Source: an uncultured Dehalococcoidia bacterium
GTDB taxonomy: Bacteria > Chloroflexota > Dehalococcoidia > Dehalococcoidales > UBA1222
Length of the DNA: 64,000 nucleotides
Direction: 5' to 3'
Assembly (NCBI GenBank): GCA_903844845.1
Contig: CAIMVG010000020.1
Span: 62,001 to 126,000 of the forward strand
Part shown: in pieces, positions 1-64,000 of the stretch
Layout of the letters: each line of letters begins with the position of its first letter
How positions within the stretch are numbered: the first letter of the stretch is position 1
The notes under the pieces: generated by a model
What the model was told of the DNA's origin: nothing
Databases searched by the model: none
The model's input: only the letters and a program-made list of their open reading frames with translations
Translations under genes and position numbers: made by a program

Positions 1-2397
1 GTAGGTTTTGATGGGAAGGCGTTCTTCCGGTGGCGTTTCCATGACGCTCATGTCGCGGACCCCCACGAGCGAAAGGTTAAGCGTGCGGGGGATAGGGGTG
101 GCCGAGAGGGTCAGCACGTCTACTTCCCGGCGCATCCGCTTGAAATGCTCTTTATGGCTGACGCCGAAGCGCTGCTCTTCGTCTATGACCAGCAAGCCGA
201 GGTCCTTGAATGTGACGTCTTTTTGAATCAGCCGGTGTGTTCCGATGGCTATGTCCACCGAACCGTCGGCGATCCCGGCGATTATCTCTTTCTGTTCGCC
301 TGCGCTTTTAAAGCGGCTAAGGGATTCGATCCGCACCGGAAATGCGGCCAGCCGTTCCTTGAAAGTCGTGTAATGCTGCTGGGCCAGAACAGTGGTCGGA
401 ACCAGTATCGCCACCTGCTTGTCATCCATGACCGCCTTGAACGCGGCGCGCAGGGCTACCTCGGTTTTTCCGTATCCCACGTCGCCGCATATCAGCCTGT
501 CCATGGGGCGCGCATGGGACATGTCTTCCTTCACCTGGACGATGGCGGTCAGCTGGTCGGGAGTTTCCACATACGGGAAAGAAGCCTCAAGTTCGATCTG
601 CCAGGTGTTGTCCGGCGAGTAAGCGAAACCGGGCGCAACCTCGCGTGCCGCATAGATATTGAGCAATTCTTCGGCGATATCTTCCGCCGATGCCCGCGCC
701 TTCTCCTTGCTCTTGACCCATTCCAGGCTGCCCAGGCGGCTCAGTGAAGGCGGATGGTCCCCGGCCCCGATATAACGGCCTACCCGGTCTATCTGATCGG
801 TAGGCACGTAGAGGCGGTCGCCGGACGCGTAATCGAGCAGCATGTATTCCCGGGTCATGCCGCCCGCGCTCATGGTTATAACACCGGAGAATTTCCCTAT
901 GCCGTGTTCGATATGCACCACGTAATCGCCCGGTTTTATGTCAACATAAAGCTTGTGATGCGCGACGGGCCTGCGCTTCGCCTGCCTCTGTTGTTTGAGG
1001 AACCCGAATAATTCGCTGTCGGTAAAAAGAAAAACACTGCTGCCCAGTTCCCAGCCGTGTGCGAGAAGCCCCTGGACCAGAGTTAAGGAACCTTTGACGG
1101 GCAGGTTGTCTATTTCATCGACCACCCCGGCGCTGAGGCCTTCTTTCGCGATCAATTCCGCCAGGCGCCCCGCCTGGTGACTGACGGCGATCACCCGCTT
1201 TTTGTCGGCGATGAGGCCTTTGACCCTTTCTATCCATGCAGGAAGCTGGCCGGCATAACTGTGCGCCGGGCTGAAATCGATCTTGAGGGCTTCGCTCCCG
1301 GCGGCGGGCGCGAGGTCCGAGAATTCCAGCCTTCTGGACCGGATAAGGCCCGTTTCCAGTTCGTCCCAGGTGAAATAGGGCCGTGGGAAATTCGAGGGCA
1401 ATTCCCGGGCAGCCAGCCTCTGTTCGAACACCGGGCGAGCTTCGTCGTCCAGAAAACGGGCTTCCTCTTTGATACGGCCGGGTTCATCCAGGACCATAAG
1501 GCAGCCCGGAGGCAGGTAACTTAAAAAAGTGTCTTCGTTGAAAAGCGCCGCGTAAAAGGAAGGTGATTCCGGCAGATGCCCGGCGTTGAAGAGTTCGATG
1601 TCCCTCTCGAAGGCGAGCCGCGATTCGTCATTCAACTCATTCAGGATGCCCGGAGCGAGGTTTTTGTTGACACTGGAGCCGTCTCCGACGAAAAACGGCG
1701 CCATCTCCGAGGCCGGGCCTATTTCTATGGACTCGACCTGCTTCAAAGAACGCTGGCTTGTCGGTTCGAACAGCCGCAGGCTTTCGACGCTGTTGCCGAA
1801 AAACTCCACTCTGACCGGCATCTCCAGGGTCGGTGGATACACGTCGAGTATCCCCCCGCGACGGCTAAGGCTCCCGGGCACTTCTACGAGGCTCTCGGTA
1901 TGATAACCGAGGGCCCCCAGGCGGGCTGCCAGGTTGACGGGGTCTGCCTCCATACCCTTGCCGAGTGTTATCCAGCCTGTCCGGAACAACTGCGACGCGG
2001 GCAATTTTTGAAGAAAGGCAGGTACCGAAGTGATTACCAGGAGGGGCGGACCATCCGGCGACGGTTTTGAGAGATGTGAAAGAACGCGCAGTCGGTCAAG
2101 CTCCCCCGCGGGGTCGGAACTGAGCCGGGTATACGGGAGGCCGTCGGGTTCCGGCAGCTGCAGGATATTGGGTAAATCACACCAGGCGGCGATCTGTTCA
2201 CCAAGCCGCCGGCTCTTGTCAGGTTGGGCGGTTATTATAACGAGAGGACGCTTCAGGTCCCTGTAGATAGCCGCCAGCAGGTAGGCTTTCGCCCCTTCAG
2301 CCGCTTCAACCGAAACGCTCTCTTTTGCAAGCTTTTCAAGGAGGCGCCTGTAGGAGGGCATCTCCCGGGCCAGTTCAACGAGTTTGCCTATCTTCAA
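1..2397 (-). CDS. mfd: Transcription-repair coupling factor Mfd (3' part cut off by window edge)
   Basis: ATP-dependent DNA translocase that removes stalled RNA polymerase and recruits UvrA to transcription-blocking lesions. I translated the minus strand by hand: 799 in-frame codons without a stop. In order it shows a UvrB-like N-terminal region, the CarD-like RNA-polymerase-interaction domain ([19 protein letters not shown], around 950-910), the helicase Walker A motif GDVGYGKTE (around 500-480), the DEEQRFG box (around 190) and the SATPIPRTL motif III near the end. The family is usually about 1,150 residues, so roughly the last third lies outside the window. The start is uncertain: a TTG at 2397 directly precedes [18 protein letters not shown], which aligns with typical Mfd N-termini, but no clear Shine-Dalgarno is visible and the frame stays open upstream. 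It is divergent from proB. Confidence 0.93.
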
Positions 2398-2496
2398 TAA
2401 ATCACCAAATACGTAAAGACCGCTCAGAAACTGACCGGCCGATAAACATATTCTACCAGAACCCCGGAGAGTGCGCACAAAATGCGGGTGAGCACA

Positions 2497-2538
2497 AGGG
2501 GCCGCCTCCCGGGTAGTGATACGCCCGGGACGGCCCCT
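2497..2538. repeat. Strong hairpin between divergent mfd and proB
   Basis: Inverted repeat. AGGGGCCG (2497-2504) pairs with CGGCCCCT (2531-2538), and inside it TCCCGGG (2507-2513) pairs with CCCGGGA (2524-2530), leaving a CC bulge and a 10-nt loop. It has no U-tract on either side. It lies upstream of the proB promoter and probably in the mfd leader, so it may act on mfd mRNA or insulate the two transcription units. Confidence 0.6.
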
Positions 2539-2539
2539 G

Positions 2540-2569
2540 TTGTTCAGGCATCGACAAGATTGCTATAAT
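2540..2569 (+). promoter_or_regulatory. Candidate sigma70 promoter of proB
   Basis: A perfect TATAAT at 2564-2569 has a weak TTGTTC at 2540-2545 upstream (18-bp spacer). The proB ATG is 16 bp after the -10 box and lacks a Shine-Dalgarno, so the 5' leader would be only about 10 nt. The complementary strand here also reads TATTATAG, which might serve mfd. Confidence 0.55.
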
Positions 2570-2585
2570 AACCCACAATACCGAT

Positions 2586-3737
2586 ATGAATACTGGAACT
2601 CAGGCATACAAACGGATAGTTATTAAATTAGGCACCAGTCTCCTGACCGGAGGCAGCGACCACCTGGACAAGGAAATCATGTCCCGCCTGGGCAGCCAGG
2701 TGGCGGCCATCCATGACGACGGGGCTGAAGTGGTTATCGTAACTTCCGGCGCGGTGGCAGCCGGGCGGCACTGTCTCAAATCCAATCACTCTCTCAAGGG
2801 AGTGCCGCTCCGCCAGGTGCTAGCCGCCGTCGGCCAGGCCAGGCTGATGCAAACCTATGAAGAGATTTTCGACAGGCACAACATCACCGTGGCACAGGCC
2901 CTGCTGACCCGGGCGGACATCGCGGACCGTTCGGGTTACCTGAACGCGCGCAATACCTTCATGAGCCTGATGGAGACCGGCATCGTCGGCATAGTCAACG
3001 AAAACGACGTCGTGGCAGTCGATGAACTGGTCGAATCACGCTTCGGAGACAATGACAACCTCTCCGCGATGGTTGCAAACCTGGTGGACGCAGACCTTCT
3101 GGTGATCCTGACGGACATAGCTGGACTCTTCACCGCAGACCCCCATGTTCACCCTGAAGCCTGCCTGATCCACGAAGTGTGCAATATCGATGCGGCCATC
3201 GATGCGATGGCAGGGGATTCAGCCGGAAAACTGGGCACCGGGGGCATGTCCACCAAGATCGAGGCAGCCCGCCTGGCGACGGCATCAGGGGTGACCGTAA
3301 TCATCGCGGACGGCCGCGAACTCGAAGTTATAACCCGTCTTGCACGGGGCGAGGCCATAGGCACGCGCTTTATCCCCGCGGCAAGCAAGATGGAAAGCCG
3401 GGCCCGGTGGATGCTGGCGGGGCTGTGCACACGCGGCTGCCTGGTCGTCGACGACGGCGCCGTCACGGCGCTCACCGAACAGAACAAGAGCCTCCTCCCG
3501 GCCGGTGTCAAAGAGGTCCGGGGCGAATGGGAACGCGGCGAAATCGTAGACATATGCACCCTGAACGGAGCCAGGATTGCGACAGGCATTACCAATTACG
3601 GCTCCCGCGACGCCTTTTCGTTGAAAGGGGTACATTCCGGACAGATCACCCAGCAATTAGGATACGACTACGGCGCAGAAATAATACACCGCAACAATAT
3701 GGTATTGATCCACAGGAGGGCCGATGGCACTGGGTAA
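2586..3737 (+). CDS. proB: Glutamate 5-kinase ProB
   Basis: Phosphorylates L-glutamate to gamma-glutamyl phosphate, the first and normally feedback-controlled step of proline synthesis. The 383-residue protein has an amino-acid-kinase domain (about 1-260) with KLGTS at residues 14-18, the VNENDVV and FGDNDNLSA substrate motifs, and GTGGMSTKIEAA. A C-terminal PUA domain follows (about 280-365), giving the length of the PUA-containing ProB class (E. coli 367 residues). It starts almost leaderless behind TATAAT. Its 3' end overlaps a 90-codon ORF by 14 nt, and proA follows, so a proB-orf-proA operon is evident. Confidence 0.95.
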   Translation: MNTGTQAYKRIVIKLGTSLLTGGSDHLDKEIMSRLGSQVAAIHDDGAEVVIVTSGAVAAGRHCLKSNHSLKGVPLRQVLAAVGQARLMQTYEEIFDRHNITVAQALLTRADIADRSGYLNARNTFMSLMETGIVGIVNENDVVAVDELVESRFGDNDNLSAMVANLVDADLLVILTDIAGLFTADPHVHPEACLIHEVCNIDAAIDAMAGDSAGKLGTGGMSTKIEAARLATASGVTVIIADGRELEVITRLARGEAIGTRFIPAASKMESRARWMLAGLCTRGCLVVDDGAVTALTEQNKSLLPAGVKEVRGEWERGEIVDICTLNGARIATGITNYGSRDAFSLKGVHSGQITQQLGYDYGAEIIHRNNMVLIHRRADGTG

Positions 3738-3996
3738 ACTGTACGACGCGCACAACGCCGAACTGCTGGTCGGCGTGGACTACCGGCTATTCGACGAAAC
3801 GGACAACAACTGGTGGGGAGAATTGACCCTTACCGATTACAAACGGCTCCCGGACGGCAACGGATATATCCTCGAACTGGCCGACGGCCGTAAAGGCCGC
3901 TGCGCGATGACGCGCAAGGTCAACAAAGCCATCTCGGGGCTTTTACCGCTGCATTGTTTCCGGTTCCGCGGAAACGGCAGCCTAAGTAATGTCTGA
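3724..3996 (+). CDS. Small uncharacterised protein between proB and proA
   Basis: A 90-residue ORF starting inside the end of proB (14-nt overlap) with a good Shine-Dalgarno (GGAGGG, 3715-3720), which suggests translational coupling. The sequence (ALGKLYDAHNAELL, then NNWWGELTL, LPDGNGYILELADGR) looks like a small all-beta domain with no signal peptide or membrane segment. I do not recognise the family. Its position suggests co-expression with proline synthesis, but nothing in the sequence shows a function. Confidence 0.7.
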   Translation: MALGKLYDAHNAELLVGVDYRLFDETDNNWWGELTLTDYKRLPDGNGYILELADGRKGRCAMTRKVNKAISGLLPLHCFRFRGNGSLSNV

Positions 3997-4065
3997 CCGT
4001 ATGTTGACCGGCGGGTGAAAACCGGGGGCGGCTGCCGGCGCAAAAAGCCTTCGGGGAGAAAAACC

Positions 4066-5340
4066 ATGGTAAAAGAATTCGACGAACTGGCATCAAAGGG
4101 AAGGCTGGCCAAAGAAGCCTCCGCGAAACTCGCCTGCCTGTCCACCGAGATAAAAAACCGCGCATTGAAAGAAATTGCAGCCGGGCTTATCAAGTCTGCC
4201 CCGGAAATCCTCGATGCCAACCGCCGGGATTATGACCAAGCCAGTAAGAGCGGGCTCGACCCGGCGATGCTGGACCGCTTGATGCTCAACGAAGCGCGCA
4301 TCAAGGCCATCGCGGCCGACGTTGAAACTGTGGCGGCCTTGCCCGACCCCGTGGGCGAGGTCTTCGATATGCGGACCATGCCCAACGGGCTCCTTGTCGG
4401 CAAAAAGCGCGTGCCCATGGGCGTCATCGGCGCTATATACGAGAGCCGGCCCAACGTGACGGTCGACATAGCCGCCCTGTGCCTCAAATCCGGGAATGCC
4501 GTGATCCTGCGCGGAGGTAAAGAAACCCTGCGTTCCAATATCGCACTGGCGAAAACGGTGGCCGAAGCTTTGCATACTGCCGGGATACCCGCCGGGGCAG
4601 TGCAGTTGATCGAAGGCACCGACCGCGCCCTGGTCAACGAACTTCTCAAGATGAGGGACGTCATCGATATGGTGATACCGAGGGGGGGCGCCGGTCTGAT
4701 CAAGTTTGTCCGCGAGAATGCCTCCATGCCAGTCATAGCGGGTGGCATAGGTGTTTGCCATACGTTTATCGACCGCAGCGCGGACCAGGAAAAAGCGGCT
4801 GCCATAGTTTTCAACGCCAAGGTGCAGAGGCCGACGGTCTGCAACGCCCTGGACACGGTGCTGGTACACCGGGAAGTCGCCGGGGAATACCTCCCGAAAA
4901 TGGCTGCCGAACTCGGGCGGGCGGGCGTAGAACTTCGCTGTGACGAAGCCTCTCTGGCTATTTTGAAGAATACAGCCGGTTTGAAACTGGTACCTGCTGC
5001 GCCGGAAGACTGGGGCAAGGAATTTCTGGCCCTGGTTGCCGCCGTGAAGGTGGTCGACAGCCTCAACGGCGCACTCCAGCATATCCGGCAGTACGGGTCA
5101 GGCCATTCGGAAGCCATCATCACCGAGGACTACACTTCTGCGATGCGCTTCCTAAATGAAGTCGATGCCGCGGCAGTTTATGTCAACGCCAGCACGCGGT
5201 TTACCGACGGAAGCCAGTTCGGGCTGGGGGCGGAACTCGGTATCAGCACGCAGAAGATGCATGCGCGCGGCCCGATGGGCCTGAAAGAAATAACCTCGTA
5301 TAAATGGATAATTTTCGGCAGCGGCCAGGTAAGGCCCTAG
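4066..5340 (+). CDS. proA: Glutamate-5-semialdehyde dehydrogenase ProA
   Basis: NADPH-dependent reduction of gamma-glutamyl phosphate to glutamate-5-semialdehyde, the second step of proline synthesis. At 424 residues it matches E. coli ProA (417). It has the aldehyde-dehydrogenase fold with GVIGAIYESRPNVT, a nucleotide-binding segment around GNAVILRGGKE, the catalytic cysteine Cys259 in QRPTVCNALDT, and the C-terminal RGPMGLKEITSYKW signature. ATG 4066 was chosen because GGGGAG lies 8 nt upstream; the in-frame upstream ATG at 4015 would add a low-complexity basic stretch. Its TAG ends at 5340, and the opposing rph stop begins at 5341, so the two genes meet tail to tail with no spacer and no visible terminator. 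Confidence 0.96.
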   Translation: MVKEFDELASKGRLAKEASAKLACLSTEIKNRALKEIAAGLIKSAPEILDANRRDYDQASKSGLDPAMLDRLMLNEARIKAIAADVETVAALPDPVGEVFDMRTMPNGLLVGKKRVPMGVIGAIYESRPNVTVDIAALCLKSGNAVILRGGKETLRSNIALAKTVAEALHTAGIPAGAVQLIEGTDRALVNELLKMRDVIDMVIPRGGAGLIKFVRENASMPVIAGGIGVCHTFIDRSADQEKAAAIVFNAKVQRPTVCNALDTVLVHREVAGEYLPKMAAELGRAGVELRCDEASLAILKNTAGLKLVPAAPEDWGKEFLALVAAVKVVDSLNGALQHIRQYGSGHSEAIITEDYTSAMRFLNEVDAAAVYVNASTRFTDGSQFGLGAELGISTQKMHARGPMGLKEITSYKWIIFGSGQVRP

Positions 5341-6072
5341 CTATCTTACTTTCAGCCGGTCTATGGCTGACTGCTGGGCGATAAACAGCTGTTTGATGCC
5401 TTTTTGGGCGAGCCCCAGCATGCCGTCCAGGCTTTCCCGTGAAAAAGGCTTGGTCTCGGCAGTCCCCTGTATCTCCACCAGTTCGCCTTCTTTAGTCATC
5501 GCCACATTGAAATCGGCCTCGGCGACGCAATCTTCGTCATAACACAGGTCCAGCAGCATGGTGCCCCTGACGATCCCCACGCTGGTCGCTGCGACTGCGC
5601 TTTTGAGAGGGATCGAGGAAATCACGCCCATATTCGCCAGCGTTTGTAGGGCCTGGTAAAGGGCAACATAAGCCCCGGTTATCGAAGCGGTGCGGGTCCC
5701 CCCGTCGGCCTGGAGCACGTCGCAGTCCACGACAAGGCTCCGTTCTCCGAGTTCGGACAGGTCTGTGACCGCCCTGAGGGAACGGCCGATGAGCCGTTGG
5801 ATCTCATGGCTGCGGCCGGACACCCGTCCCTGGGTGGAATCCCGGGGACTGCGGGTCAGCGTGGCCCTGGGCAGCATGGAGTATTCAGCGGTGATCCAGC
5901 CGGTCCCGCCGCCCTTCAGGAATTGAGGCACTTTCTCTTCAACACTCACCGAACAGGCAACGCGGGTCTTGCCGAGTTCGATAAGGACGGACCCCTCTGC
6001 AAAACTTTGAAACCCGGGAGTGATGCTGACGGGGCGTAATTCGTCGAAAGAGCGGCTGTCGATTCGTTTCAT
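5341..6072 (-). CDS. rph: Ribonuclease PH
   Basis: Phosphorolytic 3'-5' exoribonuclease that trims tRNA 3' ends. The 243-residue protein has RNase PH hallmarks: SVEEKVPQFL, GWITAEYSMLPRAT, SGRSHEIQRLIGRSLRA, DCDVLQADGGTRTASITGA, and the C-terminal half with GMLGLAQKGI. ATG 6072 (MKRIDSRSFDELRP) fits family N-termini; an in-frame ATG at 6114 would add 14 residues and is less likely. Transcription converges on proA with directly abutting stop codons. Confidence 0.95.
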   Translation of the reverse strand: MKRIDSRSFDELRPVSITPGFQSFAEGSVLIELGKTRVACSVSVEEKVPQFLKGGGTGWITAEYSMLPRATLTRSPRDSTQGRVSGRSHEIQRLIGRSLRAVTDLSELGERSLVVDCDVLQADGGTRTASITGAYVALYQALQTLANMGVISSIPLKSAVAATSVGIVRGTMLLDLCYDEDCVAEADFNVAMTKEGELVEIQGTAETKPFSRESLDGMLGLAQKGIKQLFIAQQSAIDRLKVR

Positions 6073-6203
6073 AATAATAATCTTTCTGGCCTGAAAATCA
6101 GCCAAGTATAACATCGAACTGAAAACCAGCGCAATAAAACCAGTACGGTAAATCCATTTCGCTTGTCGGATAGAGATATAAGGCCATATCTGCTTATTTC
6201 CGC

Positions 6204-6297
6204 TATTACATCAACGTCTATTACATATTACGTATTACTATTACAATGGCATATCTATTGCAATGCAGATTATATGGTTGTATTATTATTAGTAATA
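6204..6297. repeat. Cluster of TATTAC direct repeats (possible operator)
   Basis: Five TATTAC hexamers lie in direct orientation at 6204, 6219, 6226, 6233 and 6239, with an inverted copy (GTAATA) at 6292, in an AT-rich gap between rph and a small wHTH-like gene. Start-to-start spacings are 15, 7, 7 and 6 bp. Short phased repeats next to a DNA-binding-type gene suggest an operator, but base composition alone could give some of them. Confidence 0.45.
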
Positions 6298-6314
6298 GAT
6301 TAAATCGGGGTTAG

Positions 6315-6758
6315 GTGAGCCAATTGAAAAACGAATCGGTCATGAGGCTGCTCAAAGAAACCGAACACGACATCGCTGTTAAAAGGACCGAGTTAAACGA
6401 CCTGGAAGCCCTGGCCAGGATGCTGCGCCGACAGGCAGCCGGCGAGGCTAAACTTGAGGCGGTCCAAGTACTCCCGTCCATAGATGCCCCCCGCCGTCCG
6501 TCAACACCCCTGAGCGATTTTATCATAGGTTTTTTAGGCCCTGGCCCTCGAAGTTTCGCAGAAGTGAAACAGGCGGCGGACAACGCTGGGTTAACTGCAT
6601 TTACAAAACATCCCGGGCAAACTGTAAACATGGCCCTGTCAGGCCTGAAACACAAGGGGTTTGCGGATAACGATTCAGGCAAATGGCGGTTGACGGGCCC
6701 ATCGATCGATGCGGAAATAGAAGTATCGAAACAGGCACGCTTTCCTTCCGTTTTATAG
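6315..6758 (+). CDS. Small coiled-coil plus winged-helix-like protein
   Basis: A 147-residue protein with a GTG start and GGGG about 5 nt upstream. Residues ~1-45 are charged and helical (SVMRLLKETEHDIAVKRTELNDL written in part), likely a coiled coil. After a proline-rich linker, residues ~65-125 (FIIGFLGPGPRSFAEVKQAA, then VNMALSGLKHKGFA, WRL) resemble a winged-helix domain. No specific family is recognised. The TATTAC repeats lie just upstream and may be its operator, which would make it an autoregulator; this is inference. Confidence 0.7.
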   Translation: MSQLKNESVMRLLKETEHDIAVKRTELNDLEALARMLRRQAAGEAKLEAVQVLPSIDAPRRPSTPLSDFIIGFLGPGPRSFAEVKQAADNAGLTAFTKHPGQTVNMALSGLKHKGFADNDSGKWRLTGPSIDAEIEVSKQARFPSVL

Positions 6759-6781
6759 TCAAAATGCGGAAATCCGCCGTC

Positions 6782-6809
6782 TTGTCCCCGTGTACTGAAG
6801 TGCTATAAT
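6782..6809 (+). promoter_or_regulatory. Candidate sigma70 promoter
   Basis: TTGTCC (6782-6787), 16-bp spacer, TATAAT (6804-6809), followed by a leader of about 35 nt and the Shine-Dalgarno GAGGAG before the small membrane protein. Confidence 0.65.
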
Positions 6810-6850
6810 CTAGGGGCTATCGGAATAACGCTGTTTTTGAGGAGATTTTC

Positions 6851-7060
6851 ATGATGCATTGGGGTCCTTTCGGGTGGTTCTTCGGCAGCGCGTTCGGCGC
6901 TGTGGGATTTCTTGTTAGCCTGGCTGTATTTTTTCTGCCGACCATCATCGCCGTCGCCCGCCACCACCGCAACACCCTGGCCATCTTCCTCGTCAATTTC
7001 TTCCTCGGCTGGACCGGCATCGGCTGGATCGCCTGCCTTATCTGGTCTGTGATCCGGTAA
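6851..7060 (+). CDS. Superinfection-immunity (Imm) family small membrane protein
   Basis: A 69-residue integral membrane protein. It matches the bacterial family named after T4 Imm: two hydrophobic segments around the conserved FLPTIIAVARHHRN and FLVNFFLGWTGIGWIACLIW. T4 Imm blocks DNA entry of superinfecting phage, but most chromosomal members are uncharacterised and ordinary-looking, so an anti-phage role is only suggested by the family name. GAGGAG lies 8 nt before ATG 6851 (a second ATG follows directly). It is a monocistronic unit with its own promoter and terminator. Confidence 0.85.
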   Translation: MMHWGPFGWFFGSAFGAVGFLVSLAVFFLPTIIAVARHHRNTLAIFLVNFFLGWTGIGWIACLIWSVIR

Positions 7061-7083
7061 ACGGGCAATACTCCTGAAAGCCA

Positions 7084-7119
7084 AGAGCCGCCATCTAAAG
7101 ATGGCGGCTCTTTTTTTTG
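7084..7119 (+). terminator. Rho-independent terminator
   Basis: A 12-bp perfect stem (AGAGCCGCCATC with GATGGCGGCTCT, TAAA loop) followed by eight T residues. It ends the Imm-family gene. In the other direction it may also block the minus-strand operon that ends at 7133, though the U-tract there is poor. Confidence 0.93.
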
Positions 7120-7132
7120 TTGCGTGCCTCAA

Positions 7133-9775
7133 TTAAGCCGGCTTGCAGGCTTTTTCTTTGACCGGAGGAGGCTTGGGGGCACCCGTTTTCACCGGCTGCA
7201 CCTTGCGGTAGACCTCGGTGAAGGGCTTTTGCTGACCTTTAACCGAAAGCAGGTCATTTTCTATCGATATCCCGAAAAGCCTTTCGTTCTCAGCCAGGTA
7301 CGGCCGTATAAGGTCCCAGTCAGCCTGGGAAAGCTCAACTATTTCACCGCCGTTCAGCTGCTCGCCCACAACCTGGCCGTGCGGGTCCCTGATGTATATC
7401 GCCCCGCCCGATGCCAGCGAGAAGAGGTTGGAACCGGGATACGGAGAGTTAAGCTCCCGCACTTTTCCTTCCTCGTCGAATTCGATTCCGTTCAGGATGA
7501 CGAAACCGCCACCTTTAAGCGGGTCGCCCGCCATGAAGGATTCTGCCAGGAAGTCCAGGCAGGTCCCGTTGATAACCATCTTGGGACGGCCCACAGCGTT
7601 GATTAAAGGCCTTCCGGCTGCATTTCCCATGATGAATACGTCTCCGCCCTTGGCGCCGTACATAAGGGTCTGGCCGACGTCTCCGAAAACGACCAGTTTG
7701 CCGCGTTTCATTATCTGCCCGAGCTGGTCCTGGGCGTTCCCGTGGACCCTGATTTCCATGCCGTCGATACCAGACGCCAGGTAATCGCCGGAACTGTCAT
7801 ACACATCTATCCGTACTCCGTCGGTTTCTTTGCCCAGGCCGCACCCAGTGAAGCGCTGCCCGCGGTATCCGTAGCAGATAAAACGGCGCCAGCCCAGCTG
7901 GAAGGCAGAGACGATAAAGCGGGCATCACATTCCGCGCCTTCAGGAGGGAAATCCCTGGCGTTTACGAGGAGTACTTTTTCATTCCCGGAGGGTGCCCTG
8001 AGATCCCCCCTGCCAAACCAGTCCAATCTGCGGTAACCGGAGACGGATCCAGTAGTAAAATCCGGTGTCCCTTCGAACAGGCGGTGTAAAGCGTCCCTGA
8101 TGATCTGGAGCACCGAGCTGCGTTTCTTGTCGCCGGTGGGATACCTGAGATCGTTCAGCGCAGTGAGGATCTCGATCGCTGCCGACCGGGCTTTATCGCT
8201 CAGACCGATGTCGGTTAATTCATGGCAGAGAAAGATGACAGACGCGTAATTCCATTTGGCCATACCGTGGATAAAATAACGCATGAAATCGGTATTGTCT
8301 GCTGCCGAAAGGGCGCTCCTGACAGCCTGCGAAATAGCATTTCGGCTCACTGGAGCGTCGTAATCGGCGGGAGGATTGAACGGTTTCTGCCCCGCAGGCA
8401 CGTTGACGGCGTCCCCGAACTTGTTCGTACAAACCAGCTTTTTGCTGCCGTCGCCCTTGCCTGAATCGCGGATGGTGAAGATGAATGCCCCGCCGTCGCT
8501 GGCGCTGCCCCCGCGGGCGTTCCAGTATTTGTCGGCCACCGGGCGGAACCTGCGGTCTTCGCGTGACAGGCTTTCGAGGGTAGAATCTACTGCCTGTTTT
8601 TCCGAACAGATAAGGCCGATCTGGACCTCGCCTTCCTGCAGGGCGAACACCTGCGGCCTGAGCATGGAGGTGTCGGTGATGCCGATCAGCTGCTTGTAAT
8701 GTTCATAGGGATTGTTGCGCGCGATGATAAAGAACCACGGCCCGTCCGGCGAGGCAGGAAGGTGAGTGGATTGGATGTGTTTATATATGCGCTGTTTCTC
8801 GGGGAGCAACTGGTCGAAATCATACTCTGATGTTGGCGCCATGGCTTCGATGATATATTCCAGCGGGTAATTAAACGTGCGGTTCCAGAGGTCGAAAAGC
8901 TGGACCGAAACCTCGGTGTCCGTGAGGAATTGGGGCTGTATATTGAATTGCCTGAGATATTCGGTGATAGCATAGTAGTTGGCGAAGTCCCCGTTATGCA
9001 CAAGGGCCTCATCCATGCCGATGAACGGGTGGGCCCCTCCCGGATGCCATACCCGGCCTTTGGTGGGATAGCGCTGGTGCGCGATCCACCCGTGGGCTTT
9101 GAAATCTTCAAGTTGATAATACTGGGCCACCTGCTCGGCATACCCTACAATCTTGAGAATCATGATATCGCGGCCGTGGGACAGCACAAACGCTTTTTTA
9201 TCAACCAGCGACGAATAGTATTTCTGATTCAGGCGGAACGAGTTTTGCGAAATGAACTCATCCTCAGCTTTGCGAACATCCATGGCACCCAGTTTGTTTT
9301 CAGAGATAAAACGGTTCAGCTCCGCCGGCTTGACCCTTGCGAAATACCGCATCACGTCAGGCGGTTTGATCTCGAGGCCTTTCACCTCGCGGAAATCGGC
9401 AAGGTGGGGCACCTCCGACGCCGAATGAACGTCGAGAAAAGGCGTGATGAATTCGGCTTCGACAGCCTGGCGCAACGAGGGATCTAGCAGGGCGACCTGT
9501 ATAAGGTAATGGCTGTCCAGCACATCCTGGGCTACGCCCAGGGATACGGCTGAAAGCCCCACTGCGGCTATACCGCCGCCTTTGCCGTTGCCGCGGTTGT
9601 GCATCTGGAAAGAGGGCTCCATTATATGGCGGCCGCTGACGGGCACGGATGCGATGAAACCTGTGACGCCGCACCCGCCTTCTTCGGCGGCTTCGGTTTC
9701 ATCGAGGCCGGACAAAGGCAGGCAAGCACGCGCGGCTAAAAGGTCGTCTATTATAGAATTGTTTTCTTGGGGCAT
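7133..9775 (-). CDS. Glutamate-synthase-like fusion: class II glutamine amidotransferase + GXGXG domain
   Basis: An 880-residue protein joining the two ends of glutamate synthase without its middle. Residues ~35-430 are a class II (Ntn) glutamine amidotransferase; the presumed nucleophile is Cys35 in EGGCGVTGF after a 34-residue propeptide, with RGNGKGGG and WIAHQRYPTKG further on. Residues ~620-800 form the GXGXG beta-helix (GKLVVFGDVGQTLMYGAKGG). The FMN/synthase domain that normally lies between is absent and is supplied by the two upstream genes. Known glutamate synthases pass ammonia from the amidotransferase to the FMN domain. It is the last gene of a six-gene operon, 8 bp after the previous one, with AGGGAAAG as Shine-Dalgarno. 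Role as a glutamate-synthase component is likely; the acceptor substrate is not proven. Confidence 0.85.
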   Translation of the reverse strand: MPQENNSIIDDLLAARACLPLSGLDETEAAEEGGCGVTGFIASVPVSGRHIMEPSFQMHNRGNGKGGGIAAVGLSAVSLGVAQDVLDSHYLIQVALLDPSLRQAVEAEFITPFLDVHSASEVPHLADFREVKGLEIKPPDVMRYFARVKPAELNRFISENKLGAMDVRKAEDEFISQNSFRLNQKYYSSLVDKKAFVLSHGRDIMILKIVGYAEQVAQYYQLEDFKAHGWIAHQRYPTKGRVWHPGGAHPFIGMDEALVHNGDFANYYAITEYLRQFNIQPQFLTDTEVSVQLFDLWNRTFNYPLEYIIEAMAPTSEYDFDQLLPEKQRIYKHIQSTHLPASPDGPWFFIIARNNPYEHYKQLIGITDTSMLRPQVFALQEGEVQIGLICSEKQAVDSTLESLSREDRRFRPVADKYWNARGGSASDGGAFIFTIRDSGKGDGSKKLVCTNKFGDAVNVPAGQKPFNPPADYDAPVSRNAISQAVRSALSAADNTDFMRYFIHGMAKWNYASVIFLCHELTDIGLSDKARSAAIEILTALNDLRYPTGDKKRSSVLQIIRDALHRLFEGTPDFTTGSVSGYRRLDWFGRGDLRAPSGNEKVLLVNARDFPPEGAECDARFIVSAFQLGWRRFICYGYRGQRFTGCGLGKETDGVRIDVYDSSGDYLASGIDGMEIRVHGNAQDQLGQIMKRGKLVVFGDVGQTLMYGAKGGDVFIMGNAAGRPLINAVGRPKMVINGTCLDFLAESFMAGDPLKGGGFVILNGIEFDEEGKVRELNSPYPGSNLFSLASGGAIYIRDPHGQVVGEQLNGGEIVELSQADWDLIRPYLAENERLFGISIENDLLSVKGQQKPFTEVYRKVQPVKTGAPKPPPVKEKACKPA

Positions 9776-9783
9776 AGCTTTCC

Positions 9784-11334
9784 CTAAATGACCAGTTTAT
9801 TCTGCGGGGCGGGTTTGTATTTGGCTCTTTCCGCCTCGTCGAGGTAATCCATGTTCACAAGCAGGTCGCTGCGGCCGACCAGTTCCCTGGTGCTTCGCAG
9901 GCCGTACTGTCTGAGTATCTCGCACCACTGCTTGCGCCAGGCCGTGTACATGTTAACGATACGCTGTTCGGCATATTCTTCGCTGATCATGCGGCCCAAT
10001 TCCGCGTCCGTCGATGCGATGCCGCGCGCGCAACCGCGCCCGCTCTCGCACTTGCCGCAGCGTATGCAGTCCAGCGCCACCAGGTCTGCCGTGCCGATAA
10101 CGACTCCGTCAGCCCCGAGAGCGATGGCCTTGGCGGCGTCAACGGCGTTCCTGATGCCCCCTGACGCGATGAGGCACACTTTCTCCCGTACGCCCTCGGC
10201 TTTGAGAAAGCGATGGATGCGCGGGATGGCGTATTCGATGGGCATCGCGATATTCTTCTTTGCGATATCCGGCGCGGCGCCGGTGCCCCCGTAGCTGCCG
10301 TCGAAATGTATGATATGGGCACCCGCGTAATAGCTGCCGACCGCCACCATGTCGGCATCGCTCGGAGTGGACACCTTGATTGAAAGCAACGCCCGTGGGT
10401 TTATCTCTTTTATCCAGTCCAGATGTTTTTTGTGGTCCTCAACGGAATATACGCTGTGGAAAGGGAACGGAGAGAACAGCGAACTGCCGACCACCGTCTC
10501 GCGCATGGCCGCGACTTCAGGGGTCACTTTATCGCCGAGCAGGTGCCCGCCGAGCCCGGGCTTGGCGCCCTGCGCGTATTTGAATTCCACGACCGGGGCG
10601 TTTTGAATGGTTTCTTCGCGCACGCCGAAAAGGCCCGTGGCTACCTGAGTGATGACATGCTCGGCGTAAGGCAGGAATTCGGGCGGGTAGCCCCCTTCCC
10701 CTGTGCAGGTCATCGTATTAAGCCGTTTGGCCGCCCTGGCCCGTCCCACGATAACGTTAAGGGCTGTCGATCCGAAAGACATGCCCCCGCCGTAGCAGGG
10801 CAAAGACAGCGTTTTCTGTGGCCTCTCGTCGCCCCTGCGGTTCAGGTCGAGGCTGGTATCGATAACTTCGTCGCTGATCTTTATATATTCGGAAGGCACA
10901 GGTGTCCGAAAACGCATCTTGTCGAAACCGCCTCCTGATGAACCGAGGCTGTATTCAAGGTCAACTTCCGGCAGGTTCCCCGTCTCTGCCATATGCCAGT
11001 GGGCAATCAGCATCTCAGGGGTCCAGCGGTAATCGCCCATGGTCTCAAGGGTCGAATTAAAGCTGACGCTGAGGGCTTTGTTCGGGCAGCGGGCGACGCA
11101 GTAATATTCGCATTTCTCGCAAGCGGTGCCGACACATCGTTCCGAGCGCGGTGGAAGGGGTTTTGCATAGCCTTCCGGCTTGATGTGGACCCCGTGCGGG
11201 CAGAGGCTGGCGCACAGGCCGCATCCGGTGCAGCGCGAATTGCGTGTGACGACAAATTTGCCTATGGGGTTTCTGAAGCGCGAAGGTGTCTCTACGGCTT
11301 CGGGCAGTGCTTTTTCAGGTTGGACCGTATTCAT
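9784..11334 (-). CDS. FMN-binding glutamate-synthase-family protein with N-terminal ferredoxin domain
   Basis: A 516-residue homologue of the GltB synthase domain. Residues ~27-90 carry two Fe-S motifs: C35-x2-C38-x2-C41-x3-C45-P, then a C-rich CEKCEYYCVARCP segment. The TIM barrel follows, with YGGGMSFGSTALN, CTGEGGYPPEF, the flavin/substrate segment GAKPGLGGHLLGDKV, SIKVST, FDGSYGGTGAAP and ASGGIRNAVD. A last cysteine group (CIRCGKCESGRGC) corresponds to the 3Fe-4S site. The start ATG 11334 (MNTVQPEKAL) lies just after the preceding stop. Catalytic residues look intact, so this is the probable active synthase subunit partnering the GATase-GXGXG protein. Archaeal-type split glutamate synthases are the closest known arrangement. 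Confidence 0.88.
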   Translation of the reverse strand: MNTVQPEKALPEAVETPSRFRNPIGKFVVTRNSRCTGCGLCASLCPHGVHIKPEGYAKPLPPRSERCVGTACEKCEYYCVARCPNKALSVSFNSTLETMGDYRWTPEMLIAHWHMAETGNLPEVDLEYSLGSSGGGFDKMRFRTPVPSEYIKISDEVIDTSLDLNRRGDERPQKTLSLPCYGGGMSFGSTALNVIVGRARAAKRLNTMTCTGEGGYPPEFLPYAEHVITQVATGLFGVREETIQNAPVVEFKYAQGAKPGLGGHLLGDKVTPEVAAMRETVVGSSLFSPFPFHSVYSVEDHKKHLDWIKEINPRALLSIKVSTPSDADMVAVGSYYAGAHIIHFDGSYGGTGAAPDIAKKNIAMPIEYAIPRIHRFLKAEGVREKVCLIASGGIRNAVDAAKAIALGADGVVIGTADLVALDCIRCGKCESGRGCARGIASTDAELGRMISEEYAEQRIVNMYTAWRKQWCEILRQYGLRSTRELVGRSDLLVNMDYLDEAERAKYKPAPQNKLVI

Positions 11335-11338
11335 AATT

Positions 11339-12745
11339 CTACTCGCAGGGAACTGTTCGCCGTCCGAAGATGGGGGCAAAACTCTCGCGTTCAAGATCTT
11401 CGAGGAAAAGGGCGCGCCCCACTTCGCCGCGCAGGCGCCGTACTTCGCGGATGCCGCAGGCACCCATGACTTCAAGAAGCTGGTTGTGCCAGGCGCCTAT
11501 AAGATTGACGATGCGCTGGCTGCCCCAGGCGGTTTCGATTTCTCCTATGGCGACAGGGCAGGAACCGCCGGTCTTGCAGAGTCCGCAAAGCCTGCATTCC
11601 AGTGCAACCAGCAGGGGGATGTCGATGACCACGCCGTCAGCGCCGCAGATGATGGACTTGGCCATGTGTTCGGCCATCGCGATCCCGCCGGAGAAAACCA
11701 GGTTAACCGTCGAGCGGAGTTTGCTGTCGATAAGCTTCTTGTGGACCTCGCGGATGAGGTCGCGCAACGGCCTGGGTGAACCTGAACCGATCTCGCGCCC
11801 GTTGTCATCGGCGTAAAAATGGATGGTATCGACACCTGCGATCGTCAACTCGAGCGCCCTCGAGGGGGCTTTTGAGTCAAGCGGCAAACCGACAGCGATG
11901 AGCAGTCCGGGTTTGAATCCGCGCAGGCGGGGGAATTCGTCTTCCACCCCGGGCGCGTCTGCGATTTCCAACATTTTACTGAGACATATTATGTCAACGT
12001 ATTCTTTGTAATCCCGGGCCGTCACCCTCGGTACCATCGTGCCATCGAAACAGTAAAATGCGGACGAATAATCCTTGGCGTCGATAAGCATCAGTGTCTG
12101 CAGCCTCTGGGCTGCAGATGCCATGGCTACGACTTCTTTTTCACTGAAAACCCCGAAAGAAGGCGGCTGAAAGAGTACGGGGATCGGTATCTCGGTTATT
12201 TCAGGCAGGGATTTGGGAAGCGAACCTTTATCATCGAAAGTCAATCTCATCGGCTTCCGTGAAAGCTCGATCGAGGTGCTGATGTACTCGCGCCCGTGGA
12301 TGCCGTCACGGGTGGGCCGCACGATCTCGGACATATCCGTCCACATCGCGTCGAATCCTGAGCCTGAGAACACACCCCTGTACCCGGCACCCGAAACCGG
12401 GATACGTCCGGTGTGAGCCTGAAACCATGTCTGGTTGATTATCTCGGGTTGCCAGTATTCGTCACCCATCAAGATATAGTCAGGGTTGACCACGCGGCTG
12501 AAGATGCCTTTGGTACATTCCTGCACGCATCGGAAACAACTCTGGCAGAGATAAAGAAATTCCGGTTCGTCCATCGTGATGACATGCTGGTAGCTGTCCT
12601 TGAAGACGTTATAAACGCATTTCTTTTTGACACACTTACTGCAGCTTCCCGCGCAGTCTTCGCGGCGTTCCACGGTAGAAAATTTACCTACCGCGGGAAA
12701 ACGCGGTGCGGTTACTTTGGTTTCGATATGATATTTCTTCGGCAT
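11339..12745 (-). CDS. Second, divergent FMN/glutamate-synthase-like Fe-S protein
   Basis: A 468-residue paralogue of the next gene. Eight N-terminal cysteines form two cluster motifs (C31, C35, C38, C43 and C67, C70, C73, C77). The C-terminal half keeps the barrel end (FSGGIAMAEHMAKSIICGADG) and a cysteine group CRLCGLCKTGGSC. The middle has diverged: the GEGG and GGTGAAP substrate/FMN motifs of the partner are missing, replaced by FQPPSFGVFSEKEV and HFYADDNGREIGSG. It is therefore probably an electron-transfer or structural partner rather than a second synthase. It is 7 bp from metF and 4 bp from its paralogue, so co-translation is expected. Confidence 0.8.
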   Translation of the reverse strand: MPKKYHIETKVTAPRFPAVGKFSTVERREDCAGSCSKCVKKKCVYNVFKDSYQHVITMDEPEFLYLCQSCFRCVQECTKGIFSRVVNPDYILMGDEYWQPEIINQTWFQAHTGRIPVSGAGYRGVFSGSGFDAMWTDMSEIVRPTRDGIHGREYISTSIELSRKPMRLTFDDKGSLPKSLPEITEIPIPVLFQPPSFGVFSEKEVVAMASAAQRLQTLMLIDAKDYSSAFYCFDGTMVPRVTARDYKEYVDIICLSKMLEIADAPGVEDEFPRLRGFKPGLLIAVGLPLDSKAPSRALELTIAGVDTIHFYADDNGREIGSGSPRPLRDLIREVHKKLIDSKLRSTVNLVFSGGIAMAEHMAKSIICGADGVVIDIPLLVALECRLCGLCKTGGSCPVAIGEIETAWGSQRIVNLIGAWHNQLLEVMGACGIREVRRLRGEVGRALFLEDLERESFAPIFGRRTVPCE

Positions 12746-12752
12746 AAGATAC

Positions 12753-13682
12753 CTATTTTGCGGGGCGCTGTGAAAGTCCTGCCGCCTTGACCAGTTCAGG
12801 AACGCGTTCTTCGGCCTCGATGGCCATGATGTGGATACCGCGTACGCCGGGGATGCTTTTTACTGCGGCGATGGTTTCGAGTGCTATGTTCATACCCTCT
12901 TCGATCGCCCGCTGGCCTGTAAAAGCGGACATGCGATCGATGACTTCCTGGGGTATGTCCATCCCTGCAACTTTAGCGGCCATGAACTGGGCCATCCTGG
13001 TTGATTTAAGCGGGGTTATGCCCGCCATGATATATACTTTTTCTGTGAGTCCTTCTTCGCGAGCCTGGCGCATCCATTCCTTGAACCGCGGCAGGTTGTA
13101 CACGCACTGGGTTTGGATAAAATCGACTCCGGCATCGATTTTCTTGGCAAGGCGCACCACGCGATAAGAGAGAGGGTCTGCAAAAGGGTTCTCTGCGGCG
13201 CCGATGAACATCTCCGGCGCCCCGATGAGCGAGAAACCGCTCATATCTTTACCCTCGTCGCGCATCACCCGAACGGCATGCACCAGGTTTAAGGAGTCGA
13301 TATCAAACACGTTCATAGCCTCCGGCTGGCTCCCAAGGCTCTGGTGGTCGCCGGAGAGGCAGAGCAGGTTGCGTATGCCGAGCGAGTAGGCCCCCATGAT
13401 GTCAGATTGAAGTGCTATCCGGTTTCGGTCGCGGGTGACCATCTGCATCACGGGCTCAACGCCAATGTCTATCAGGTGCAGGCAAGCCGCCAGGCTGCTC
13501 ATGCGGACTACCGCGGTCTGGTTGTCGGTAACATTTACCGCATCGACGCAACCCTTAAGCGTCTCCCCCTTTTTGCGGATCACACTTGCGTCCGCTCCGC
13601 GGGGCGGGCCGCATTCGGCCGTCACGGCGAATCCCCCACCTGAAAGGGTTCTTTTCAGTTTGCTCTGCCCGTCTGTTTTCAT
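12753..13682 (-). CDS. metF: Methylenetetrahydrofolate reductase MetF
   Basis: Reduces 5,10-methylene-THF to 5-methyl-THF with FAD, for methionine synthesis or the methyl branch of the Wood-Ljungdahl pathway. The 309-residue TIM barrel shows VTAECGPPRGAD (catalytic Glu), VNVTDNQTAVVRMS, the FAD-site segment NLLCLSGDHQ, GVDFIQTQCVYNL and IMAGITPLKS. It overlaps metV by 4 nt (ATGA). The pairing with metV and an MvhD-like gene is the arrangement of the acetogen-type MetVF enzyme, which takes electrons from ferredoxin- or hydrogenase-linked partners rather than simply from NAD(P)H. Confidence 0.93.
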   Translation of the reverse strand: MKTDGQSKLKRTLSGGGFAVTAECGPPRGADASVIRKKGETLKGCVDAVNVTDNQTAVVRMSSLAACLHLIDIGVEPVMQMVTRDRNRIALQSDIMGAYSLGIRNLLCLSGDHQSLGSQPEAMNVFDIDSLNLVHAVRVMRDEGKDMSGFSLIGAPEMFIGAAENPFADPLSYRVVRLAKKIDAGVDFIQTQCVYNLPRFKEWMRQAREEGLTEKVYIMAGITPLKSTRMAQFMAAKVAGMDIPQEVIDRMSAFTGQRAIEEGMNIALETIAAVKSIPGVRGIHIMAIEAEERVPELVKAAGLSQRPAK

Positions 13683-14347
13683 ATTACATGGTCCTCTCTG
13701 ACCAGGCGGCGGGGGCCGCCTGACAGGCTGGGCCGCCAGTCCTTGGCGGGAATATATCGTTTCAAATTATCGGACTGCCCGAGCAGGGTTAACCGGTCGA
13801 TGATCAGCTGCCAGGCACATTCTATATCCGGGCTGACTTCGCATTTTCCATTTTTCGACCCTCCGCAGGGTCCGTTCAAGAGGCGTTTTGAGCAGCGAGT
13901 TACCGGGCAGATTCCCCCGAATGTATCGAGTTCGCAATCTCCGCACCCCGCACACTCCTCGGTGAACAACCCAGGTTTTTCAAGCACGCCCATAAATGTT
14001 GTATTAAGGCCTGGAAGAAGCACCGCCCTGGCGAAACGGCGGGCCATCGCCTGAACACCCGCCCCGCAGGCCAGAGACAGTATCGCTTCATTTCGGCTTA
14101 CTGCCTGCGCCGACTCTTGAATAAAGGCGTCCTCGCATTGCCGTTCAACGGTAAGTTCCTCGGTACGGATAGTCTTGCCGTCCTGTCTGAAAGCCAGGCG
14201 CAACGCCGCTCCGAGCATGGCTACTTCATCTTCCCCGCCCGCAAAGCATGTTTTGACGCATGTGCCGCAGCCCAGTATCAGGACCTTTTCAAAAGGCCGC
14301 AGCATCTCTTTTATCTCGGCGAGGGGTTTCTGTTTAGCGACTATCAT
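13679..14347 (-). CDS. metV: MetV: cysteine-rich partner of methylenetetrahydrofolate reductase
   Basis: A 222-residue protein of the methylenetetrahydrofolate reductase C-terminal-domain family (MetV). The N-terminal part has CGTCVKTCFAGGEDEV. The C-terminal part carries the dense cysteine signature CAGCGDCELDTFGGICP, VTRCSKRLLNGPCGG and later ECAW. Known MetV binds Fe-S clusters and zinc and delivers electrons to MetF. It overlaps metF by 4 nt; the MvhD-like gene is 83 bp upstream. Confidence 0.9.
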   Translation of the reverse strand: MIVAKQKPLAEIKEMLRPFEKVLILGCGTCVKTCFAGGEDEVAMLGAALRLAFRQDGKTIRTEELTVERQCEDAFIQESAQAVSRNEAILSLACGAGVQAMARRFARAVLLPGLNTTFMGVLEKPGLFTEECAGCGDCELDTFGGICPVTRCSKRLLNGPCGGSKNGKCEVSPDIECAWQLIIDRLTLLGQSDNLKRYIPAKDWRPSLSGGPRRLVREDHVI

Positions 14348-14430
14348 AGATGTATCTCCATTGTAGTTGAATAGGACATTTTGAAGCTGTGACTATGGTC
14401 TCAATTCAGGCTCGGAATACGGCGCTTTGC

Positions 14431-14814
14431 CTAGCGCCCGGGGGGCAGTTCACCGAGTTGTTTAACCAGTTCCGCCGCGGTGGTTTCCATCTCATCGGCG
14501 GTTGAGTAAGCCAGTCTTTTGCCCCCGAGGCCGATTTCATCCAGTAATTGACGAACCCGGGCGACACGTTTTGCGGCGCGCGTGTCGCCGTCGACACGTT
14601 TACATTTGCCTGCAGGACACCCAACCACAATGACCCCGTCGGCTCCGGATTCAAAGGCTTTTAACAGGTAGATGTCTTTGATCATAGAAGAACACGCCAT
14701 TTTCAAATCCTGAGGGAAATATGCGGCTTTCGTTCCGGGAGGCGAAAAAACGCCCTGATTAAAGGCGTTTACGCAATAAAATATATAGATTTTTGGTTCG
14801 TCGTTACTAGTCAT
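14431..14814 (-). CDS. MvhD/FlpD-type hydrogenase iron-sulfur subunit
   Basis: A 127-residue protein of the MvhD/FlpD family, with Cys14 (IFYCVNAF), Cys41 (KMACSS), Cys66 and Cys71 (VVGCPAGKCKR). MvhD carries a 2Fe-2S cluster and shuttles electrons between a hydrogenase or formate dehydrogenase and HdrA. No HdrA or hydrogenase gene is in this window, so here it most likely feeds MetVF and/or the Fe-S glutamate-synthase-like proteins. It is the first gene of the operon, behind a leader of about 128 nt. Confidence 0.87.
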   Translation of the reverse strand: MTSNDEPKIYIFYCVNAFNQGVFSPPGTKAAYFPQDLKMACSSMIKDIYLLKAFESGADGVIVVGCPAGKCKRVDGDTRAAKRVARVRQLLDEIGLGGKRLAYSTADEMETTAAELVKQLGELPPGR

Positions 14815-14948
14815 TTCTTGTTTCTATTCATTCCCTATGTCACCCTCTGCGCTGCAACAAGAAAAGCGGCAGAATTCTTGAAGTTTTGACACACAGCGGA
14901 CTGTCAAGAAAACGGGATACGGCATACGGTTGCCGAAAAAGTGAATTC

Positions 14949-14978
14949 ACTATACTACAGGCTGAATTAGCTTGTCAA
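14949..14978 (-). promoter_or_regulatory. Strong sigma70 promoter of the mvhD-metVF-glt operon
   Basis: On the minus strand a perfect TTGACA (14978-14973), an 18-bp spacer and TATAGT (14954-14949). The start would be near 14942, giving a leader of about 128 nt before the MvhD-like ATG at 14814. Confidence 0.75.
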
Positions 14979-15007
14979 ACGTTCGCGGAATCCGACAACC
15001 CAAAATA

Positions 15008-15042
15008 AAAGGACGGGCGGCTTATGGGCCAGCCCGTCCTTT
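15008..15042 (-). terminator. Rho-independent terminator of the alanine-rich protein gene
   Basis: Stem AAAGGACGGGC with GCCCGTCCTTT; on the minus strand it is followed by TTTTATTTT. It lies 24 bp after the stop codon of the 609-residue gene and just upstream of the next operon's promoter. Confidence 0.9.
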
Positions 15043-15065
15043 CATTTTGTCGATAAAACTCTGTT

Positions 15066-16895
15066 TTATCTTATCAGCAACAGGGCGCTCAGAGCTACCG
15101 AGGCAACGACAGCTCCAAGGAAAATCAGGATCAACACGGGAGAAGTCACGATCCTGTTGATCAACCGCCTTAGATTTTCCTCGTTGAGGAGAGCTTCCTC
15201 GGCTTTTTCTTTTGCTTCTTTGGCAGCCCGTTCAGCGGCGGCCATGGCCCTCGCACTGGCTTCTTCCGCCCTGCGGGCGGCTTCTTCAGCCGCCCTCTTG
15301 GCATCGGCAGCCCTGGCAGACGCACCTTCGCCTACACTGCGGGCGGAATTGGCTGCATCCTTGGCCTCACGCGCAACAGCTTCCGCACGGCGGGCAGCGT
15401 CTTCCGCCGCCTTCTTGGCGGCTTCGGCGGCTTCGCGAGCAGCGCGGATCGCTTCTTCTACGCCCTTGGCTGCACTGGCTGCTGCTTCCTTGGCAACGGC
15501 TTCGGCACGTGCAGCGGCGGCTTCAGCCGCCTTGCGGGCGTCTTCAGCGGCTTTCTTGGCGGCTTCGGCAGCTTCCCTGGCGGCGCGGATTGCTTCCTCG
15601 ACGCCCGTAGCGGCACTGGCGGCAGCCTCTCTGCCAGCCAATTGCGCTGCCTCAGTTGCCATTTTAGATGCCTGAATCGAAGCTTTGGCCGCGGCTTCGG
15701 CTGCCTTGGCCATCTCTTCAGCCATTGCGACCAATCTATGCAATGCCTGGGCTGAAGCCTGAATGGCTTCGTCGCCAAGGACGTCTGCGGCTTCCGCCTT
15801 CTTGAACGCTTTTTCGGCAGAATCGTAGCCTTTGGCCGCTGCGGCTTTAGCTTCAAGCCCTGCAGTCTCAACCCTATCGGCGACTTTGCCCTCAACCCTG
15901 ACGGATGCCTCGACCGCCTCATCTCCGGCGATGTCTGCCAATGCAGCCCTGCGCCGAACGTCCTCGGCAGCCTGGAAAGTCAAGGAAGCGAGCCGTTTGA
16001 TCTTCCTTCCGGCTTCATCGGCCTTGATAGCCGTCAATGACGTTATTTTGGCAGCCAGTTCCGCCTCGGCGGCTTTAACGTCTTTAGTATTGTCTTCAGC
16101 GTCTTTCGCCGATTTGTTTGCCTTTTCGACCGCTAACAGTACTGCGGCTTTTGAAGCATTTGCGGCTGCTTCTGCCCTGGCGGCAGTCTCGGCGGCGGCT
16201 TTGGCGGCGGCAGCGGCGGCTTCCCTGGCGGCAAGTTCAACTTCTTCCGCTTTACGTGCGGCTTCTTCGGCGGCATATTTCGCTCCGCGGGCTGTTTCTT
16301 CAGCTTTCTTTGAGGCAGCTTCGGCTTTCCTGGCTGCTTCCTCAGCAGCAAGTGTTGCGCTTTCAGAGGCCTTACGCGCCATGGCGATGGCTTCTGCGGC
16401 TGCTTTTTTGGCAGCTTCCGCAGCTTCGCGCGCGGCTTTTACAGCTTCCTCAGCGCCCAGGATGGCTTTACGGCTGGCTTCCTCGGCACGCCTGGCGGCT
16501 TCGTCGGCAGCCTTTTTAAAAGCTTCCAACGCGGCTTGTGACTGCCTGCTTGCCTCATCCGCTTTGCGAATTGCCTCTTCTGCGGCCAGTCTGGCGGCCT
16601 TTGCCTGGGCTTCAGCCTTCGCGGCAGCTTCCTGAGCAGCGCGCGTCGCAGTTTCAGCGGCTTTTTCCCCGGCCTGCCGTGCTTCGATGGCCCTGGCTTC
16701 GGCCTCTTTGGATGCTTTGGTGGCGGAAACGGCGGCTTCGCGCGCCAGCCTGGCAGCATCTTCTGCCCTGCGCGCCGCTTCGGTCGCTGCTGAAATGTTG
16801 CTGTCCATCTCGTCAAGGATCTGGGGCAGCGGCTTGCTCATTATCTTCATGTGTTCGACAGATTGCTTATCTGGTCCGATGTTCTTTGTTGCCAT
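15066..16895 (-). CDS. Alanine-rich long coiled-coil protein with C-terminal membrane anchor
   Basis: A 609-residue, low-complexity helical protein. Residues ~30-560 are almost entirely Ala/Glu/Lys/Arg repeats (units such as AAREAAEAAKKAAEDA), with no Pro or Trp in the core, resembling apolipoprotein/LEA-like amphipathic repeats. A block of about 47 residues is duplicated (the EEAIRAAREAAEAAKKAAED copies, 141 bp apart near 15,442 and 15,583). Residues ~585-609 (SPVLILIFLGAVVASVALSA then LLLIR) form one hydrophobic segment at the extreme C-terminus, so the protein is tail-anchored with the rod in the cytoplasm. GAGGAGG 7 nt before the ATG is the strongest Shine-Dalgarno in the window, suggesting high expression. 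Function is unknown; a scaffold, membrane-spacing or stress-protective role is possible. Confidence 0.88.
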   Translation of the reverse strand: MATKNIGPDKQSVEHMKIMSKPLPQILDEMDSNISAATEAARRAEDAARLAREAAVSATKASKEAEARAIEARQAGEKAAETATRAAQEAAAKAEAQAKAARLAAEEAIRKADEASRQSQAALEAFKKAADEAARRAEEASRKAILGAEEAVKAAREAAEAAKKAAAEAIAMARKASESATLAAEEAARKAEAASKKAEETARGAKYAAEEAARKAEEVELAAREAAAAAAKAAAETAARAEAAANASKAAVLLAVEKANKSAKDAEDNTKDVKAAEAELAAKITSLTAIKADEAGRKIKRLASLTFQAAEDVRRRAALADIAGDEAVEASVRVEGKVADRVETAGLEAKAAAAKGYDSAEKAFKKAEAADVLGDEAIQASAQALHRLVAMAEEMAKAAEAAAKASIQASKMATEAAQLAGREAAASAATGVEEAIRAAREAAEAAKKAAEDARKAAEAAAARAEAVAKEAAASAAKGVEEAIRAAREAAEAAKKAAEDAARRAEAVAREAKDAANSARSVGEGASARAADAKRAAEEAARRAEEASARAMAAAERAAKEAKEKAEEALLNEENLRRLINRIVTSPVLILIFLGAVVASVALSALLLIR

Positions 16896-17074
16896 ATTAT
16901 TCCTCCTCAGTAAGACGCTTAGACAAAAATAGCTGCCAAGCAGCCTTTTGAACTTTGCAGGCGTGAGTCAATTCGTTTTTAAGTGCTTATTATGTTCACC
17001 TTCATTTAATTGATAGTATTATTTAGTTAGTGTTTTGTCAACAAATGAAGAGGTAGGATGCGTTCAACTGCCCT

Positions 17075-17755
17075 CTATCCCCCGGTTCTTTTGAGCAGTT
17101 CGTCGAATGCTGAAAACCATTTAAGTTTTACTTCATCAGGCCAACCCGGATCAAAACCGGGAAATTTATCGAATAATATTTTGTCCAAACCATTTCCCTT
17201 GGAATTTTGTCCAGATATTTGCGGAATTTCTGTCCTTTCTTTTTTGTCTGCGACCTTGATCGTTTTCTTTAAAGTAACCGGAGGGCGAGAATTTCTTGTC
17301 TTTTTGGTAACGAACGGAGACACTTTCATCCCGCTGTCGTCTGCCAGCCCGATGAAAAATTTGATGCACTTACGAGCCACATCGCTGGCTATCTGGTAAT
17401 TATCGCGAAAAATCTCTTCAAGCTGCGAATATGTAGCTGTTTGCGGGTCGACATGGCTGAGAAAGAAAAAATTATAGGATTCTTGCGTGATCTGTTTGAG
17501 GATATCGACACGCTGGCTGCCGCGGGCACCGACCAATTGCCGCAATTTGACGGTTGGAAACCCGTTCACGTCGATAAGTTCAAGGAAACGAAGAGCTGAT
17601 ACCAGCTGGGTCCCGGTACTACCCGAGAAGCGGTCGCCCCAGTAACTGCGGTCGATACGGGCAGGCATCGTCTGCTGAAGCCCTTCGATAAAATTTAAAA
17701 AGGTACGGTAGGAAACATAGGGAGGCGAAAGTTTCTTGGAAGAACTGGATAGCAT
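17075..17755 (-). CDS. DUF5343 family protein
   Basis: A 226-residue cytoplasmic protein. Residues ~10-155 match the DUF5343 pattern: PPYVSYRTFLNFIEGLQQTMP, DRSYWGDRFSGSTGTQL, ALRFLELIDVNGFPT and a helical end. A basic linker (~150-185) and a C-terminal tail DPGWPDEVKLKWFSAFDELL follow, the latter typical of short helical proteins with this domain. The fold looks like a winged helix, but the function is unknown. It is divergent from the ftsAZ cluster. A weak promoter-like pair (TTGCAT/TACAAT, 19-bp spacer, 17792-17762) lies immediately upstream. Confidence 0.8.
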   Translation of the reverse strand: MLSSSSKKLSPPYVSYRTFLNFIEGLQQTMPARIDRSYWGDRFSGSTGTQLVSALRFLELIDVNGFPTVKLRQLVGARGSQRVDILKQITQESYNFFFLSHVDPQTATYSQLEEIFRDNYQIASDVARKCIKFFIGLADDSGMKVSPFVTKKTRNSRPPVTLKKTIKVADKKERTEIPQISGQNSKGNGLDKILFDKFPGFDPGWPDEVKLKWFSAFDELLKRTGG

Positions 17756-17867
17756 CCTTAATATTGTAGGTTAATTCCATTCCAAAATGCAATAGGACTT
17801 AGGCTATATAGCATTTGGACAAATATGTTTTTCTTTTGGCATCAGACTGGACAATCTTGGACAGTAT

Positions 17868-17897
17868 TTGACGGCTACGTTTGGCACAGAATAATAT
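17868..17897 (+). promoter_or_regulatory. Candidate promoter of the small ORF-ftsA-ftsZ unit
   Basis: TTGACG (17868-17873), 18-bp spacer, TAATAT (17892-17897), about 50 nt before the small ORF. Three TGGACA hexamers (17816, 17848, 17858) lie just upstream and could be regulator contacts. Confidence 0.5.
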
Positions 17898-17946
17898 TTC
17901 CCACAAGTTCAATAAATATTCAATAAATTAGGAAAGGAGTAGGAGC

Positions 17947-18156
17947 ATGGGAGCAGCAATCGAGTACCAGAAACTGATGACAGAAATCGTACACATCAAT
18001 CTTCCAGGGCCGGCGGAGCCAACCCCCGGAATGAGCGGCGGTGAACTTCTGCACGGCTTCCTGGCTGACCTTTACCGGACCGACAGCCAGGAAGTGAAGA
18101 ATTATGTGAATTCTCTGTGCCTCAAATGGAACGTCCACTACCGCCAAACCAGGTGA
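17947..18156 (+). CDS. Small conserved-looking protein upstream of ftsA
   Basis: 69 residues, soluble, with AAAGGAG 8-10 nt before the ATG, so translation is well supported. Composition is ordinary (GAAIEYQKLMTEIVHINLPG, then LLHGFLADLYRTDSQEVKNY); one Cys, no membrane segment. Family not recognised. Its place 115 bp before ftsA behind a shared promoter suggests a role in, or co-regulation with, cell division. Confidence 0.7.
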   Translation: MGAAIEYQKLMTEIVHINLPGPAEPTPGMSGGELLHGFLADLYRTDSQEVKNYVNSLCLKWNVHYRQTR

Positions 18157-18236
18157 TGACGCACAGAAACCTACAATTATATAAGCATAAGCGTTTGAAA
18201 CAAGGTAAATAAAAACAGGAGAGAGCAGGGAAAAGG

Positions 18237-18275
18237 ATGAAAAATAACTTCGGGGTTACGGGAGTTATATCATGA
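18237..18275 (+). CDS. Possible 12-codon leader peptide coupled to ftsA
   Basis: ATG at 18237 opens a 12-codon frame (MKNNFGVTGVIS) whose TGA overlaps the ftsA ATG as ATGA. A purine-rich AGGAGAGAGCAGGG stretch lies just upstream. The arrangement would couple ftsA translation to this mini-ORF. Such short frames arise by chance, so confidence is low. Confidence 0.35.
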   Translation: MKNNFGVTGVIS

Positions 18276-19486
18276 AAAGAAGAAAGATCGCATCCATCGA
18301 TGTCGGAACTTCCAAAATCTGCACAGTGATGGCGGATACCGACGGCGAAGATATGCGCATTCTCGGGGTTGGTGTAGCCCCTTCTAACGGGCTGCAAAAA
18401 GGGCTGGTCGTTAACCTCAATGACGCCAGGGAGTCGATTCGTCAGTCGGTGAAAACGGCAGAACAGGCCGTCGGCTACAAACTGGAATCCGCCATGATCA
18501 GCATCACTGGCCGCCACATCAGTTCGGTCAACAACCGCGGTGTGATCGCCATCACTTCCAATAAACAGATGGTACGCCAGGAAGATGTAGATCGCGTTCT
18601 AAAAGTCGCTCAGAACGTCGCCCTTACCAGCGCTTCCGGATCGATGATTCTCCACCTAATTCCGCAGACATACGCGGTTGACGGTCAGGAAGGCATTAAA
18701 AATCCGGTCGGCATGCATGGCTTCCGGCTAGACGTCGATACTCATATAGTCACCGCAGCTACTGCCTCCGTTGAAAACCTGACCAAATGCGTACGCGGAG
18801 CAGGGATTGAAATTGAACAATTGATATTCGCCCCCCTCGCCAGCGCCGAGGCCGTTTTGACCGCAGACGAAAGGCAAAACGGGGTCATAATGGCTGACAT
18901 CGGCGGAGGCACAACAGGCGTGGCGGTATATAAAGACGATAATATCTTCCATACCTCGGTCCTGCCCGTCGCCGGGAATTCGATAACTCACGACATCTCG
19001 GTCGGGCTTGGAGTCTCTATTGAACTTGCCGAAGAAATGAAGCAAAAATACGGCAGCGTTATTCCGGGTGAAGAACGGATCTCAGACAGAACACTCACCG
19101 AAGACGGGCAAACAGTACCCTACGCAGAGCTTTACGAAATAATCCGCACACGCGTTGAAGAACTTGTGCGGTTGATACTTCTTGAGCTCCCCAATGATTA
19201 CAGCAAATATATCCGCTCTGGTATGGTGCTTACCGGAGGTACAACCAACCTTCCCGGCATGGCCGAACTCGGTCTGGATGTGACGCATATGCCGGTTCGC
19301 ATCGGGACACCCCCTCAACTCTACGGTGTCTCCGACAGCCTCATCGATCCGGCGTTCTCTACCGCTGTAGGCCTGCTCTTGTGGAAACAATCTCACCCTG
19401 ACACAACCAAGTCAGGAAACACCCGAGCCAGCCGCGGCTTCATGTCCGACCTGGGCGGTTTGTTCGGCCGAAATCAAACGTCATAA
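18272..19486 (+). CDS. ftsA: Cell division protein FtsA
   Basis: Actin-fold ATPase that tethers FtsZ to the membrane. The 404-residue protein begins with the phosphate-1 loop IASIDVGTSKICTVMA, has the 1C subdomain (GLVVNLNDARESIRQSVKTA), ISITGRHISSVNNRG, the phosphate-2 loop ADIGGGTTGVAVY and the adenosine motif VLTGGTTNLPG. The usual C-terminal amphipathic helix is short (MSDLGGLFGRNQ). GGGAG precedes the ATG. ftsZ follows after 37 bp. In this window ftsAZ stand alone, without mur, ftsQ, ftsW or mraY genes. Confidence 0.96.
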   Translation: MKRRKIASIDVGTSKICTVMADTDGEDMRILGVGVAPSNGLQKGLVVNLNDARESIRQSVKTAEQAVGYKLESAMISITGRHISSVNNRGVIAITSNKQMVRQEDVDRVLKVAQNVALTSASGSMILHLIPQTYAVDGQEGIKNPVGMHGFRLDVDTHIVTAATASVENLTKCVRGAGIEIEQLIFAPLASAEAVLTADERQNGVIMADIGGGTTGVAVYKDDNIFHTSVLPVAGNSITHDISVGLGVSIELAEEMKQKYGSVIPGEERISDRTLTEDGQTVPYAELYEIIRTRVEELVRLILLELPNDYSKYIRSGMVLTGGTTNLPGMAELGLDVTHMPVRIGTPPQLYGVSDSLIDPAFSTAVGLLLWKQSHPDTTKSGNTRASRGFMSDLGGLFGRNQTS

Positions 19487-19523
19487 CAAAATTTACTAGA
19501 TTAAAATACGAAAGGAGCAATAA

Positions 19524-20678
19524 GTGGCAAAAACGCTTTATATCCAGAGTGCAGCTAAAATAAAGGTCATAGGTTGCGGCGGCGCCGGGTGCAACGCTAT
19601 CACCCGCATGGTTCGGGAGCAGATCCGGGGAGTGGAGTTTGTCGCCATGAACACCGATGCCCAGGCGCTCGCTATCACCGAAGCCCCCATCCGCATCCAG
19701 TTGGGTGAAAAGAATACCCGCGGCCTTGGTGCCGGCGGCGATAACCGGATGGGCCATGCCGCTGCGGAAGAAAGCCGGGATGAGATACGCCAGGTCGTCG
19801 CTGGTGCCGATATGGTATTTATCACCGCTGGTATGGGCGGGGGAACAGGAACAGGTTCTGCGCCCGTTGTCGCCGCGATGGCTAAGGAAACCGGCGCCCT
19901 CACAATCGCGATCGTTACAAAACCGTTCGGTTTTGAAGGTACCCATCGCATGAAAGTTGCAGAAGAGGGCATTGCCGAATTGACTCCCAACGTGGATACT
20001 TTGGTGCTTATCCCGAATGATCGCCTTTTCGACATCTGCGACCAGAAAACCGGCGTCGACGGTGCCTTCAAGCTTGCCGACGAAGTTCTTTGCAACGGCG
20101 TACAGGCAATCGCTGAAGTAATCACCGTGCCAGGCCTTATCAATCTCGACTTCGCCGATGTTCGTTCCGTCATGAAAGATGCCGGACCGGCCTGGATGTC
20201 GATCGGTCATGGAAAGGGTTCGAACCGCGCCGTTGATGCTGCCAAGCAGGCTCTTCAGAGCCCTCTTCTTGATGTCTCCATCGATGGCTCAAAAGGTGTC
20301 ATCTTCAACGTCGCCGGCGACAGCTCGCTGACCCTTTACGAAGTCAACGCGGCCGCCGACATCATCCGCAAAGCAGTTGACCCGGATGCCAACGTTATCT
20401 TTGGCGTATTGGTTGATCCCAACATGAACAGTGAAGTACGCCTGACCCTTATCGCCACCGGATTCGCCACCAAAGAGGGAATGGCAGGGGCCGCACGTGA
20501 GAGAGAAATCTTCCGCGCACTTAGGAATCTTAAGTCGGAAGACGAACTGGAAGTGCCTTCTTTCATGCGCCAGCGCGGCATGCTCGCCAGCCGCCGCCCG
20601 GCTCCTTTAACCAATGCAACTTCTCCTAACAATGGAAAAAGCATTGGTATGGGGATGGGACGCCGCCCGACTCGCTAA
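19524..20678 (+). CDS. ftsZ: Cell division protein FtsZ
   Basis: Tubulin-like GTPase forming the division ring. 384 residues from a GTG start with AAGGAG 7 nt upstream. It has the N-terminal GCGGAGCNAI nucleotide motif, FVAMNTDAQAL, the tubulin signature GGGTGTGSAP (about residues 107-116), the T5-T7 loops (VDGAFKLADEVL, NLDFADVRSVM) and the GTPase-activating domain. The tail is short and basic (ends GMGMGRRPTR) and lacks an obvious conserved FtsA-binding acidic peptide. A perfect hairpin follows 14 bp downstream. Confidence 0.97.
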   Translation: MAKTLYIQSAAKIKVIGCGGAGCNAITRMVREQIRGVEFVAMNTDAQALAITEAPIRIQLGEKNTRGLGAGGDNRMGHAAAEESRDEIRQVVAGADMVFITAGMGGGTGTGSAPVVAAMAKETGALTIAIVTKPFGFEGTHRMKVAEEGIAELTPNVDTLVLIPNDRLFDICDQKTGVDGAFKLADEVLCNGVQAIAEVITVPGLINLDFADVRSVMKDAGPAWMSIGHGKGSNRAVDAAKQALQSPLLDVSIDGSKGVIFNVAGDSSLTLYEVNAAADIIRKAVDPDANVIFGVLVDPNMNSEVRLTLIATGFATKEGMAGAAREREIFRALRNLKSEDELEVPSFMRQRGMLASRRPAPLTNATSPNNGKSIGMGMGRRPTR

Positions 20679-20692
20679 CTTGCCCTGCTCTT

Positions 20693-20722
20693 GTGGTAGG
20701 GAGGGTCAAACCTCCCTACCAC
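20693..20722. repeat. Perfect hairpin after ftsZ
   Basis: GTGGTAGGGAGG (20693-20704) and CCTCCCTACCAC (20711-20722) form a 12-bp stem with a 6-nt loop. There is no T-run right after, so it may protect the ftsZ 3' end or attenuate read-through into the wHTH gene rather than act as a classic terminator. Confidence 0.65.
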
Positions 20723-20754
20723 TACTCCTGTCTCAATTTTCACGGAGGTGGCAC

Positions 20755-21141
20755 ATGCCGGAAATCGAATTCAAAAAAAATGCTCAGATGATCGAGGAAT
20801 TATGCAGGGACCAATACGCCAGCGAAATCCTGCATTTTTTTTCTCGCCATCCGTATGCCCGCTTCGATAAACAGGTACTCATGGGTGGCTTGGGTTTGAG
20901 CGACAGCAGGCGCATTGAAACAGCTCTCGAGAACCTGGCTAAACATAAACTATTGGAAATAAAACCCGGCCACGGCGCTCCGTTTTATTGGTTGACTAAA
21001 AGTGAACCGATGCACTCAGCCGTGAAATTATCGCTTTCGCCTGCGCCTCGTAAAATGGGAGAGACATTCGATCGCCTGGCGATGATGCAGCTCATTATGC
21101 CTTTGAGCCCTTTACCGGTAACCTCAGGTTCTTCGAGGTAG
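20755..21141 (+). CDS. Winged-helix DNA-binding-like protein
   Basis: 128 residues from ATG 20755 (GGAGG 8 nt upstream; an earlier in-frame start at 20614 lies inside ftsZ and is rejected). Residues ~18-90 fit a winged-helix fold: ASEILHFFSRHPYARFDKQV, a recognition-helix-like segment DSRRIETALENLAKHKLLEI, then the wing GHGAPFYWLT. The remaining 40 residues are not recognisable. It lies downstream of ftsZ, separated by a hairpin. Likely a small transcription regulator or replication/division accessory; targets unknown. Confidence 0.7.
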   Translation: MPEIEFKKNAQMIEELCRDQYASEILHFFSRHPYARFDKQVLMGGLGLSDSRRIETALENLAKHKLLEIKPGHGAPFYWLTKSEPMHSAVKLSLSPAPRKMGETFDRLAMMQLIMPLSPLPVTSGSSR

Positions 21142-21180
21142 TATCAAAACTCACTGGCAGACCTTTTACTTATTAAAATT

Positions 21181-21210
21181 AAAAGCCCTTTCTTTCGAAA
21201 GGGCTTTTCT
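21181..21210. terminator. Bidirectional rho-independent terminator
   Basis: AAAAGCCCTTTC and GAAAGGGCTTTT form a 12-bp stem with a TTTC loop; A-rich on the left and T-rich on the right, so it can stop both the plus-strand wHTH gene and the minus-strand marR gene. Confidence 0.92.
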
Positions 21211-21237
21211 TCATTGCGAAGCAGTTCTGGAGAGATA

Positions 21238-21717
21238 TTATTTTAAAGCCTCGTATGGAAGTTTGTACTTTCTTCCGAGGTTCTGCTGGGCTCTGTCGCG
21301 AAGTTTACCCAGCAGGGTTTTGAGTTGCTGCCGTTCTTCTTTGCTCAGTATTGAAATTATTTCATGCATCGGCTTCATCCCGATTGCCTGGTGATAAATC
21401 TCTTCGCCTTTTTCCGTCAGGCTGATACGTATAAGATTTTTTTTGTCAAGGCTCTTTTCCTTGATGACCAATCCCTGCACCACCATGCGGCTCAACAGGC
21501 TGGAAACCGTATGAGGTTCCCTTCCTAACCAACGGGCTATTTCAGCGGGCGTTGCTCTTTCGCCGATGGCTTTAATGGTAAATATGGTCCACCCTTGCAT
21601 CAATGATATGCCCCACTTGGAAAGCTCTACTTCACCGGCACTGAATAACAACGCGCGTGTTTGAGCCAGCAGGATCCAAAGATTAAAATCCTGGTCGAGA
21701 AACTCAGTCCTGTTCAT
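21238..21717 (-). CDS. MarR-family transcriptional regulator
   Basis: A 159-residue MarR-type winged-helix dimer. It starts with a dimerisation helix (DQDFNLWILLAQTRALLFSA), then ATPAEIARWLGREPHTVSSL as helix-turn-helix, the wing KKNLIRISLTEKGEE, and a C-terminal helix (LSKEERQQLKTLLGKL). No cysteine pair suggests redox sensing. A palindromic site overlaps the predicted transcription start, so autorepression is likely. The neighbouring divergent flavin reductase pair is a plausible target; the ligand is unknown. Confidence 0.92.
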   Translation of the reverse strand: MNRTEFLDQDFNLWILLAQTRALLFSAGEVELSKWGISLMQGWTIFTIKAIGERATPAEIARWLGREPHTVSSLLSRMVVQGLVIKEKSLDKKNLIRISLTEKGEEIYHQAIGMKPMHEIISILSKEERQQLKTLLGKLRDRAQQNLGRKYKLPYEALK

Positions 21718-21734
21718 AGGTTCTCCCGATGCTC

Positions 21735-21787
21735 GTATTTGATAATCGTATGAATACAGGATTATAACACAATTCTATGTTTGTCTA
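21735..21787 (-). promoter_or_regulatory. marR promoter with candidate operator
   Basis: On the minus strand TAGACA (21787-21782), a 15-bp spacer and an extended TGTTATAAT -10 (TATAAT 21766-21761). Just downstream, GTATT (21735-21739) and AATAC (21753-21757) form an inverted repeat with a 13-bp spacer over the expected start site, a good place for MarR binding. Confidence 0.5.
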
Positions 21788-21942
21788 TGGGTAATTTGGA
21801 ACTTCGGTTGCAAATTTGTAATAATCTATCAGAAGTATGTGGGTTTAAACCGTCGATGCTATATCGAGGCTAATATTATTTAGGAGGTCTTGCCATCTCT
21901 GGGAATTGTCCGGGTCAAGATAGTAGAAATATTCGCTCCGCG

Positions 21943-22143
21943 ATGTATAAATGCGAGAGTTGCGGAAATTTAGTCGAAATCTTTTCGGATGAGTCGCGTT
22001 TTCGCTGTAAACAATGTGGCCATTATGTAAACAGAGAAAAGACCGCGTCGTGCATCGAGTGGTGCCCATCAGCCAGGCAATGCCTTGGTGAAGATAAATG
22101 GCGAAAGATGACCGGCCAGGAAGAAAGTAAGGAAATAAAATGA
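21943..22143 (+). CDS. Small zinc-ribbon protein
   Basis: 66 residues with two CxxC knuckles, CESCGNLVEIF and CKQCGHYV, followed by the motif SCIEWCPSARQCLG; likely binds one zinc. The start is unclear. ATG 21943 has no Shine-Dalgarno, whereas AGGAGG (21882-21887) is ideally placed for an in-frame ATC at 21895 that would add 16 residues. It overlaps the flavin reductase gene by 4 nt (ATGA), so the two are co-translated and probably work together, for example as a metal-binding partner in redox chemistry. Confidence 0.75.
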   Translation: MYKCESCGNLVEIFSDESRFRCKQCGHYVNREKTASCIEWCPSARQCLGEDKWRKMTGQEESKEIK

Positions 22144-22721
22144 TAACCGAAAAAGTTGCTTTAGGCCCCCAAACCCTGGTATATCCTATGCCGGCTTTTT
22201 TAGTCGGGGCGCTTGTAAATGGCAAACCCAACTTTATGACGGCTGCCTGGGGCGGAATCGCGTGCAGCAATCCTCCGATGCTCACTGTCGCTTTGCAACA
22301 TCACCGTTATACATACAAAGGAATCAAGGAGCATGGAACATTTTCCGTGAATATCCCTTCGATAGAGATGGTCACCGAAACCGATTACTGCGGGGTGGTG
22401 TCAGGTTCCAAGATCGATAAAAATCCGGTTTGCGGATTCAGGATTTTCTTTGGGAAACGGGAAACTGCCCCCATGATCGAACAGTGCCCCGTAAATCTGG
22501 AGTGTAACGTTTTTCAGATCATCGACCTTGGAAGCCACGCTTTAATAATCGGCCAAATTATGGAAACGCACGTGACCCGGGAATGCCTGACAGACGGACA
22601 GCCCGATGTCTGTAAAATCAAACCCTTCGCTTTCACACACGGCAATCCCTCGGCTTACCAGGCATTAGGCGAAGTGCTGGCTCCTGCTTTTAAGGTTGGT
22701 AAAAAACTGAAAGGCTTATAG
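22140..22721 (+). CDS. Flavin reductase-domain (FMN-binding split-barrel) protein
   Basis: 193-residue protein of the flavin reductase-like family. It has the N-terminal PMPAFLVGALVNGKPNFMTAAWGG typical motif (shown in parts), ACSNPPMLTVAL, TFSVNIPS and DYCGVVSGSKIDK. Such proteins bind FMN tightly and pass electrons from NAD(P)H or partner proteins to acceptors such as flavins, iron or oxygen. It is coupled by overlap to the zinc-ribbon gene and is divergent from marR. Confidence 0.88.
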   Translation: MITEKVALGPQTLVYPMPAFLVGALVNGKPNFMTAAWGGIACSNPPMLTVALQHHRYTYKGIKEHGTFSVNIPSIEMVTETDYCGVVSGSKIDKNPVCGFRIFFGKRETAPMIEQCPVNLECNVFQIIDLGSHALIIGQIMETHVTRECLTDGQPDVCKIKPFAFTHGNPSAYQALGEVLAPAFKVGKKLKGL

Positions 22722-22822
22722 TAACGAACCGGCCCGGGAACATACGCCCTGCGCCGGCATTCAAATTTTATTGCCTATTGGTTTGTTATGCCCGATTTTA
22801 TTGAGTGGTGTCAACAGACGGA

Positions 22823-23479
22823 TTAGTGACAGCCGCAATCATCCCCGTGGCCGTCGATTTCGAGTCCGGATTCAGCAGACATCTCCGCCAGGATAGAAAG
22901 AAGGTCCTTCCTGCCTCTCTGGAAAGCCTTCAGATTGATCTCGATAATCTTGGGCGGTAGACGTTTTGAGATAGCTTCGATCCAAAGTTCCGGGTTGAAC
23001 GGCGTCAGCATGGACAGCGCCCCGAGCATCAATATGTTTAGAATCTTCGGATTCCCCATTTCTGCCGCATGGAGAGAACCATGGATTGTAATCAAGTCCG
23101 CCCCGCGGTGTTTTAATAGGTGACTGATTTCACTGTCCCCGGGGTAAGCCTCTGCCCCCTGGCTAACTGACAGCGGAGGAACCGAATAATCGTTCAAAAC
23201 GACTGTAGCTCCTTTTTTAAGACGATCGGCCCACCTGCCAGACTCTAATTTTTCGAATGCCAGCAACAGATCAACATCATTGTCCCCGATCAGGGGTGAA
23301 GCGACTTGTTCTCCGATTCTGACCTGCGTAACGACACTGCCGCCCCTTTGAGCCATCCCGAGGGTATCTGTTTTCTTAACATCCAAACCAGCTTCAAGCG
23401 CCACGTCCGCCAGGATATCGCTGGCCAAAACAACACCTTGGCCCCCGACCCCGGCAATCAAAACATTCATTTTGACCAT
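22823..23479 (-). CDS. iorB: Indolepyruvate:ferredoxin oxidoreductase beta subunit
   Basis: 218-residue gamma-type subunit of the 2-oxoacid oxidoreductase family, beginning MNVLIAGVGGQGVVLASDIL, with GMAQRGGSVVTQVR and an IEAISKRLPPKIIEINLKAF tail helix. With IorA it oxidatively decarboxylates aryl pyruvates to aryl-acetyl-CoA and reduced ferredoxin, usually for amino-acid catabolism. It starts directly after the iorA stop (TAG-ATG). It ends in DGHGDDCGCH, a short Asp/His/Cys-rich tail that could bind metal and is not usual for the family. Confidence 0.93.
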   Translation of the reverse strand: MVKMNVLIAGVGGQGVVLASDILADVALEAGLDVKKTDTLGMAQRGGSVVTQVRIGEQVASPLIGDNDVDLLLAFEKLESGRWADRLKKGATVVLNDYSVPPLSVSQGAEAYPGDSEISHLLKHRGADLITIHGSLHAAEMGNPKILNILMLGALSMLTPFNPELWIEAISKRLPPKIIEINLKAFQRGRKDLLSILAEMSAESGLEIDGHGDDCGCH

Positions 23480-25291
23480 CTAAACAACCTTTTTTATGAT
23501 TTGCTCAATCGCTTGGTGTGAACAGAGTTGCTGGCAGAGCCGGCAGGCGCCGCCACGGCAAAGCTGATTGTCGATAGTCAATTCACCTTCGGCACCTTTT
23601 CGGATAGCAGTACACCCCAGGCTTAAACACGTCCCGCATTGGGTACATCTCTCGGTGTCGATAGTGAGCGCCTCGCCGCCTCCCGGGGTTATCGCGACAC
23701 AGGAACCGCGGACCACGATAACGTTCAGGGACCGGCTATCGAGCGCACTCTTTAAAACGCTCCGCAATGCTTTAATATCGAATGCATCGACTTCCTGAAC
23801 ATCAGATGCACCGCAGCTTTTCGCGAGATTTGCAAAGTTAACTGAGGGCGCGGGAGCGCCCTGGGCTGTGAATCCTGTACCGGGATTTTGCTGGTGTCCG
23901 GTCATAGCGGTCGTCCGATTATCCAGGATCAGGAGTGTCATAGCAGAACCGTTATACACGGCATTTATCAGCCCCGTGATTCCGGAATGTAGGAATGTTG
24001 AATCACCGATTATGGCAACAACCCTGTCATTTATACCTGCTTTTTCCATGCCCAGAGCCTGCCCTATCCCCGCTCCCATGCAGGCGCAGGTATCCATCGC
24101 TTCCAGGGGAGGATAAGCTGCCAGAGTGTAACAACCGATATCCCCCGTTATCACCAGCCCCGCTTCAGCGCCGATCGTTGTTTTCCGCCGCAAACCCAGG
24201 CTGTGTAACACAGAGAAAATGCCGGTGTGGGGACACCCGGGACAAAGAAGAGGAGGGCGCTTTGGAAGGGTTTTTACTTCATCGATGAGGCCGTCTTGAA
24301 CAGGTTTTTCGATAGTCTCTATCCAGCCGGCGCTTTCAAATGCATCTCGCACGATATCCTGGTTTAATTCACCTACCCGCGGAATCAAACTTTTCCCTTT
24401 AACGTTGATACCCATCGCCAGGATCTGTTCCTCCAGAAATGGTTCAAGCTCTTCAACCACCACCAGTTTTTCTACGCCGGCGGCGAACTCGCGAACCATT
24501 TTTTCAGGCAGCGGATATGTCAATCCCAGTTTCAGGATCGAAGCCCCCGGTGCCGTCTCCATAGCGTACTGGAAAGAAACCCCGCTCGTAATAATTCCGA
24601 GTTGCTTTGTCCCCTCTGCTATTCTATTGATTGATAATGATTCGGCAAACACGGCCAGTTTGGCCAACCTTGTCTCAACAAGGGGATGTCTTTGCCTGGC
24701 GTTGACCGGCAACATAATAAATTTGCCGGGGTTCCTGTTAAATCCGCCGGGGCCGGTAATTTGCCGGTCTTCGCGGTGTATTTGAACTACCGTCTTGCTG
24801 TGGGACAATCTTGTTGTCATTCGCAACAGGACCGGGGTATCGAAATGCTCGCTCATTTCGAAAGCCAGGGCCATAAAGTCATATGCTTCCTGGCTGTCTG
24901 AAGGTTCAAGGAGGGGTACCTTGGCAAATTTAGCAAAATAGCGGTTATCTTGTTCGTTCTGTGAACTGTGCATCCCGGGGTCATCGGCACTCACAACCAC
25001 CAACCCGCCCACCACCCCCGTCATCGATGCCGCCATAAAAGCGTCCGCAGCGACGTTCAGGCCCACATGCTTCATCGAAACCAGAGCCCGTACACCCGCA
25101 TAAGAAGCGCCCATCCCGACTTCCATAGCCACCTTTTCGTTAGTGGACCATTCGGCATGGAGGTCTTTATAGGCAGCAAGGTTCTCCAGTATTTCGGTAC
25201 TTGGAGTCCCTGGGTAAGCTGCGGCAACTTTTAATCCCGCCTGATAAGCTCCAAGGGCTATGGCCTCATTTCCTGAGAGCAGTTTCTTCAT
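23480..25291 (-). CDS. iorA: Indolepyruvate:ferredoxin oxidoreductase alpha subunit
   Basis: 603-residue thiamine-diphosphate subunit. Residues ~1-180 are the pyrimidine-binding domain (GNEAIALGAYQAGLKVAAAY, PGTPSTEI, VSADDPGMHSSQNEQDNR). The TPP-binding domain has PLLCPGCPHTGIF and GDIGCYTL. The C-terminus is a ferredoxin domain with CTQCGTCLSLGC and CRGGACRLCQQLC. ATG 25291 was chosen because a perfect TATAAT ends 6 bp before it (leaderless-type start). It forms an operon with iorB. Confidence 0.95.
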   Translation of the reverse strand: MKKLLSGNEAIALGAYQAGLKVAAAYPGTPSTEILENLAAYKDLHAEWSTNEKVAMEVGMGASYAGVRALVSMKHVGLNVAADAFMAASMTGVVGGLVVVSADDPGMHSSQNEQDNRYFAKFAKVPLLEPSDSQEAYDFMALAFEMSEHFDTPVLLRMTTRLSHSKTVVQIHREDRQITGPGGFNRNPGKFIMLPVNARQRHPLVETRLAKLAVFAESLSINRIAEGTKQLGIITSGVSFQYAMETAPGASILKLGLTYPLPEKMVREFAAGVEKLVVVEELEPFLEEQILAMGINVKGKSLIPRVGELNQDIVRDAFESAGWIETIEKPVQDGLIDEVKTLPKRPPLLCPGCPHTGIFSVLHSLGLRRKTTIGAEAGLVITGDIGCYTLAAYPPLEAMDTCACMGAGIGQALGMEKAGINDRVVAIIGDSTFLHSGITGLINAVYNGSAMTLLILDNRTTAMTGHQQNPGTGFTAQGAPAPSVNFANLAKSCGASDVQEVDAFDIKALRSVLKSALDSRSLNVIVVRGSCVAITPGGGEALTIDTERCTQCGTCLSLGCTAIRKGAEGELTIDNQLCRGGACRLCQQLCSHQAIEQIIKKVV

Positions 25292-25297
25292 CAAAAA

Positions 25298-25303
25298 ATT
25301 ATA
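25298..25303 (-). promoter_or_regulatory. iorA -10 element directly before the start codon
   Basis: TATAAT on the minus strand, 6 bp before the iorA ATG, with GTAACA 17 bp further up as a weak -35. Transcription would start at or next to the ATG, implying a leaderless mRNA. Confidence 0.5.
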
Positions 25304-25427
25304 ACACAACGTTGCATTGATGTTACTGGCTTTTTACTTTATTCATCCCATAATTTAGGCTTGCCATTGCCCGGCAGGATTTTATGTTAGCTGATATGGA
25401 GAATACTCCGGGAGGCAACGATGTTGT

Positions 25428-25859
25428 TTAGTTTCCAAGAAAATCATTGGCGGATGCTCTTAGCGTATCCACTGCCAGTTTCGCACAGTGGTGGTCTTCA
25501 TCCGGCAAGCCCTGGAGATTTTCAATGACGTCTTCGGGTGTAATAGTCAGCACTTCCGCGGGAGTTTTGCCTCTGGCCATCTCGGTTATTGCGCTGGCGC
25601 ATGCGGTACACGTTATGCAGTCATCGCAAACAAAAGAGGCGCCGGTAACTCTGGCGTTTTCTACCTTGAGCCATATTGCCATCGTCTGACTGTAGTCGTC
25701 AAAAACAATACCGAAACTCGAATGGTCGGCAAGCTCACCTGAGTTTCGCGGAAAAACCATGTGGTCCGCAGCCACCTCGGAATACTTTTGCCGGTACGTT
25801 TCTTTTAAAAATGCCCAGTACTTGTCCAGGGCACCGTCTCCCGTGTGTTCTTCCACCAT
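25428..25859 (-). CDS. NifU/IscU-like iron-sulfur scaffold protein with altered cysteines
   Basis: A 143-residue protein of the NifU N-terminal family. PRNSGELADHSSFG and the C-terminal LPDEDHHCAKLAVDTLR match scaffold signatures (Cys125 is the usual third ligand). The usual first ligand, in a CGD context, is replaced by FDDYSQTMAIW. The second position is a cluster of four cysteines (C78, C81, C84, C87, in VCDDCITCTAC) instead of one. The protein may be a specialised Fe-S carrier or may hold a cluster permanently. It stands alone between iorA and nadE; no isc or nif genes are adjacent. Confidence 0.82.
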   Translation of the reverse strand: MVEEHTGDGALDKYWAFLKETYRQKYSEVAADHMVFPRNSGELADHSSFGIVFDDYSQTMAIWLKVENARVTGASFVCDDCITCTACASAITEMARGKTPAEVLTITPEDVIENLQGLPDEDHHCAKLAVDTLRASANDFLGN

Positions 25860-25992
25860 TTAAGCACCGCCTTATCGTTCTATCCAGGTCTGATTTTTAC
25901 CCAACAAGTCTATCGAATCGGGCTGCGCTTCGCAAATTCCTGGCAGCCCCTCAATTGCGGGTCAGAGACTAAATGATTTCCCGGAAACCGGA

Positions 25993-27735
25993 TTACTGGT
26001 CGCTCCCTTTAAATTTATTAGTAATTGGCAACCTCCGGTCCCGTCCAAAAGCCCTTGTGGTTATTTTGATACCCGGCGGGGATTGCCGGCGCTTGTACTC
26101 GCTGCCGTCGACCAGTTTGACAGCTTTACGCACAGCTGACTCGTCAAGCCCCATTTTCAGCATCTGGTCGACGCTTTTATCTTCTTCCACGTAAGCTTTC
26201 AACACCTGGTCCAGCAGATCATAAGGGGGAAGACTGTCGCTGTCACGCTGGTCCGGACGAAGCTCGGCAGAAGGAGCTTTATCGATTACAGTTTTGGGCA
26301 CAATATCAAAACCCGCTTTGCAATTTCGATAGACAACCAATTGATAAACAATGGTTTTGGGAACATCCTTAAGAATTGCAAACCCTCCCGCCATGTCCCC
26401 GTACAGCGTCGCATAACCTGTGGCCATTTCGCTTTTATTACCGGTGGTCAACACCAGCCAACCAAATTTATTCGAGAGAGCCATCAGGTAATTGCCCCTG
26501 ATCCTAGCCTGGAGATTTTCCTCGGTGGTATCGGGATTCGTTCCCGCGAAAACAGCCTGAAGACCGTCAAGGTAAACCTGGAATATTTTGTCGATCGGAA
26601 GAGACAATAGTCTGATTCCAAGGTTGTTGGAGAGTGAAACGGCATCTGTAATACTTCCGGGCGAAGAGAACCTGGATGTCATCGAAACACCGATTACATT
26701 CTCTTTCCCCAAAGCATCCGTGGCAATAAGCGCCACCAGGCTCGAATCAACACCTCCTGAAAGTCCTATCACCACTTTTTTGAATCCATTCTTAGCCATG
26801 TAATCTCTAGTGCCCAAAACCAGAGCTTTGTAGATTTCTTCTGTAACTCCGATTCCAGCCACATCTCTTTTTTCAAGTGCCGGTTTGGATACTCCGGAGG
26901 TGGGGCCTGAGACCGTTATCCTGGGGGCAAGCCAATCCGGCAGGTCGTCATAAACAGCACTCTTGCGCCAACGCGGATTGTGAAGCCTCGCACGAAATAC
27001 CGATTCAATATCCAAATCGGTTACTATAAAATCCTCTTCGAATGCCTTGCCCATGGCTAGAAGTTTTCCGTTTTCATCCATAACTACGCTGTTCCCGTCA
27101 AAAATCAGTTCGTCCTGCCCCCCGACCAGGTTGGTATAAGCTACGATGGATACGTTATCCATGGCGCGCGCTGTCAATATCTTGGCCCGTTCTCCGACTT
27201 TGCCGTAATGATAAGGGGAAGCGCTGATGTTTATGATAACCTCGGCGCCGGCATAGGCCTGGGCTGTTGCAGGGCCGGCTTCGTACCAGATATCCTCGCA
27301 GATATTTATCCCGATGACCGACCCTCCGATTTCGTAAACAGGGCATTCATCGCCGGCGCGGAAATACCGGTTTTCATCGAAGACCCCGTAATTCGGAAGG
27401 TATACCTTACGATACGTACCGATTAATTTCCCGTCATGTATGACGGCAGCAGCATTATAAAGGTCATCCTGAGACTCGACGAAACCGGCTACCACTGTGA
27501 CCCCGGTTGATGCCCGTACCAGTTTGTTGAGATATTCGATATTCTTGTCGATGAAATGCGGTTTAAGTAAAAGGTCCTCAGGGGGATATCCGCAGATCGC
27601 CAGCTCCGGGAAAGTCACGAGGTCGACCTTCATGCGCCTTGCTTGTTCGATTATATTCAGCATTTTTTTTAGATTTCCGTCAAAATCACCGACGGTCGTG
27701 TTTATCTGTGCCATTCCGAGCCGCAATGAACGCAT
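25993..27735 (-). CDS. nadE: Glutamine-dependent NAD+ synthase
   Basis: Final step of NAD synthesis: amidates nicotinic-acid adenine dinucleotide using ammonia released from glutamine. The 580-residue two-domain form has an N-terminal nitrilase-type glutaminase with the triad Glu (TFPELAICGYPPEDLL), Lys (RKVYLPNYGVFDENRYF) and Cys (IGINICEDIWYEAG). The C-terminal synthetase has the P-loop IGLSGGVDSSLVA, LTTGNKSEMATGYATLYGDM and the RPDQRDSDSLPPYDLLD segment (in parts). GGAGAG precedes the ATG. Confidence 0.96.
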   Translation of the reverse strand: MRSLRLGMAQINTTVGDFDGNLKKMLNIIEQARRMKVDLVTFPELAICGYPPEDLLLKPHFIDKNIEYLNKLVRASTGVTVVAGFVESQDDLYNAAAVIHDGKLIGTYRKVYLPNYGVFDENRYFRAGDECPVYEIGGSVIGINICEDIWYEAGPATAQAYAGAEVIINISASPYHYGKVGERAKILTARAMDNVSIVAYTNLVGGQDELIFDGNSVVMDENGKLLAMGKAFEEDFIVTDLDIESVFRARLHNPRWRKSAVYDDLPDWLAPRITVSGPTSGVSKPALEKRDVAGIGVTEEIYKALVLGTRDYMAKNGFKKVVIGLSGGVDSSLVALIATDALGKENVIGVSMTSRFSSPGSITDAVSLSNNLGIRLLSLPIDKIFQVYLDGLQAVFAGTNPDTTEENLQARIRGNYLMALSNKFGWLVLTTGNKSEMATGYATLYGDMAGGFAILKDVPKTIVYQLVVYRNCKAGFDIVPKTVIDKAPSAELRPDQRDSDSLPPYDLLDQVLKAYVEEDKSVDQMLKMGLDESAVRKAVKLVDGSEYKRRQSPPGIKITTRAFGRDRRLPITNKFKGSDQ

Positions 27736-27977
27736 AATTGCTCTCCGCTTGTATCATCTACTCTTTTGGAAGAGTTAACCTCTTTCAAAAGCTTGAAAGT
27801 ATTTTAACAGCCTTGGTTGCTTAACGCTATTAATGCATGAGTTCTTGCGAGTCATCCATATCGCTTATGCTGAAAATTTACCTTCACTCTGTTCCCTCAG
27901 TGTCTTTTAATGGTGTAAAAGGACGAAATTTAATAACTTTTTTATATAATTGCGTGATTTCAATCATTTTTGACTGC

Positions 27978-27983
27978 TATAAT
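27978..27983 (+). promoter_or_regulatory. -10 element abutting the phosphoribosyltransferase start
   Basis: TATAAT 4 bp before ATG 27988; no Shine-Dalgarno and only a weak -35. A second TATAAT lies at 27945-27950. If the downstream box is used, the mRNA is leaderless or starts at the in-frame ATG 27997. Confidence 0.45.
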
Positions 27984-27987
27984 AAAA

Positions 27988-28698
27988 ATGAGCACTATGG
28001 GTAATTTACACATCCTCTCAAGAAGTGGGGAACCGTTCCGCGATCGGGTGGAGGCCGGGAGGCTTCTTGGTTACAGCCTCAAGAGTTTGCGCCTGCAAAA
28101 GCCAGTTGTGCTCGGCATTCCGCGCGGGGGGCTCGTGATTGCCCGGGAGGTTTCCCGCATGCTGGGGGGAGACCTCGACATAGTGTTGGCACGAAAACTC
28201 CGCGCCCCTGATAACCCGGAACTCGCCATCGGTTCCGTCAGTGAAACAGGAAAAGTATTCCTCGACCGCTCGCTCGTTGAATTATTGAACGTTCCGGAAC
28301 AGTATATAGCCCAAGAAAAAGACTTCCAGATGGCTGAAATAGGCCGCAGGATGGCGATGGTACGCTCCGTTCTGCCGAAAACGCCCCTTTCAGGCCGCGA
28401 TACCATTGTCATGGACGACGGGGTAGCTACCGGATCGACTCTTCAAGCTGCATTGTGGGCGGTCCGCAATGAATCCCCGTCGAGTTTGGTGGCCGCGGTA
28501 CCTGTTGGACCGGAAGAAACGGTAAGACACCTTTCAGCAGATTGCGACGACATGTATGTATCCCGTGTCCCTAACTATTTTTCGGCCGTGGGCCAGTTTT
28601 ATATTCATTTCGCGCAGGTCGAGGATGATGAAGTAGTTTCCATGCTCGGGGATGAAGCGAGACGCAAACGGCTGAATGAGTCGTCGCATGGAATCTGA
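27988..28698 (+). CDS. Phosphoribosyltransferase-domain protein
   Basis: 236-residue type I PRTase-fold protein. It has the N-terminal hood region (FRDRVEAGRLLGYSL), PVVLGIPRGGLVIAREV, and the PRPP loop VMDDGVATGSTLQAAL. This subgroup often occurs fused or adjacent to a dienelactone-hydrolase-like domain, as seen here: the hydrolase gene overlaps its end by 11 nt. The natural substrate is not known for this subgroup. Start is ATG 27988 or 27997. Confidence 0.88.
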   Translation: MSTMGNLHILSRSGEPFRDRVEAGRLLGYSLKSLRLQKPVVLGIPRGGLVIAREVSRMLGGDLDIVLARKLRAPDNPELAIGSVSETGKVFLDRSLVELLNVPEQYIAQEKDFQMAEIGRRMAMVRSVLPKTPLSGRDTIVMDDGVATGSTLQAALWAVRNESPSSLVAAVPVGPEETVRHLSADCDDMYVSRVPNYFSAVGQFYIHFAQVEDDEVVSMLGDEARRKRLNESSHGI

Positions 28699-29347
28699 GC
28701 GCGCGATAAGGGTTGTGGTTGGTGGTGTGCCTTTAGAAGGCAGCCTCGCCATCCCTAAAAAGGCTTCGGGCATCGTTATCTTTGCGCACGGGTCGGGGAG
28801 CAGCCGGAAGAGTCCTCGCAATCGTTTTGTCGCTGATGTCTTGAAGCATACCGGTTCGGCAACTCTGCTTTTCGACCTGCTCACGCCAAGGGAAGAGTCC
28901 ATCGATGCAGTGACTGCCGAACTTCGTTTCGATATCGAGTTTTTGGCAAGGCGCCTGGTCGGAGTGATTGACTGGGCAAAGTCCAACAAAGACACGCGGA
29001 ATATGGGTATCGGTTGCTTCGGTGCGAGTACCGGGGCCGCAACTGCTTTGGTCGCAGCCGCTGAACGATCTGGAATTGTTAAAGCAGTTGTCTCTCGCGG
29101 AGGAAGGCCCGATCTGGCAACTTCCCATCTCGCTCAAGTGGAAGCCCCGGTCCTTCTAATTGTAGGCAGCCTGGATACACAGGTGATTGAACTCAACCGG
29201 CAAGCCATGGAATCGATTCATTCCGTCAGGGAACTGGTACTGGTTCCCGGTGCCACACATCTTTTCGAAGAACAGGGTATGCTGCCTCGGGTAGCTAACC
29301 TGGCGGCCGAGTGGTTCTCGCGTTACCTGGCCCCTCGCAAGACATAG
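28688..29347 (+). CDS. Dienelactone-hydrolase-like alpha/beta hydrolase
   Basis: 219 residues with an alpha/beta-hydrolase core. GIVIFAHGSGSSRKSPRN forms the oxyanion region, Ser in GCFGASTGAAT is the nucleophile, Asp in VGSLDTQV and His in PGATHLFEE complete the triad. ATG 28688 lies inside the end of the preceding PRTase gene, so the two are translationally coupled. In other bacteria the same two domains occur in one chain. Substrate unknown. Confidence 0.87.
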   Translation: MESERAIRVVVGGVPLEGSLAIPKKASGIVIFAHGSGSSRKSPRNRFVADVLKHTGSATLLFDLLTPREESIDAVTAELRFDIEFLARRLVGVIDWAKSNKDTRNMGIGCFGASTGAATALVAAAERSGIVKAVVSRGGRPDLATSHLAQVEAPVLLIVGSLDTQVIELNRQAMESIHSVRELVLVPGATHLFEEQGMLPRVANLAAEWFSRYLAPRKT

Positions 29348-29448
29348 GAGCATATCGTTCAGGCGTGCTGAAACAACAGAATATCTCATGGCGCGCCCCA
29401 ACCTAAACAGTTAGGCAAGATTAGTGTTGTCTTTGGGATAAAGCCCGT

Positions 29449-30054
29449 TCACGTCCCGGTATGGAGGATCGTGAGGAGATTCAAACCGCGGATTATCAAA
29501 TCGACTGCGATCGCAGCCAACAGCAGGCTGAATACTTTAGAAACTGCCTTGATACCCCCCTGCCCCATCAAGCGGATGATTTTGTCGCCCGCTATAAACA
29601 CAGCCCACGCTATCAGGATATTCAGTGCGAACGACAGCAGGACAATATATGTAGGGAATTGTGTATTGAGGAAGATGAGTGTCGTGATTGTCGCCGGGCC
29701 GGTTAGCAGCGGTGTGCCGATCGGCACAACAGCAACCATATCTTCGCGCGATGCATCGACCATGTGCCCGGTTGTCATATACTTGATGGATAACACCATG
29801 AGGATGATTCCACCGGCCACTGCGAAGGCTCCTACCGAGATACCCATGACATGAAGGAGAAATTGGCCGAAAAACAGGAATCCCAGGCCAACCAAACCGG
29901 CCGTAACGGTCGCTACGTTGATAACCCGCACTTTTTCTTTGCTGGTCATCCCATCGCTTAAGGACACAACCATGGGCAAGTTGCCCGGGGCGTCCAGTAC
30001 GACAAATAACGGGACAAAAGTGAGGACCAGGGCATTCCAGAAAGTATGAGTCAT
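29449..30054 (-). CDS. MarC-family integral membrane protein
   Basis: A 201-residue protein with six hydrophobic segments and the MarC/UPF0056 signatures FVPLFVVLDAPGNLPMVVSL (cut), VVPIGTPLLTGPATITTLI and a final AIAVDLIIRGL. The family was once linked to multiple antibiotic resistance but no transport activity is established. It converges on the hydrolase gene; only a short CCTAA/TTAGG hairpin lies between. Confidence 0.92.
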   Translation of the reverse strand: MTHTFWNALVLTFVPLFVVLDAPGNLPMVVSLSDGMTSKEKVRVINVATVTAGLVGLGFLFFGQFLLHVMGISVGAFAVAGGIILMVLSIKYMTTGHMVDASREDMVAVVPIGTPLLTGPATITTLIFLNTQFPTYIVLLSFALNILIAWAVFIAGDKIIRLMGQGGIKAVSKVFSLLLAAIAVDLIIRGLNLLTILHTGT

Positions 30055-30136
30055 CGGAATATTATAACATGCAGGGAGTTATTCATTTAAATTTTTTCAG
30101 GCCGTCTATAAGAAACGGGAGACAAGCGGTTATTTT

Positions 30137-31627
30137 CTATTCTTCTTCCGAAGTAGCTCCGGGAAGATTGGACTGAGTGACAGCGGTAACCGCAGCTATG
30201 GCGGCGATGCGCTTGGCGTCATCGAAAATACCGGATAATTTTTCCTCCAGCGGCTTTTCTTCTTCCATGATACGCTTCATATCTTCCAATAAAGTAGTTT
30301 CACGATCGATAAAGTGAGTGCCGAAATCACCCGATACAAAACGGGGATTAGCCATGACCGCTTTGTGGAAGGGGATGTTGGTTTTTACACCGACGATGAT
30401 ATATTCGTAAAGGGCACGTTTCATTCGTGCGATCGCTTCAGCACGGTCCCTTCCCCATACGATAAGTTTCGAAATCATCGGATCGTACATATAAGGGATC
30501 GTATATCGCGTGTGGACACCGGAATCGACCCGGACTCCGGTCCCTCCCGGGGAACGATATCCTCTTAGCTTGCCCGTAGACGGCGCAAAATCAGCCAGGG
30601 GATCCTCCGCATTGATACGGCACTCGATCGCCCACCCGTTAAGTCGAATGTCTTCCTGTTTGAAAGACAGCGGGTGGCCCTGGGCAATCAGTATCTGTTC
30701 TTTAACGATGTCTATGCCGGTCACCATTTCTGTGACGGGATGCTCTACCTGAACACGGGTATTGGCTTCCATAAAATAGAACTCGCCGTTAGAGAAAATG
30801 AATTCTACTGTCCCGGCGCTTTCATAGCCGACCCATTTACCGGCTCTAACGGCTATCTCTCCCATCCGTTTTCGCATCTCGGGATTGAGCGCCGGAGACG
30901 GGCTTTCTTCGATAAGCTTTTGATAGCGCCTCTGGATGGAACATTCCCTTTCACCGAGGTAGACCACGTTTCCGAAACTGTCACCCATGATCTGGAATTC
31001 GATGTGACGAGGTTGGCTGATAAATTTTTCGATATAAACATCTGGGACGCCGAATGCTTTCCCTGCCATTTTTTGTGAACCCGCGACCGCCTCCTCAAGT
31101 TCTGCTTCACAGGTGGCTACTTTCATGCCGATACCGCCGCCGCCCCCGCAAGGCTTTACTATTACCGGATATCCTACGTCTCCCGCGATCGATCTTGCCT
31201 GGGGCAGGCTTGTGACCAGTTCCTCGCTGCCGGGCACAACAGGCACCCCGGCCTTTTTCATTTCCAGTCTTGCCGCTATCTTGTTTCCCATGAGCGCCAG
31301 GACTTTGCTTGACGGGCCGATAAATTTTATCCCTGCTTCTTCACAAGCGATACCAAAATTCGCATTTTCCGAGAGAAAGCCATACCCCGGGTGGATCGCC
31401 TGGGCCCCGGCAATCTTGGCGGTTTCAATTATTTTTTTTATGTTGAGGTAGCTTTCAGACGCCTGGGCAGGTCCGATGTGGTAGGCTTCATCGGCATATT
31501 TTGCAAAAAGTGCATTCTTGTCCGCGTCTGAATATACCGCGACTGATTTGATATTCAGTTCGCGGCAGGCTCGCATGATGCGAATCGCTATCTCGCCCCG
31601 GTTGGCAACAAGAATCTTATTTATCAC
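30137..31627 (-). CDS. Biotin carboxylase subunit (pyruvate carboxylase subunit A / AccC-type)
   Basis: ATP-dependent carboxylation of biotin. The 496-residue protein has the biotin carboxylase fold: NKILVANRGEIAIRIMRACR, HPGYGFLSENA, the glycine-rich ATP loop PCGGGGGIGMKVA, EFIFSNGEFYFMEANTRVQVEHPVTE (in parts), then RINAEDP. A GTG start at 31627 overlaps the stop of the upstream transcarboxylase gene by 11 nt, so this subunit is most probably part of a two-subunit pyruvate carboxylase rather than acetyl-CoA carboxylase. The last ~30 residues are an Ala/Thr-rich tail (IAAIAAVTAVTQSN). Confidence 0.92.
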   Translation of the reverse strand: MINKILVANRGEIAIRIMRACRELNIKSVAVYSDADKNALFAKYADEAYHIGPAQASESYLNIKKIIETAKIAGAQAIHPGYGFLSENANFGIACEEAGIKFIGPSSKVLALMGNKIAARLEMKKAGVPVVPGSEELVTSLPQARSIAGDVGYPVIVKPCGGGGGIGMKVATCEAELEEAVAGSQKMAGKAFGVPDVYIEKFISQPRHIEFQIMGDSFGNVVYLGERECSIQRRYQKLIEESPSPALNPEMRKRMGEIAVRAGKWVGYESAGTVEFIFSNGEFYFMEANTRVQVEHPVTEMVTGIDIVKEQILIAQGHPLSFKQEDIRLNGWAIECRINAEDPLADFAPSTGKLRGYRSPGGTGVRVDSGVHTRYTIPYMYDPMISKLIVWGRDRAEAIARMKRALYEYIIVGVKTNIPFHKAVMANPRFVSGDFGTHFIDRETTLLEDMKRIMEEEKPLEEKLSGIFDDAKRIAAIAAVTAVTQSNLPGATSEEE

Positions 31628-33356
31628 TTGCTTCCACAACCATTATGACGTCCTTGGCGTTGACCAGTTCGCCTTCGTAGGCATACACTTCAGCCACGGT
31701 TCCGGCCACAGGCGAGCATATCTCACTGGCCATTTTCATCGCTTCTATGGTCGCCACTATTTCACCTTGCGCTACTTTTACCCCTGTTCTTGCGCGGATG
31801 GAGAGGATCATCCCGTTCATAGGGGCCAAGACAGCGCCTTTTTGATCGGCTTTGGCCTTTTTGGGCTTTGATGCCTCCGTTACTTTCCCGGTGACTGCCG
31901 ATACTTTTACGGCGAAAACTTCTCCGTCGACATCAACGCTGAATTCGGTCGGGAAAGAAGAGGACTGGGCCCCGGATTGAACGGCAGGCATTGCAGCTTC
32001 AGGTTGGGTCAGTTTTTCCTCTTTTAGTTCCCCGCGGAGGAACTTCAAAGCCACTTCAGGATAAAGAGCGTAGGTCATCACATCTTCTTCTTTGCGGACG
32101 ATCCCCAGTTTTTGGGCTTCCGAAGTTGCCTTGCCCATTTCGGGTGGAAGAAGATCAGCAGGACGTACGAGGATGGGTTTTTCGTCGCCTATTACAGAGT
32201 GTCTTACTTCCTCGTTTACTTCACCGGCAGGAGCCCCGTAAAGTCCAAGGAGATAATTTTTTGTTTCGCGGGTTACCTGCTTGTAACGTTGTCCGCTGAG
32301 TACATTAAGGACCGCTTGTGTACCCACCACCTGGCTGGTCGGGGTTACGAGCGGAGGATATCCTAAATCTGCGCGGACCCTGGGTATTTCGGAGTAAACC
32401 TCTTGCAGCCTGTCGAGTGCTTTTTGTTCCTTGAGCTGGCTTACCAGGTTCGAGATCATCCCGCCGGGTATCTGATGCAGCAGCACGGCCGCATTCGGGC
32501 GAGTGGCCTCGGCGGTGAATAACATCCTGTATTTATTTGTCAGATTCAGAAAGTATTCATTGATCTCGTTAAGTTTAGCGAGATTCAGGCCGGTATCATA
32601 AGGGGTGCCTTGAAGTGCCGCCACCATGCTTTCGGTAGGCGGTTGGGAGGTCCCCCAGCCAAATGCTGAAAAAGCGGTGTCGAGGATGTTTGCGCCGGCA
32701 GATACCGCGGCGAAATAACTTATCGGGGCCATCCCGCTGGAACAATGTGAATGTAAGTCAACAGGGATGCTGACCCTGCGTTTTATGGTGGAGATGAGGT
32801 CAACGGCTGCATGCGGAGAAATAAGTCCTGCCATATCTTTGATGCACAGACCATCGCATCCGTGGTTTTGGAGTTCAACCGCCATCTCGGCGAAACGTTC
32901 GATAGTATGCACAGGGCTGGTGGTGTAACAGATCACGCCCTGTACGACGCCGCCGAATTCTTTGATCGCCTTGATGGACGACTCCATGTTTCGGATGTCG
33001 TTCAAAGCGTCGAATACACGAAATATGTCTACCCCGTTTTTAACCGAAAGGCGAACAAACTCGCGGACAACGTCGTCAGCATAATGCCTGTACCCGACCA
33101 GGTTCTGGCCGCGCAACAGCATTTGGAGGGGGGTGTTTTTAACCCGTTTTTTGATTTCCCTGAGCCGCTCCCAGGGATCTTCGTTCAGAAAACGGATGCA
33201 GCTGTCAAAGGTAGCGCCGCCCCACACTTCGAGAGAGTAAAACCCGACTTTGTCGAGTTCGCCGAGGATATCCAGCATGTCCCTGGTCCTCATGCGGGTA
33301 GCGATTAAAGACTGATGAGCGTCCCTGAGAGTTGTGTCCGTGATGAGTGTTGCCAT
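31617..33356 (-). CDS. Pyruvate carboxylase subunit B (carboxyltransferase + biotinyl domain)
   Basis: 579 residues. The N-terminal HMGL-like carboxyltransferase barrel (TDTTLRDAHQSLIATRMRT, GATFDSCIRFLNEDPWERL, the metal-binding DLHSHCSSG) is followed by the PYC/OADA conserved domain and a C-terminal biotinyl domain with the lysine in EAMKMASE. It transfers carboxylate from biotin to pyruvate, giving oxaloacetate for an anaerobic, probably incomplete, TCA route. Without membrane OAD beta/gamma genes nearby, carboxylase is more likely than sodium-pumping decarboxylase. ATG 33356 has GGGAG upstream; a longer frame to 33560 has no support. Confidence 0.93.
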   Translation of the reverse strand: MATLITDTTLRDAHQSLIATRMRTRDMLDILGELDKVGFYSLEVWGGATFDSCIRFLNEDPWERLREIKKRVKNTPLQMLLRGQNLVGYRHYADDVVREFVRLSVKNGVDIFRVFDALNDIRNMESSIKAIKEFGGVVQGVICYTTSPVHTIERFAEMAVELQNHGCDGLCIKDMAGLISPHAAVDLISTIKRRVSIPVDLHSHCSSGMAPISYFAAVSAGANILDTAFSAFGWGTSQPPTESMVAALQGTPYDTGLNLAKLNEINEYFLNLTNKYRMLFTAEATRPNAAVLLHQIPGGMISNLVSQLKEQKALDRLQEVYSEIPRVRADLGYPPLVTPTSQVVGTQAVLNVLSGQRYKQVTRETKNYLLGLYGAPAGEVNEEVRHSVIGDEKPILVRPADLLPPEMGKATSEAQKLGIVRKEEDVMTYALYPEVALKFLRGELKEEKLTQPEAAMPAVQSGAQSSSFPTEFSVDVDGEVFAVKVSAVTGKVTEASKPKKAKADQKGAVLAPMNGMILSIRARTGVKVAQGEIVATIEAMKMASEICSPVAGTVAEVYAYEGELVNAKDVIMVVEASDK

Positions 33357-33844
33357 TCGAACGTCTCCCGCGTCTATGGACTCTGCCAGAGACAATAATG
33401 GATATTTTAGCTTAAAAAGCAGGTAACGGCAAATGCTTGCCGTCAGATAGAGGATGCTCTCGCGACAAAGGGCATAGGAGGCTGTTTTTAGATAATTGCC
33501 GCATACCGCATATACATTATATATATCATACTTATCCTTGAAACGATTGGGTCCGTTCATGTTTTTTCAAATTGTGCCGATATATCCCTTGACGCATTGG
33601 CCAGGGCTGATATTTATACGTGTTTACACTCCAGATTGGTAAATTTTTACCATTAGCGTGCCCGATTCCTATTGACATTGACCACGACCAGTATCATAAT
33701 CTCCTTTCAAAAGGGAGGGGTGAATTAACCGCTCCTCATTGGTTATTGCCCCCCAATAAATTAAGAAGGAGGAGTAAAGCCAAGAACCTGCGCGTTGGAT
33801 CCTATCTGCAAAACTATTCGATGGCTAATAAGAAGGAGAGAAGA
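33357..33844. other. Divergent intergenic region (488 bp) between pycB and the peptide transporter
   Basis: No gene is supported here. The right half holds the transporter promoter at 33589-33616. On the minus strand an AT-rich TATATATAAT (-10-like, TATAAT 33521-33516) might serve the carboxylase operon with a leader of about 150 nt, but its -35 is poor. Confidence 0.5.
33589..33616 (+). promoter_or_regulatory. Candidate promoter of the peptide ABC transporter operon
   Basis: TTGACG (33589-33594), 16-bp spacer, TATTTA (33611-33616). This gives a leader of about 220 nt before the substrate-binding-protein ATG. Confidence 0.5.
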
Positions 33845-35560
33845 ATGGTAAAACACAATGATGGTTTAAAAGTTTCCAGGAGAGATTTCCTTAAGACCGC
33901 CGGCGCTCTCGGTCTTCTCGCTGCCGCTGGCAGTTCGATACCTCTGGGCATTTTCTCGACCGGTTGTTCCAAGAGCAACGCACCCGCCGGGGCTCAGGAG
34001 TTAAGCGTAAATCTAGCCGGCGAACCCGCTCAGATCGACCCCAACCGGGCTTCATGGGCTGCCGAGCGTTCGGTCATCAGCCAGGTTTTCGAAGGGCTTC
34101 TGGGTTTTGATAAAACCCTCACCGTCATCCCCGTTGTTGCCAAAGAACTGCCGACCGTAGCCAACAAGGGCATTTCATCCGATGGCAAAACCTACACCTT
34201 TAACTTGAAAAATAACGTCACATGGAGCGACGGCACGAAGGTAATGGCCAAGGATTTTGCTTACAGTATCGTGCGCATGCTTGATCCCGACCTCGCGACC
34301 GAATACGCTTCGTTCTACTATCCCATCGCAGGGGCTGAAGCTTATAACGGCGCAGGGACAAAGACCGCCGCCGAGAAAGCCGCACTCAAGGCTGCTGTCG
34401 GCGTGAAGGCCACCGGCGACTATACTCTTCAGGTCACGCTTGGTGACGCCTACCCTGTATTCCTCCAGCTCATGTCTTTGTGGCCGGTTTACCCCGTACG
34501 CGAAGATGTCATCACCGCCCAGGGTGATAAATGGACCGAGGCCGGCAATTATATCGGCAACGGCCCGTTCATTTTGACCGAGTGGGTACACCAGGATCAC
34601 ATGACCTTTGCGCAGAACCCCAAATACTGGGGGACTAAACCCAAACTCACCAAAATCACCTATAAGATGATCACGGACGCCAATGCCGCATTAGCCGCAT
34701 ACAAGAACGGCGAGCTTGACATGAGCGGCGTTCCCGTAGGCACTGAGAAAGCCACCATGGGTGATGCCTCTCTCAGCCCCGAAATCGTACGCAACGCTGA
34801 CCTGACTACCTTTGCCTTCCAGTTCAACGTACATGTTGCCCCGTACGACAATCTGAACTTACGCAAAGCTATCTCCACTGCCGTTGACCGCGCTTCCTTC
34901 GTAGACAAAGTTCGCGGCGGCGTCGGCAAAGTAGCCCTTTCATGGATCCCGCCGGGCATGCCTGGCTACGATGCTACGCTTGGAACCGAATATTCCTTCG
35001 ATGTCACCAAAGCCAAGGCTTTGCTGGCGACCGCTCTCACGGAACTCAAACTTGCAGATGCCAGCAAGCTGGCCCTCAAGTTCCAGTTCTCCGATACGGC
35101 CAGCAACAAAACCATCGCTCAATTCCTGCAGGGCCAGATGAAAGACAACCTGAACATCGACCTGACCCTCGAACCGATGGAATCAAAGGCCTTCACTCAA
35201 ACTGTGAACTCTGCCAAGCACACCTGGGCATGGTTCGGTTGGGGTGCGGACTATCCCGATCCCGACAACTGGCTGCCCCAGCTCTTTGGAACGGGCGCCG
35301 GCAACAACCACACCACTTATTCCAACCCAGCTTTCGATGCTATATGCAAGACGGCCGGGAAAGAACTCGATAATACTAAACGGCTCCAGGAGTGGGCTGA
35401 CGCGCAGAAGATGGTCATTGCTGACGCCCCTATCGTCACCATGTTCTATCGCGAGCGCTTCAACCTGGTAAAGCCCTACTTTAAAGGCCTGACTCCCACC
35501 GGTATGGATGGCCAGATCATGGGCGACCAGTTCTGGACCAACGTAACCATCGAAAAATAG
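33845..35560 (+). CDS. Peptide/oligopeptide ABC transporter substrate-binding lipoprotein
   Basis: 571-residue family-5 extracellular solute-binding protein. The N-terminus has a Tat motif (SRRDFLKTAGALGLL) and a lipobox-like STGCSKS, so it is probably exported folded and lipidated. The mature part shows SEPAQIDP-like LAGEPAQIDPNRASWAAE, YTFNLKNNVTWSDGTKV, and a C-terminal GADYPDPDNWLPQLF peptide-binder signature. Start ATG 33845 has AAGGAGAG 7 nt upstream; earlier in-frame starts lack a Shine-Dalgarno. It is the first gene of a five-gene transporter operon, separated from the permeases by a strong hairpin. Confidence 0.94.
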   Translation: MVKHNDGLKVSRRDFLKTAGALGLLAAAGSSIPLGIFSTGCSKSNAPAGAQELSVNLAGEPAQIDPNRASWAAERSVISQVFEGLLGFDKTLTVIPVVAKELPTVANKGISSDGKTYTFNLKNNVTWSDGTKVMAKDFAYSIVRMLDPDLATEYASFYYPIAGAEAYNGAGTKTAAEKAALKAAVGVKATGDYTLQVTLGDAYPVFLQLMSLWPVYPVREDVITAQGDKWTEAGNYIGNGPFILTEWVHQDHMTFAQNPKYWGTKPKLTKITYKMITDANAALAAYKNGELDMSGVPVGTEKATMGDASLSPEIVRNADLTTFAFQFNVHVAPYDNLNLRKAISTAVDRASFVDKVRGGVGKVALSWIPPGMPGYDATLGTEYSFDVTKAKALLATALTELKLADASKLALKFQFSDTASNKTIAQFLQGQMKDNLNIDLTLEPMESKAFTQTVNSAKHTWAWFGWGADYPDPDNWLPQLFGTGAGNNHTTYSNPAFDAICKTAGKELDNTKRLQEWADAQKMVIADAPIVTMFYRERFNLVKPYFKGLTPTGMDGQIMGDQFWTNVTIEK

Positions 35561-35591
35561 TAGAACTCTTTTTCTGGTTGTGCTAAAATCT

Positions 35592-35625
35592 GCTGCAAGG
35601 GATTGGGAAGCCAATCCCTTGCAGC
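35592..35625 (+). repeat. Perfect 15-bp hairpin between binding protein and permease genes
   Basis: GCTGCAAGGGATTGG (35592-35606) and CCAATCCCTTGCAGC (35611-35625) with a GAAG loop. It has no U-tract. Such hairpins in binding-protein operons stabilise the upstream mRNA and lower permease expression, and that is the likely role here. The permease ATG lies 15 nt downstream. Confidence 0.8.
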
Positions 35626-35640
35626 TTGATAGGCAGGTTC

Positions 35641-36558
35641 ATGGGCAAATATGTAATTCGTCGGCTCCTTTGGATGGTATTGGTCCTTTTCGTGGTGGCT
35701 TTTGTCACCTTTTGCCTCATGCATCTCGTCCCCGGGGGGCCATGGGACCGTGACAAGGCGCTCCCGCAAACCGTAGTTGACAACCTGAACAGAAAATACG
35801 GTTTGGATCAACCCTTTTTGATTCAATTCAAGAATTATATTTTCAATGCGGTACGAGGCGACCTGGGAGTTTCTTACATATACCAGGACCGTTCGGTTAC
35901 ATCCATAATAATGGGCGGTTTCCCTGTGTCCGCGACTCTCGGCCTGGTAGCGTTTTTAATAGCCATATTGGTCGGCGTACCCCTGGGGATTGCCGCGGCG
36001 ATCAAACAGAATTCTTTTGTCGACTATTTCGCTGTAATTTTCGCCACCATTTTCGCCAGCATGCCGAATTTCGTACTTGGCATTCTTTTAATGATAATTT
36101 TTTCGGTCACCCTGCACTGGTTCCCCACCAGCGGATGGGGTTCTATCCGTCAAATTATCATGCCGGCATTCGCTCTGGCTGCCTTACCGGCAGCCTATAT
36201 GGCACGCATCAGCCGCGCCAGTATGTTGGATGTTACGCGTCAGGATTATATCCGCACCGCCCGTGCCAAAGGTCTGACTGAACGTGTAGTGCTTGTCAGG
36301 CATATTTTACGTAATGCCATGATACCTGTCATCACGATTGCCGGTCCTGAACTGGCGGGGTTGGTCACCGGTTCGTTTATTGTGGAAAGCCTGTTTTCAG
36401 TGCCGGGTATAGGCCGTCTGTTCGTACAGTCTGTTTCTCAGCGCGACTACGGCTTGATTATGGGAACTGTACTTTTCTATGCCTTTGCCATAGCCATTAT
36501 CAATCTCGTGGTAGACATTCTTTACGGGATGATAGATCCGAGGATCAGGTATGACTGA
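35641..36558 (+). CDS. Peptide ABC transporter permease (DppB/OppB type)
   Basis: 305-residue inner-membrane permease with six segments. N-terminal YVIRRLLWMVLVLFVVAFVT, the LVPGGPWDRD loop, and the EAA loop (ARAKGLTERVVLVRHILRNA) that contacts the ATPases. ATG 35641 has AGGCAGG upstream; an earlier TTG (35626) falls in the hairpin. It overlaps the next permease gene by 8 nt. Confidence 0.94.
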   Translation: MGKYVIRRLLWMVLVLFVVAFVTFCLMHLVPGGPWDRDKALPQTVVDNLNRKYGLDQPFLIQFKNYIFNAVRGDLGVSYIYQDRSVTSIIMGGFPVSATLGLVAFLIAILVGVPLGIAAAIKQNSFVDYFAVIFATIFASMPNFVLGILLMIIFSVTLHWFPTSGWGSIRQIIMPAFALAALPAAYMARISRASMLDVTRQDYIRTARAKGLTERVVLVRHILRNAMIPVITIAGPELAGLVTGSFIVESLFSVPGIGRLFVQSVSQRDYGLIMGTVLFYAFAIAIINLVVDILYGMIDPRIRYD

Positions 36559-37477
36559 TACACAGCAACCCAATCCATCGGAAATGGCCGAAGTAACTCA
36601 GGCCCGTCCGCATCGCACTTTGTTGAACGATGCATGGATACGCTTGAGGCGCAATCGCCTGGCAGTGGCCGGGGCCATTATTATTTTGATTTTCGCTCTA
36701 GGAGCTATTTTTGCTCCCTTAATCACCAAATACAATTTCGCCAAACAGGATCTTGATTCTATTTTCCTTCAGCCAAGCGGCGTACACTGGCTTGGTACTG
36801 ACGAGCTCGGGCGTGATGTGTTCGCCCGCATGTTGTACGGCGCTCGAACCTCGCTGGCCGTCGGCATCTTCACTCAGTTGATCGTTCTGTTAATCGGACT
36901 GCCGATCGGTGCTTTCGCCGGTTCCAAAGGCGGGAGAGTAGATAATCTCCTGATGCGCTTCGTAGACATCATGTATGGGTTCCCCGACATCCTGCTGATC
37001 ATCCTGCTCAGTGCTGTATTGCGGGGAACTGTTTTTGGCAACATGGGCGGCGGTATCTTCGTGATATTCCTGGCCATAGGCTTGGTAGCCTGGGTAAATG
37101 TGTCCCGGTTGGTGAGGGGACAAATATTGTCCCTGAAACAAAGGGATTTTGTCACCGCAGCCCGGGCGATGGGCGGCAAGGGTACCTATATTACTATGCG
37201 TCATCTTTTGCCTAATTCGCTCGGCCCCATTATCGTGTCTATCACATTCGGTGTCCCCCGTGCGATATTTACGGAAGCCGCGCTTTCTTATATCGGCATA
37301 GGGGTCAAACCGCCGACCCCCAGTTGGGGTGCTATGATACACGACGGATATAATGTGATGTTCACCGCCCCGCATCTGGTGATAGTACCGGCCGTGGCCA
37401 TCGCTCTTATCATGTTAGCTTTTACTTTCCTTGGTGATGGCCTGCGTGATGCCCTTGACCCGAGGTCTAGAAGGTAA
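36551..37477 (+). CDS. Peptide ABC transporter permease (DppC/OppC type)
   Basis: 308 residues. A cytoplasmic N-terminus with RPHRTLLNDAWIRLRRNRLA, then the OppC N-terminal transmembrane segment, LGTDELGRDVFARMLYGARTS (in parts) and the EAA loop TAARAMGGKGTYITMRHLLPN. It forms the heteromeric channel with the preceding permease. It overlaps that gene by 8 nt and is 2 bp from the ATPase gene. Confidence 0.94.
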   Translation: MTDTQQPNPSEMAEVTQARPHRTLLNDAWIRLRRNRLAVAGAIIILIFALGAIFAPLITKYNFAKQDLDSIFLQPSGVHWLGTDELGRDVFARMLYGARTSLAVGIFTQLIVLLIGLPIGAFAGSKGGRVDNLLMRFVDIMYGFPDILLIILLSAVLRGTVFGNMGGGIFVIFLAIGLVAWVNVSRLVRGQILSLKQRDFVTAARAMGGKGTYITMRHLLPNSLGPIIVSITFGVPRAIFTEAALSYIGIGVKPPTPSWGAMIHDGYNVMFTAPHLVIVPAVAIALIMLAFTFLGDGLRDALDPRSRR

Positions 37478-37479
37478 TT

Positions 37480-38475
37480 ATGTCAACCTTGTTAGATGTA
37501 CGCAATCTGGTCACTCGTTTTCATACCCAGGATGGTGTGGTAAAAGCCGTCAACGGGGCTTCGTTTACCGTTGCTAAAGGTGAAACTATCGCCATCGTAG
37601 GAGAAAGCGGCTGCGGCAAGTCTGTCACCTCGCTCTCGATCCTTCGCCTCATCGCCCAACCCCAGGGTAAAATTGTTTCAGGGGAAGCCCTATTAGACGG
37701 AACGGACCTTCTTAAACTTTCAACAGAAGAGATGCGTAAAATCCGGGGCGCACGCATATCCATGATATTCCAGGAGCCGATGAGTTCCCTAAATCCCGTC
37801 CTCACCATCGGACGTCAGATGACCGAGCAACTCGAACTCCATAGGCACATGGGCCAGCAAGAAGCCCTGGCTGAAGCCATCAACCTTTTAAAACTTGTCG
37901 GCATCCCGCAGGCTGAGCGCAGGGTCAAGGATTATCCGCATCATTTCAGCGGCGGAATGCGGCAGCGTGTAATGATTGCCATGGCCATTTCATGCAAACC
38001 ACAACTGGTTATCGCGGATGAACCTACAACGGCAGTAGATGTCACGATCCAGTCACAGCTGCTTGAACTCATCAGGGGAATCACGGACGAAATGGGCATG
38101 TCCTTGATACTCATCACCCACAACCTGGGTGTCGTTGCCCGTTACGCCCGGAGAGTCTATGTGATGTACGCCGGCACGGTTGTCGAACACGGACCGGCCC
38201 TCTCAGTTTATCATCACCCCCTCCATCCATATACGTCCGGGCTCCTGGCATCGGTTCCGAGGCTCGATGAACCTCGCAAGGGCCGTCTGGCACCAATCGA
38301 AGGCCAACCGCCGGATATGATGTGCCCTCCTGTCGGTTGCCCTTTCCAGCCTCGTTGCGCGTATGCGCTCCCAAAATGCCTTACAGATAGACCTGAATTG
38401 CAGGAGATGGCCCCGGGCCATTTTACGGCCTGCTGGGTCGCGTTTAGCGGGGAGACATTGTGGCAGAAAACGTAG
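37480..38475 (+). CDS. Peptide ABC transporter ATPase (DppD/OppD type)
   Basis: 331 residues. Walker [11 protein letters not shown]-loop [11 protein letters not shown], signature [16 protein letters not shown], Walker [13 protein letters not shown] and the switch His in LITHNL. The C-terminal oligopeptide-transporter extension carries [20 protein letters not shown], which in this family often holds an Fe-S cluster or structural metal. Overlaps the next ATPase gene by 16 nt. Confidence 0.94.
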
Positions 38476-39452
38476 TAATAGAAATAAATAACCTGGCAAA
38501 GTATTTTCCTATTACTTCAGGACTTTTCTTCAAGAAGAAAGTGGCCGAGGTAAAAGCTGTAGATGGAGTCAGTTTCGCCATCCATCGCGGCGAAACGTTG
38601 GGGCTCGTGGGTGAAAGCGGTTGCGGCAAGACCACGGTCGGTAAATGCGTTCTTCAACTCTACCGTGCCACCTCCGGAGAGGTCATCTTCGAAGGTAAAA
38701 ACTTGTGCGACCTCAACGAAAACCAGTTGCGTCCGCTGCGCCGCAAACTCCAGGTGGTTTTTCAGGATCCCTATGATTCGCTCAATCCGCGCTTCACCGC
38801 CGCCGATATCATCGGGGAACCCCTTCAAATAAACAGCGACATACGCGGCAGTGATTTTGACAGGCGCATCGCCGAACTTTTAGACATCGTGGGGCTCGCA
38901 CCCTATATGGCAGACAGGTATCCGCACGAATTTAGCGGAGGCCAGAGGCAGCGTCTCGGTGTGGCGAGGGCCCTGGCTCTTCAGCCCGAGTTCATAGTCT
39001 GCGATGAACCTCTTTCCGCCCTGGATGTTTCGATTCAGGCCCAGATCATCAATCTTCTCGACGATTTGCAGGACAAATTCGGTATAGCGTACCTTTTCAT
39101 TTCCCATGATCTTTCGGTTGTACGGCACATGAGCGACCGGGTAGGCGTGATGTACCTCGGTAAAATGATGGAACTATCCGAAAGGGACGAGATATACAAG
39201 TCGCCCCTTCATCCGTACACCCAGGCTCTTCTTTCGGCTGTGCCCATCCCCGATCCGGCCGTTGAAGAAAAACGTAAAGTCATAGTTCTCAAGGGTGAAG
39301 TGCCCAGTCCAATCAATCCCCCCTCGGGCTGTGTATTCCATCCAAGATGCCCCAAGGCTTTTGACGATTGTTCTAAACTGATCCCTCAACTTAAAGACGC
39401 GGGTTCCGGGCACGAAGTCGCCTGCCTGCTCTACAAAACTAGCTGGCCTTAA
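38460..39452 (+). CDS. Peptide ABC transporter ATPase (DppF/OppF type)
   Basis: 330 residues from GTG 38460 with GGGGAG 4 nt upstream. Walker [24 protein letters not shown], signature [16 protein letters not shown], Walker [13 protein letters not shown] and SHDLSVV. The C-terminal cysteine motif is [15 protein letters not shown]. It completes the heterodimeric ATPase of the peptide importer. Confidence 0.94.
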
Positions 39453-39466
39453 ACAATAATACCCTC

Positions 39467-40387
39467 ATGGGCACGGGTATTTCAGAATTCATCGCATCCC
39501 TGGCAAAAAACGGGTGTCAGGCTAAGGTTGTATCTGTTTCCCGCCTCGTTGAAATGGAACAGGCATTTTCAGATCTCAATACATCCCGCGAAATTGCGCC
39601 CGAATTCTACCCCGAAATCATCAAATACTTTAAATTCGAATGGCAGGCGATAGTCGCGGATGCTCGTTCGATTGTCGTCGTCGCATGTCCGCAACTGCCG
39701 ACCCGCGTGGCCTTCGGTTCGACCAGCGTGATCATTCCACCGACCTACATCTACAAAAACATCTGGAAGGATCAACTGGAGATGGTAAAGGGCTTTCTGG
39801 AACCGAGGGGGTTCAAGGTGGCGAGGGCACGCCTCCCTTTCAAGGCCCTGGCGGTGAGAAGCGGGCTCGCCAGATATGGCCGTAATAACATCGCGTATAT
39901 CCCGGGGATGGGCAGTTTCTTCAGGTTGGCTGCATTTTATTCTGATTTGCCCTGCGATACAGATGATTGGGCAGAACCCCAGATGTTGAGCAGTTGTGTA
40001 GAGTGCACCGCGTGCGCGGTCGCCTGCCCCGCAGGATGTATCTCGCAATCTCGGTTCTTAATCCAGGCCGAAAGGTGCCTGACCCGTTTCAATGAACAGG
40101 AAGGCCCGATCCCGGCATGGATCGAGCCTTCCTGGCACAACTCATTGCTGGGATGTATGGCTTGCCAGCAGGTTTGTCCGCAGAATAAAAAGTTAATGGG
40201 GAAAATTGAAGATTCGCAGTTCCGGTTTAGTGACTCGGAAACCGGGGAAATACTTGCGGATGTCACTAAAGAAAGCTTAAGAGAAGAAACCCGTTCCAAG
40301 CTCGAAGCATTGTGTCTGGCAGATGATGACGTTTACCCGTTGCTGAAACGGAATCTTTCTTTTTTACTCGATAATCCGGCTGGTTAA
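39467..40387 (+). CDS. Epoxyqueuosine-reductase-like double [4Fe-4S] protein
   Basis: 306 residues similar to the QueG/DUF1730 architecture. The middle part AVRSGLARYGRNNIAYIPGM, then GSFFRLAAFYSDL, corresponds to QueG AVRAGLGWIGK. It is followed by two cluster motifs, CVECTACAVACPAGCI and GCMACQQVCPQNK. The cobalamin-contact N-terminus of QueG is not clearly recognisable, so it may be a QueG relative with another substrate. It starts 14 bp after the transporter operon and could be co-transcribed with it. Confidence 0.8.
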   Translation: MGTGISEFIASLAKNGCQAKVVSVSRLVEMEQAFSDLNTSREIAPEFYPEIIKYFKFEWQAIVADARSIVVVACPQLPTRVAFGSTSVIIPPTYIYKNIWKDQLEMVKGFLEPRGFKVARARLPFKALAVRSGLARYGRNNIAYIPGMGSFFRLAAFYSDLPCDTDDWAEPQMLSSCVECTACAVACPAGCISQSRFLIQAERCLTRFNEQEGPIPAWIEPSWHNSLLGCMACQQVCPQNKKLMGKIEDSQFRFSDSETGEILADVTKESLREETRSKLEALCLADDDVYPLLKRNLSFLLDNPAG

Positions 40388-40561
40388 ACGCCTGAAACAT
40401 CGCTCAGCCTTGTGTTATTGAACCCGATCGATTACCACCGGCTTCCGATCTCATTATTGAAAATCATTGGCCATTATTCCGACGTGCCGGGCTTGCCGCT
40501 ACGAGTCAATAATTGCCTTGACCTTATATTCCCTTGATGTTAAATTATGTGTACTGGACTG

Positions 40562-40635
40562 GTCCCTGTAGCTCAGTTGGATAGAGCAGCTGCCTTCTAA
40601 GCAGCTTGTCGCGCGTTCGAATCGCGCCAGGGACA
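40562..40635 (+). tRNA. tRNA-Arg (TCT anticodon)
   Basis: A 74-nt cloverleaf: acceptor GTCCCTG/CAGGGAC, D arm GCTC-AGTTGGATA-GAGC, anticodon stem GCTGC/GCAGC with loop CTTCTAA (anticodon TCT, reading AGA), T arm GCGCG-TTCGAAT-CGCGC and discriminator A. CCA is not encoded. ATTTTT follows. Confidence 0.96.
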
Positions 40636-40816
40636 TTTTTAGCCTTATATCGCCCCATCCGTTTGCCTCCGAAAAACATCCGCTAAATGCTGCCTAATAT
40701 CCATTGACCTTATCATGGGATACAGAACCAACCGGGTTGCCAGAACGCAGTTAATTGCCGGCTTCCCGGCCGTCAGCGCAAAGAGATTCTTTTAATCCTC
40801 AACCGGCAATCATTTT

Positions 40817-40846
40817 TTGATAATTATCCTCGGTGCAAAATATTAT
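40817..40846 (+). promoter_or_regulatory. Candidate promoter for the structured leader / molybdenum hydroxylase operon
   Basis: TTGATA (40817-40822), 18-bp spacer, TATTAT (40841-40846). A transcript from here would have a leader of about 500 nt containing the 41005-41128 structure. Confidence 0.5.
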
Positions 40847-41004
40847 TTGTCTTAAAAAATGACGAAAGTCATAATTTCGTGGAGCCCCTGCGAAGATATG
40901 GGCGTTGAAGCGTATTTATGTAAGGATATCCTTACAGACTATCAGACTAATACGGATATACAATTCTTCAAAATACACATATTATATTGCCAATTAACGC
41001 ATCG

Positions 41005-41128
41005 TCCCCATCAGGATTTATCGGGGGAAACCAGGGTGACGGATTTAAGATTTTCGTCTTAAAGATTAGCCTCCCCCTCCCGTGTGCTGCCCTGGGTGTA
41101 ATCGGGTGTCGTTAAACCCTGATGGGGA
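41005..41128 (+). ncRNA. Candidate structured RNA / riboswitch-like leader
   Basis: Read by eye. P1 is a perfect 11-bp helix, TCCCCATCAGG (41005-41015) with CCTGATGGGGA (41118-41128). P2 is CCAGGG (41031-41036) with CCCTGG (41090-41095). P3 is TTTAAGA (41044-41050) with TCTTAAA (41057-41063) and loop TTTTCG. GGGGGA (41023-41028) can also pair with TCCCCC (41072-41077), which crosses P2 and would form a pseudoknot or an alternative fold. It does not match the consensus of the riboswitch classes I remember (Moco, c-di-GMP I/II, cobalamin, SAM). It lies 225 bp before the first operon gene. Confidence 0.45.
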
Positions 41129-41352
41129 ACTTGAAGAACAGTCGCGATAAACGAGTTACAATTATCCGATTCAAGTTTCAAGGGCTAATGGAAAAACAAG
41201 GGACCTTAACAAAATACAAAATATCGAGTAAACGATAACCCCAAATCACAAAGGACTATTTCAGGGAAGAAATGAAGGAGGTGAAATACTCTAAAAGTAA
41301 TAACCTTAGATTTTCTGCTAATCTCACCGAAAGAATTATTATGGAGGTATAA

Positions 41353-42078
41353 ATGGCAGACCTAGAAGAACAAGAAAAATTCATGGAGAAAAAAGTAGAG
41401 GGATCCGGATTATCCAGAAGAGAATTCCTGCGAAACGCCGGTTTCGTAGTCGGCGGGGCTTCCCTGGGTTCGTTGGCATTTTTAAACGCCTGCAGCTCGG
41501 GATCCACAAGCACGGTAACTGAAACAAAAACGGTTACTGCCGGCGCCGGCACCACCGTAACGGTGACCGCACCCGCTGTAACCGTAACCGGAACCGGGAC
41601 CACTAGTACCGCCCCGGCCAACCTGGTTAACCTCAACGTCAATGGTATTGATTATTGGGGAGTTGTCTCTCCTGAATGGACCCTGGCTTATGTGCTCAGA
41701 GAGAAACTCGGCCTCATCGCCACCAAGCGCGGCTGCGACTGGGGCGACTGCGGCGTATGCGTCGTACTGATGGACAGCCGCCCGGTGATGTCCTGCGTCG
41801 TACTGGCCCTGGAAGCCAGCGGCAAAAAGATTGAAACGCTGGAAGGGCTGGCTCCCAAAATCGGCGCCACACTCGACCCGCTGCAGCAGGCGTTCATCAA
41901 TAACGATGCCATGCAGTGCGGTTTCTGCACCGCCGGTCAAATCATGACGGCCAAGGCCCTGCTGGCATTTAAACCCTCTCCCACCGTGGCCGAGATCAAA
42001 GAGTTCCTGGCAGGAACCATCTGCCGCTGCGGTGCCTACATGGGCATCATCGCTGCTGTCAAGTCTCAGGCCAAGTAA
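41353..42078 (+). CDS. Exported [2Fe-2S] subunit of a molybdenum hydroxylase (Tat lipoprotein)
   Basis: 241 residues. Residues ~20-47 form a Tat signal (SRREFLRNAGFVVGG) ending in a lipobox LNACSSG; a Thr/Val-rich linker follows (to ~95). The mature part is the xanthine-oxidase-family ferredoxin subunit: plant-type cluster CDWGDCGVCVV with a later C, and the all-helical second cluster domain with QCGFCTAGQIM and GTICRCGAY. Four conserved motifs are intact. The start ATG has GGAGG upstream. It passes electrons from the Mo site; the partner on the outer face is unknown. It heads a three-gene operon. Confidence 0.93.
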   Translation: MADLEEQEKFMEKKVEGSGLSRREFLRNAGFVVGGASLGSLAFLNACSSGSTSTVTETKTVTAGAGTTVTVTAPAVTVTGTGTTSTAPANLVNLNVNGIDYWGVVSPEWTLAYVLREKLGLIATKRGCDWGDCGVCVVLMDSRPVMSCVVLALEASGKKIETLEGLAPKIGATLDPLQQAFINNDAMQCGFCTAGQIMTAKALLAFKPSPTVAEIKEFLAGTICRCGAYMGIIAAVKSQAK

Positions 42079-42095
42079 CCAGAGGAGGATGAATA

Positions 42096-44507
42096 GTGTA
42101 CGAATCATTTAATATCATAGATCCCGTCACGAAGGAAAATTACCCGCAATCGATCTACCACAACGTCAAGAACCTGCAATGGGTCGCCAATCCCAAAATC
42201 CTGCGCCAGGGTGCAGGAGCCAGGGTCATGGGGAACGAGATTTATTCCAACGACATCCTCATGACCAATCTGGTCTACCTCAAGCTTAAGAGGGCCCCGT
42301 ATTCTCACGCCACCGTCACCAGCATCGACGTCACCAAGGCCAAGGCCCTTCCCGGCGTCATCGGCGTCCTGACTTATAACGATGTGCCTAACCTGATCAA
42401 CGCCGCGCCGTACTTCTATTGCATCTCCAAGGATGTCTGGAACTCTACCGAATGCGTAGCTGCCGTGGTAGCTACCGAAGAGGACATCGCGGAGCAGGCC
42501 CTCGCCCTGATAGACGTGAAGTACACGGTCCTGCCTTTCGTGCTTCATCAGGATGATGCCCTCAAAGCCGGAGCATACATCCTTCATGGTTCCACCAACG
42601 AAGTCGGCACCGCCGCCCCGATCAACCGCGGCGACGTGAATGCCGCCTTCGCCAAGTCGGACAACGTCATCAACCTTGACTGGAGGAACGTAACCAAGCC
42701 ATTCTTCGGCGTACACCCGGTGGCCTCGGTCGAGCAGGAATCCTTCACCTGCAACTGGGAGAACGAACGCATGAGCGTCTGGAGTTCCACCCAGTCTCCC
42801 TGGGGCTCCCTCAGGAGCGTAGCCGCCGCCCTCAACCTGCCCTACAGTAAGGTCGCGGCCCTCAACTGCCGCATGGGCACAGGCTTCGGCAACAAGGGCT
42901 CGGACGGCGCCGGCGTGAAGATCGCCGCTTACTTCTCATATACACTGCATCGCCCGGTCAAGTGGTACCAGGACATGGACGGCCACTTCGGGATGAACAG
43001 CAGCGCCTGGACCTGCCAGAACCACGTCATGAAGATGGGCGTCAACAAGGACGGCACCATCACCGCCATGTCCGACGTCTGCCAGGGCAACGGCGGCTAC
43101 CGCGGCAACGCCGCGGCCCAGAGCGGTATCGCGCCTTTCGCCGTGCGCATCAAGACCGCCAACATGTACCTCGAAGGTCACGACGCCTACACCTGCTCCC
43201 AGGGCGCCGGCATCCCGCGCTGCGTACAGCATGTTCAGGGATCCGTAGCTTTCAGCGTCCTGATGGACATGGCCGCAGAATCCATCGCCATGGATCCGGC
43301 CGACTTCCTGGTCAAGAACACCTACGACAAGGCAGGCGTGGGTGCACAGCCGGAATTCCCGACCTATGACGTCGGCTGCAATTCCGCCCCCGGTTACATC
43401 AACGATCTGATCGCCTTATCCGGCTGGAAGAGCAAGTGGAAGGGCTGGAAGACCCCGACAGCCGTTAACGGCCCCAAGAAGAGCGGTATCGGCATCTCCG
43501 TCCATAACTGCAGCCACGGCTCGCTGTCGAACCCCGAATCGGCCACTATCATGCTGGAACCGGATGGCTCCTGCCGCTGCGTCACCGGCTCCCAGGACAT
43601 GGGACAGGGCTGGAGGACCGCCGCCGCCATCATGACCGCCGAGGAGATGGGCATCGACTACAGTCTGGTCACTTCGCCCAACTTCGCCACCGAGAACACA
43701 CAGGAAAGCCGCTCCCCCGGCGGCAGCACCGTTACCCGCGGCACCGGCACGGCCGTCATCCTGGCCTGCCGCGACGCCAAGGAGCAGCTCTTCAAACTGG
43801 CTATCATAGCCAAGAAGTTCACGGGCGTCACCCCCGACCAACTCGAAACCGCCTATGGCTACATCTATCAGAAGTCAGGGGCCGCGCCCACCTCGTGGAC
43901 GCCCGGCACCGCTCCCGCCGGCTCGGTCTGGGTCAAGATCGCCGACGTCTGCGCCCTGATGACCGCCACCGCCTTCACCGCCCCCGCAGTCGGCACCTAC
44001 ACCTACGGCGGCCCCATCATCGGCCGCGGTTCCTATGCCACCGGCAGGAACGGCAACATGATGCAATTGCAGCAGTCCGGCACCACCGCTGAGGTGGAAG
44101 TCGACACCAACACCGGCGAGGTGGAAGTCAAGAACATCGTAGAGATATGCGCCTGCGGCAGGAACATCTTCTACCAGGGCAACTTCAACCAGATCGTGGG
44201 CGGCATCGCCTTCATGATCGGTCACGCCCTGTATTCCGGCCTGGCGAAAGACGAGGCCACCGGTCTAGACCTCAACCCCAACTACACCCTGTTCAAGTGC
44301 CCGACCTCGGCCGACATGCCCACGATGAGCGTCGGCTTCAACGAGACGCTGGAGCCCTACGGTCCGTTCGGCGGCAAGGGCACGGGCGAACCCGTCATGC
44401 CTTCCGCTTCATCCAGCATCTTTAATGCCATCTACAACGCCTGCGGAGTCAGGTCTAAACAAGCCCACATGACCCCGGATGTGATTCTAGCCGGGTTGGG
44501 CAAGTAA
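42096..44507 (+). CDS. Molybdopterin-binding catalytic subunit, xanthine dehydrogenase / aldehyde oxidase family
   Basis: 803 residues from GTG 42096 with GAGGAGG upstream. The aldehyde-oxidase a/b-hammerhead domain (~35-150; GNEIYSNDILMTNLVYLKLK) is followed by the molybdopterin-binding domain with GTGFGNKGSDGAG, QGAGIPRCVQHVQGS, GSQDMGQGWRTAAA, ESRSPGGSTVTRGTG and the catalytic glutamate in GGKGTGEPVMP. No signal peptide, so it is presumably co-exported with the Tat-bearing small subunit. The active-site Phe/Arg pattern of xanthine enzymes is not obvious, so the substrate is open; the partner FAD subunit points to a 4-hydroxybenzoyl-CoA-reductase-like relative. Codons end very often in C, unlike the flanking genes. 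Confidence 0.93.
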   Translation: MYESFNIIDPVTKENYPQSIYHNVKNLQWVANPKILRQGAGARVMGNEIYSNDILMTNLVYLKLKRAPYSHATVTSIDVTKAKALPGVIGVLTYNDVPNLINAAPYFYCISKDVWNSTECVAAVVATEEDIAEQALALIDVKYTVLPFVLHQDDALKAGAYILHGSTNEVGTAAPINRGDVNAAFAKSDNVINLDWRNVTKPFFGVHPVASVEQESFTCNWENERMSVWSSTQSPWGSLRSVAAALNLPYSKVAALNCRMGTGFGNKGSDGAGVKIAAYFSYTLHRPVKWYQDMDGHFGMNSSAWTCQNHVMKMGVNKDGTITAMSDVCQGNGGYRGNAAAQSGIAPFAVRIKTANMYLEGHDAYTCSQGAGIPRCVQHVQGSVAFSVLMDMAAESIAMDPADFLVKNTYDKAGVGAQPEFPTYDVGCNSAPGYINDLIALSGWKSKWKGWKTPTAVNGPKKSGIGISVHNCSHGSLSNPESATIMLEPDGSCRCVTGSQDMGQGWRTAAAIMTAEEMGIDYSLVTSPNFATENTQESRSPGGSTVTRGTGTAVILACRDAKEQLFKLAIIAKKFTGVTPDQLETAYGYIYQKSGAAPTSWTPGTAPAGSVWVKIADVCALMTATAFTAPAVGTYTYGGPIIGRGSYATGRNGNMMQLQQSGTTAEVEVDTNTGEVEVKNIVEICACGRNIFYQGNFNQIVGGIAFMIGHALYSGLAKDEATGLDLNPNYTLFKCPTSADMPTMSVGFNETLEPYGPFGGKGTGEPVMPSASSSIFNAIYNACGVRSKQAHMTPDVILAGLGK

Positions 44508-44519
44508 AGGAGGCATGAA

Positions 44520-45488
44520 ATGAAAACTTTTACGCACATCAACGCCACCAGCATCGCTGACGCCGGGGCCAAGTTGACCCAGTACGGCAGCAGCGCCAAA
44601 CTGATCGCCGGGGGCACCGACTTGATCCGCCTGCTCAAGACCCGCTGCCTGCCAGATGCCTCCCTGCCCCAATACATCATCAACCTCAAGACCATCACGC
44701 CGACCCTCGACTATATCAAAGTCGATGGAACCACCCTCAAGATCGGGGCCCTGACCAGGCTGCATGACATCGCCTTCTCGACGACGGTGCTGGGCAGCTG
44801 GAGTTCGCTGTCCCAGGCAGCCAGAGTGGTCAGCAGTTGGCCTATCCGCCAGATGGGCACCATCGGCGGCAACATCTGCTGCCAGAAGCAGTGCTGGTAC
44901 TACCGCTCCACTTGGAACAAATTCCAGTGCGTGCTCAACGGCGGAACCGGATGCCCCGCTGTTGCCGGGAACCACAGGTATGAATCCGTCTTCGGCCCCA
45001 CCAACGGATGCTACTCCGTGAATCCCAACGACATTTCCCCTGTACTGCTCGCCCTGAGCGCCACCATCGTGACCAACAAGGGCAGCTATACCGCCGATAA
45101 GTTCTTCGATGGGTTCAAGATAACGAACCTGGGCGCAGGAGAATTCGTCACCGAGATCGACATCCCAACCCCCGCCGCTGGAAGCAAACAGGCTTTCGTC
45201 AAGGCTTCCGAGAGAAGGGCTGTCGACTTCGCTTCCGCCAACTGCGCGATACTGGTTACACCGGGCACCGGAACCATCACCGCAGCCAGGATAGTACTGG
45301 GCGCGGTAGCAACTGTGCCCTACCTGTCCGCTGAAGCCGCCACTGCACTGATCGGGAAATCCATATCGGCCGATACCGCCGCCGCTGCCGGGGCGGCAGC
45401 AGTCTCCAAGGCCTCTCCCATCAGCGCGCTGAACAAATACAAGGTTGCTATGGCCAGCGGCCTGGTCCAGAGAGCTCTGCTAAGCTAG
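44520..45488 (+). CDS. FAD-binding subunit with 4Fe-4S-type insertion, molybdenum hydroxylase
   Basis: 322 residues of the CoxM/HcrB type. FAD motifs AKLIAGGTDLIRLLK and RQMGTIGGNICC are present, then a cysteine-rich insertion (CCQKQCWYYRST, KFQCVLNGGTGCPA) that corresponds to the [4Fe-4S] loop of the 4-hydroxybenzoyl-CoA reductase beta subunit, which ordinary xanthine or CO dehydrogenases lack. C-terminal CO-dehydrogenase-flavoprotein domain RRAVDFASANCAIL. No signal peptide. It ends 21 bp before a GC-rich hairpin. Confidence 0.92.
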   Translation: MKTFTHINATSIADAGAKLTQYGSSAKLIAGGTDLIRLLKTRCLPDASLPQYIINLKTITPTLDYIKVDGTTLKIGALTRLHDIAFSTTVLGSWSSLSQAARVVSSWPIRQMGTIGGNICCQKQCWYYRSTWNKFQCVLNGGTGCPAVAGNHRYESVFGPTNGCYSVNPNDISPVLLALSATIVTNKGSYTADKFFDGFKITNLGAGEFVTEIDIPTPAAGSKQAFVKASERRAVDFASANCAILVTPGTGTITAARIVLGAVATVPYLSAEAATALIGKSISADTAAAAGAAAVSKASPISALNKYKVAMASGLVQRALLS

Positions 45489-45509
45489 AGCTCCAAGAAA
45501 CGCAGACAT

Positions 45510-45539
45510 GCAGCCGGGGTCTCTGGGAACCCCGGCTGC
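45510..45539 (+). terminator. GC-rich hairpin after the molybdenum hydroxylase operon
   Basis: GCAGCCGGGGT (45510-45520) pairs with ACCCCGGCTGC (45529-45539), an 11-bp stem with an 8-nt loop. The T-tract is missing, so termination efficiency is uncertain. Confidence 0.65.
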
Positions 45540-45580
45540 TACATAGCCGTATCGATATGTATTAACATAATATTACATCG

Positions 45581-45610
45581 TTGTATAAATATACGGGATC
45601 GGAGTATAAT
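45581..45610 (+). promoter_or_regulatory. Promoter directly before the 45617 gene
   Basis: TTGTAT (45581-45586), 18-bp spacer, perfect TATAAT (45605-45610). The ATG lies 6 bp after the -10 box, so the transcript would begin at the start codon. Confidence 0.65.
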
Positions 45611-45616
45611 TGAGTT

Positions 45617-45880
45617 ATGGTCATTAATTTTTCTGGAACGGATTTCAATATCGAGCCGGGCAGGGTTTTCACACTCGAAGAGCTCTCAGTGAAATACCCG
45701 AACCAATGGCTGGCAACCGATGTTGTCGAAAGAGACGCGGATAACGGTCAACCGACCAAGGTTACCGTACTGAAGCGCGGCGTGAACGCTTTTTCAGCTA
45801 GAGACGGTGTCGGTACTCAGACTTTCTGCACCATGTACACCGGTCTTATCCCGGAAAGAAACCATGTAGGGATGTTTTAA
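45617..45880 (+). CDS. Small uncharacterised protein
   Basis: 87 residues, soluble, mixed alpha/beta appearance (NFSGTDFNIEPGRVFTLEEL, KVTVLKRGVNAFSARDGVG). Not recognised. It is the first gene after a leaderless-type promoter and overlaps the retropepsin-like gene by 1 nt (TAATG), so the two are coupled and may form a functional pair. Confidence 0.7.
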   Translation: MVINFSGTDFNIEPGRVFTLEELSVKYPNQWLATDVVERDADNGQPTKVTVLKRGVNAFSARDGVGTQTFCTMYTGLIPERNHVGMF

Positions 45881-46293
45881 TGAAGATAAAGATAACACCG
45901 GAAGATCCGATCATATTCTTTGTAAAAGTCAAAGGCCCCAGGGGGACGCGGGAATTCAGGGCAGTATTGAATACCGGGTGCTCCGATTGCCTTATGTCGC
46001 TCCAGGATGCCAGGGACCTGGGTTATAACGCATTTTTCGAACCTTTTACCCGCACCGGCGAGGGGCGGTCGGCGATTTCCATCTCCGATATCTTCGAGAC
46101 GGATGAAATAGCCGTAGAGGAAATCTCTATAGGAGACCTGGTGGCCAAAAACGTAAAGGTGCTGACCAAAGAGATGCCGCGCTTTGCTGGCATAGAAGGC
46201 GTTATCGGGCTCAGTTTTTTAAAGCACTTCAATACGACTATCAATTTTGAGGAAGGCTATCTCACGATAGAGCCTTTTTCTAATAAACCCTGA
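45880..46293 (+). CDS. Retropepsin-like aspartyl-protease-fold protein with NTG active-site motif
   Basis: 137 residues. The fold is clan AA: strand FRAVLNTGCSDCLMS (the psi-loop position where D-T/S-G is expected), a flap region, and a hydrophobic end IEGVIGLSFLKHF followed by INFEEGYLTIEP, as in bacterial gag-type aspartyl proteases. The catalytic Asp is Asn here, so the protein may be proteolytically inactive or a binding version. Two Cys follow the motif (GCSDC). Coupled to the upstream 87-residue gene; unknown target. Confidence 0.78.
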   Translation: MKIKITPEDPIIFFVKVKGPRGTREFRAVLNTGCSDCLMSLQDARDLGYNAFFEPFTRTGEGRSAISISDIFETDEIAVEEISIGDLVAKNVKVLTKEMPRFAGIEGVIGLSFLKHFNTTINFEEGYLTIEPFSNKP

Positions 46294-46314
46294 ATTTGTT
46301 AGGGGGTGGATGAT

Positions 46315-46911
46315 ATGATGCGTCGAATCTTCAGTTTATCTGCCAGGAATATGGTGTTCTTCAGCCTTGTCGGGATATTGGTTCTCACGGCCTTCATCAA
46401 GGTGCCCTGTCCCGTGTGCGACGGCACGGGCTCGGTATCCACCTCGGTCAACATGGACCGCGTTTTTTTCAGCAACATGGATACACGCCTTATGTTTCTT
46501 AACCCCGACTTCTGCATCGGTTATACCCTGTACGAATACGAAGTTAATGTAACACTCACCAATGATGCCAGCGAAGACGCCACGGGATGGATTTCGTTGC
46601 AGCTCAAAGCATATTCGACAGGCAAAGTCCTCGACACCGCCTATATGGGGGTAGCGATCCCCGGCAAATCGACTGCCATCAATTCATTTACTGTATGGTT
46701 CAAGACAGCTTATGATTCAACCACCGACGTTTTCATCGAGCCTGCCGTCAACCAGGCGGCCGTCGAGTGTCTTACCTGCTCGGGTTCAGGGGAAACCCCC
46801 CTGAACGTATGGCTGGTCGCCAAGGGCATGAAAGCCAAATTGGCCCAGATTACCAAGGTCGAACGCACGTTCGAACCGCCCCCGGTAATATTTTTCCCTC
46901 CCGGCGAGTGA
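46315..46911 (+). CDS. Membrane-anchored protein with two DnaJ-like CxxCxGxG motifs
   Basis: 198 residues from ATG 46315 (GGGGGTGG upstream). One N-terminal hydrophobic segment (MVFFSLVGILVLTAFI) is followed at once by CPVCDGTGS, then a beta-rich domain (NVTLTNDASEDATGWISLQL, KSTAINSFTVWF) that looks like a FxLYD/LEA-type Ig-like fold, then CLTCSGSGE and a proline-rich end. The two half zinc-finger motifs, separated by about 115 residues, could jointly bind zinc. Family not recognised beyond this. Confidence 0.72.
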   Translation: MMRRIFSLSARNMVFFSLVGILVLTAFIKVPCPVCDGTGSVSTSVNMDRVFFSNMDTRLMFLNPDFCIGYTLYEYEVNVTLTNDASEDATGWISLQLKAYSTGKVLDTAYMGVAIPGKSTAINSFTVWFKTAYDSTTDVFIEPAVNQAAVECLTCSGSGETPLNVWLVAKGMKAKLAQITKVERTFEPPPVIFFPPGE

Positions 46912-47133
46912 AGGGCTCATCGATGCTCATTAGTGTTTTCAGGATTAGAAACATATTATTGCGACGGGGTGGAGTCTTTCAGGGCTATACCGAAAAATGT
47001 TCATACCGGATTGATTCCGATAGGGTTTTCTCCCGGTAGCATATACTTGCATGGCATTTCATAATTGCAATTCTCACCGGAATAAGGCAATATTATGACG
47101 TTGTATTTTTTAGGGCTGAACGGATAAAATAGC

Positions 47134-48273
47134 GTGGTTAGAAAAATATTATATTCCCTTATAGTGATATCACTGGCCTTCGTAGTAAACCAGGTGCGAG
47201 GCACCAGTCTATCAGCAAATAATAATAACCTAACAACTACCCTAACCAATACCGCCCCCCCGGTATCGACGGCGGTGATGACCGGATCGCTAGAAGTACG
47301 CATCACCGCGTCCAATCCTGCAACAGCGGTTGCCGCTGCCGATATTACTGTCTCTAGCGTAGAAGTTTATACGGGGGACGGCTGGACCAAGATGACCCTG
47401 GCTGACTCCAACAAAGTCGACCTGATCAAAGCCCTGACGGCAGAGCAGACTATAGCCAGGTTATCCGAGTTCGCCGCCGGCAATTACACCCAGATCAGGT
47501 TGACGATCTCCAGGGTCGATGTGACCCAGGAAGGCGGTCAATCTATAAAAGCCGGTGTGAGTGCTTCCAAGCTGACGTTTATACAAAACTTCCCGGTAAC
47601 CGCCAGAAATACCACGGTCCTGGTGGTCGATTTCGATGCCCTGCGGTCCATCAGTTCGTCCGGCAGCCAGGTCTCCTTCAAACCTACTGCTAATTTTTTC
47701 TACACCTCCCCGGGAGCGCTCCTGATGATGCCCGCCAATATCCCACAGGCTGAAATGGGAGTGCCCTACACGGTGAACCTGAGGGCCTTTGGCGGGGTGC
47801 AGCCCTACAGTTGGAGCATTTCGATGGGCGACCTGCCGCCCGGATTGAGCCTCGATCCCCAGACCGGGGTGATTTCAGGGACCCCGACCGCCTCAGGAGT
47901 TTTCGGCGCCACGGTCAGGGTGGATGATAATTCGCCCAACAGAAAAAACACCGCCAGGAACTATTTCATGGGGGTTGCCGATAAAGGGGCCCTGCAGATA
48001 ATTACGGGGATTTTACCTGACGGCAGGCAGGATGGGGATTATCGGGCGACGTTGCTGGCGGTGGGGGGCGCACAACCCTACACCTGGGGCATTTCGGCCA
48101 ACAACCTGCCCGCGGGTTTGACCCTGGACGTTGCGACAGGTATCGTTTCTGGTGCTGCCAGCGTCTCTGGCGACTTCACTTTTGTCATTAAAGCCACCGA
48201 CAGCTCTAACCCGGCCAATACAGATACCCAGGTGCTCAATCTTCATATCGGGAAACAGCTATTGACCAATTGA
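47134..48273 (+). CDS. Secreted DUF4382 + two putative-Ig (He_PIG) domain protein
   Basis: 379 residues from GTG 47134, with a signal peptide (KILYSLIVISLAFVVNQVRG). Residues ~50-195 match DUF4382 (GSLEVRITASNPATAVAAAD, VSSVEVYTGDGWTKM, YTQIRLTISRVDV). Two cadherin/Ig-like He_PIG repeats follow, at ~205-290 (GVPYTVNLRAFGGVQPYSWS, GLSLDPQTGVISGTPTASG) and ~298-375. Likely a surface or periplasmic binding protein. A paralogue with only the DUF4382 part lies at 63364-63942. A TTGTAT/TAAAAT pair sits right before the start, though it is very close. Confidence 0.85.
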   Translation: MVRKILYSLIVISLAFVVNQVRGTSLSANNNNLTTTLTNTAPPVSTAVMTGSLEVRITASNPATAVAAADITVSSVEVYTGDGWTKMTLADSNKVDLIKALTAEQTIARLSEFAAGNYTQIRLTISRVDVTQEGGQSIKAGVSASKLTFIQNFPVTARNTTVLVVDFDALRSISSSGSQVSFKPTANFFYTSPGALLMMPANIPQAEMGVPYTVNLRAFGGVQPYSWSISMGDLPPGLSLDPQTGVISGTPTASGVFGATVRVDDNSPNRKNTARNYFMGVADKGALQIITGILPDGRQDGDYRATLLAVGGAQPYTWGISANNLPAGLTLDVATGIVSGAASVSGDFTFVIKATDSSNPANTDTQVLNLHIGKQLLTN

Positions 48274-48344
48274 TGCGGTCTAGGCCCTGGTTTAATAAAA
48301 GTCCATATTTTTAATAAAGATAATTATTTGAAGGAGGAATAAGG

Positions 48345-49145
48345 ATGAGAAAAGGGAGTTCATATTTCATCTTGACGGCGCTGATGATCGCAGTCATGGT
48401 GGTTGCATCGTGCGGTGGGGGGACGAAGACCACTTCCAGCACCACGACGACGCCCGGAACCACCACGCCGTCAAGCTCGACGACCAGCAGCGCTACCACC
48501 GGTACCACCTCCGGCACTACCACCAGCACCAAGAGCAACACTACTACCTCCAGTTCAGGAGGTGCCTTGCCCACGACCGCTATAGCAATCTCCACGCACA
48601 CCGATGCGGTACTGGCAAGCTATAAAGGCTTGTGCTTGATGTGTCACGGAGCTGGGATGTCGAACCAGTTCCCGATGTCCCCGTCGTGGGACGGCAAGAA
48701 GAACGGTTCGACGGAAAATACCGGCGTTTATACCATCACCGCCGGCTCACCCGCTGACCATACCGGGCGCACCGCAGACTCCTGCACGACCCAGTCAGGG
48801 TGCCACACTACCGGAGTTGCTGTCGTGATGAAGACGATATATGTAACCACGCCCGGTACCTCGCTTCCTCCCAAGGGGACCACCGTGGCATTCCAGGATC
48901 CTAAACCCGGTGTTAACCCACCTACCAATGTGCCGCACGCCATCACCGGCGCTTATGAGAACTGCATCACCTGCCACATGGGCGACAACGCCGCAGGTAG
49001 CCAGTTCGTAGTCTCCACCGACCATTGGTGCGAGGAATGCCACCATACGACTCCTGAACCCAGTTTCGACCCCGGGCATAACGGTTCCGGGTTCCCGACC
49101 CTACCGGCGCAGCAATCATGCATCATCTGCCATAAAGGTACGTAA
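48345..49145 (+). CDS. Multihaem c-type cytochrome lipoprotein
   Basis: 266 residues. Signal peptide with lipobox VVASC (Cys23), a Ser/Thr-rich linker to ~75, then haem motifs CLMCH (97-101), CITCH, CEECH and CIICH, plus a C-x5-CH variant CTTQSGCH. Five haem sites are therefore possible. The linker should hold the haem domain away from the membrane. AAGGAGG precedes the ATG. A CcdA-like gene lies 6.4 kb downstream in the same strand block, consistent with cytochrome c maturation. Role: electron transfer on the outer face; partner not shown. Confidence 0.88.
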   Translation: MRKGSSYFILTALMIAVMVVASCGGGTKTTSSTTTTPGTTTPSSSTTSSATTGTTSGTTTSTKSNTTTSSSGGALPTTAIAISTHTDAVLASYKGLCLMCHGAGMSNQFPMSPSWDGKKNGSTENTGVYTITAGSPADHTGRTADSCTTQSGCHTTGVAVVMKTIYVTTPGTSLPPKGTTVAFQDPKPGVNPPTNVPHAITGAYENCITCHMGDNAAGSQFVVSTDHWCEECHHTTPEPSFDPGHNGSGFPTLPAQQSCIICHKGT

Positions 49146-49186
49146 TGGTTGGCGTAATCTAAGGTCTACCTAACCAGAATTCAGGC

Positions 49187-49222
49187 GGCAAGGATGAATC
49201 TCCCTGGAGATTCATCCTTGCC
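49187..49222 (+). terminator. 17-bp perfect hairpin after the cytochrome gene
   Basis: GGCAAGGATGAATCTCC (49187-49203) and its exact complement (49206-49222) with only CT between. No T-tract follows. It lies 41 bp after the cytochrome stop and 59 bp before the next start; it may terminate or protect transcripts. Confidence 0.65.
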
Positions 49223-49280
49223 AAAGTGATTGTAAAGGAATAGGTCTGCCGTCCAACGGGCATAGATACTGGAGAACGAA

Positions 49281-50561
49281 ATGAGTAATAGCTGGCAGGT
49301 CAAATATGACGAGCTAATGGGTTTTATGTCTAAAAACCCATCTATCGTGATCAAGCCTGACGTCCTTTCCATACCCGGCGATGTCAGGACTGACTTCTAC
49401 GCGCTGTTCGACGGCATACGGGAAAATTACATCAGGGACAATTATTCTGCTCCTCTGGAAAAAGCCATCGACCTGAGCAGCAGCCATGAACGCATTAAAA
49501 ATGAGCTGTTAGCCAAACTGTCTCTTGAAGAACTGGAGATAAGGTCCACTATCCGGGGGTTCATCAGCGACCCTGTGGCTAATTCGGTAAAACTCCTTTT
49601 CGACCCGCTCTTCGACCTGCTGATGGGGAAAATAGGACTTGCCGCTTTCGAAGAAGTATCGAACACCAAATTGAAAATGTCCTTCGACACTTTTTTCCAG
49701 CACGCCAATCAGAGCTGGGTGATGCTCTCGCTGCTGAAACTTTTAGACCCGGATGAGGTCTACGTAGTGCCGCCGCCTCTCAATGAACTCGCCAATGAAT
49801 TCGACTCGGTCATCAACGACTCGGGCGGCATGACCAAGCAGATGCCCCCCGATGCGATCCAATCCAACAGGATTTCTTTTAACACTGCTACCTTCGCTTC
49901 TTTTATGTTCCCCAAGGTCATCGTGCATTCCAAACTGTTGAACCTGTTCGTTTCCATCGCGTCGGATTTCCGCAACGTACCGATACGGGTTGTATATTTG
50001 AATAAAAATGTGGATTGGCTGCCCTTGATGGGCGTGTATCAAACAGTGGGCAATACAAAAATATGGCCCGATATCGCAATATATATGGCAAATCAGCCCA
50101 ATGACCTGGTTTTAGTCTCAGACAACCAGTACATCGCCGTACCAGACATCATCATGAGCATCGAAGGTGAAACCAGGCTGCGTGAAACTTCTACCCGTGA
50201 AATCCTGAATAAGCAAGACCAGGCTTTCAAAGCCCGGGTAGGGAATTTCGTGATCTCCCCCGACATGATTCAAGACGCGGACCTGGCCGATTTGACACAG
50301 CAGCTTAAACCGCGTGGCGCGAATATTGAAGCCCCGGCTGAACCGGCGGAAACATCATCTGCCAACAAAGCGGCCAGTGCCCCCGCCGAAAAACCGCCCG
50401 ATATTGCTCCACAAAGGGGGATCGATATTTTGAGCGTCGGTTATGATGAGACAAAGTTGGGACCGATATTTGAGGCCATCCTCCATTCAGAACATTATTC
50501 CCAGTTGGTCCCGCCTCCGGCTGCGCCGGCGGAACAGGGTGTTGAAAAAAACGGGAATTAG
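49281..50561 (+). CDS. Uncharacterised 426-residue protein
   Basis: No recognised family. GGAGAACG precedes ATG 49281. Residues ~1-320 look like a globular alpha/beta domain (YDELMGFMSKNPSIVIKPDV, FDPLFDLLMGKIGLAAFEEV, WVMLSLLKLLDPDEVYVVPP, IPIRVVYLNKNV-like RVVYLNKNVDWLPLMGVY). Residues ~330-380 are a Pro/Ala/Glu linker (APAEPAETSSANKAASAPAE), and ~380-426 a short tail. No signal peptide or membrane segment. It lies at the head of the block that leads to the activase/dehydratase genes, so a regulatory or scaffold role there is conceivable. Confidence 0.75.
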   Translation: MSNSWQVKYDELMGFMSKNPSIVIKPDVLSIPGDVRTDFYALFDGIRENYIRDNYSAPLEKAIDLSSSHERIKNELLAKLSLEELEIRSTIRGFISDPVANSVKLLFDPLFDLLMGKIGLAAFEEVSNTKLKMSFDTFFQHANQSWVMLSLLKLLDPDEVYVVPPPLNELANEFDSVINDSGGMTKQMPPDAIQSNRISFNTATFASFMFPKVIVHSKLLNLFVSIASDFRNVPIRVVYLNKNVDWLPLMGVYQTVGNTKIWPDIAIYMANQPNDLVLVSDNQYIAVPDIIMSIEGETRLRETSTREILNKQDQAFKARVGNFVISPDMIQDADLADLTQQLKPRGANIEAPAEPAETSSANKAASAPAEKPPDIAPQRGIDILSVGYDETKLGPIFEAILHSEHYSQLVPPPAAPAEQGVEKNGN

Positions 50562-50586
50562 TCTTTCGGGGTCAATTTTAAGACTG

Positions 50587-51108
50587 ATGCAAATGCGGAC
50601 TACAGTTAAAGTGATCAGGGGGATAGGCATCTTCTTGCTATGCGTCTCAACGATACTGGGCAGTACTTTCCTGTCTGGCTGCGGAAATAGCCAGACACAA
50701 GATACCCTGAAAACTGACCAGTCGCAGAATATCTACCAGGTCATGGAGCCAGCCCAAGCCAACGGGCAATCAGTAACGAATTTTGTTCGAGTCCTGTCAA
50801 CAGGCGATGAGGTCAGCGGTAGTATCAATTTATCCGGTGAGTGGGAGGTCCCGGGGGATTCGCGTACCCCTTGGACTTATCAGGCATGGGACTCGGCGGG
50901 AGGCATGATAGACAGCGCGACCATCAGGTTCATGCCTTTTGATAACGAAAATCCCTATCATTATTTCAATTTTGTCGCCGCGATTCCCGGACAATATATC
51001 ATCCGTATAATCCACTACAGCCTGATGGTTCAATACTTGAGTATTGAGATTTCTCCGCCGGGGTGGCTGAACGCAGGGCAATCAGTTTTCAAATCCGTCA
51101 CGGGGTAA
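50587..51108 (+). CDS. Putative small lipoprotein
   Basis: 173 residues from ATG 50587 (a second in-frame ATG is at 50593; no strong Shine-Dalgarno). N-terminal signal with GIGIFLLCVSTILGS and lipobox FLSGCGNSQ. The mature part is beta-rich (VRVLSTGDEVSGSINLSGEW, AAIPGQYIIRIIHYSLMVQY), resembling emp24/jelly-roll-like carbohydrate- or membrane-associated domains. Function unknown. It precedes the activase gene by 38 bp. Confidence 0.7.
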   Translation: MQMRTTVKVIRGIGIFLLCVSTILGSTFLSGCGNSQTQDTLKTDQSQNIYQVMEPAQANGQSVTNFVRVLSTGDEVSGSINLSGEWEVPGDSRTPWTYQAWDSAGGMIDSATIRFMPFDNENPYHYFNFVAAIPGQYIIRIIHYSLMVQYLSIEISPPGWLNAGQSVFKSVTG

Positions 51109-51146
51109 ATAGTTAAAAACAATCCAAATAAGGAGACTGACTCAGG

Positions 51147-51950
51147 ATGATTGTAGTAGGGGTTGACATCGGCAGCACCACTGCCAAGGCGGTGGTTTTA
51201 AACGAAAGCGCGACCATTTGGAGCGCTATCATTCCATCGGGAAATAGTCCCCCGTCCGCCGGCAAGGAGGTGTTCGCCCTGGCTGTCAAAAACAGCCAGC
51301 ATACGATGGAAGAGGTTTCCTACGTTATCGCCACCGGTTACGGGAGGGTTTCAGCCGAGTTCGCTAATAAAACGGTTACCGAGATATCGTGTCACGGCCG
51401 CGGGGCTAACTACCTCAACCCGGCCACCAGGACGATCATCGATATCGGCGGGCAAGACTCTAAAGCGATTAGTCTGGATGAACACGGCAAGGTCATCGAC
51501 TTCATGATAAACGACAAATGCGCATCCGGCACCGGCAGGTTTCTCGAGACCGCTGCCGAGTTGGTGCTGCGCGTAAAACTCCAGGACCTGGGTACTCTCT
51601 CTGCCAAGGCGACCGATACGCCCAACATCTCCAGTGCCTGCACCGTCTTCGCCCAGACCGAAATGGTAAGCCTGCTGGCAACCGGTGTACCTGTCGAAAA
51701 CCTGGTCGCCGGGCTCCACAGGGCCGTTGCAGCCAGAGTATCCAGCATGGTAAAAAGGATCGGCATCAAGCCCACCGTGATGATGACGGGAGGCGTCGCC
51801 AAAAACAGCGGTGTGATTGCCGCGTTCCGGAAAGAACTCAACATCGACGTCGTGGTGCCGACAAATATGGACCCCCAACTGGTGGGCGCCCTCGGGGCGG
51901 CCCTGATAGCCCAGGAGATGGCGAAAAATGGCGGGACCGGCCGTGTTTGA
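51147..51950 (+). CDS. 2-hydroxyacyl-CoA dehydratase / benzoyl-CoA reductase-type activase (BadF/HgdC family)
   Basis: ASKHA-fold ATPase that drives single electrons at very low potential into a partner enzyme. 267 residues: phosphate loop GVDIGSTTAKAVV, DIGGQDSKAI, the two cluster ligands in NDKCASGTGRFLE and ISSACTVFAQTEMV (one Cys per monomer motif pair, bridging a dimer), and TGGVAKNSGV. AAGGAGA precedes the ATG. It overlaps the following dehydratase-like gene by 23 nt, so the complex is co-translated. Confidence 0.93.
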   Translation: MIVVGVDIGSTTAKAVVLNESATIWSAIIPSGNSPPSAGKEVFALAVKNSQHTMEEVSYVIATGYGRVSAEFANKTVTEISCHGRGANYLNPATRTIIDIGGQDSKAISLDEHGKVIDFMINDKCASGTGRFLETAAELVLRVKLQDLGTLSAKATDTPNISSACTVFAQTEMVSLLATGVPVENLVAGLHRAVAARVSSMVKRIGIKPTVMMTGGVAKNSGVIAAFRKELNIDVVVPTNMDPQLVGALGAALIAQEMAKNGGTGRV

Positions 51951-53133
51951 TACCGCGAACCCCACAGCCGGTTTGCTGGACCACCTGGATGAGAGGCTGG
52001 CCAAAGAGCTTGCGTTGATAGCTGAGGCCAAGCAAAAAGGCCAGAAGGTTATCGGCTATTTCTGCCCATACCTGCCGGAAGAACTGATATTAGCGGGCGG
52101 CATGCTCCCGGTGCGTCTGGCTTTCGGCGGCGAGTTAGAATCTTCAGTCGCCGGTGAAGAATATCTGAAAGCCTACAGTTGCCCCGTTTCGCGTTCCTGC
52201 GTCGGGTATCAGGTCACCGGCACTAACGAATACTATAACCTGGTGGACGCCTTTTGCGTCACTCAAACCTGCGAAAACATCAAGCACGTCCAGGAGTATC
52301 TTGAAAAGCGCTTTACCAAACCCGTATTCAGGCTCGGGTTGCCCCGCACCTGCGATTCAACGCGTTCACGCCCGCAATCCATCGAATATTTCAAGGGAGA
52401 ATTGCAGTCGCTGCGGGCTAAACTCGGCGAATTCGGCGGGCGCCCCATCAGAGACCTGGACATACGCCGGGCTATCACTCTGTGCAATAACATCCGGGAG
52501 AAATTGCGCTTTATCTATGAATACCCGGACCAAAGGCACACCTTGCTCGATTGGTATGACAGTTTTAAGATAACGCAGGCCGGTTTCCTGATGAACAGGA
52601 AGGACTATCTTAAAGAGCTCGAACTGATCGAGCGGTCAATCATCGGGCGCAAGCCGCCGGTCGAGGCCGATGGAAAGGTACGCATGTTGCTGATGGGCAG
52701 CATGCTCGGAATCGGAGACCATAAGATACCTGACCTGATCAAGGAAACCGGCGGTAAAATTGTCACTGACAACACCTGTACCGGAATATCCAATTCCCGC
52801 AAAAACGTCACAGTGTTCGGGATTATCGGAGACACCATGGAAGCGCTGGCAGAAAGATATCTTTATAATGTGCCCTGCCCGTGTATGACCGACCTCGACC
52901 GGAGGCTAAAACGCACTTCGATGATAATCCAGGACTACGCGGTAGAGGGAGTAATTTATTACAACCTCAAGTACTGCGATAACTGGCGCACCGAATACCC
53001 GATTTTCAAAGATTACCTGCAAAAAGAACTGAAGATGCCCATCCTCTTGATTGAGTCTGACTATTCGCCTTCCGACGTTGGGACCATACGAACCAAAATA
53101 GAAGCGTTTATAGAAATGATACGAGGTATATAG
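51928..53133 (+). CDS. 2-hydroxyacyl-CoA dehydratase D-component family protein, Fe-S subunit
   Basis: 401 residues of the HgdB/BcrC/FldB family. Conserved cluster-ligand regions are present: GYFCPYLPEELILAGGMLPV, SCPVSRSCVGYQ, FCVTQTCENIKHV, and NLKYCDNW near the C-terminus. AGGAG lies before ATG 51928, inside the activase gene. With the activase it receives ATP-driven electrons for reductive or dehydrating chemistry. Members include hydroxyglutaryl-CoA dehydratase, benzoyl-CoA reductase and double-cubane-cluster proteins; the substrate cannot be told from sequence here. Confidence 0.9.
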   Translation: MAGPAVFDTANPTAGLLDHLDERLAKELALIAEAKQKGQKVIGYFCPYLPEELILAGGMLPVRLAFGGELESSVAGEEYLKAYSCPVSRSCVGYQVTGTNEYYNLVDAFCVTQTCENIKHVQEYLEKRFTKPVFRLGLPRTCDSTRSRPQSIEYFKGELQSLRAKLGEFGGRPIRDLDIRRAITLCNNIREKLRFIYEYPDQRHTLLDWYDSFKITQAGFLMNRKDYLKELELIERSIIGRKPPVEADGKVRMLLMGSMLGIGDHKIPDLIKETGGKIVTDNTCTGISNSRKNVTVFGIIGDTMEALAERYLYNVPCPCMTDLDRRLKRTSMIIQDYAVEGVIYYNLKYCDNWRTEYPIFKDYLQKELKMPILLIESDYSPSDVGTIRTKIEAFIEMIRGI

Positions 53134-53135
53134 CC

Positions 53136-54350
53136 ATGCAACTCGAGATCGCCGCCGGGATCGCCGATCTGCGCTTCGACAGGGGGCTGCAGACCTTTCC
53201 TGAGATTTTGTCCGCTTACCTGGATTTTAATCCGAAAGTCGCACAACCCGAAAAAAAAGTGGTTGCCAACGGGCCGCTTTCGCCGGCAGATATCATTTAT
53301 GCGGCAGGTGCGCTTCCCTACGACTTCAGCACCCACCAGAACTTGCAGGCCATTTTCAGCGGCAATAATAGCCTTAGCCAGCAGGCTGTTGACATGCTGG
53401 TAAGCAGTGAGTTCAACCCCTGGTACCAGGTGATGCTCGGGGCTTTTTTGTACGACCAGAACCAGATTCCGATCGATTTATTTTCCACGTCGATAGGGGA
53501 GTTCGACGATCAGCTAACCAAGAGTTTTCAGCTGATGGCCCGGGCCCGCTCCAGGGCTTTTATTGATTGGGAAGTTCCCAGGCATGATGCGCCGTCGGAA
53601 GCTCTAGCGCTGGACTTTTTGAAAAAAGAGATCAAGCAATTCATCCTCGAGATAAGCGCCCATACAGGGCATAATACCGGCGACCATGACCTCAGCAGGG
53701 CCGTACACGCCGGCAACCTGTTGCGCGGCGACATGGCCGAGATAGATAAATTGCTGGCGGCGAAGGTGGTCCCGCTGTCCGGCCTTGAATATTATCTGCT
53801 CCAGGTGATGCTCGGTGATTTCGCGAGGAATCCGGACGGGCTGCACAGCCAGTTTAGTCTCCTGATAGACGAATTGAACGGCAGGGTGGAAAACCATGAA
53901 TCGGCCCCCGGCATACGCACTTCACCGGTCAGGGTATACATCATGGGAGACGAAACCCAGGAGCTTCATCTATACAACTCGATCGAGGACGCCGGCGGGG
54001 TTCTGGTGGGATGCGACTTCAGGATGCCGCTCTATTACGGACTGGTTAATGAAACGGAGAAACCGGTTGACAGCCTCGCCAGATGGGTATGGAACATGCC
54101 GAACAACCTGCCTCTCCAGGAACGCATCGAATTCGAGTTACTGCGCATTAAAATGCAAAAACCGGACGCGGTCATCCTCAGCAACGTAGTAGGGTCAAGG
54201 CATTTGACCGGAATCGAGAGACTGGTAAAGGATGCACTCAAAGACAAACTGGGGATCCCTGTGCTTTCCATAGAGACCACATTGCCTAAAGAAAATGTCG
54301 ATAAGATCGATTATCAGATAAACGCTTTAATGCAGATGATTGGTGGTTGA
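53136..54350 (+). CDS. Cysteine-depleted partner of the dehydratase-like protein
   Basis: 404 residues with the same fold as the preceding gene: ADIIYAAGALPYDFS corresponds to EELILAGGMLPVRL, then PVRVYIMGDE, VGCDFRMPLYYG and LKDKLGIPVLSIETTLP. The cluster cysteines are gone. Only one Cys (in VGCDF) remains in 404 residues, and the usual YxCxYxPEE position reads VVANGPLSPADI. It therefore cannot bind a 4Fe-4S cluster in the normal way and is probably a structural or substrate-binding subunit of a heterodimer with the 401-residue protein. It begins 2 bp after that gene. Confidence 0.85.
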   Translation: MQLEIAAGIADLRFDRGLQTFPEILSAYLDFNPKVAQPEKKVVANGPLSPADIIYAAGALPYDFSTHQNLQAIFSGNNSLSQQAVDMLVSSEFNPWYQVMLGAFLYDQNQIPIDLFSTSIGEFDDQLTKSFQLMARARSRAFIDWEVPRHDAPSEALALDFLKKEIKQFILEISAHTGHNTGDHDLSRAVHAGNLLRGDMAEIDKLLAAKVVPLSGLEYYLLQVMLGDFARNPDGLHSQFSLLIDELNGRVENHESAPGIRTSPVRVYIMGDETQELHLYNSIEDAGGVLVGCDFRMPLYYGLVNETEKPVDSLARWVWNMPNNLPLQERIEFELLRIKMQKPDAVILSNVVGSRHLTGIERLVKDALKDKLGIPVLSIETTLPKENVDKIDYQINALMQMIGG

Positions 54351-54370
54351 AGCTGAGCCGAGGAGTGGAT

Positions 54371-55516
54371 ATGTTATCACGTTTCAGGTCAAAAATACTG
54401 GCTTTATTATTAACCCTCCCAGTGGCGGGCTTTGCCCTATGGTGGTACAGCCATCCGCTGCCCTGGTTCGGCGTGTTAATGGCTTTAATCAGCGGAAGCT
54501 TCACTTTTCTCATTATCAATGCCAAGCGCAAGATGAGCCTGCAGCGCCCTCTATTTATCGGGTTATTCGGCGTTTTTTTGGGGACGATCCTATCGGTGGT
54601 TTACGTAGACAACAACACGGCGGCCTTTCTGGATTGGGCCCACCGCCATACCATCGCGTACTATCGCATCGGCGAAACGGTCCGCAGCACGGTTTTCCCC
54701 TGCACACTTACGCTGTCGCAGGTCTTTCTAGGCCGGGCGGCAAATTATTTCCCATCGACGGGATCATGGCTGGTGAGCTTCCCGTCCTCGCTGCACGCAT
54801 TCCTTTTGATACTGATCCCTTTCACCGTGACGACACTGCTATTCGGCCGAAGCATCTGCGGCTGGATTTGCCCTTTCGGGGGATTGCCCGAAGCCATGGT
54901 GACCGGAAACAAGACCAGATGGTCGCTGAATTTCCTTAAAAAGAAATCGGTGGTGGAGGATAAAAAGGAAATCGAGGGTCTCCAGGACTGGGTGAAGGAC
55001 GTCAAGTACGGAGTGCTGTTAGCCTCGCTGCTGCTGGCTGTCTCCCTCGCATTCCCGGCGGTCTGCCTGCTGTGCCCGGTATTTTGGCTCTCCTCCCTTC
55101 CTGTCTTCTGGGTGATAATCGGATTAATGGTAGTCTTCGCCCTGATTTTGCCCTTCATGACCAAGAAACGATGGTGGTGTCAGATCTGCCCGCTGGGAGC
55201 CCTGTTCGCCATGATCGACAAGATCAGCATCTTCCGGGTACATATGGACAAGAAAAAATGCGATAGATGCATGGACTGCGTCTATGAATGTCGCATGTAC
55301 GCCTTGACACCGGAGGGGCTGGACAAGGATCTAAAACCGGATGAAGACTGCATCAGATGCGGGCGCTGCATCGAGGTTTGCCCGGAAAAAGCGGCCGACC
55401 TGTATTTCTTCAACACGTCCGTGAAAGCCAGGAACATTTTTATATCCCTTACCATGGTCGCCATACTAGCCTGGTATACCTGGTTCATATTCATCCTGCT
55501 GGGTAAATTTGGCTAA
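54371..55516 (+). CDS. Membrane polyferredoxin (NapH/NosR-like 4Fe-4S protein)
   Basis: 381 residues from ATG 54371 (GAGGAGTGG upstream). Several transmembrane segments; CxxxCP motifs GRSICGWICPFGGLPEAM, VCLLCPVFW and WWCQICPLGALFAM in the membrane part. Two classical 4Fe-4S motifs are at the C-terminal cytosolic side, CDRCMDCVYECRM and CIRCGRCIEVCPEKA. A last hydrophobic segment ends the protein. Such proteins move electrons between quinol or flavin and periplasmic or cytosolic carriers. Its place next to the activase system suggests that it feeds or drains it. Confidence 0.9.
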   Translation: MLSRFRSKILALLLTLPVAGFALWWYSHPLPWFGVLMALISGSFTFLIINAKRKMSLQRPLFIGLFGVFLGTILSVVYVDNNTAAFLDWAHRHTIAYYRIGETVRSTVFPCTLTLSQVFLGRAANYFPSTGSWLVSFPSSLHAFLLILIPFTVTTLLFGRSICGWICPFGGLPEAMVTGNKTRWSLNFLKKKSVVEDKKEIEGLQDWVKDVKYGVLLASLLLAVSLAFPAVCLLCPVFWLSSLPVFWVIIGLMVVFALILPFMTKKRWWCQICPLGALFAMIDKISIFRVHMDKKKCDRCMDCVYECRMYALTPEGLDKDLKPDEDCIRCGRCIEVCPEKAADLYFFNTSVKARNIFISLTMVAILAWYTWFIFILLGKFG

Positions 55517-55528
55517 ACCCGGGGCAAG

Positions 55529-56173
55529 ATGCTTAGTGTAATCCTGGCTGCACTGGCGATGGGAGTTGGCACCATCCTGTCGTGCGCGGCTTTATGTGTG
55601 CCGCTGGTGATGCCCTACGCGGCAACGGCCGATAGGCCCGGTTTTCTTTCGGGAGCGGCTCCGGGGCTGGCATTCTCAACAGGCCGCCTTGTAAGTTATG
55701 TAGTCTTGATGCTGGCCCTGTTTTTTCTCAAATCTACCATCCAGGAAAATTTCCTGACCATCGCCATCGTCAATGTCACTTCGGGCCTGGTCGCGATATT
55801 AAGCGGATTATTTATCCTGGGCGCCTTCAAACGTTACCCCGCGTTTAACAAACATTACTGCTTAATGTTCAATGGTACACGTTCTCCGTTCGTGCTGGGG
55901 CTCCTGGCAGGCATCACTCCCTGCGCACCCCTTTTCGCAGCCCTGGCGTTTATCATGACGCTTGATAGCCTGTTTACAATGAGCCTGTTCATGATCTGTT
56001 TCTGGCTGGCCTCTACCCTGTTGATCATCGCACTATCTTCCATGGGCGGTGTCCTGGCCTCGCTGTTAAGCCGAAGAGTCGGGCTTGAAAGGGTGAGACG
56101 CATAGCCAGCATCGCGATAATTGTAATCGGACTGGTTCTGCTGATCAGGGGATTAAGCGGTTTTCAGGTGTGA
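55529..56173 (+). CDS. CcdA/DsbD-like membrane thiol-electron transporter
   Basis: 214 residues, six hydrophobic segments, with the two paired cysteine helices of this family: TILSCAALCVPLVMPYA and GITPCAPLFAALAFI. CcdA-type proteins carry reducing equivalents across the membrane for cytochrome c haem attachment or disulfide reduction. 12 bp after the polyferredoxin gene. It may serve the multihaem lipoprotein encoded at 48345. A TauE/SafE-type exporter is the alternative reading. Confidence 0.83.
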   Translation: MLSVILAALAMGVGTILSCAALCVPLVMPYAATADRPGFLSGAAPGLAFSTGRLVSYVVLMLALFFLKSTIQENFLTIAIVNVTSGLVAILSGLFILGAFKRYPAFNKHYCLMFNGTRSPFVLGLLAGITPCAPLFAALAFIMTLDSLFTMSLFMICFWLASTLLIIALSSMGGVLASLLSRRVGLERVRRIASIAIIVIGLVLLIRGLSGFQV

Positions 56174-56243
56174 CCTGGCCCCGCCCATTCCTGTTCATGG
56201 GCGAAAAACATTAGCGCAAATTAGATTTTGAGGGAACCTGAAT

Positions 56244-56615
56244 ATGACCGAATACCCTACTACCTGGCAGCAATACCGTCTACCCGACGGGCGGGAATTT
56301 GCCATAGCCGTTTGCGGTTTCAGCGGCCGGGTCAGGCACCTTACCATCGACCACGACATCATGCGGCAAACCTGCATACGCTGCAATATGATCAATGACG
56401 GAAAGTGCAGTTCTGCAACACATTGCCTGGCATTGGAATGCCCGCTCAACCACAGTGAGCATGAGCAGCTGATGCATATGCTCGACATGTGGACCGACGA
56501 GCCTGCGGATGAAGATTCGGTCAAGCAACTCGGGGAAAAAACGGTTGTCGGTTGCCTGGTTGAGATGGCGCGCCGCATAAGTGATTCCCTGGCGGCGGAC
56601 GCTACAAAAAAATAA
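56244..56615 (+). CDS. Small cysteine-rich uncharacterised protein
   Basis: 123 residues, no signal peptide. A cysteine-rich centre, TCIRCNMINDGKC, then HCLALECPLNH, could bind zinc or an Fe-S cluster. The rest (LPDGREFAIAVCGFSGRVRH, EKTVVGCLVEMARRI) is not recognised. It follows the CcdA-like gene by 70 bp on the same strand and is probably the end of this block. Confidence 0.7.
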   Translation: MTEYPTTWQQYRLPDGREFAIAVCGFSGRVRHLTIDHDIMRQTCIRCNMINDGKCSSATHCLALECPLNHSEHEQLMHMLDMWTDEPADEDSVKQLGEKTVVGCLVEMARRISDSLAADATKK

Positions 56616-56905
56616 GCGGCTGATGATCGGTTCATCGGGCTATCGATTCAGATTTCATCCCCCATGCGAAGTTCCGCTCACCGATTAAAACCCCATGATT
56701 ATAGGTTCCCCCATCTTTTCAAGGCATCATGCCAGCCCCTGTGGCGCCGTTTCAGATGTGGCCAGCGGGTTGCTAATGACTTGGTTTTGGTCAGTCGCTT
56801 CAGATGGCGTTTTGGCAATTACAGTTAATGTGCGCCAACGTCCTCCGGTTGACGGCATTACTTGGTCCGGCGCAGCTTGTCCGAATCGCAGGAAAAGGCG
56901 GGAAT

Positions 56906-58147
56906 CTAACTTTTTTTCCGCCGCAGGAAAAAGACGGCTGAAGCCGATAACACCAGCACCAAACCGACGAGGCCGATAGTTTTCAGGCTGGATGAGAGAG
57001 AATCATTATCAGACGTGGCAAGATTCGTGGCAGATGGTTGGGTCAAATGGATTACACTGCTCTGGACGGAAGACGTATCCGGCCTGGCCGAAGTCGTACC
57101 GGATTGAACCGAGGTTATGCTGAAGGTCCTCACCCCTGACCAGTCTCCGCGGACGCCGATGGAGTCCATCGCCCTGACCCTCCAATAAAATACGTTCGCG
57201 GACTTCAACAAATTGACGGTTTCGGTTTCCGTCATCGTATACTCGGAGGCGGCCAGGTGGTCTTTGTCCAGCAATATCTGCTGGCCGTCAAGTTTGCCGT
57301 AAGCGAAGCCAAACCCCGGGTCCGCGCTTACCTGGAGTTCGTAGGTTATCCCCGATTGGTTGCTGACTGGTTCCCAGGTAAACCTCTGCTGGCCGGATGA
57401 AACATGGCCCATTTCAGGAGAAAGCAGGGTGGGCGAGGAAATTTTACCCGTGATTAAAAAACTGAAATCAACGGCAGTGGAGCCATCGCTGATACGGATG
57501 GTGTGGCTTCCATCCGGAAGGGCGGGGACTATGCATGTTTGTATGAATGAACCGAAAGCATCCGAGTTTGTGCTGCTCAGGGAGTCGGTTTTGCCGTCGA
57601 AACTGATGGTGATCGCGGCGTTTGCCCGTAAACCGCTGCCGCTGGCCTTTAATTGAGTGCCGGCAGGCCCCGCCAGCTGGGAGATGGTGACCCTGGGTAA
57701 AATCGTGATGTCGGCCCTGGCGGCATGACCGCTTTCATCCTGCGCTGTGATTACATGCACGCCGCCGGAAACGTTCGGAAAATTGCATTGAGCTGGACTA
57801 AAAGTTCCCGCCGGGCCGAAACCTCCCTTAGGGTCGGTTATGACCTGGATGCGGCTATCCCATCCCGTTATGTAAGATAATATCGCGCTGCCATCGACGC
57901 TGAAGGTAATCACCTGGCCCGGGGCGAAACCGCTGCCCGTCACCTTGATCAAGTCGCCGACGTATCCAGAATAAGAAGACAGGACGATCTGCGGAACGCC
58001 GGTGATATCATTGTGCGAGGCGAGAAATGAGGTTGGCCCAAGCAGATCAGATGCCGCCGATACCGGAGCGCCGGCGGCGAACAGCAATGTTAGCGATAGA
58101 GACGCCGTTGCTGCCCCAGCAAATCGGAGGAGAGTATTAATCTTCAT
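56906..58147 (-). CDS. Secreted IPT/fibronectin-like surface protein with C-terminal anchor
   Basis: 413 residues. N-terminal signal peptide (AATASLSLTLLFAAGAPVSA), at least two TIG/IPT-like domains with the motif GDLIKVTGSGFAPGQVITFS and GTQLKASGSGLRANAAITIS, then a fibronectin-like module (LSPEMGHVSSGQQRFTWEPV, VFYWRVRAMDSIGVRGDWSG), a Ser/Thr-rich stalk and a C-terminal hydrophobic segment followed by RRKK. It is anchored and displayed outside. Shine-Dalgarno AGGCGGAA. Ligand unknown. Confidence 0.85.
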   Translation of the reverse strand: MKINTLLRFAGAATASLSLTLLFAAGAPVSAASDLLGPTSFLASHNDITGVPQIVLSSYSGYVGDLIKVTGSGFAPGQVITFSVDGSAILSYITGWDSRIQVITDPKGGFGPAGTFSPAQCNFPNVSGGVHVITAQDESGHAARADITILPRVTISQLAGPAGTQLKASGSGLRANAAITISFDGKTDSLSSTNSDAFGSFIQTCIVPALPDGSHTIRISDGSTAVDFSFLITGKISSPTLLSPEMGHVSSGQQRFTWEPVSNQSGITYELQVSADPGFGFAYGKLDGQQILLDKDHLAASEYTMTETETVNLLKSANVFYWRVRAMDSIGVRGDWSGVRTFSITSVQSGTTSARPDTSSVQSSVIHLTQPSATNLATSDNDSLSSSLKTIGLVGLVLVLSASAVFFLRRKKS

Positions 58148-58320
58148 GTTTCCGCCTGTTCTCTGACAAATGGTCCATCAATCCGCGCTAAAACGGGCCG
58201 TTGTCAAGACCGCATACATTATATCACCTGTGTCCAGACCGTTATTTAATATGCCGGGACAGGGCAGGGTTCGGGATACTGCCGGCATTTTCCAATCGGC
58301 AATGCATCAATCGAAATCCG

Positions 58321-59295
58321 TCATCGATAATAGAGGATCGTGCCGCCGGAACCTACAAAAAATACGCCGGAACCGGGGCTTCCCCAGATGCCCGTAAAAT
58401 TGTGCGACGTGACGGTATCTTGCTCCATCCATATTTCCCCGTTGAAATGGAGGATCGTGCTCAGGTACCCTGCCGCAAACACGTCAGTCGGCGAGCTTCC
58501 CCACACACCCCACAGCACGTTTTCCGTGGGGGTGGCTTCTGCCTTCCAAGACCGGCCGTCATAATGAAGTATGCTGCCGAGCGCCCCGACCGCGAAGATA
58601 TCGGCGCCGGAGTCACCCCAGATACTTCTGAGAGAGCCCGAGGTTCCGCTGGGCATACGGCTCCACAACAGACCGTCGTAATGAAGGATAGTGCCCGTTC
58701 CACCAACGGCAAAAACATCGTCCGAGGAATCGCCCCAGAGGTCCCAGAGCACATTGCCGGTGCCGCTGTCCATGTCGCTCCACGAGGCTCCATCAAAGTG
58801 CAGGATGGTGCCCGAGTCGCCTGCGGCAAAAACATCCGTAGCAGAGCTGCCCCACACACAATCGAGAACATGCACGTCGGGGCAAACTACCTCGCTCCAG
58901 CTGCTGCCGTCATAATGGATGATGGCCCCGGAATACAGGCCCCCTTGTGTCAAGGCCCCTCCCACAGCAAAAACATCCGTGGCTGAATCACCCCACACGC
59001 CGGCCAGGAAAATGACGGGGCCCGTTTGCATCCTGCTCCAGCCGGTCCCATCGTAATGAAATACCCCGCCTTCGCCCACGGCGAAGACATCCGTTGGAGA
59101 ACTTCCCCAGACGTCCCATAAAACCGCCTCGGTGCCGCTGTCCATGGCGCTCAAGGCGAGGACGGGTACAGAGATGGGGACGGACCGCGGCGACTCAGTG
59201 TTTGTGGTACCCAAGGCGAGGCCGGCGCTGCCGGAAGAGCAACCGGAAGTCAGCAGTATTAAGCAAAGAACCAAGACCATCGACCGAAGCCGCAT
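58321..59295 (-). CDS. Beta-propeller lipoprotein with WGSSxTDVFAVG repeats
   Basis: 324 residues from ATG 59295 (AGAGGCGG upstream; a GTG at 59316 is the alternative). Signal peptide with lipobox LLTSGCSSG, then about seven repeats of ~37 residues, each with a VWGSSPTDVFAVG core and an ILHYDGxxW strand. This implies a bladed propeller exposed outside the cell. Likely a binding or structural surface protein; no catalytic residues are seen. Confidence 0.85.
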   Translation of the reverse strand: MRLRSMVLVLCLILLTSGCSSGSAGLALGTTNTESPRSVPISVPVLALSAMDSGTEAVLWDVWGSSPTDVFAVGEGGVFHYDGTGWSRMQTGPVIFLAGVWGDSATDVFAVGGALTQGGLYSGAIIHYDGSSWSEVVCPDVHVLDCVWGSSATDVFAAGDSGTILHFDGASWSDMDSGTGNVLWDLWGDSSDDVFAVGGTGTILHYDGLLWSRMPSGTSGSLRSIWGDSGADIFAVGALGSILHYDGRSWKAEATPTENVLWGVWGSSPTDVFAAGYLSTILHFNGEIWMEQDTVTSHNFTGIWGSPGSGVFFVGSGGTILYYR

Positions 59296-59607
59296 AGCTA
59301 TTAGCCGCCTCTTCACTTTTAGTTGCGAACATTATATCCCATTCTTTCCGATATAGAAGCGCTTTCAATTCGATTGCAACTGCGGAGTACCGCGATCTGT
59401 CGAGAGTGCACAAAGCACCATTGCAGAGGTTAGACCGTCCGATGGTTCTGGGGGGTGGTAACCTGGCTTTCAAAGCAGGTCATCGTTGGTTCTATTGACA
59501 GGCGGTTCGCAAGCGGTTAAATTGTACTGGCAATTTACATCGCTGGTTATTTGATAGAACGTCCACGCATCGTCCAAGAATATCCCGGAAAGTAGGAGCA
59601 CGTTACT

Positions 59608-60405
59608 ATGTCAGATTTAAACCCAGAGTTGCTCTGGAACAAACAGAAGGCTTACAGCGGCACGCTTGGGAGTGAAAGAGAGCGTTTTTGCCGTGAGTAC
59701 ACCGCTGAAAAGGCACAGGCCGTCAAATCTATCGAGGATATGCAGCTGAGAGAAACCGATGAGAAGAAAACCAGCATAACCTGCGAGAAAGGCTGCCGTT
59801 TTTCGACCTGCTGCATGGAATATATCGAAGCGACGATTCAAGAATGCGAGGCGATCGTATACTACCTCTACAACCACGAAGAGGCCCTCGAGAAGTTCAT
59901 CCAGAATTACCCCAAATGGCGGCAAGGCGTTTCGGCCGGCGGTGAGGTGCATGAAGAATTCGACAAAATCTACAAAACGTTCCTTGAACCACAACCGCAG
60001 GCAAAACCGTCCTCGATGCGGGTACTCGCGCAATATGACGCCCAATATTACGAACTGCATATCAAATATTTTGATCAGCACCTGATGTGCCCTTTTTCAT
60101 ATAACAACGAATGCCTCATATACGATGCCAGGCCCTTCAACTGCGCCTGTTCCTATTCAACTTCACCTGTGGATTTGTGTGCCCTGAGCGACAGGATGCT
60201 TCCCCCCGTGAATCGTTCGACACCACCGGAAGATTCGCTTGATCCTTCGTTCTATCACGGAGAAATCCGGGGGCCCCGGGCCTTCTTCATGCCGCTATAC
60301 GTTTACGAGATTCTCGTGAATGGATACAAGCAGATATCCAGGATGACAGGGATAGTCGAGATCGAAAAAGAAGCATTGAAACAGCGTTTAATTTACGAAG
60401 CTTAG
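59608..60405 (+). CDS. YkgJ-type cysteine-cluster protein
   Basis: 265 residues, cytoplasmic. The cysteine signature (TCEKGCRFSTCCMEYIEAT, CPFSYNNECLIYDARPFNCA, CSY) matches the CxxCxxCC family thought to bind zinc or an Fe-S cluster. The N-terminal ~55 residues are helical and charged. GGAGC precedes the ATG. The stop codon lies in the first unit of a 10-bp tandem repeat. Function of the family is unclear. Confidence 0.82.
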   Translation: MSDLNPELLWNKQKAYSGTLGSERERFCREYTAEKAQAVKSIEDMQLRETDEKKTSITCEKGCRFSTCCMEYIEATIQECEAIVYYLYNHEEALEKFIQNYPKWRQGVSAGGEVHEEFDKIYKTFLEPQPQAKPSSMRVLAQYDAQYYELHIKYFDQHLMCPFSYNNECLIYDARPFNCACSYSTSPVDLCALSDRMLPPVNRSTPPEDSLDPSFYHGEIRGPRAFFMPLYVYEILVNGYKQISRMTGIVEIEKEALKQRLIYEA

Positions 60406-60451
60406 CAGGGGTTAGCAGGGGTTAGCAGAGTTTAGCAGGGGTAAACAGGAG
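60402..60451 (+). repeat. 10-bp tandem repeat (TTAGCAGGGG)
   Basis: Five consecutive units, three exact (60402, 60412, 60432) and two variant (TTAGCAGAGT at 60422, TAAACAGGAG at 60442). The first unit contains the stop codon of the cysteine-cluster gene. The G-runs could form a quadruplex. Confidence 0.8.
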
Positions 60452-60575
60452 AAACTAATAATCACCGGCTGCTTCCTTTTGGCGCCTGTGGTGATCTGAA
60501 CGGGATAGCTTAAGCTTGTGGCAGTTATTCATCCAGGCAGGCCGCTTAACTGCGACGAAAACGTGTTACTCTCTT

Positions 60576-61571
60576 TCATCCCGCGGGTTCTTTCTTAATT
60601 CTTATCACCCACAGGAACGCCAGTGCAGTGGCCGCCAGCCCAACTAAAATCAGCCATTTACTGATTTGGTTGCCGTTCAGTTTGGTCACAGTATTACTTG
60701 AGAAGTTGGCCGTCCATATCGTGGATCCATCGAAGCAGATAGCAGATGGGTTCATGCCAACCTCATAGCTGCCCTCCAGGCCGCCGTCACTCACCCTGAG
60801 TTTGGTTACGCCATTACCCTTTGAATCAGCGGTCCAGATATTGTTTCCATCGAAACAGATGGCGGACGGGCCGAAGCCGACACCATAGGTTCCCAATACG
60901 CTTCCATCCTGAGCACGCAGTTTTGTTACGCTGTTGCCCTTGATATTGGCCGTCCAGATGTTGGTCCCATCGAAACAAATGGCAATCGGCCCGCTGCCAA
61001 CCTGGTACGTACCTACCAGGCTTCCGTCGCTGGCTTTTATCTCGGTCACGCTATCATCACCGAGATTGGCCGTCCATACGTTGGTCCCGTCAAAACAAAT
61101 ATCATACGGGAATTGCCCCACGCCATATTCGCCAATGAGACTGCCGTCACCGGCGTTCAATCTGGTCACTGTGCTATTACCGACATTGGCGGTCCATACG
61201 TTCGGTCCTTCAAAACAGATTGCGATGGGGTTGACCCCGGCTGGATAGGTGCCAACCGGGATGCCATCGCGGGCACGTATAACCGTCACGTCGTTGCTGC
61301 TAAAATTCACCGCCCAGATGTTTTGGCCGTCAAAGCGCACAGCTTTTGGATGTTCGCCCACTTCGCAGGTGCGTATCTGCTTGATGTCGGTTGCGCTTAA
61401 CTCGGTGATGCTATTGTCGGTGTAATTCGCCGTCCAGATGTTGCTGCCGTCAAAACAGATGGAAATGGGGTTGTTGACCTGGGCCGTCTTGGGGGAACAG
61501 GATGCTGAAGGCAGCGTCATAATCATGATAATGATTAGACTAATGACAACCCGTATAATCCTGCCAGTCAT
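60576..61571 (-). CDS. YncE-like beta-propeller membrane lipoprotein
   Basis: 331 residues. Signal peptide with a Cys in SASCSPKT, then about seven ~42-residue repeats with the core AICFDGTNIWTANxxxNSVTK and GTYxVGxxP, typical of YVTN/YncE propellers. A C-terminal hydrophobic segment (WLILVGLAATALAFLWVI) is followed by basic residues. The protein thus seems anchored at both ends or only at the C-terminus. Probably an outer-surface binding or adhesion protein; function not known. Confidence 0.85.
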   Translation of the reverse strand: MTGRIIRVVISLIIIMIMTLPSASCSPKTAQVNNPISICFDGSNIWTANYTDNSITELSATDIKQIRTCEVGEHPKAVRFDGQNIWAVNFSSNDVTVIRARDGIPVGTYPAGVNPIAICFEGPNVWTANVGNSTVTRLNAGDGSLIGEYGVGQFPYDICFDGTNVWTANLGDDSVTEIKASDGSLVGTYQVGSGPIAICFDGTNIWTANIKGNSVTKLRAQDGSVLGTYGVGFGPSAICFDGNNIWTADSKGNGVTKLRVSDGGLEGSYEVGMNPSAICFDGSTIWTANFSSNTVTKLNGNQISKWLILVGLAATALAFLWVIRIKKEPAG

Positions 61572-61895
61572 AGCTTGAACATATCAATCCGATATCGAGA
61601 CGATACCTTGAATCAAACGCCGATGATCACTTCAAATCCGGCGCCGGTTGATATAATAATACATTTATTGACAGCTCGGCTCCAACCTCCTCCCGGATCG
61701 ATAATATCCCCGGAACAGCATAGATCCTCTCCTCTCCATGTCACCATATTTCTCCCTACCGTCGCGGCTTAAAAAGTTGTTTTAAACGCTCCCACCGTAT
61801 ACACTATCCAATTATTAGTGAATCTGATAGGCCTTAACAGCTGTTCCGGGAAAATACACACGGAGCCATAACTCTGGGAATTAAAAAGGAGCGGG
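61572..61895. other. Divergent intergenic region (324 bp), no clear signal
   Basis: No ORF or hairpin of note. A TTGACA (about 61668) lacks a matching -10 at proper spacing, and a TATAAT (about 61650) lacks a good -35. Promoters for both neighbours must lie here but cannot be placed confidently. Confidence 0.4.
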
Positions 61896-62315
61896 ATGAT
61901 GGCGGGAAATATGACACAGCCGCAGGGTTCAAGGATCAAACCGGCTAACATTAAAAAAACCTGGGAGAAGCAACGTGATGTGTTATCGAGCAGTTTCCCG
62001 CAACTGGCACAAATCGTCATGCCACCCATCGAAGGCTGGATACTTAATGAGGCTATCTATGAATCCACTTTGAAAGGGATAGCGGACTCAAATCGCAAAC
62101 CGGAAGATACAGGAACCGAGGCAGGTCATAGTGTGCTGTACCCTTCATCCATCACCTTCCAAACACCGAGCGGCTGGACCATCTTAAAATGCGCCAAACG
62201 GAGATCATTGGAAGACGACCTCGCACGTGAATTGTGGTTTATCTGGGAAAAGATATTGAACCTCGAGATGGGAACGCTGACCGACCCAGGCCGGAACTCT
62301 CCGGATAACGAGTAA
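61896..62315 (+). CDS. Uncharacterised 139-residue protein
   Basis: AAAAGGAGCGGG precedes ATG 61896 (next ATG 61899), so translation is well supported. Soluble, with a helical N-terminus (PANIKKTWEKQRDVLSSSFP) and a C-terminal LARELWFIWEKILNLEM helix. Not recognised. The next gene is 124 bp downstream. Confidence 0.65.
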   Translation: MMAGNMTQPQGSRIKPANIKKTWEKQRDVLSSSFPQLAQIVMPPIEGWILNEAIYESTLKGIADSNRKPEDTGTEAGHSVLYPSSITFQTPSGWTILKCAKRRSLEDDLARELWFIWEKILNLEMGTLTDPGRNSPDNE

Positions 62316-62439
62316 CCCGCATTACTGACCGGGGCGTTTATTCCGAACAACAGATTATCTATTTGCCAAAGATTGAGTTGGCAGTGTATCATTCGCTGGG
62401 AATCAGGATGTTACCGAGCAGATTGAAAGGGAGCAAGAC

Positions 62440-62733
62440 ATGGTTGACGAAACGCTGGCAGACCTCGCGGAAGCAATCGCAAATGCGAAAAAAGCCTGCA
62501 GCCTTGCGATAGACTTCGACTACTCCCATGCGCAAGGAGAGTTACAGCATCTGGTCTACCTTTCTCTCGAGATTGCCGAGAGATTTGGAGGCGCGGCTGT
62601 CAAGGCCCACCACAGGAGAGAAAAACTGGTATTCGCCAGGGACATACCAGCCGAAGAAAAAGACGTCCTGCTTAATCTTCTCGAGAGGATCAAGAGCGAT
62701 TTAACCGCCAAAAGCGATTCACCTGGCCATTAA
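62440..62733 (+). CDS. Uncharacterised small helical protein
   Basis: 97 residues, Ala/Glu/Lys-rich helices (LADLAEAIANAKKACSLAID, LHHLVYLSLEIAERF-like ELQHLVYLSLEIAERFGG). AGGGAG lies 7 nt before the ATG. No recognised family; could be a small four-helix or coiled-coil protein. Confidence 0.65.
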   Translation: MVDETLADLAEAIANAKKACSLAIDFDYSHAQGELQHLVYLSLEIAERFGGAAVKAHHRREKLVFARDIPAEEKDVLLNLLERIKSDLTAKSDSPGH

Positions 62734-62829
62734 TTAGGTGCGGTTACCTTCGATTCCAGGCTGTTACGTTTATTGTCGGAACCGAATATCGCCTGGAAGT
62801 GACATTCCCCACGAAAGCCGGAGTATCGT

Positions 62830-63339
62830 ATGCACGAATGGGAATCAGTAGGCGCAGAATTGGCACCAAAGATGGTAAGCACCAGGGACCCGAGGGTGTT
62901 CCCCTGGGGTTTTTATGCCTTTGACCCCAATTCACCCGATGGCAACGGGCGTTTCTACTGGTTTACTTGTGTCCAGGAATTGCTGGATTTTATCACTTTG
63001 CATGCGCCCGAACCCGACGACGGCGACGACTGCTGTTGCGGGGAGCCTCATGACGGGTCCGAAGCATGCCACCGGTTGAAATCTATCATCGAGATCGTTA
63101 ATACCAAGGAAAACGTTTTGTCCCCGGAACTCAAAGCGAATATTACCGTCGCCACCGGCTGGCCGATACCGTGGTGGGGGACATTTGCCGAGCTATGCGC
63201 AGGGAAAGACGATTTTTGCAAGAGCATCGTCAGAGTTTACCTCGCTGAATCCGGGGCATCCATCAACCCCCCGGAGATTATAGATTTAGATCAGATTCCG
63301 GGGTTTGCGCGGATGATCATGCGTTTCGGCCTAGAATGA
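62830..63339 (+). CDS. Uncharacterised acidic cysteine-containing protein
   Basis: 169 residues. An acidic/cysteine cluster in the middle (PDDGDDCCCGEPHDGSEACH) could bind metal. The rest, with WGFYAFDPNSPDGNGRFYWF and TGWPIPWWGTFAELCAGKDD, looks globular and cytoplasmic. GAAAGCCGGAG lies before the ATG. Not recognised. Confidence 0.65.
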   Translation: MHEWESVGAELAPKMVSTRDPRVFPWGFYAFDPNSPDGNGRFYWFTCVQELLDFITLHAPEPDDGDDCCCGEPHDGSEACHRLKSIIEIVNTKENVLSPELKANITVATGWPIPWWGTFAELCAGKDDFCKSIVRVYLAESGASINPPEIIDLDQIPGFARMIMRFGLE

Positions 63340-63363
63340 CCGCACGCCTTCATGGTTCGATGG

Positions 63364-63942
63364 TTACCGTACTCCGGGTGCCCGGGTATACACGAGTTTT
63401 GCAACCGGGGTAAAGCTTACCTGGTCCTTCAAGCTGGAATCTATCGACTTAACCATGTCGAAATTGATCGCCAGAACCGTCGTATTGTTAGCCGAGACCT
63501 GGTAATTCTGTGTAAAAGAAATAATATTTGTGGACATTGTCGCCTTTAACGGCTTCCCGGCGGCTGCGGTCACATCCACTCTCGAGATAGTCATTCTGAC
63601 CTGAGTATAAGTCCCCGGGTTGAGACCGGAAATAGTGGCGATAGTCTGAGGCGTTTCCACGGCCTGCTTGAGGTCGATTTTATTCGTGCTCCCCAGGGTC
63701 ATCCTGGTCCAGCCACTGGCCAGGTAGATTTCCACGCTGGATACGGTCATGGTGACCACGGCTACTTCGGCGGCCGTTTGCGAGGCCGATATCCTGACCT
63801 CGACCGAACCAGCCGCCGCAGGCGACGTAATCATCGTCCCGCCGCTCTTAACAATCTCCCCGATGTCATTTTGGGCCGTCACCTGTTTAGCGACCATGAT
63901 GAGCGACACCATTATCAGGGCGTAGAGTACCTTCCTCACCAT
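63364..63942 (-). CDS. Secreted DUF4382 protein (short paralogue)
   Basis: 192 residues from ATG 63942. Signal peptide (KVLYALIMVSLIMVAKQVTA) then a single DUF4382 domain: GSVEVRISASQTAAEVAVVT, VSSVEIYLASGWTRMTLGST, YTQVRMTISRVDVTAAAGK, VLAINFDMVKSI. It aligns along its whole length with the N-terminal ~200 residues of the 47134-48273 protein (identical start MVRKxLYxLI), but lacks the two Ig repeats. Function unknown; likely a periplasmic or surface beta-sandwich. Confidence 0.85.
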   Translation of the reverse strand: MVRKVLYALIMVSLIMVAKQVTAQNDIGEIVKSGGTMITSPAAAGSVEVRISASQTAAEVAVVTMTVSSVEIYLASGWTRMTLGSTNKIDLKQAVETPQTIATISGLNPGTYTQVRMTISRVDVTAAAGKPLKATMSTNIISFTQNYQVSANNTTVLAINFDMVKSIDSSLKDQVSFTPVAKLVYTRAPGVR

Positions 63943-64000
63943 ACCATTATTTGTATCAGGTCAATAATTCCGAGGCGATGTGAAACCTCCCGGATATTGT

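Follow-up and report, generated by a model that had tools for sequence, protein, structure and literature searches.

A candidate ATP-gated reductase pairing a double-cubane subunit with a cluster-free partner in an uncultured Dehalococcoidia genome

The closest described relatives of the locus analysed here belong to the benzoyl-CoA reductase/hydroxyacyl-CoA dehydratase/DCCP superfamily, for which a series has been published that runs from DCC/DCC (DCCP) through DCC/4Fe (benzoyl-CoA reductase) to 4Fe/4Fe (dehydratase), with new functions explained by the loss of sub-clusters and the function of DCCP stated as unknown (PMC11971306). DCCP/DCCP-R (Carboxydothermus; PDB 6eno, 7yyl) is a homodimer whose halves each hold a cluster, has a partner activase and no CoA pathway, and was provisionally tied to selenium metabolism (PMC10418091). 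Class I benzoyl-CoA reductase, BzdNOPQ, is a heterodimer with two different activase subunits; its N subunit stores electrons on an [8Fe-9S] cluster and BzdO holds the catalytic three-Cys [4Fe-4S]-OH2 cluster. In (R)-2-hydroxyisocaproyl-CoA dehydratase (HadBC/HadI), both HadB and HadC have a cluster bound by three Cys.

The locus described here encodes what is, on sequence grounds, a well-supported cluster-asymmetric variant of this superfamily. Its reductase core occupies positions 51147-56173 of the window (the whole stretch analysed, 64,000 nucleotides) and consists of an activase, two HGD-D proteins (alpha and beta), a NapH-like membrane ferredoxin and a CcdA-like protein. All eight genes of the same-strand run listed in the first-pass annotation are present on the + strand at their coordinates, and the mostly overlapping or closely spaced arrangement it described holds from the activase to the Cys-rich gene: activase and alpha overlap by 23 bp, alpha and beta are 2 bp apart, beta and NapH overlap by 4 bp with a TTG start or are separated by 20 bp with the ATG at 54371, and gaps of 12 bp and 70 bp follow between NapH and CcdA and between CcdA and the Cys-rich gene. 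There is no excess of promoter or terminator signals within the run, itself a section of a longer + strand gene series whose first genes, from 41353, encode a xanthine-dehydrogenase-type Mo hydroxylase exported by TAT. The run is more than a product of chance, since the activase-alpha-beta-NapH-CcdA order recurs in loci L035, L038 and L039, in other families. This conservation of the five-gene order across three Dehalococcoidales families, a check within Chloroflexota that the first-pass annotation had proposed, agrees together with the activase and HGD-D families with its view of an ATP-driven, low-potential module beside a membrane ferredoxin.

The activase (51147..51950, + strand) is an ASKHA ATPase with the cysteines of a bridging [4Fe-4S] cluster. 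It matches BcrAD_BadFG (Pfam, 1.5e-63) and TIGR00241 (NCBIfam HAD/BCR activase, 7.7e-81; 271.3 bits against a cut-off of 125.4) and is closest to HadI (PDB 4eht, 1.5e-71), relative to which both bridging-cluster Cys are conserved, in NDKCASGTG and SSACTVF. The window and every complete orthologous locus have a single activase gene, whereas BzdNOPQ has two. Alpha (51928..53133, + strand; HGD-D, 5.3e-83) carries, as an N-type subunit does, all six [8Fe-9S] ligands, C46, C85, C115, C284, C317 and C350, a CCCCCC signature like that of DCCP and BzdN when compared at published ligand positions (PMC11971306). In the tree it falls outside the DCCP clade and groups with BzdN/HadC at 100/95 support.

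Beta (53136..54350, + strand; HGD-D, 1.7e-34) is, by profile and predicted fold, a true member of the family, its low-confidence model (pLDDT 64) agreeing with the superfamily only. The earlier description of a Cys-less dehydratase subunit holds in that beta keeps no cluster ligand, but its Cys count is one, not zero. The columns of alpha C85, C284 and C350 are Asn, Arg and Ser in beta and invariant across the beta clade; at the three catalytic-cluster Cys columns the window beta has Asn, Glu and Ser, and no other beta has a Cys at more than one of them. A Cys set able to hold a cluster is kept in none of seven full-length beta copies, and among the 89 family proteins compared a usable cluster site is missing in the beta clade only. 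This clade is monophyletic (100/100), separate and on a long branch; its position beside HadB/BzdO-type partners has weak support (89/52) and involves long branches, and is at odds with its best profile match, DCCP. Beta occurs in eight of 156 Dehalococcoidales genomes, spread over five families. It was not found beyond these eight, the one extra-order match from a draw across the phylum (G268) being a partner type that retains its Cys.

DCCP is the closest solved structure to both the alpha (5.8e-50) and beta (1.4e-24) profiles, but the NF040772 cut-off of 350 bits is not reached by either (253.9 and 65), both lie outside the DCCP clade, and instead of six Cys ligands in each of two identical halves there are two unequal genes with ligands in one only; NapH and CcdA are further additions relative to DCCP. 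Alpha resembles BzdN, but beta has no counterpart of the BzdO cluster, and unlike for BzdNOPQ no CoA-pathway partners were found. The module shares with HadBC/HadI its nearest activase and two HGD-D subunits, but not a three-Cys cluster site in both of them.

The NapH-like membrane polyferredoxin (54371..55516, + strand; TTG start at 54347 possible) combines a NapH-type Fer4_5 domain with a dicluster ferredoxin domain (Pfam/NCBIfam). We call it NapH-like only, because the motifs are present but its score against TIGR02163 (1.7e-25, 90.1 bits) stays below the cut-off of 213 bits. CX3CP and two 4Fe-4S motifs are conserved in the orthologue alignment, six segments are hydrophobic, and the ATG at 54371 is the likelier start, since orthologues begin at about that alignment column. 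The CcdA/DsbD_2-like membrane protein (55529..56173, + strand; DsbD_2, 2.2e-17) has SCxAxCxP and PCxPL motifs that are retained in orthologues.

The window's TAT-exported Mo hydroxylase (41353..45488, + strand) comprises a 2Fe-2S subunit (41353-42078; Fer2_2), a molybdopterin subunit (42096-44507; MoCoBD_1/2) and an FAD subunit (44520-45488; FAD_binding_5/CO_deh_flav_C). Of ten alpha/beta loci, three of which sit on short contigs, five (the window, L038, L039, L040 and L042) have such genes at a distance of up to about 6 kb, and none were seen within the stretch examined in L035 and L036. A split YedE-like transporter adjoins alpha in L036, L040 and L042, and a DUF3343 carrier follows NapH in L041, L042 and L153; alpha copies adjoining YedE-like genes lack one or two of the ligands, and no activase gene lies next to them. 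In Slackia, STRING links an activase and HGD-D subunits to YedE/YedF/DUF3343 (PMC5322559). The SDMH maturation system (YqeB, YqeC, YgfJ, SelD, YedE, YedF, DUF3343) is represented in the window's own genome by its markers SelD (with an in-frame TGA), YqeB and YqeC, along with YedF and DUF3343-type genes; YedE-like/DUF3343 genes flank a second type of alpha/beta locus, although an HGD-D reductase is no established part of that maturation and the connection is one of gene neighbourhood. Exported lipoyl lipoproteins with LipA/LipB stand beside the module in L035, L039 and L043, and the window's genome has six long GcvH copies, five with a TAT-type signal and lipoyl Lys; our literature search returned no paper in which lipoylated GcvH is exported or an activase/NapH/CcdA set is described. 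Taken together, these surroundings suggest sulfur/selenium handling and exported lipoyl carriers, and sulfur/selenium or Mo-hydroxylase chemistry fits it at least as well as the outward electron delivery favoured by the first-pass annotation.

We propose, with a probability of about 0.42, that alpha and beta, together with the activase, are an ATP-gated, low-potential reductase that serves the Mo-hydroxylase system and acts on a CoA-free compound, possibly one containing S or Se. An activase dimer with one bridging [4Fe-4S] cluster would use ATP hydrolysis to drive electrons one at a time into alpha, which would assemble a double-cubane [8Fe-9S] cluster and store them there. Beta, presumably paired with alpha, would share its fold but carry no metal cluster. 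This would leave free the pocket around Asn94, Arg296 and Ser354, where all other compared subunit types house a cluster, and beta is probably the substrate or electron-exit side. An analogy is offered by dark-operative protochlorophyllide reductase, a member of the nitrogenase family that is unrelated in sequence to the window module: it combines an ATP-driven donor with a two-subunit acceptor and takes its substrate where its relative holds a metal cofactor, in a nitrogenase-like cavity without that cofactor. Through the NapH-like protein, its ferredoxin domain probably cytosolic, and the CcdA thiol relay, the reductase would be attached to the membrane and likely connected to exported thiol/lipoyl carriers as well. 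The enzyme would operate in a gene system for Mo hydroxylases and sulfur/selenium, and its likeliest substrate would be a CoA-free, S- or Se-linked compound.

Several alternatives have to be weighed against this proposal. In one of them, the enzyme is a class I benzoyl-CoA reductase or an (R)-2-hydroxyacyl-CoA dehydratase of the usual type whose second subunit has diverged. This would explain the shared Pfam families, the activase plus two HGD-D subunits and the grouping of alpha with BzdN and HadC, but it is very improbable: beta lacks the catalytic [4Fe-4S] three-Cys set kept by the compared HadB/BzdO-type partners, scores fall far under the HAD and BCR equivalog cut-offs, and neither the CaiB-type CoA-transferase family to which HadA belongs (PF02515) nor acyl-CoA dehydrogenase (PF00441) is present in the 98%-complete genome. 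The latter search had been suggested by the first-pass annotation, whose statement that CoA-transferase, CoA ligase and acyl-CoA dehydrogenase are missing stands near the module for all three and genome-wide for these two families. It was right to reject hydroxy-acid fermentation, given a genome without PF02515 and PF00441, and the ligand-free beta likewise speaks against CoA-ester fermentation.

Its preferred alternative is an electron pump: low-potential electrons from the activated alpha cluster would travel by way of NapH and CcdA to an acceptor in the membrane or outside the cell, with lipoyl lipoproteins, cytochromes and the exported Mo hydroxylase as candidates. This would account for the conserved placement of NapH and CcdA, for the exported lipoyl proteins with LipA/LipB and the GcvH copies, and for a cytochrome-like exported protein upstream, and would not need a catalytic beta. 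Yet known members of the superfamily reduce a bound substrate, NapH-type proteins normally donate rather than accept electrons, and ATP-costly export requires a very low-potential acceptor, none of which was identified, making this quite unlikely. Reduction of a CoA-free organic compound (e.g., an N-heterocycle or aromatic) delivered by the exported Mo hydroxylase or an adjacent aldehyde oxidoreductase, with NapH supplying electrons, also seems unlikely. It draws on the proximity of Mo hydroxylases, on an AOR with a TAT ferredoxin immediately ahead of the activase gene in L038 and L039, and on the reduction of small molecules by DCCP (PMC11971306), but the Mo hydroxylase is exported and alpha and beta have neither a membrane helix nor a recognised signal, the conserved set has no transporter for such a compound, and AOR is absent from the window's genome. 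The Mo-hydroxylase and reductase systems may even be wholly separate, given how mosaic these neighbourhoods are. The preferred sulfur/selenium reductase has weaknesses of its own: a soluble enzyme of this kind does not account for NapH, the window's activase-bearing locus has no adjacent YedE/DUF3343 genes (they lie about 30 kb away, in L105), YedE-adjacent alphas are ligand-depleted and without a neighbouring activase, and L035 and L036 have alpha/beta without a Mo hydroxylase in the stretch examined.

A bolder version, which we regard as doubtful, is that the module represents a new BCR/HAD/DCCP branch, a reductase driven by ATP in which a double-cubane subunit is partnered by a metal-free half. 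It would handle a sulfur or selenium species on behalf of exported, possibly Se-dependent Mo hydroxylases and be wired by NapH/CcdA to exported lipoyl lipoproteins. If true, double-cubane chemistry would gain a physiological role outside CoA esters. A DCC/none pair extends the published series and would show directly whether a double cubane alone can act on a substrate, and the neighbourhood makes the link between double cubanes and selenium testable in a lineage mostly seen through uncultured genomes.

Not all of the run belongs to the reductase. P426, a 426-residue protein (49281..50561, + strand) that had been counted as a module member, is from a multi-copy family present in 21 of 156 genomes, which adjoins MoS-MoL-MoF or XdhC-YqeC-YqeB and sits next to Mo-hydroxylase and YqeB/YqeC/XdhC/MocA maturation genes, mostly without a dehydratase; judged by these neighbourhoods it is a component of the exported Mo-hydroxylase system and not of the reductase. 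Its model is confident (pLDDT 84.6) but gave no Foldseek match below 0.001; VIA gave Z of about 8 to type II restriction enzymes from a single family, but as the usual catalytic Lys is not evident we assign P426 no function on this basis. The Cys-rich protein (56244..56615, + strand; 123 aa), like P426 without a Pfam/NCBIfam match, is probably also part of the Mo-hydroxylase system and not, as had been assumed, of the module: its homologue in L152 (37% identity) is flanked by P426 and a CPVC-type gene inside a Mo-hydroxylase cluster. Homologues of the small membrane protein with a CPVCDGTG motif (46306..46911, + strand; no family above cut-off) adjoin both Mo hydroxylases and alpha/beta. An exported lipoprotein with four CxxCH haem motifs (48345..49145, + strand) weakly matches Cytochrome_C7 (0.006), and a related CxxCH protein occupies the same place in L138. 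The LSGC-lipobox lipoprotein (50593..51108, + strand), which we assign to neither system, starts near 50587/50593 and not at 50443 as set previously; its one homologue directly follows P426 in L138, a contig of G001 from the same genus that has the same genes through this lipoprotein and ends 99 bp beyond it.

Alpha, the first of the two HGD-D subunits encoded by the module (activase, alpha, beta, NapH-like membrane ferredoxin and CcdA-like protein; window 51147-56173), matches Pfam HGD-D at 5.3e-83, and its top NCBIfam model is the double-cubane reductase, at 253.9 bits, under the cut-off of 350. The double cubane of the class I benzoyl-CoA reductase subunit BzdN and of the double-cubane cluster protein (DCCP) is bound by six Cys (BzdNO structure, PMC11971306), and alpha, when aligned to DCCP (7yyl) and BzdN (8s02), has Cys at all six [8Fe-9S]-binding positions (C46, C85, C115, C284, C317 and C350). 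The published [4Fe-4S] ligands of the other reductase subunit, BzdO (C95, C128, C380), align in our analysis with alpha C85, C115 and C350. In the tree, alpha is a clade at 100/100 and groups with BzdN and the hydroxyacyl-CoA dehydratase subunit HadC at 100/95.

Beta matches HGD-D at 1.7e-34, with profile matches to DCCP at 1.4e-24, to BzdN at just 7e-4 and to BzdO and HadB at about 0.02-0.03; below E 0.001, a low-confidence model of it matches this superfamily alone. It was earlier described as Cys-less, but the actual count is one Cys in 404 residues instead of zero. All six ligand columns are without Cys in the window's beta, and in all seven full-length betas C85 is replaced by Asn, C284 by Arg and C350 by Ser; a Cys stands at the C115 column in four and at the C317 column in one, and none of the seven has a cluster-capable set. 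Across 89 proteins the ligand signature is CCCCCC in alpha, DCCP and BzdN types, xCCxxC in HadC types and TCCxxC in HadB/BzdO types, and the beta clade alone has fewer than three ligand Cys. This clade (100/100) stands loosely next to HadB-type partners (89/52, long branches). Since alpha carries CCCCCC and beta no cluster set, the pair is, on sequence grounds, a fourth combination in the superfamily, double cubane plus nothing: a new variant within a known superfamily, one whose cofactor arrangement is unusual.

The order activase-alpha-beta-NapH-CcdA occurs at four loci, those in the window, L035, L038 and L039, which together represent families f1, f27 and f16, and the shorter contigs L006, L037 and L043 match it as far as they reach, except that in L037 no CcdA follows NapH. 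Beta is present in 8/156 genomes of the order, in five families; a scan of 84,980 species confined close forms to Dehalococcoidia records, with patterns that were built from beta and that distant forms may escape, and none was found outside the order in an even draw of 400 Chloroflexota. A match in G268, another Chloroflexota genome, was rejected as a Cys-keeping partner type; its locus (L164) holds an activase, a six-Cys-type subunit, three similar Cys-keeping partners and a flavoprotein, and is an expanded reductase locus of the same superfamily. Elsewhere in the window's own genome, a further, separate gene of DCCP type (L044:8169-10207, contig C4; HGD-D 5.6e-123) comes with an activase of its own; the tree places this gene among the DCCP proteins. 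Type 1 loci combine an activase and a six-Cys alpha, mostly with a CcdA as well. No activase adjoins alpha-beta at type 2 loci (L036, L040, L042); there, two YedE-like S/Se transporter halves and a CPVC-type protein precede alpha-beta, and the alphas are minus one or two ligands (CCYCCN, CCYCCN and GCCCCC). DUF3343, an Se/S carrier, follows NapH in L041, L042 and L153, the last from the window's genus and holding an alpha-like gene and NapH with beta missing. Directly 5' of the activase in two f16 genomes lie an aldehyde ferredoxin oxidoreductase and a TAT-signal ferredoxin (L038:5346-7843, L039:12662-15146); an oxidoreductase of this type is absent from the window's genome.

All eight genes of the run described in the first-pass annotation are present where it placed them, on the + strand, with a 23-bp activase/alpha overlap and spacings of 2 bp (alpha-beta) and 12 bp (NapH-CcdA); orthologues suggest an ATG start for NapH at 54371. 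Inside the run, neither promoters nor terminators are in excess. The run is part of a longer same-strand series (+ strand), whose first genes, from 41353 on, encode a TAT-exported Mo hydroxylase of xanthine dehydrogenase type. The grouping should be given its Mo-hydroxylase context. Such an enzyme is encoded no more than about 6 kb from alpha/beta at 5/10 loci (window, L038, L039, L040, L042), three of the ten (L006, L037, L043) being on short contigs. The 426-residue P426 (49281-50561) should be dropped from the module and is a member of the Mo system, because its copies adjoin Mo-hydroxylase triplets, or XdhC-YqeC-YqeB-MocA and molybdate-transporter-like genes; the 123-residue Cys-rich protein (56244-56615) should probably be dropped as well. 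P426 occurs in 21/156 genomes, with up to six copies each, and in 7/8 beta genomes (Fisher 2e-6, genomes treated as unrelated). It represents a multi-copy family that has not been described before and that sits next to Mo-hydroxylase maturation genes (alignment A5). An ordered core is combined with a disordered linker, and a VGYD motif is conserved at the C-terminus; the model of P426 bears a weak likeness to PD-(D/E)XK restriction enzymes.

YqeB and YqeC are markers of selenium-dependent Mo hydroxylases (PMC2276186), and selenium-dependent purine use in C. difficile requires YqeB (PMC11448449). The window's genome has both, with a YgfJ-type MocA (L145), and a SelD gene containing an in-frame TGA (L158, contig C7), which suggests selenocysteine decoding in this genome, with SelD itself a read-through selenoprotein. 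L105, which lies about 30 kb downstream of the module, carries YedF, a YedE-like pair and two proteins of the DUF3343 type; at L105:6354-11822 these stand together as two DUF3343-type/Carb_kinase-like gene pairs, YedF, the YedE-like pair, GcvH and a dihydrolipoamide-dehydrogenase-like gene, possibly an S/Se trafficking cluster. In literature independent of this analysis, STRING links YedE, YedF and DUF3343 of Slackia to an activase, and YedF to an HGD-D subunit too (PMC5322559); a selenium-metabolism link of the dicubane cluster protein has been termed provisional (PMC10418091). Genes and literature give the module an association with selenium, not proof.

We tentatively read the module as an S/Se-linked reductase, with a probability of about 0.42. 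By sequence, the activase is of the ATP-hydrolysing type, with both bridging-cluster Cys, and NapH is a membrane ferredoxin; the activase would load the double cubane of alpha, one electron per ATP step, and the empty cluster pocket of beta would be available to a substrate. A reductase of a CoA-free organic compound seems the less likely reading to us. A CoA enzyme is far less probable still: CaiB-type CoA-transferase (PF02515) and acyl-CoA dehydrogenase (PF00441) were not found in the 97.9%-complete genome, in a search that covered these two families and detected its controls. Because both are absent and beta is without a catalytic cluster, alpha-beta is unlikely to be a hydroxyacyl-CoA dehydratase or benzoyl-CoA reductase, and on the same evidence the earlier rejection of hydroxy-acid fermentation holds. 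At the membrane, the charged loops of NapH, as judged from hydropathy, suggest a cytosolic ferredoxin domain, and NapH would give or take electrons on that side; CcdA, a membrane protein of thiol type with motif Cys conserved in orthologues, could carry thiol electrons across, perhaps to exported lipoyl lipoproteins. The electron export proposed in the first-pass annotation, with the module as an outward pump, we consider less likely than the S/Se reading and about on a level with the organic one, and a role outside all four of these readings improbable. The role of the module is now testable.

Apparently exported lipoyl lipoproteins adjoin the module in L035, L039 and L043. Literature searching found no paper on an exported lipoylated GcvH. 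GcvH-family proteins with a TAT-type signal and lipobox, apparently lipoproteins of this kind, are encoded in the window's genome (L101:7306-8946, L102:7988-8833, L103:7653-8471, L104:7658-8395, L100:1498-2259) and in others (L035:1676-2380, L039:6524-7309). Long GcvH has six copies in the window's genome, five of which keep the lipoyl lysine, and some of the TAT/lipobox genes adjoin LipA/LipB and DsbD-like genes.
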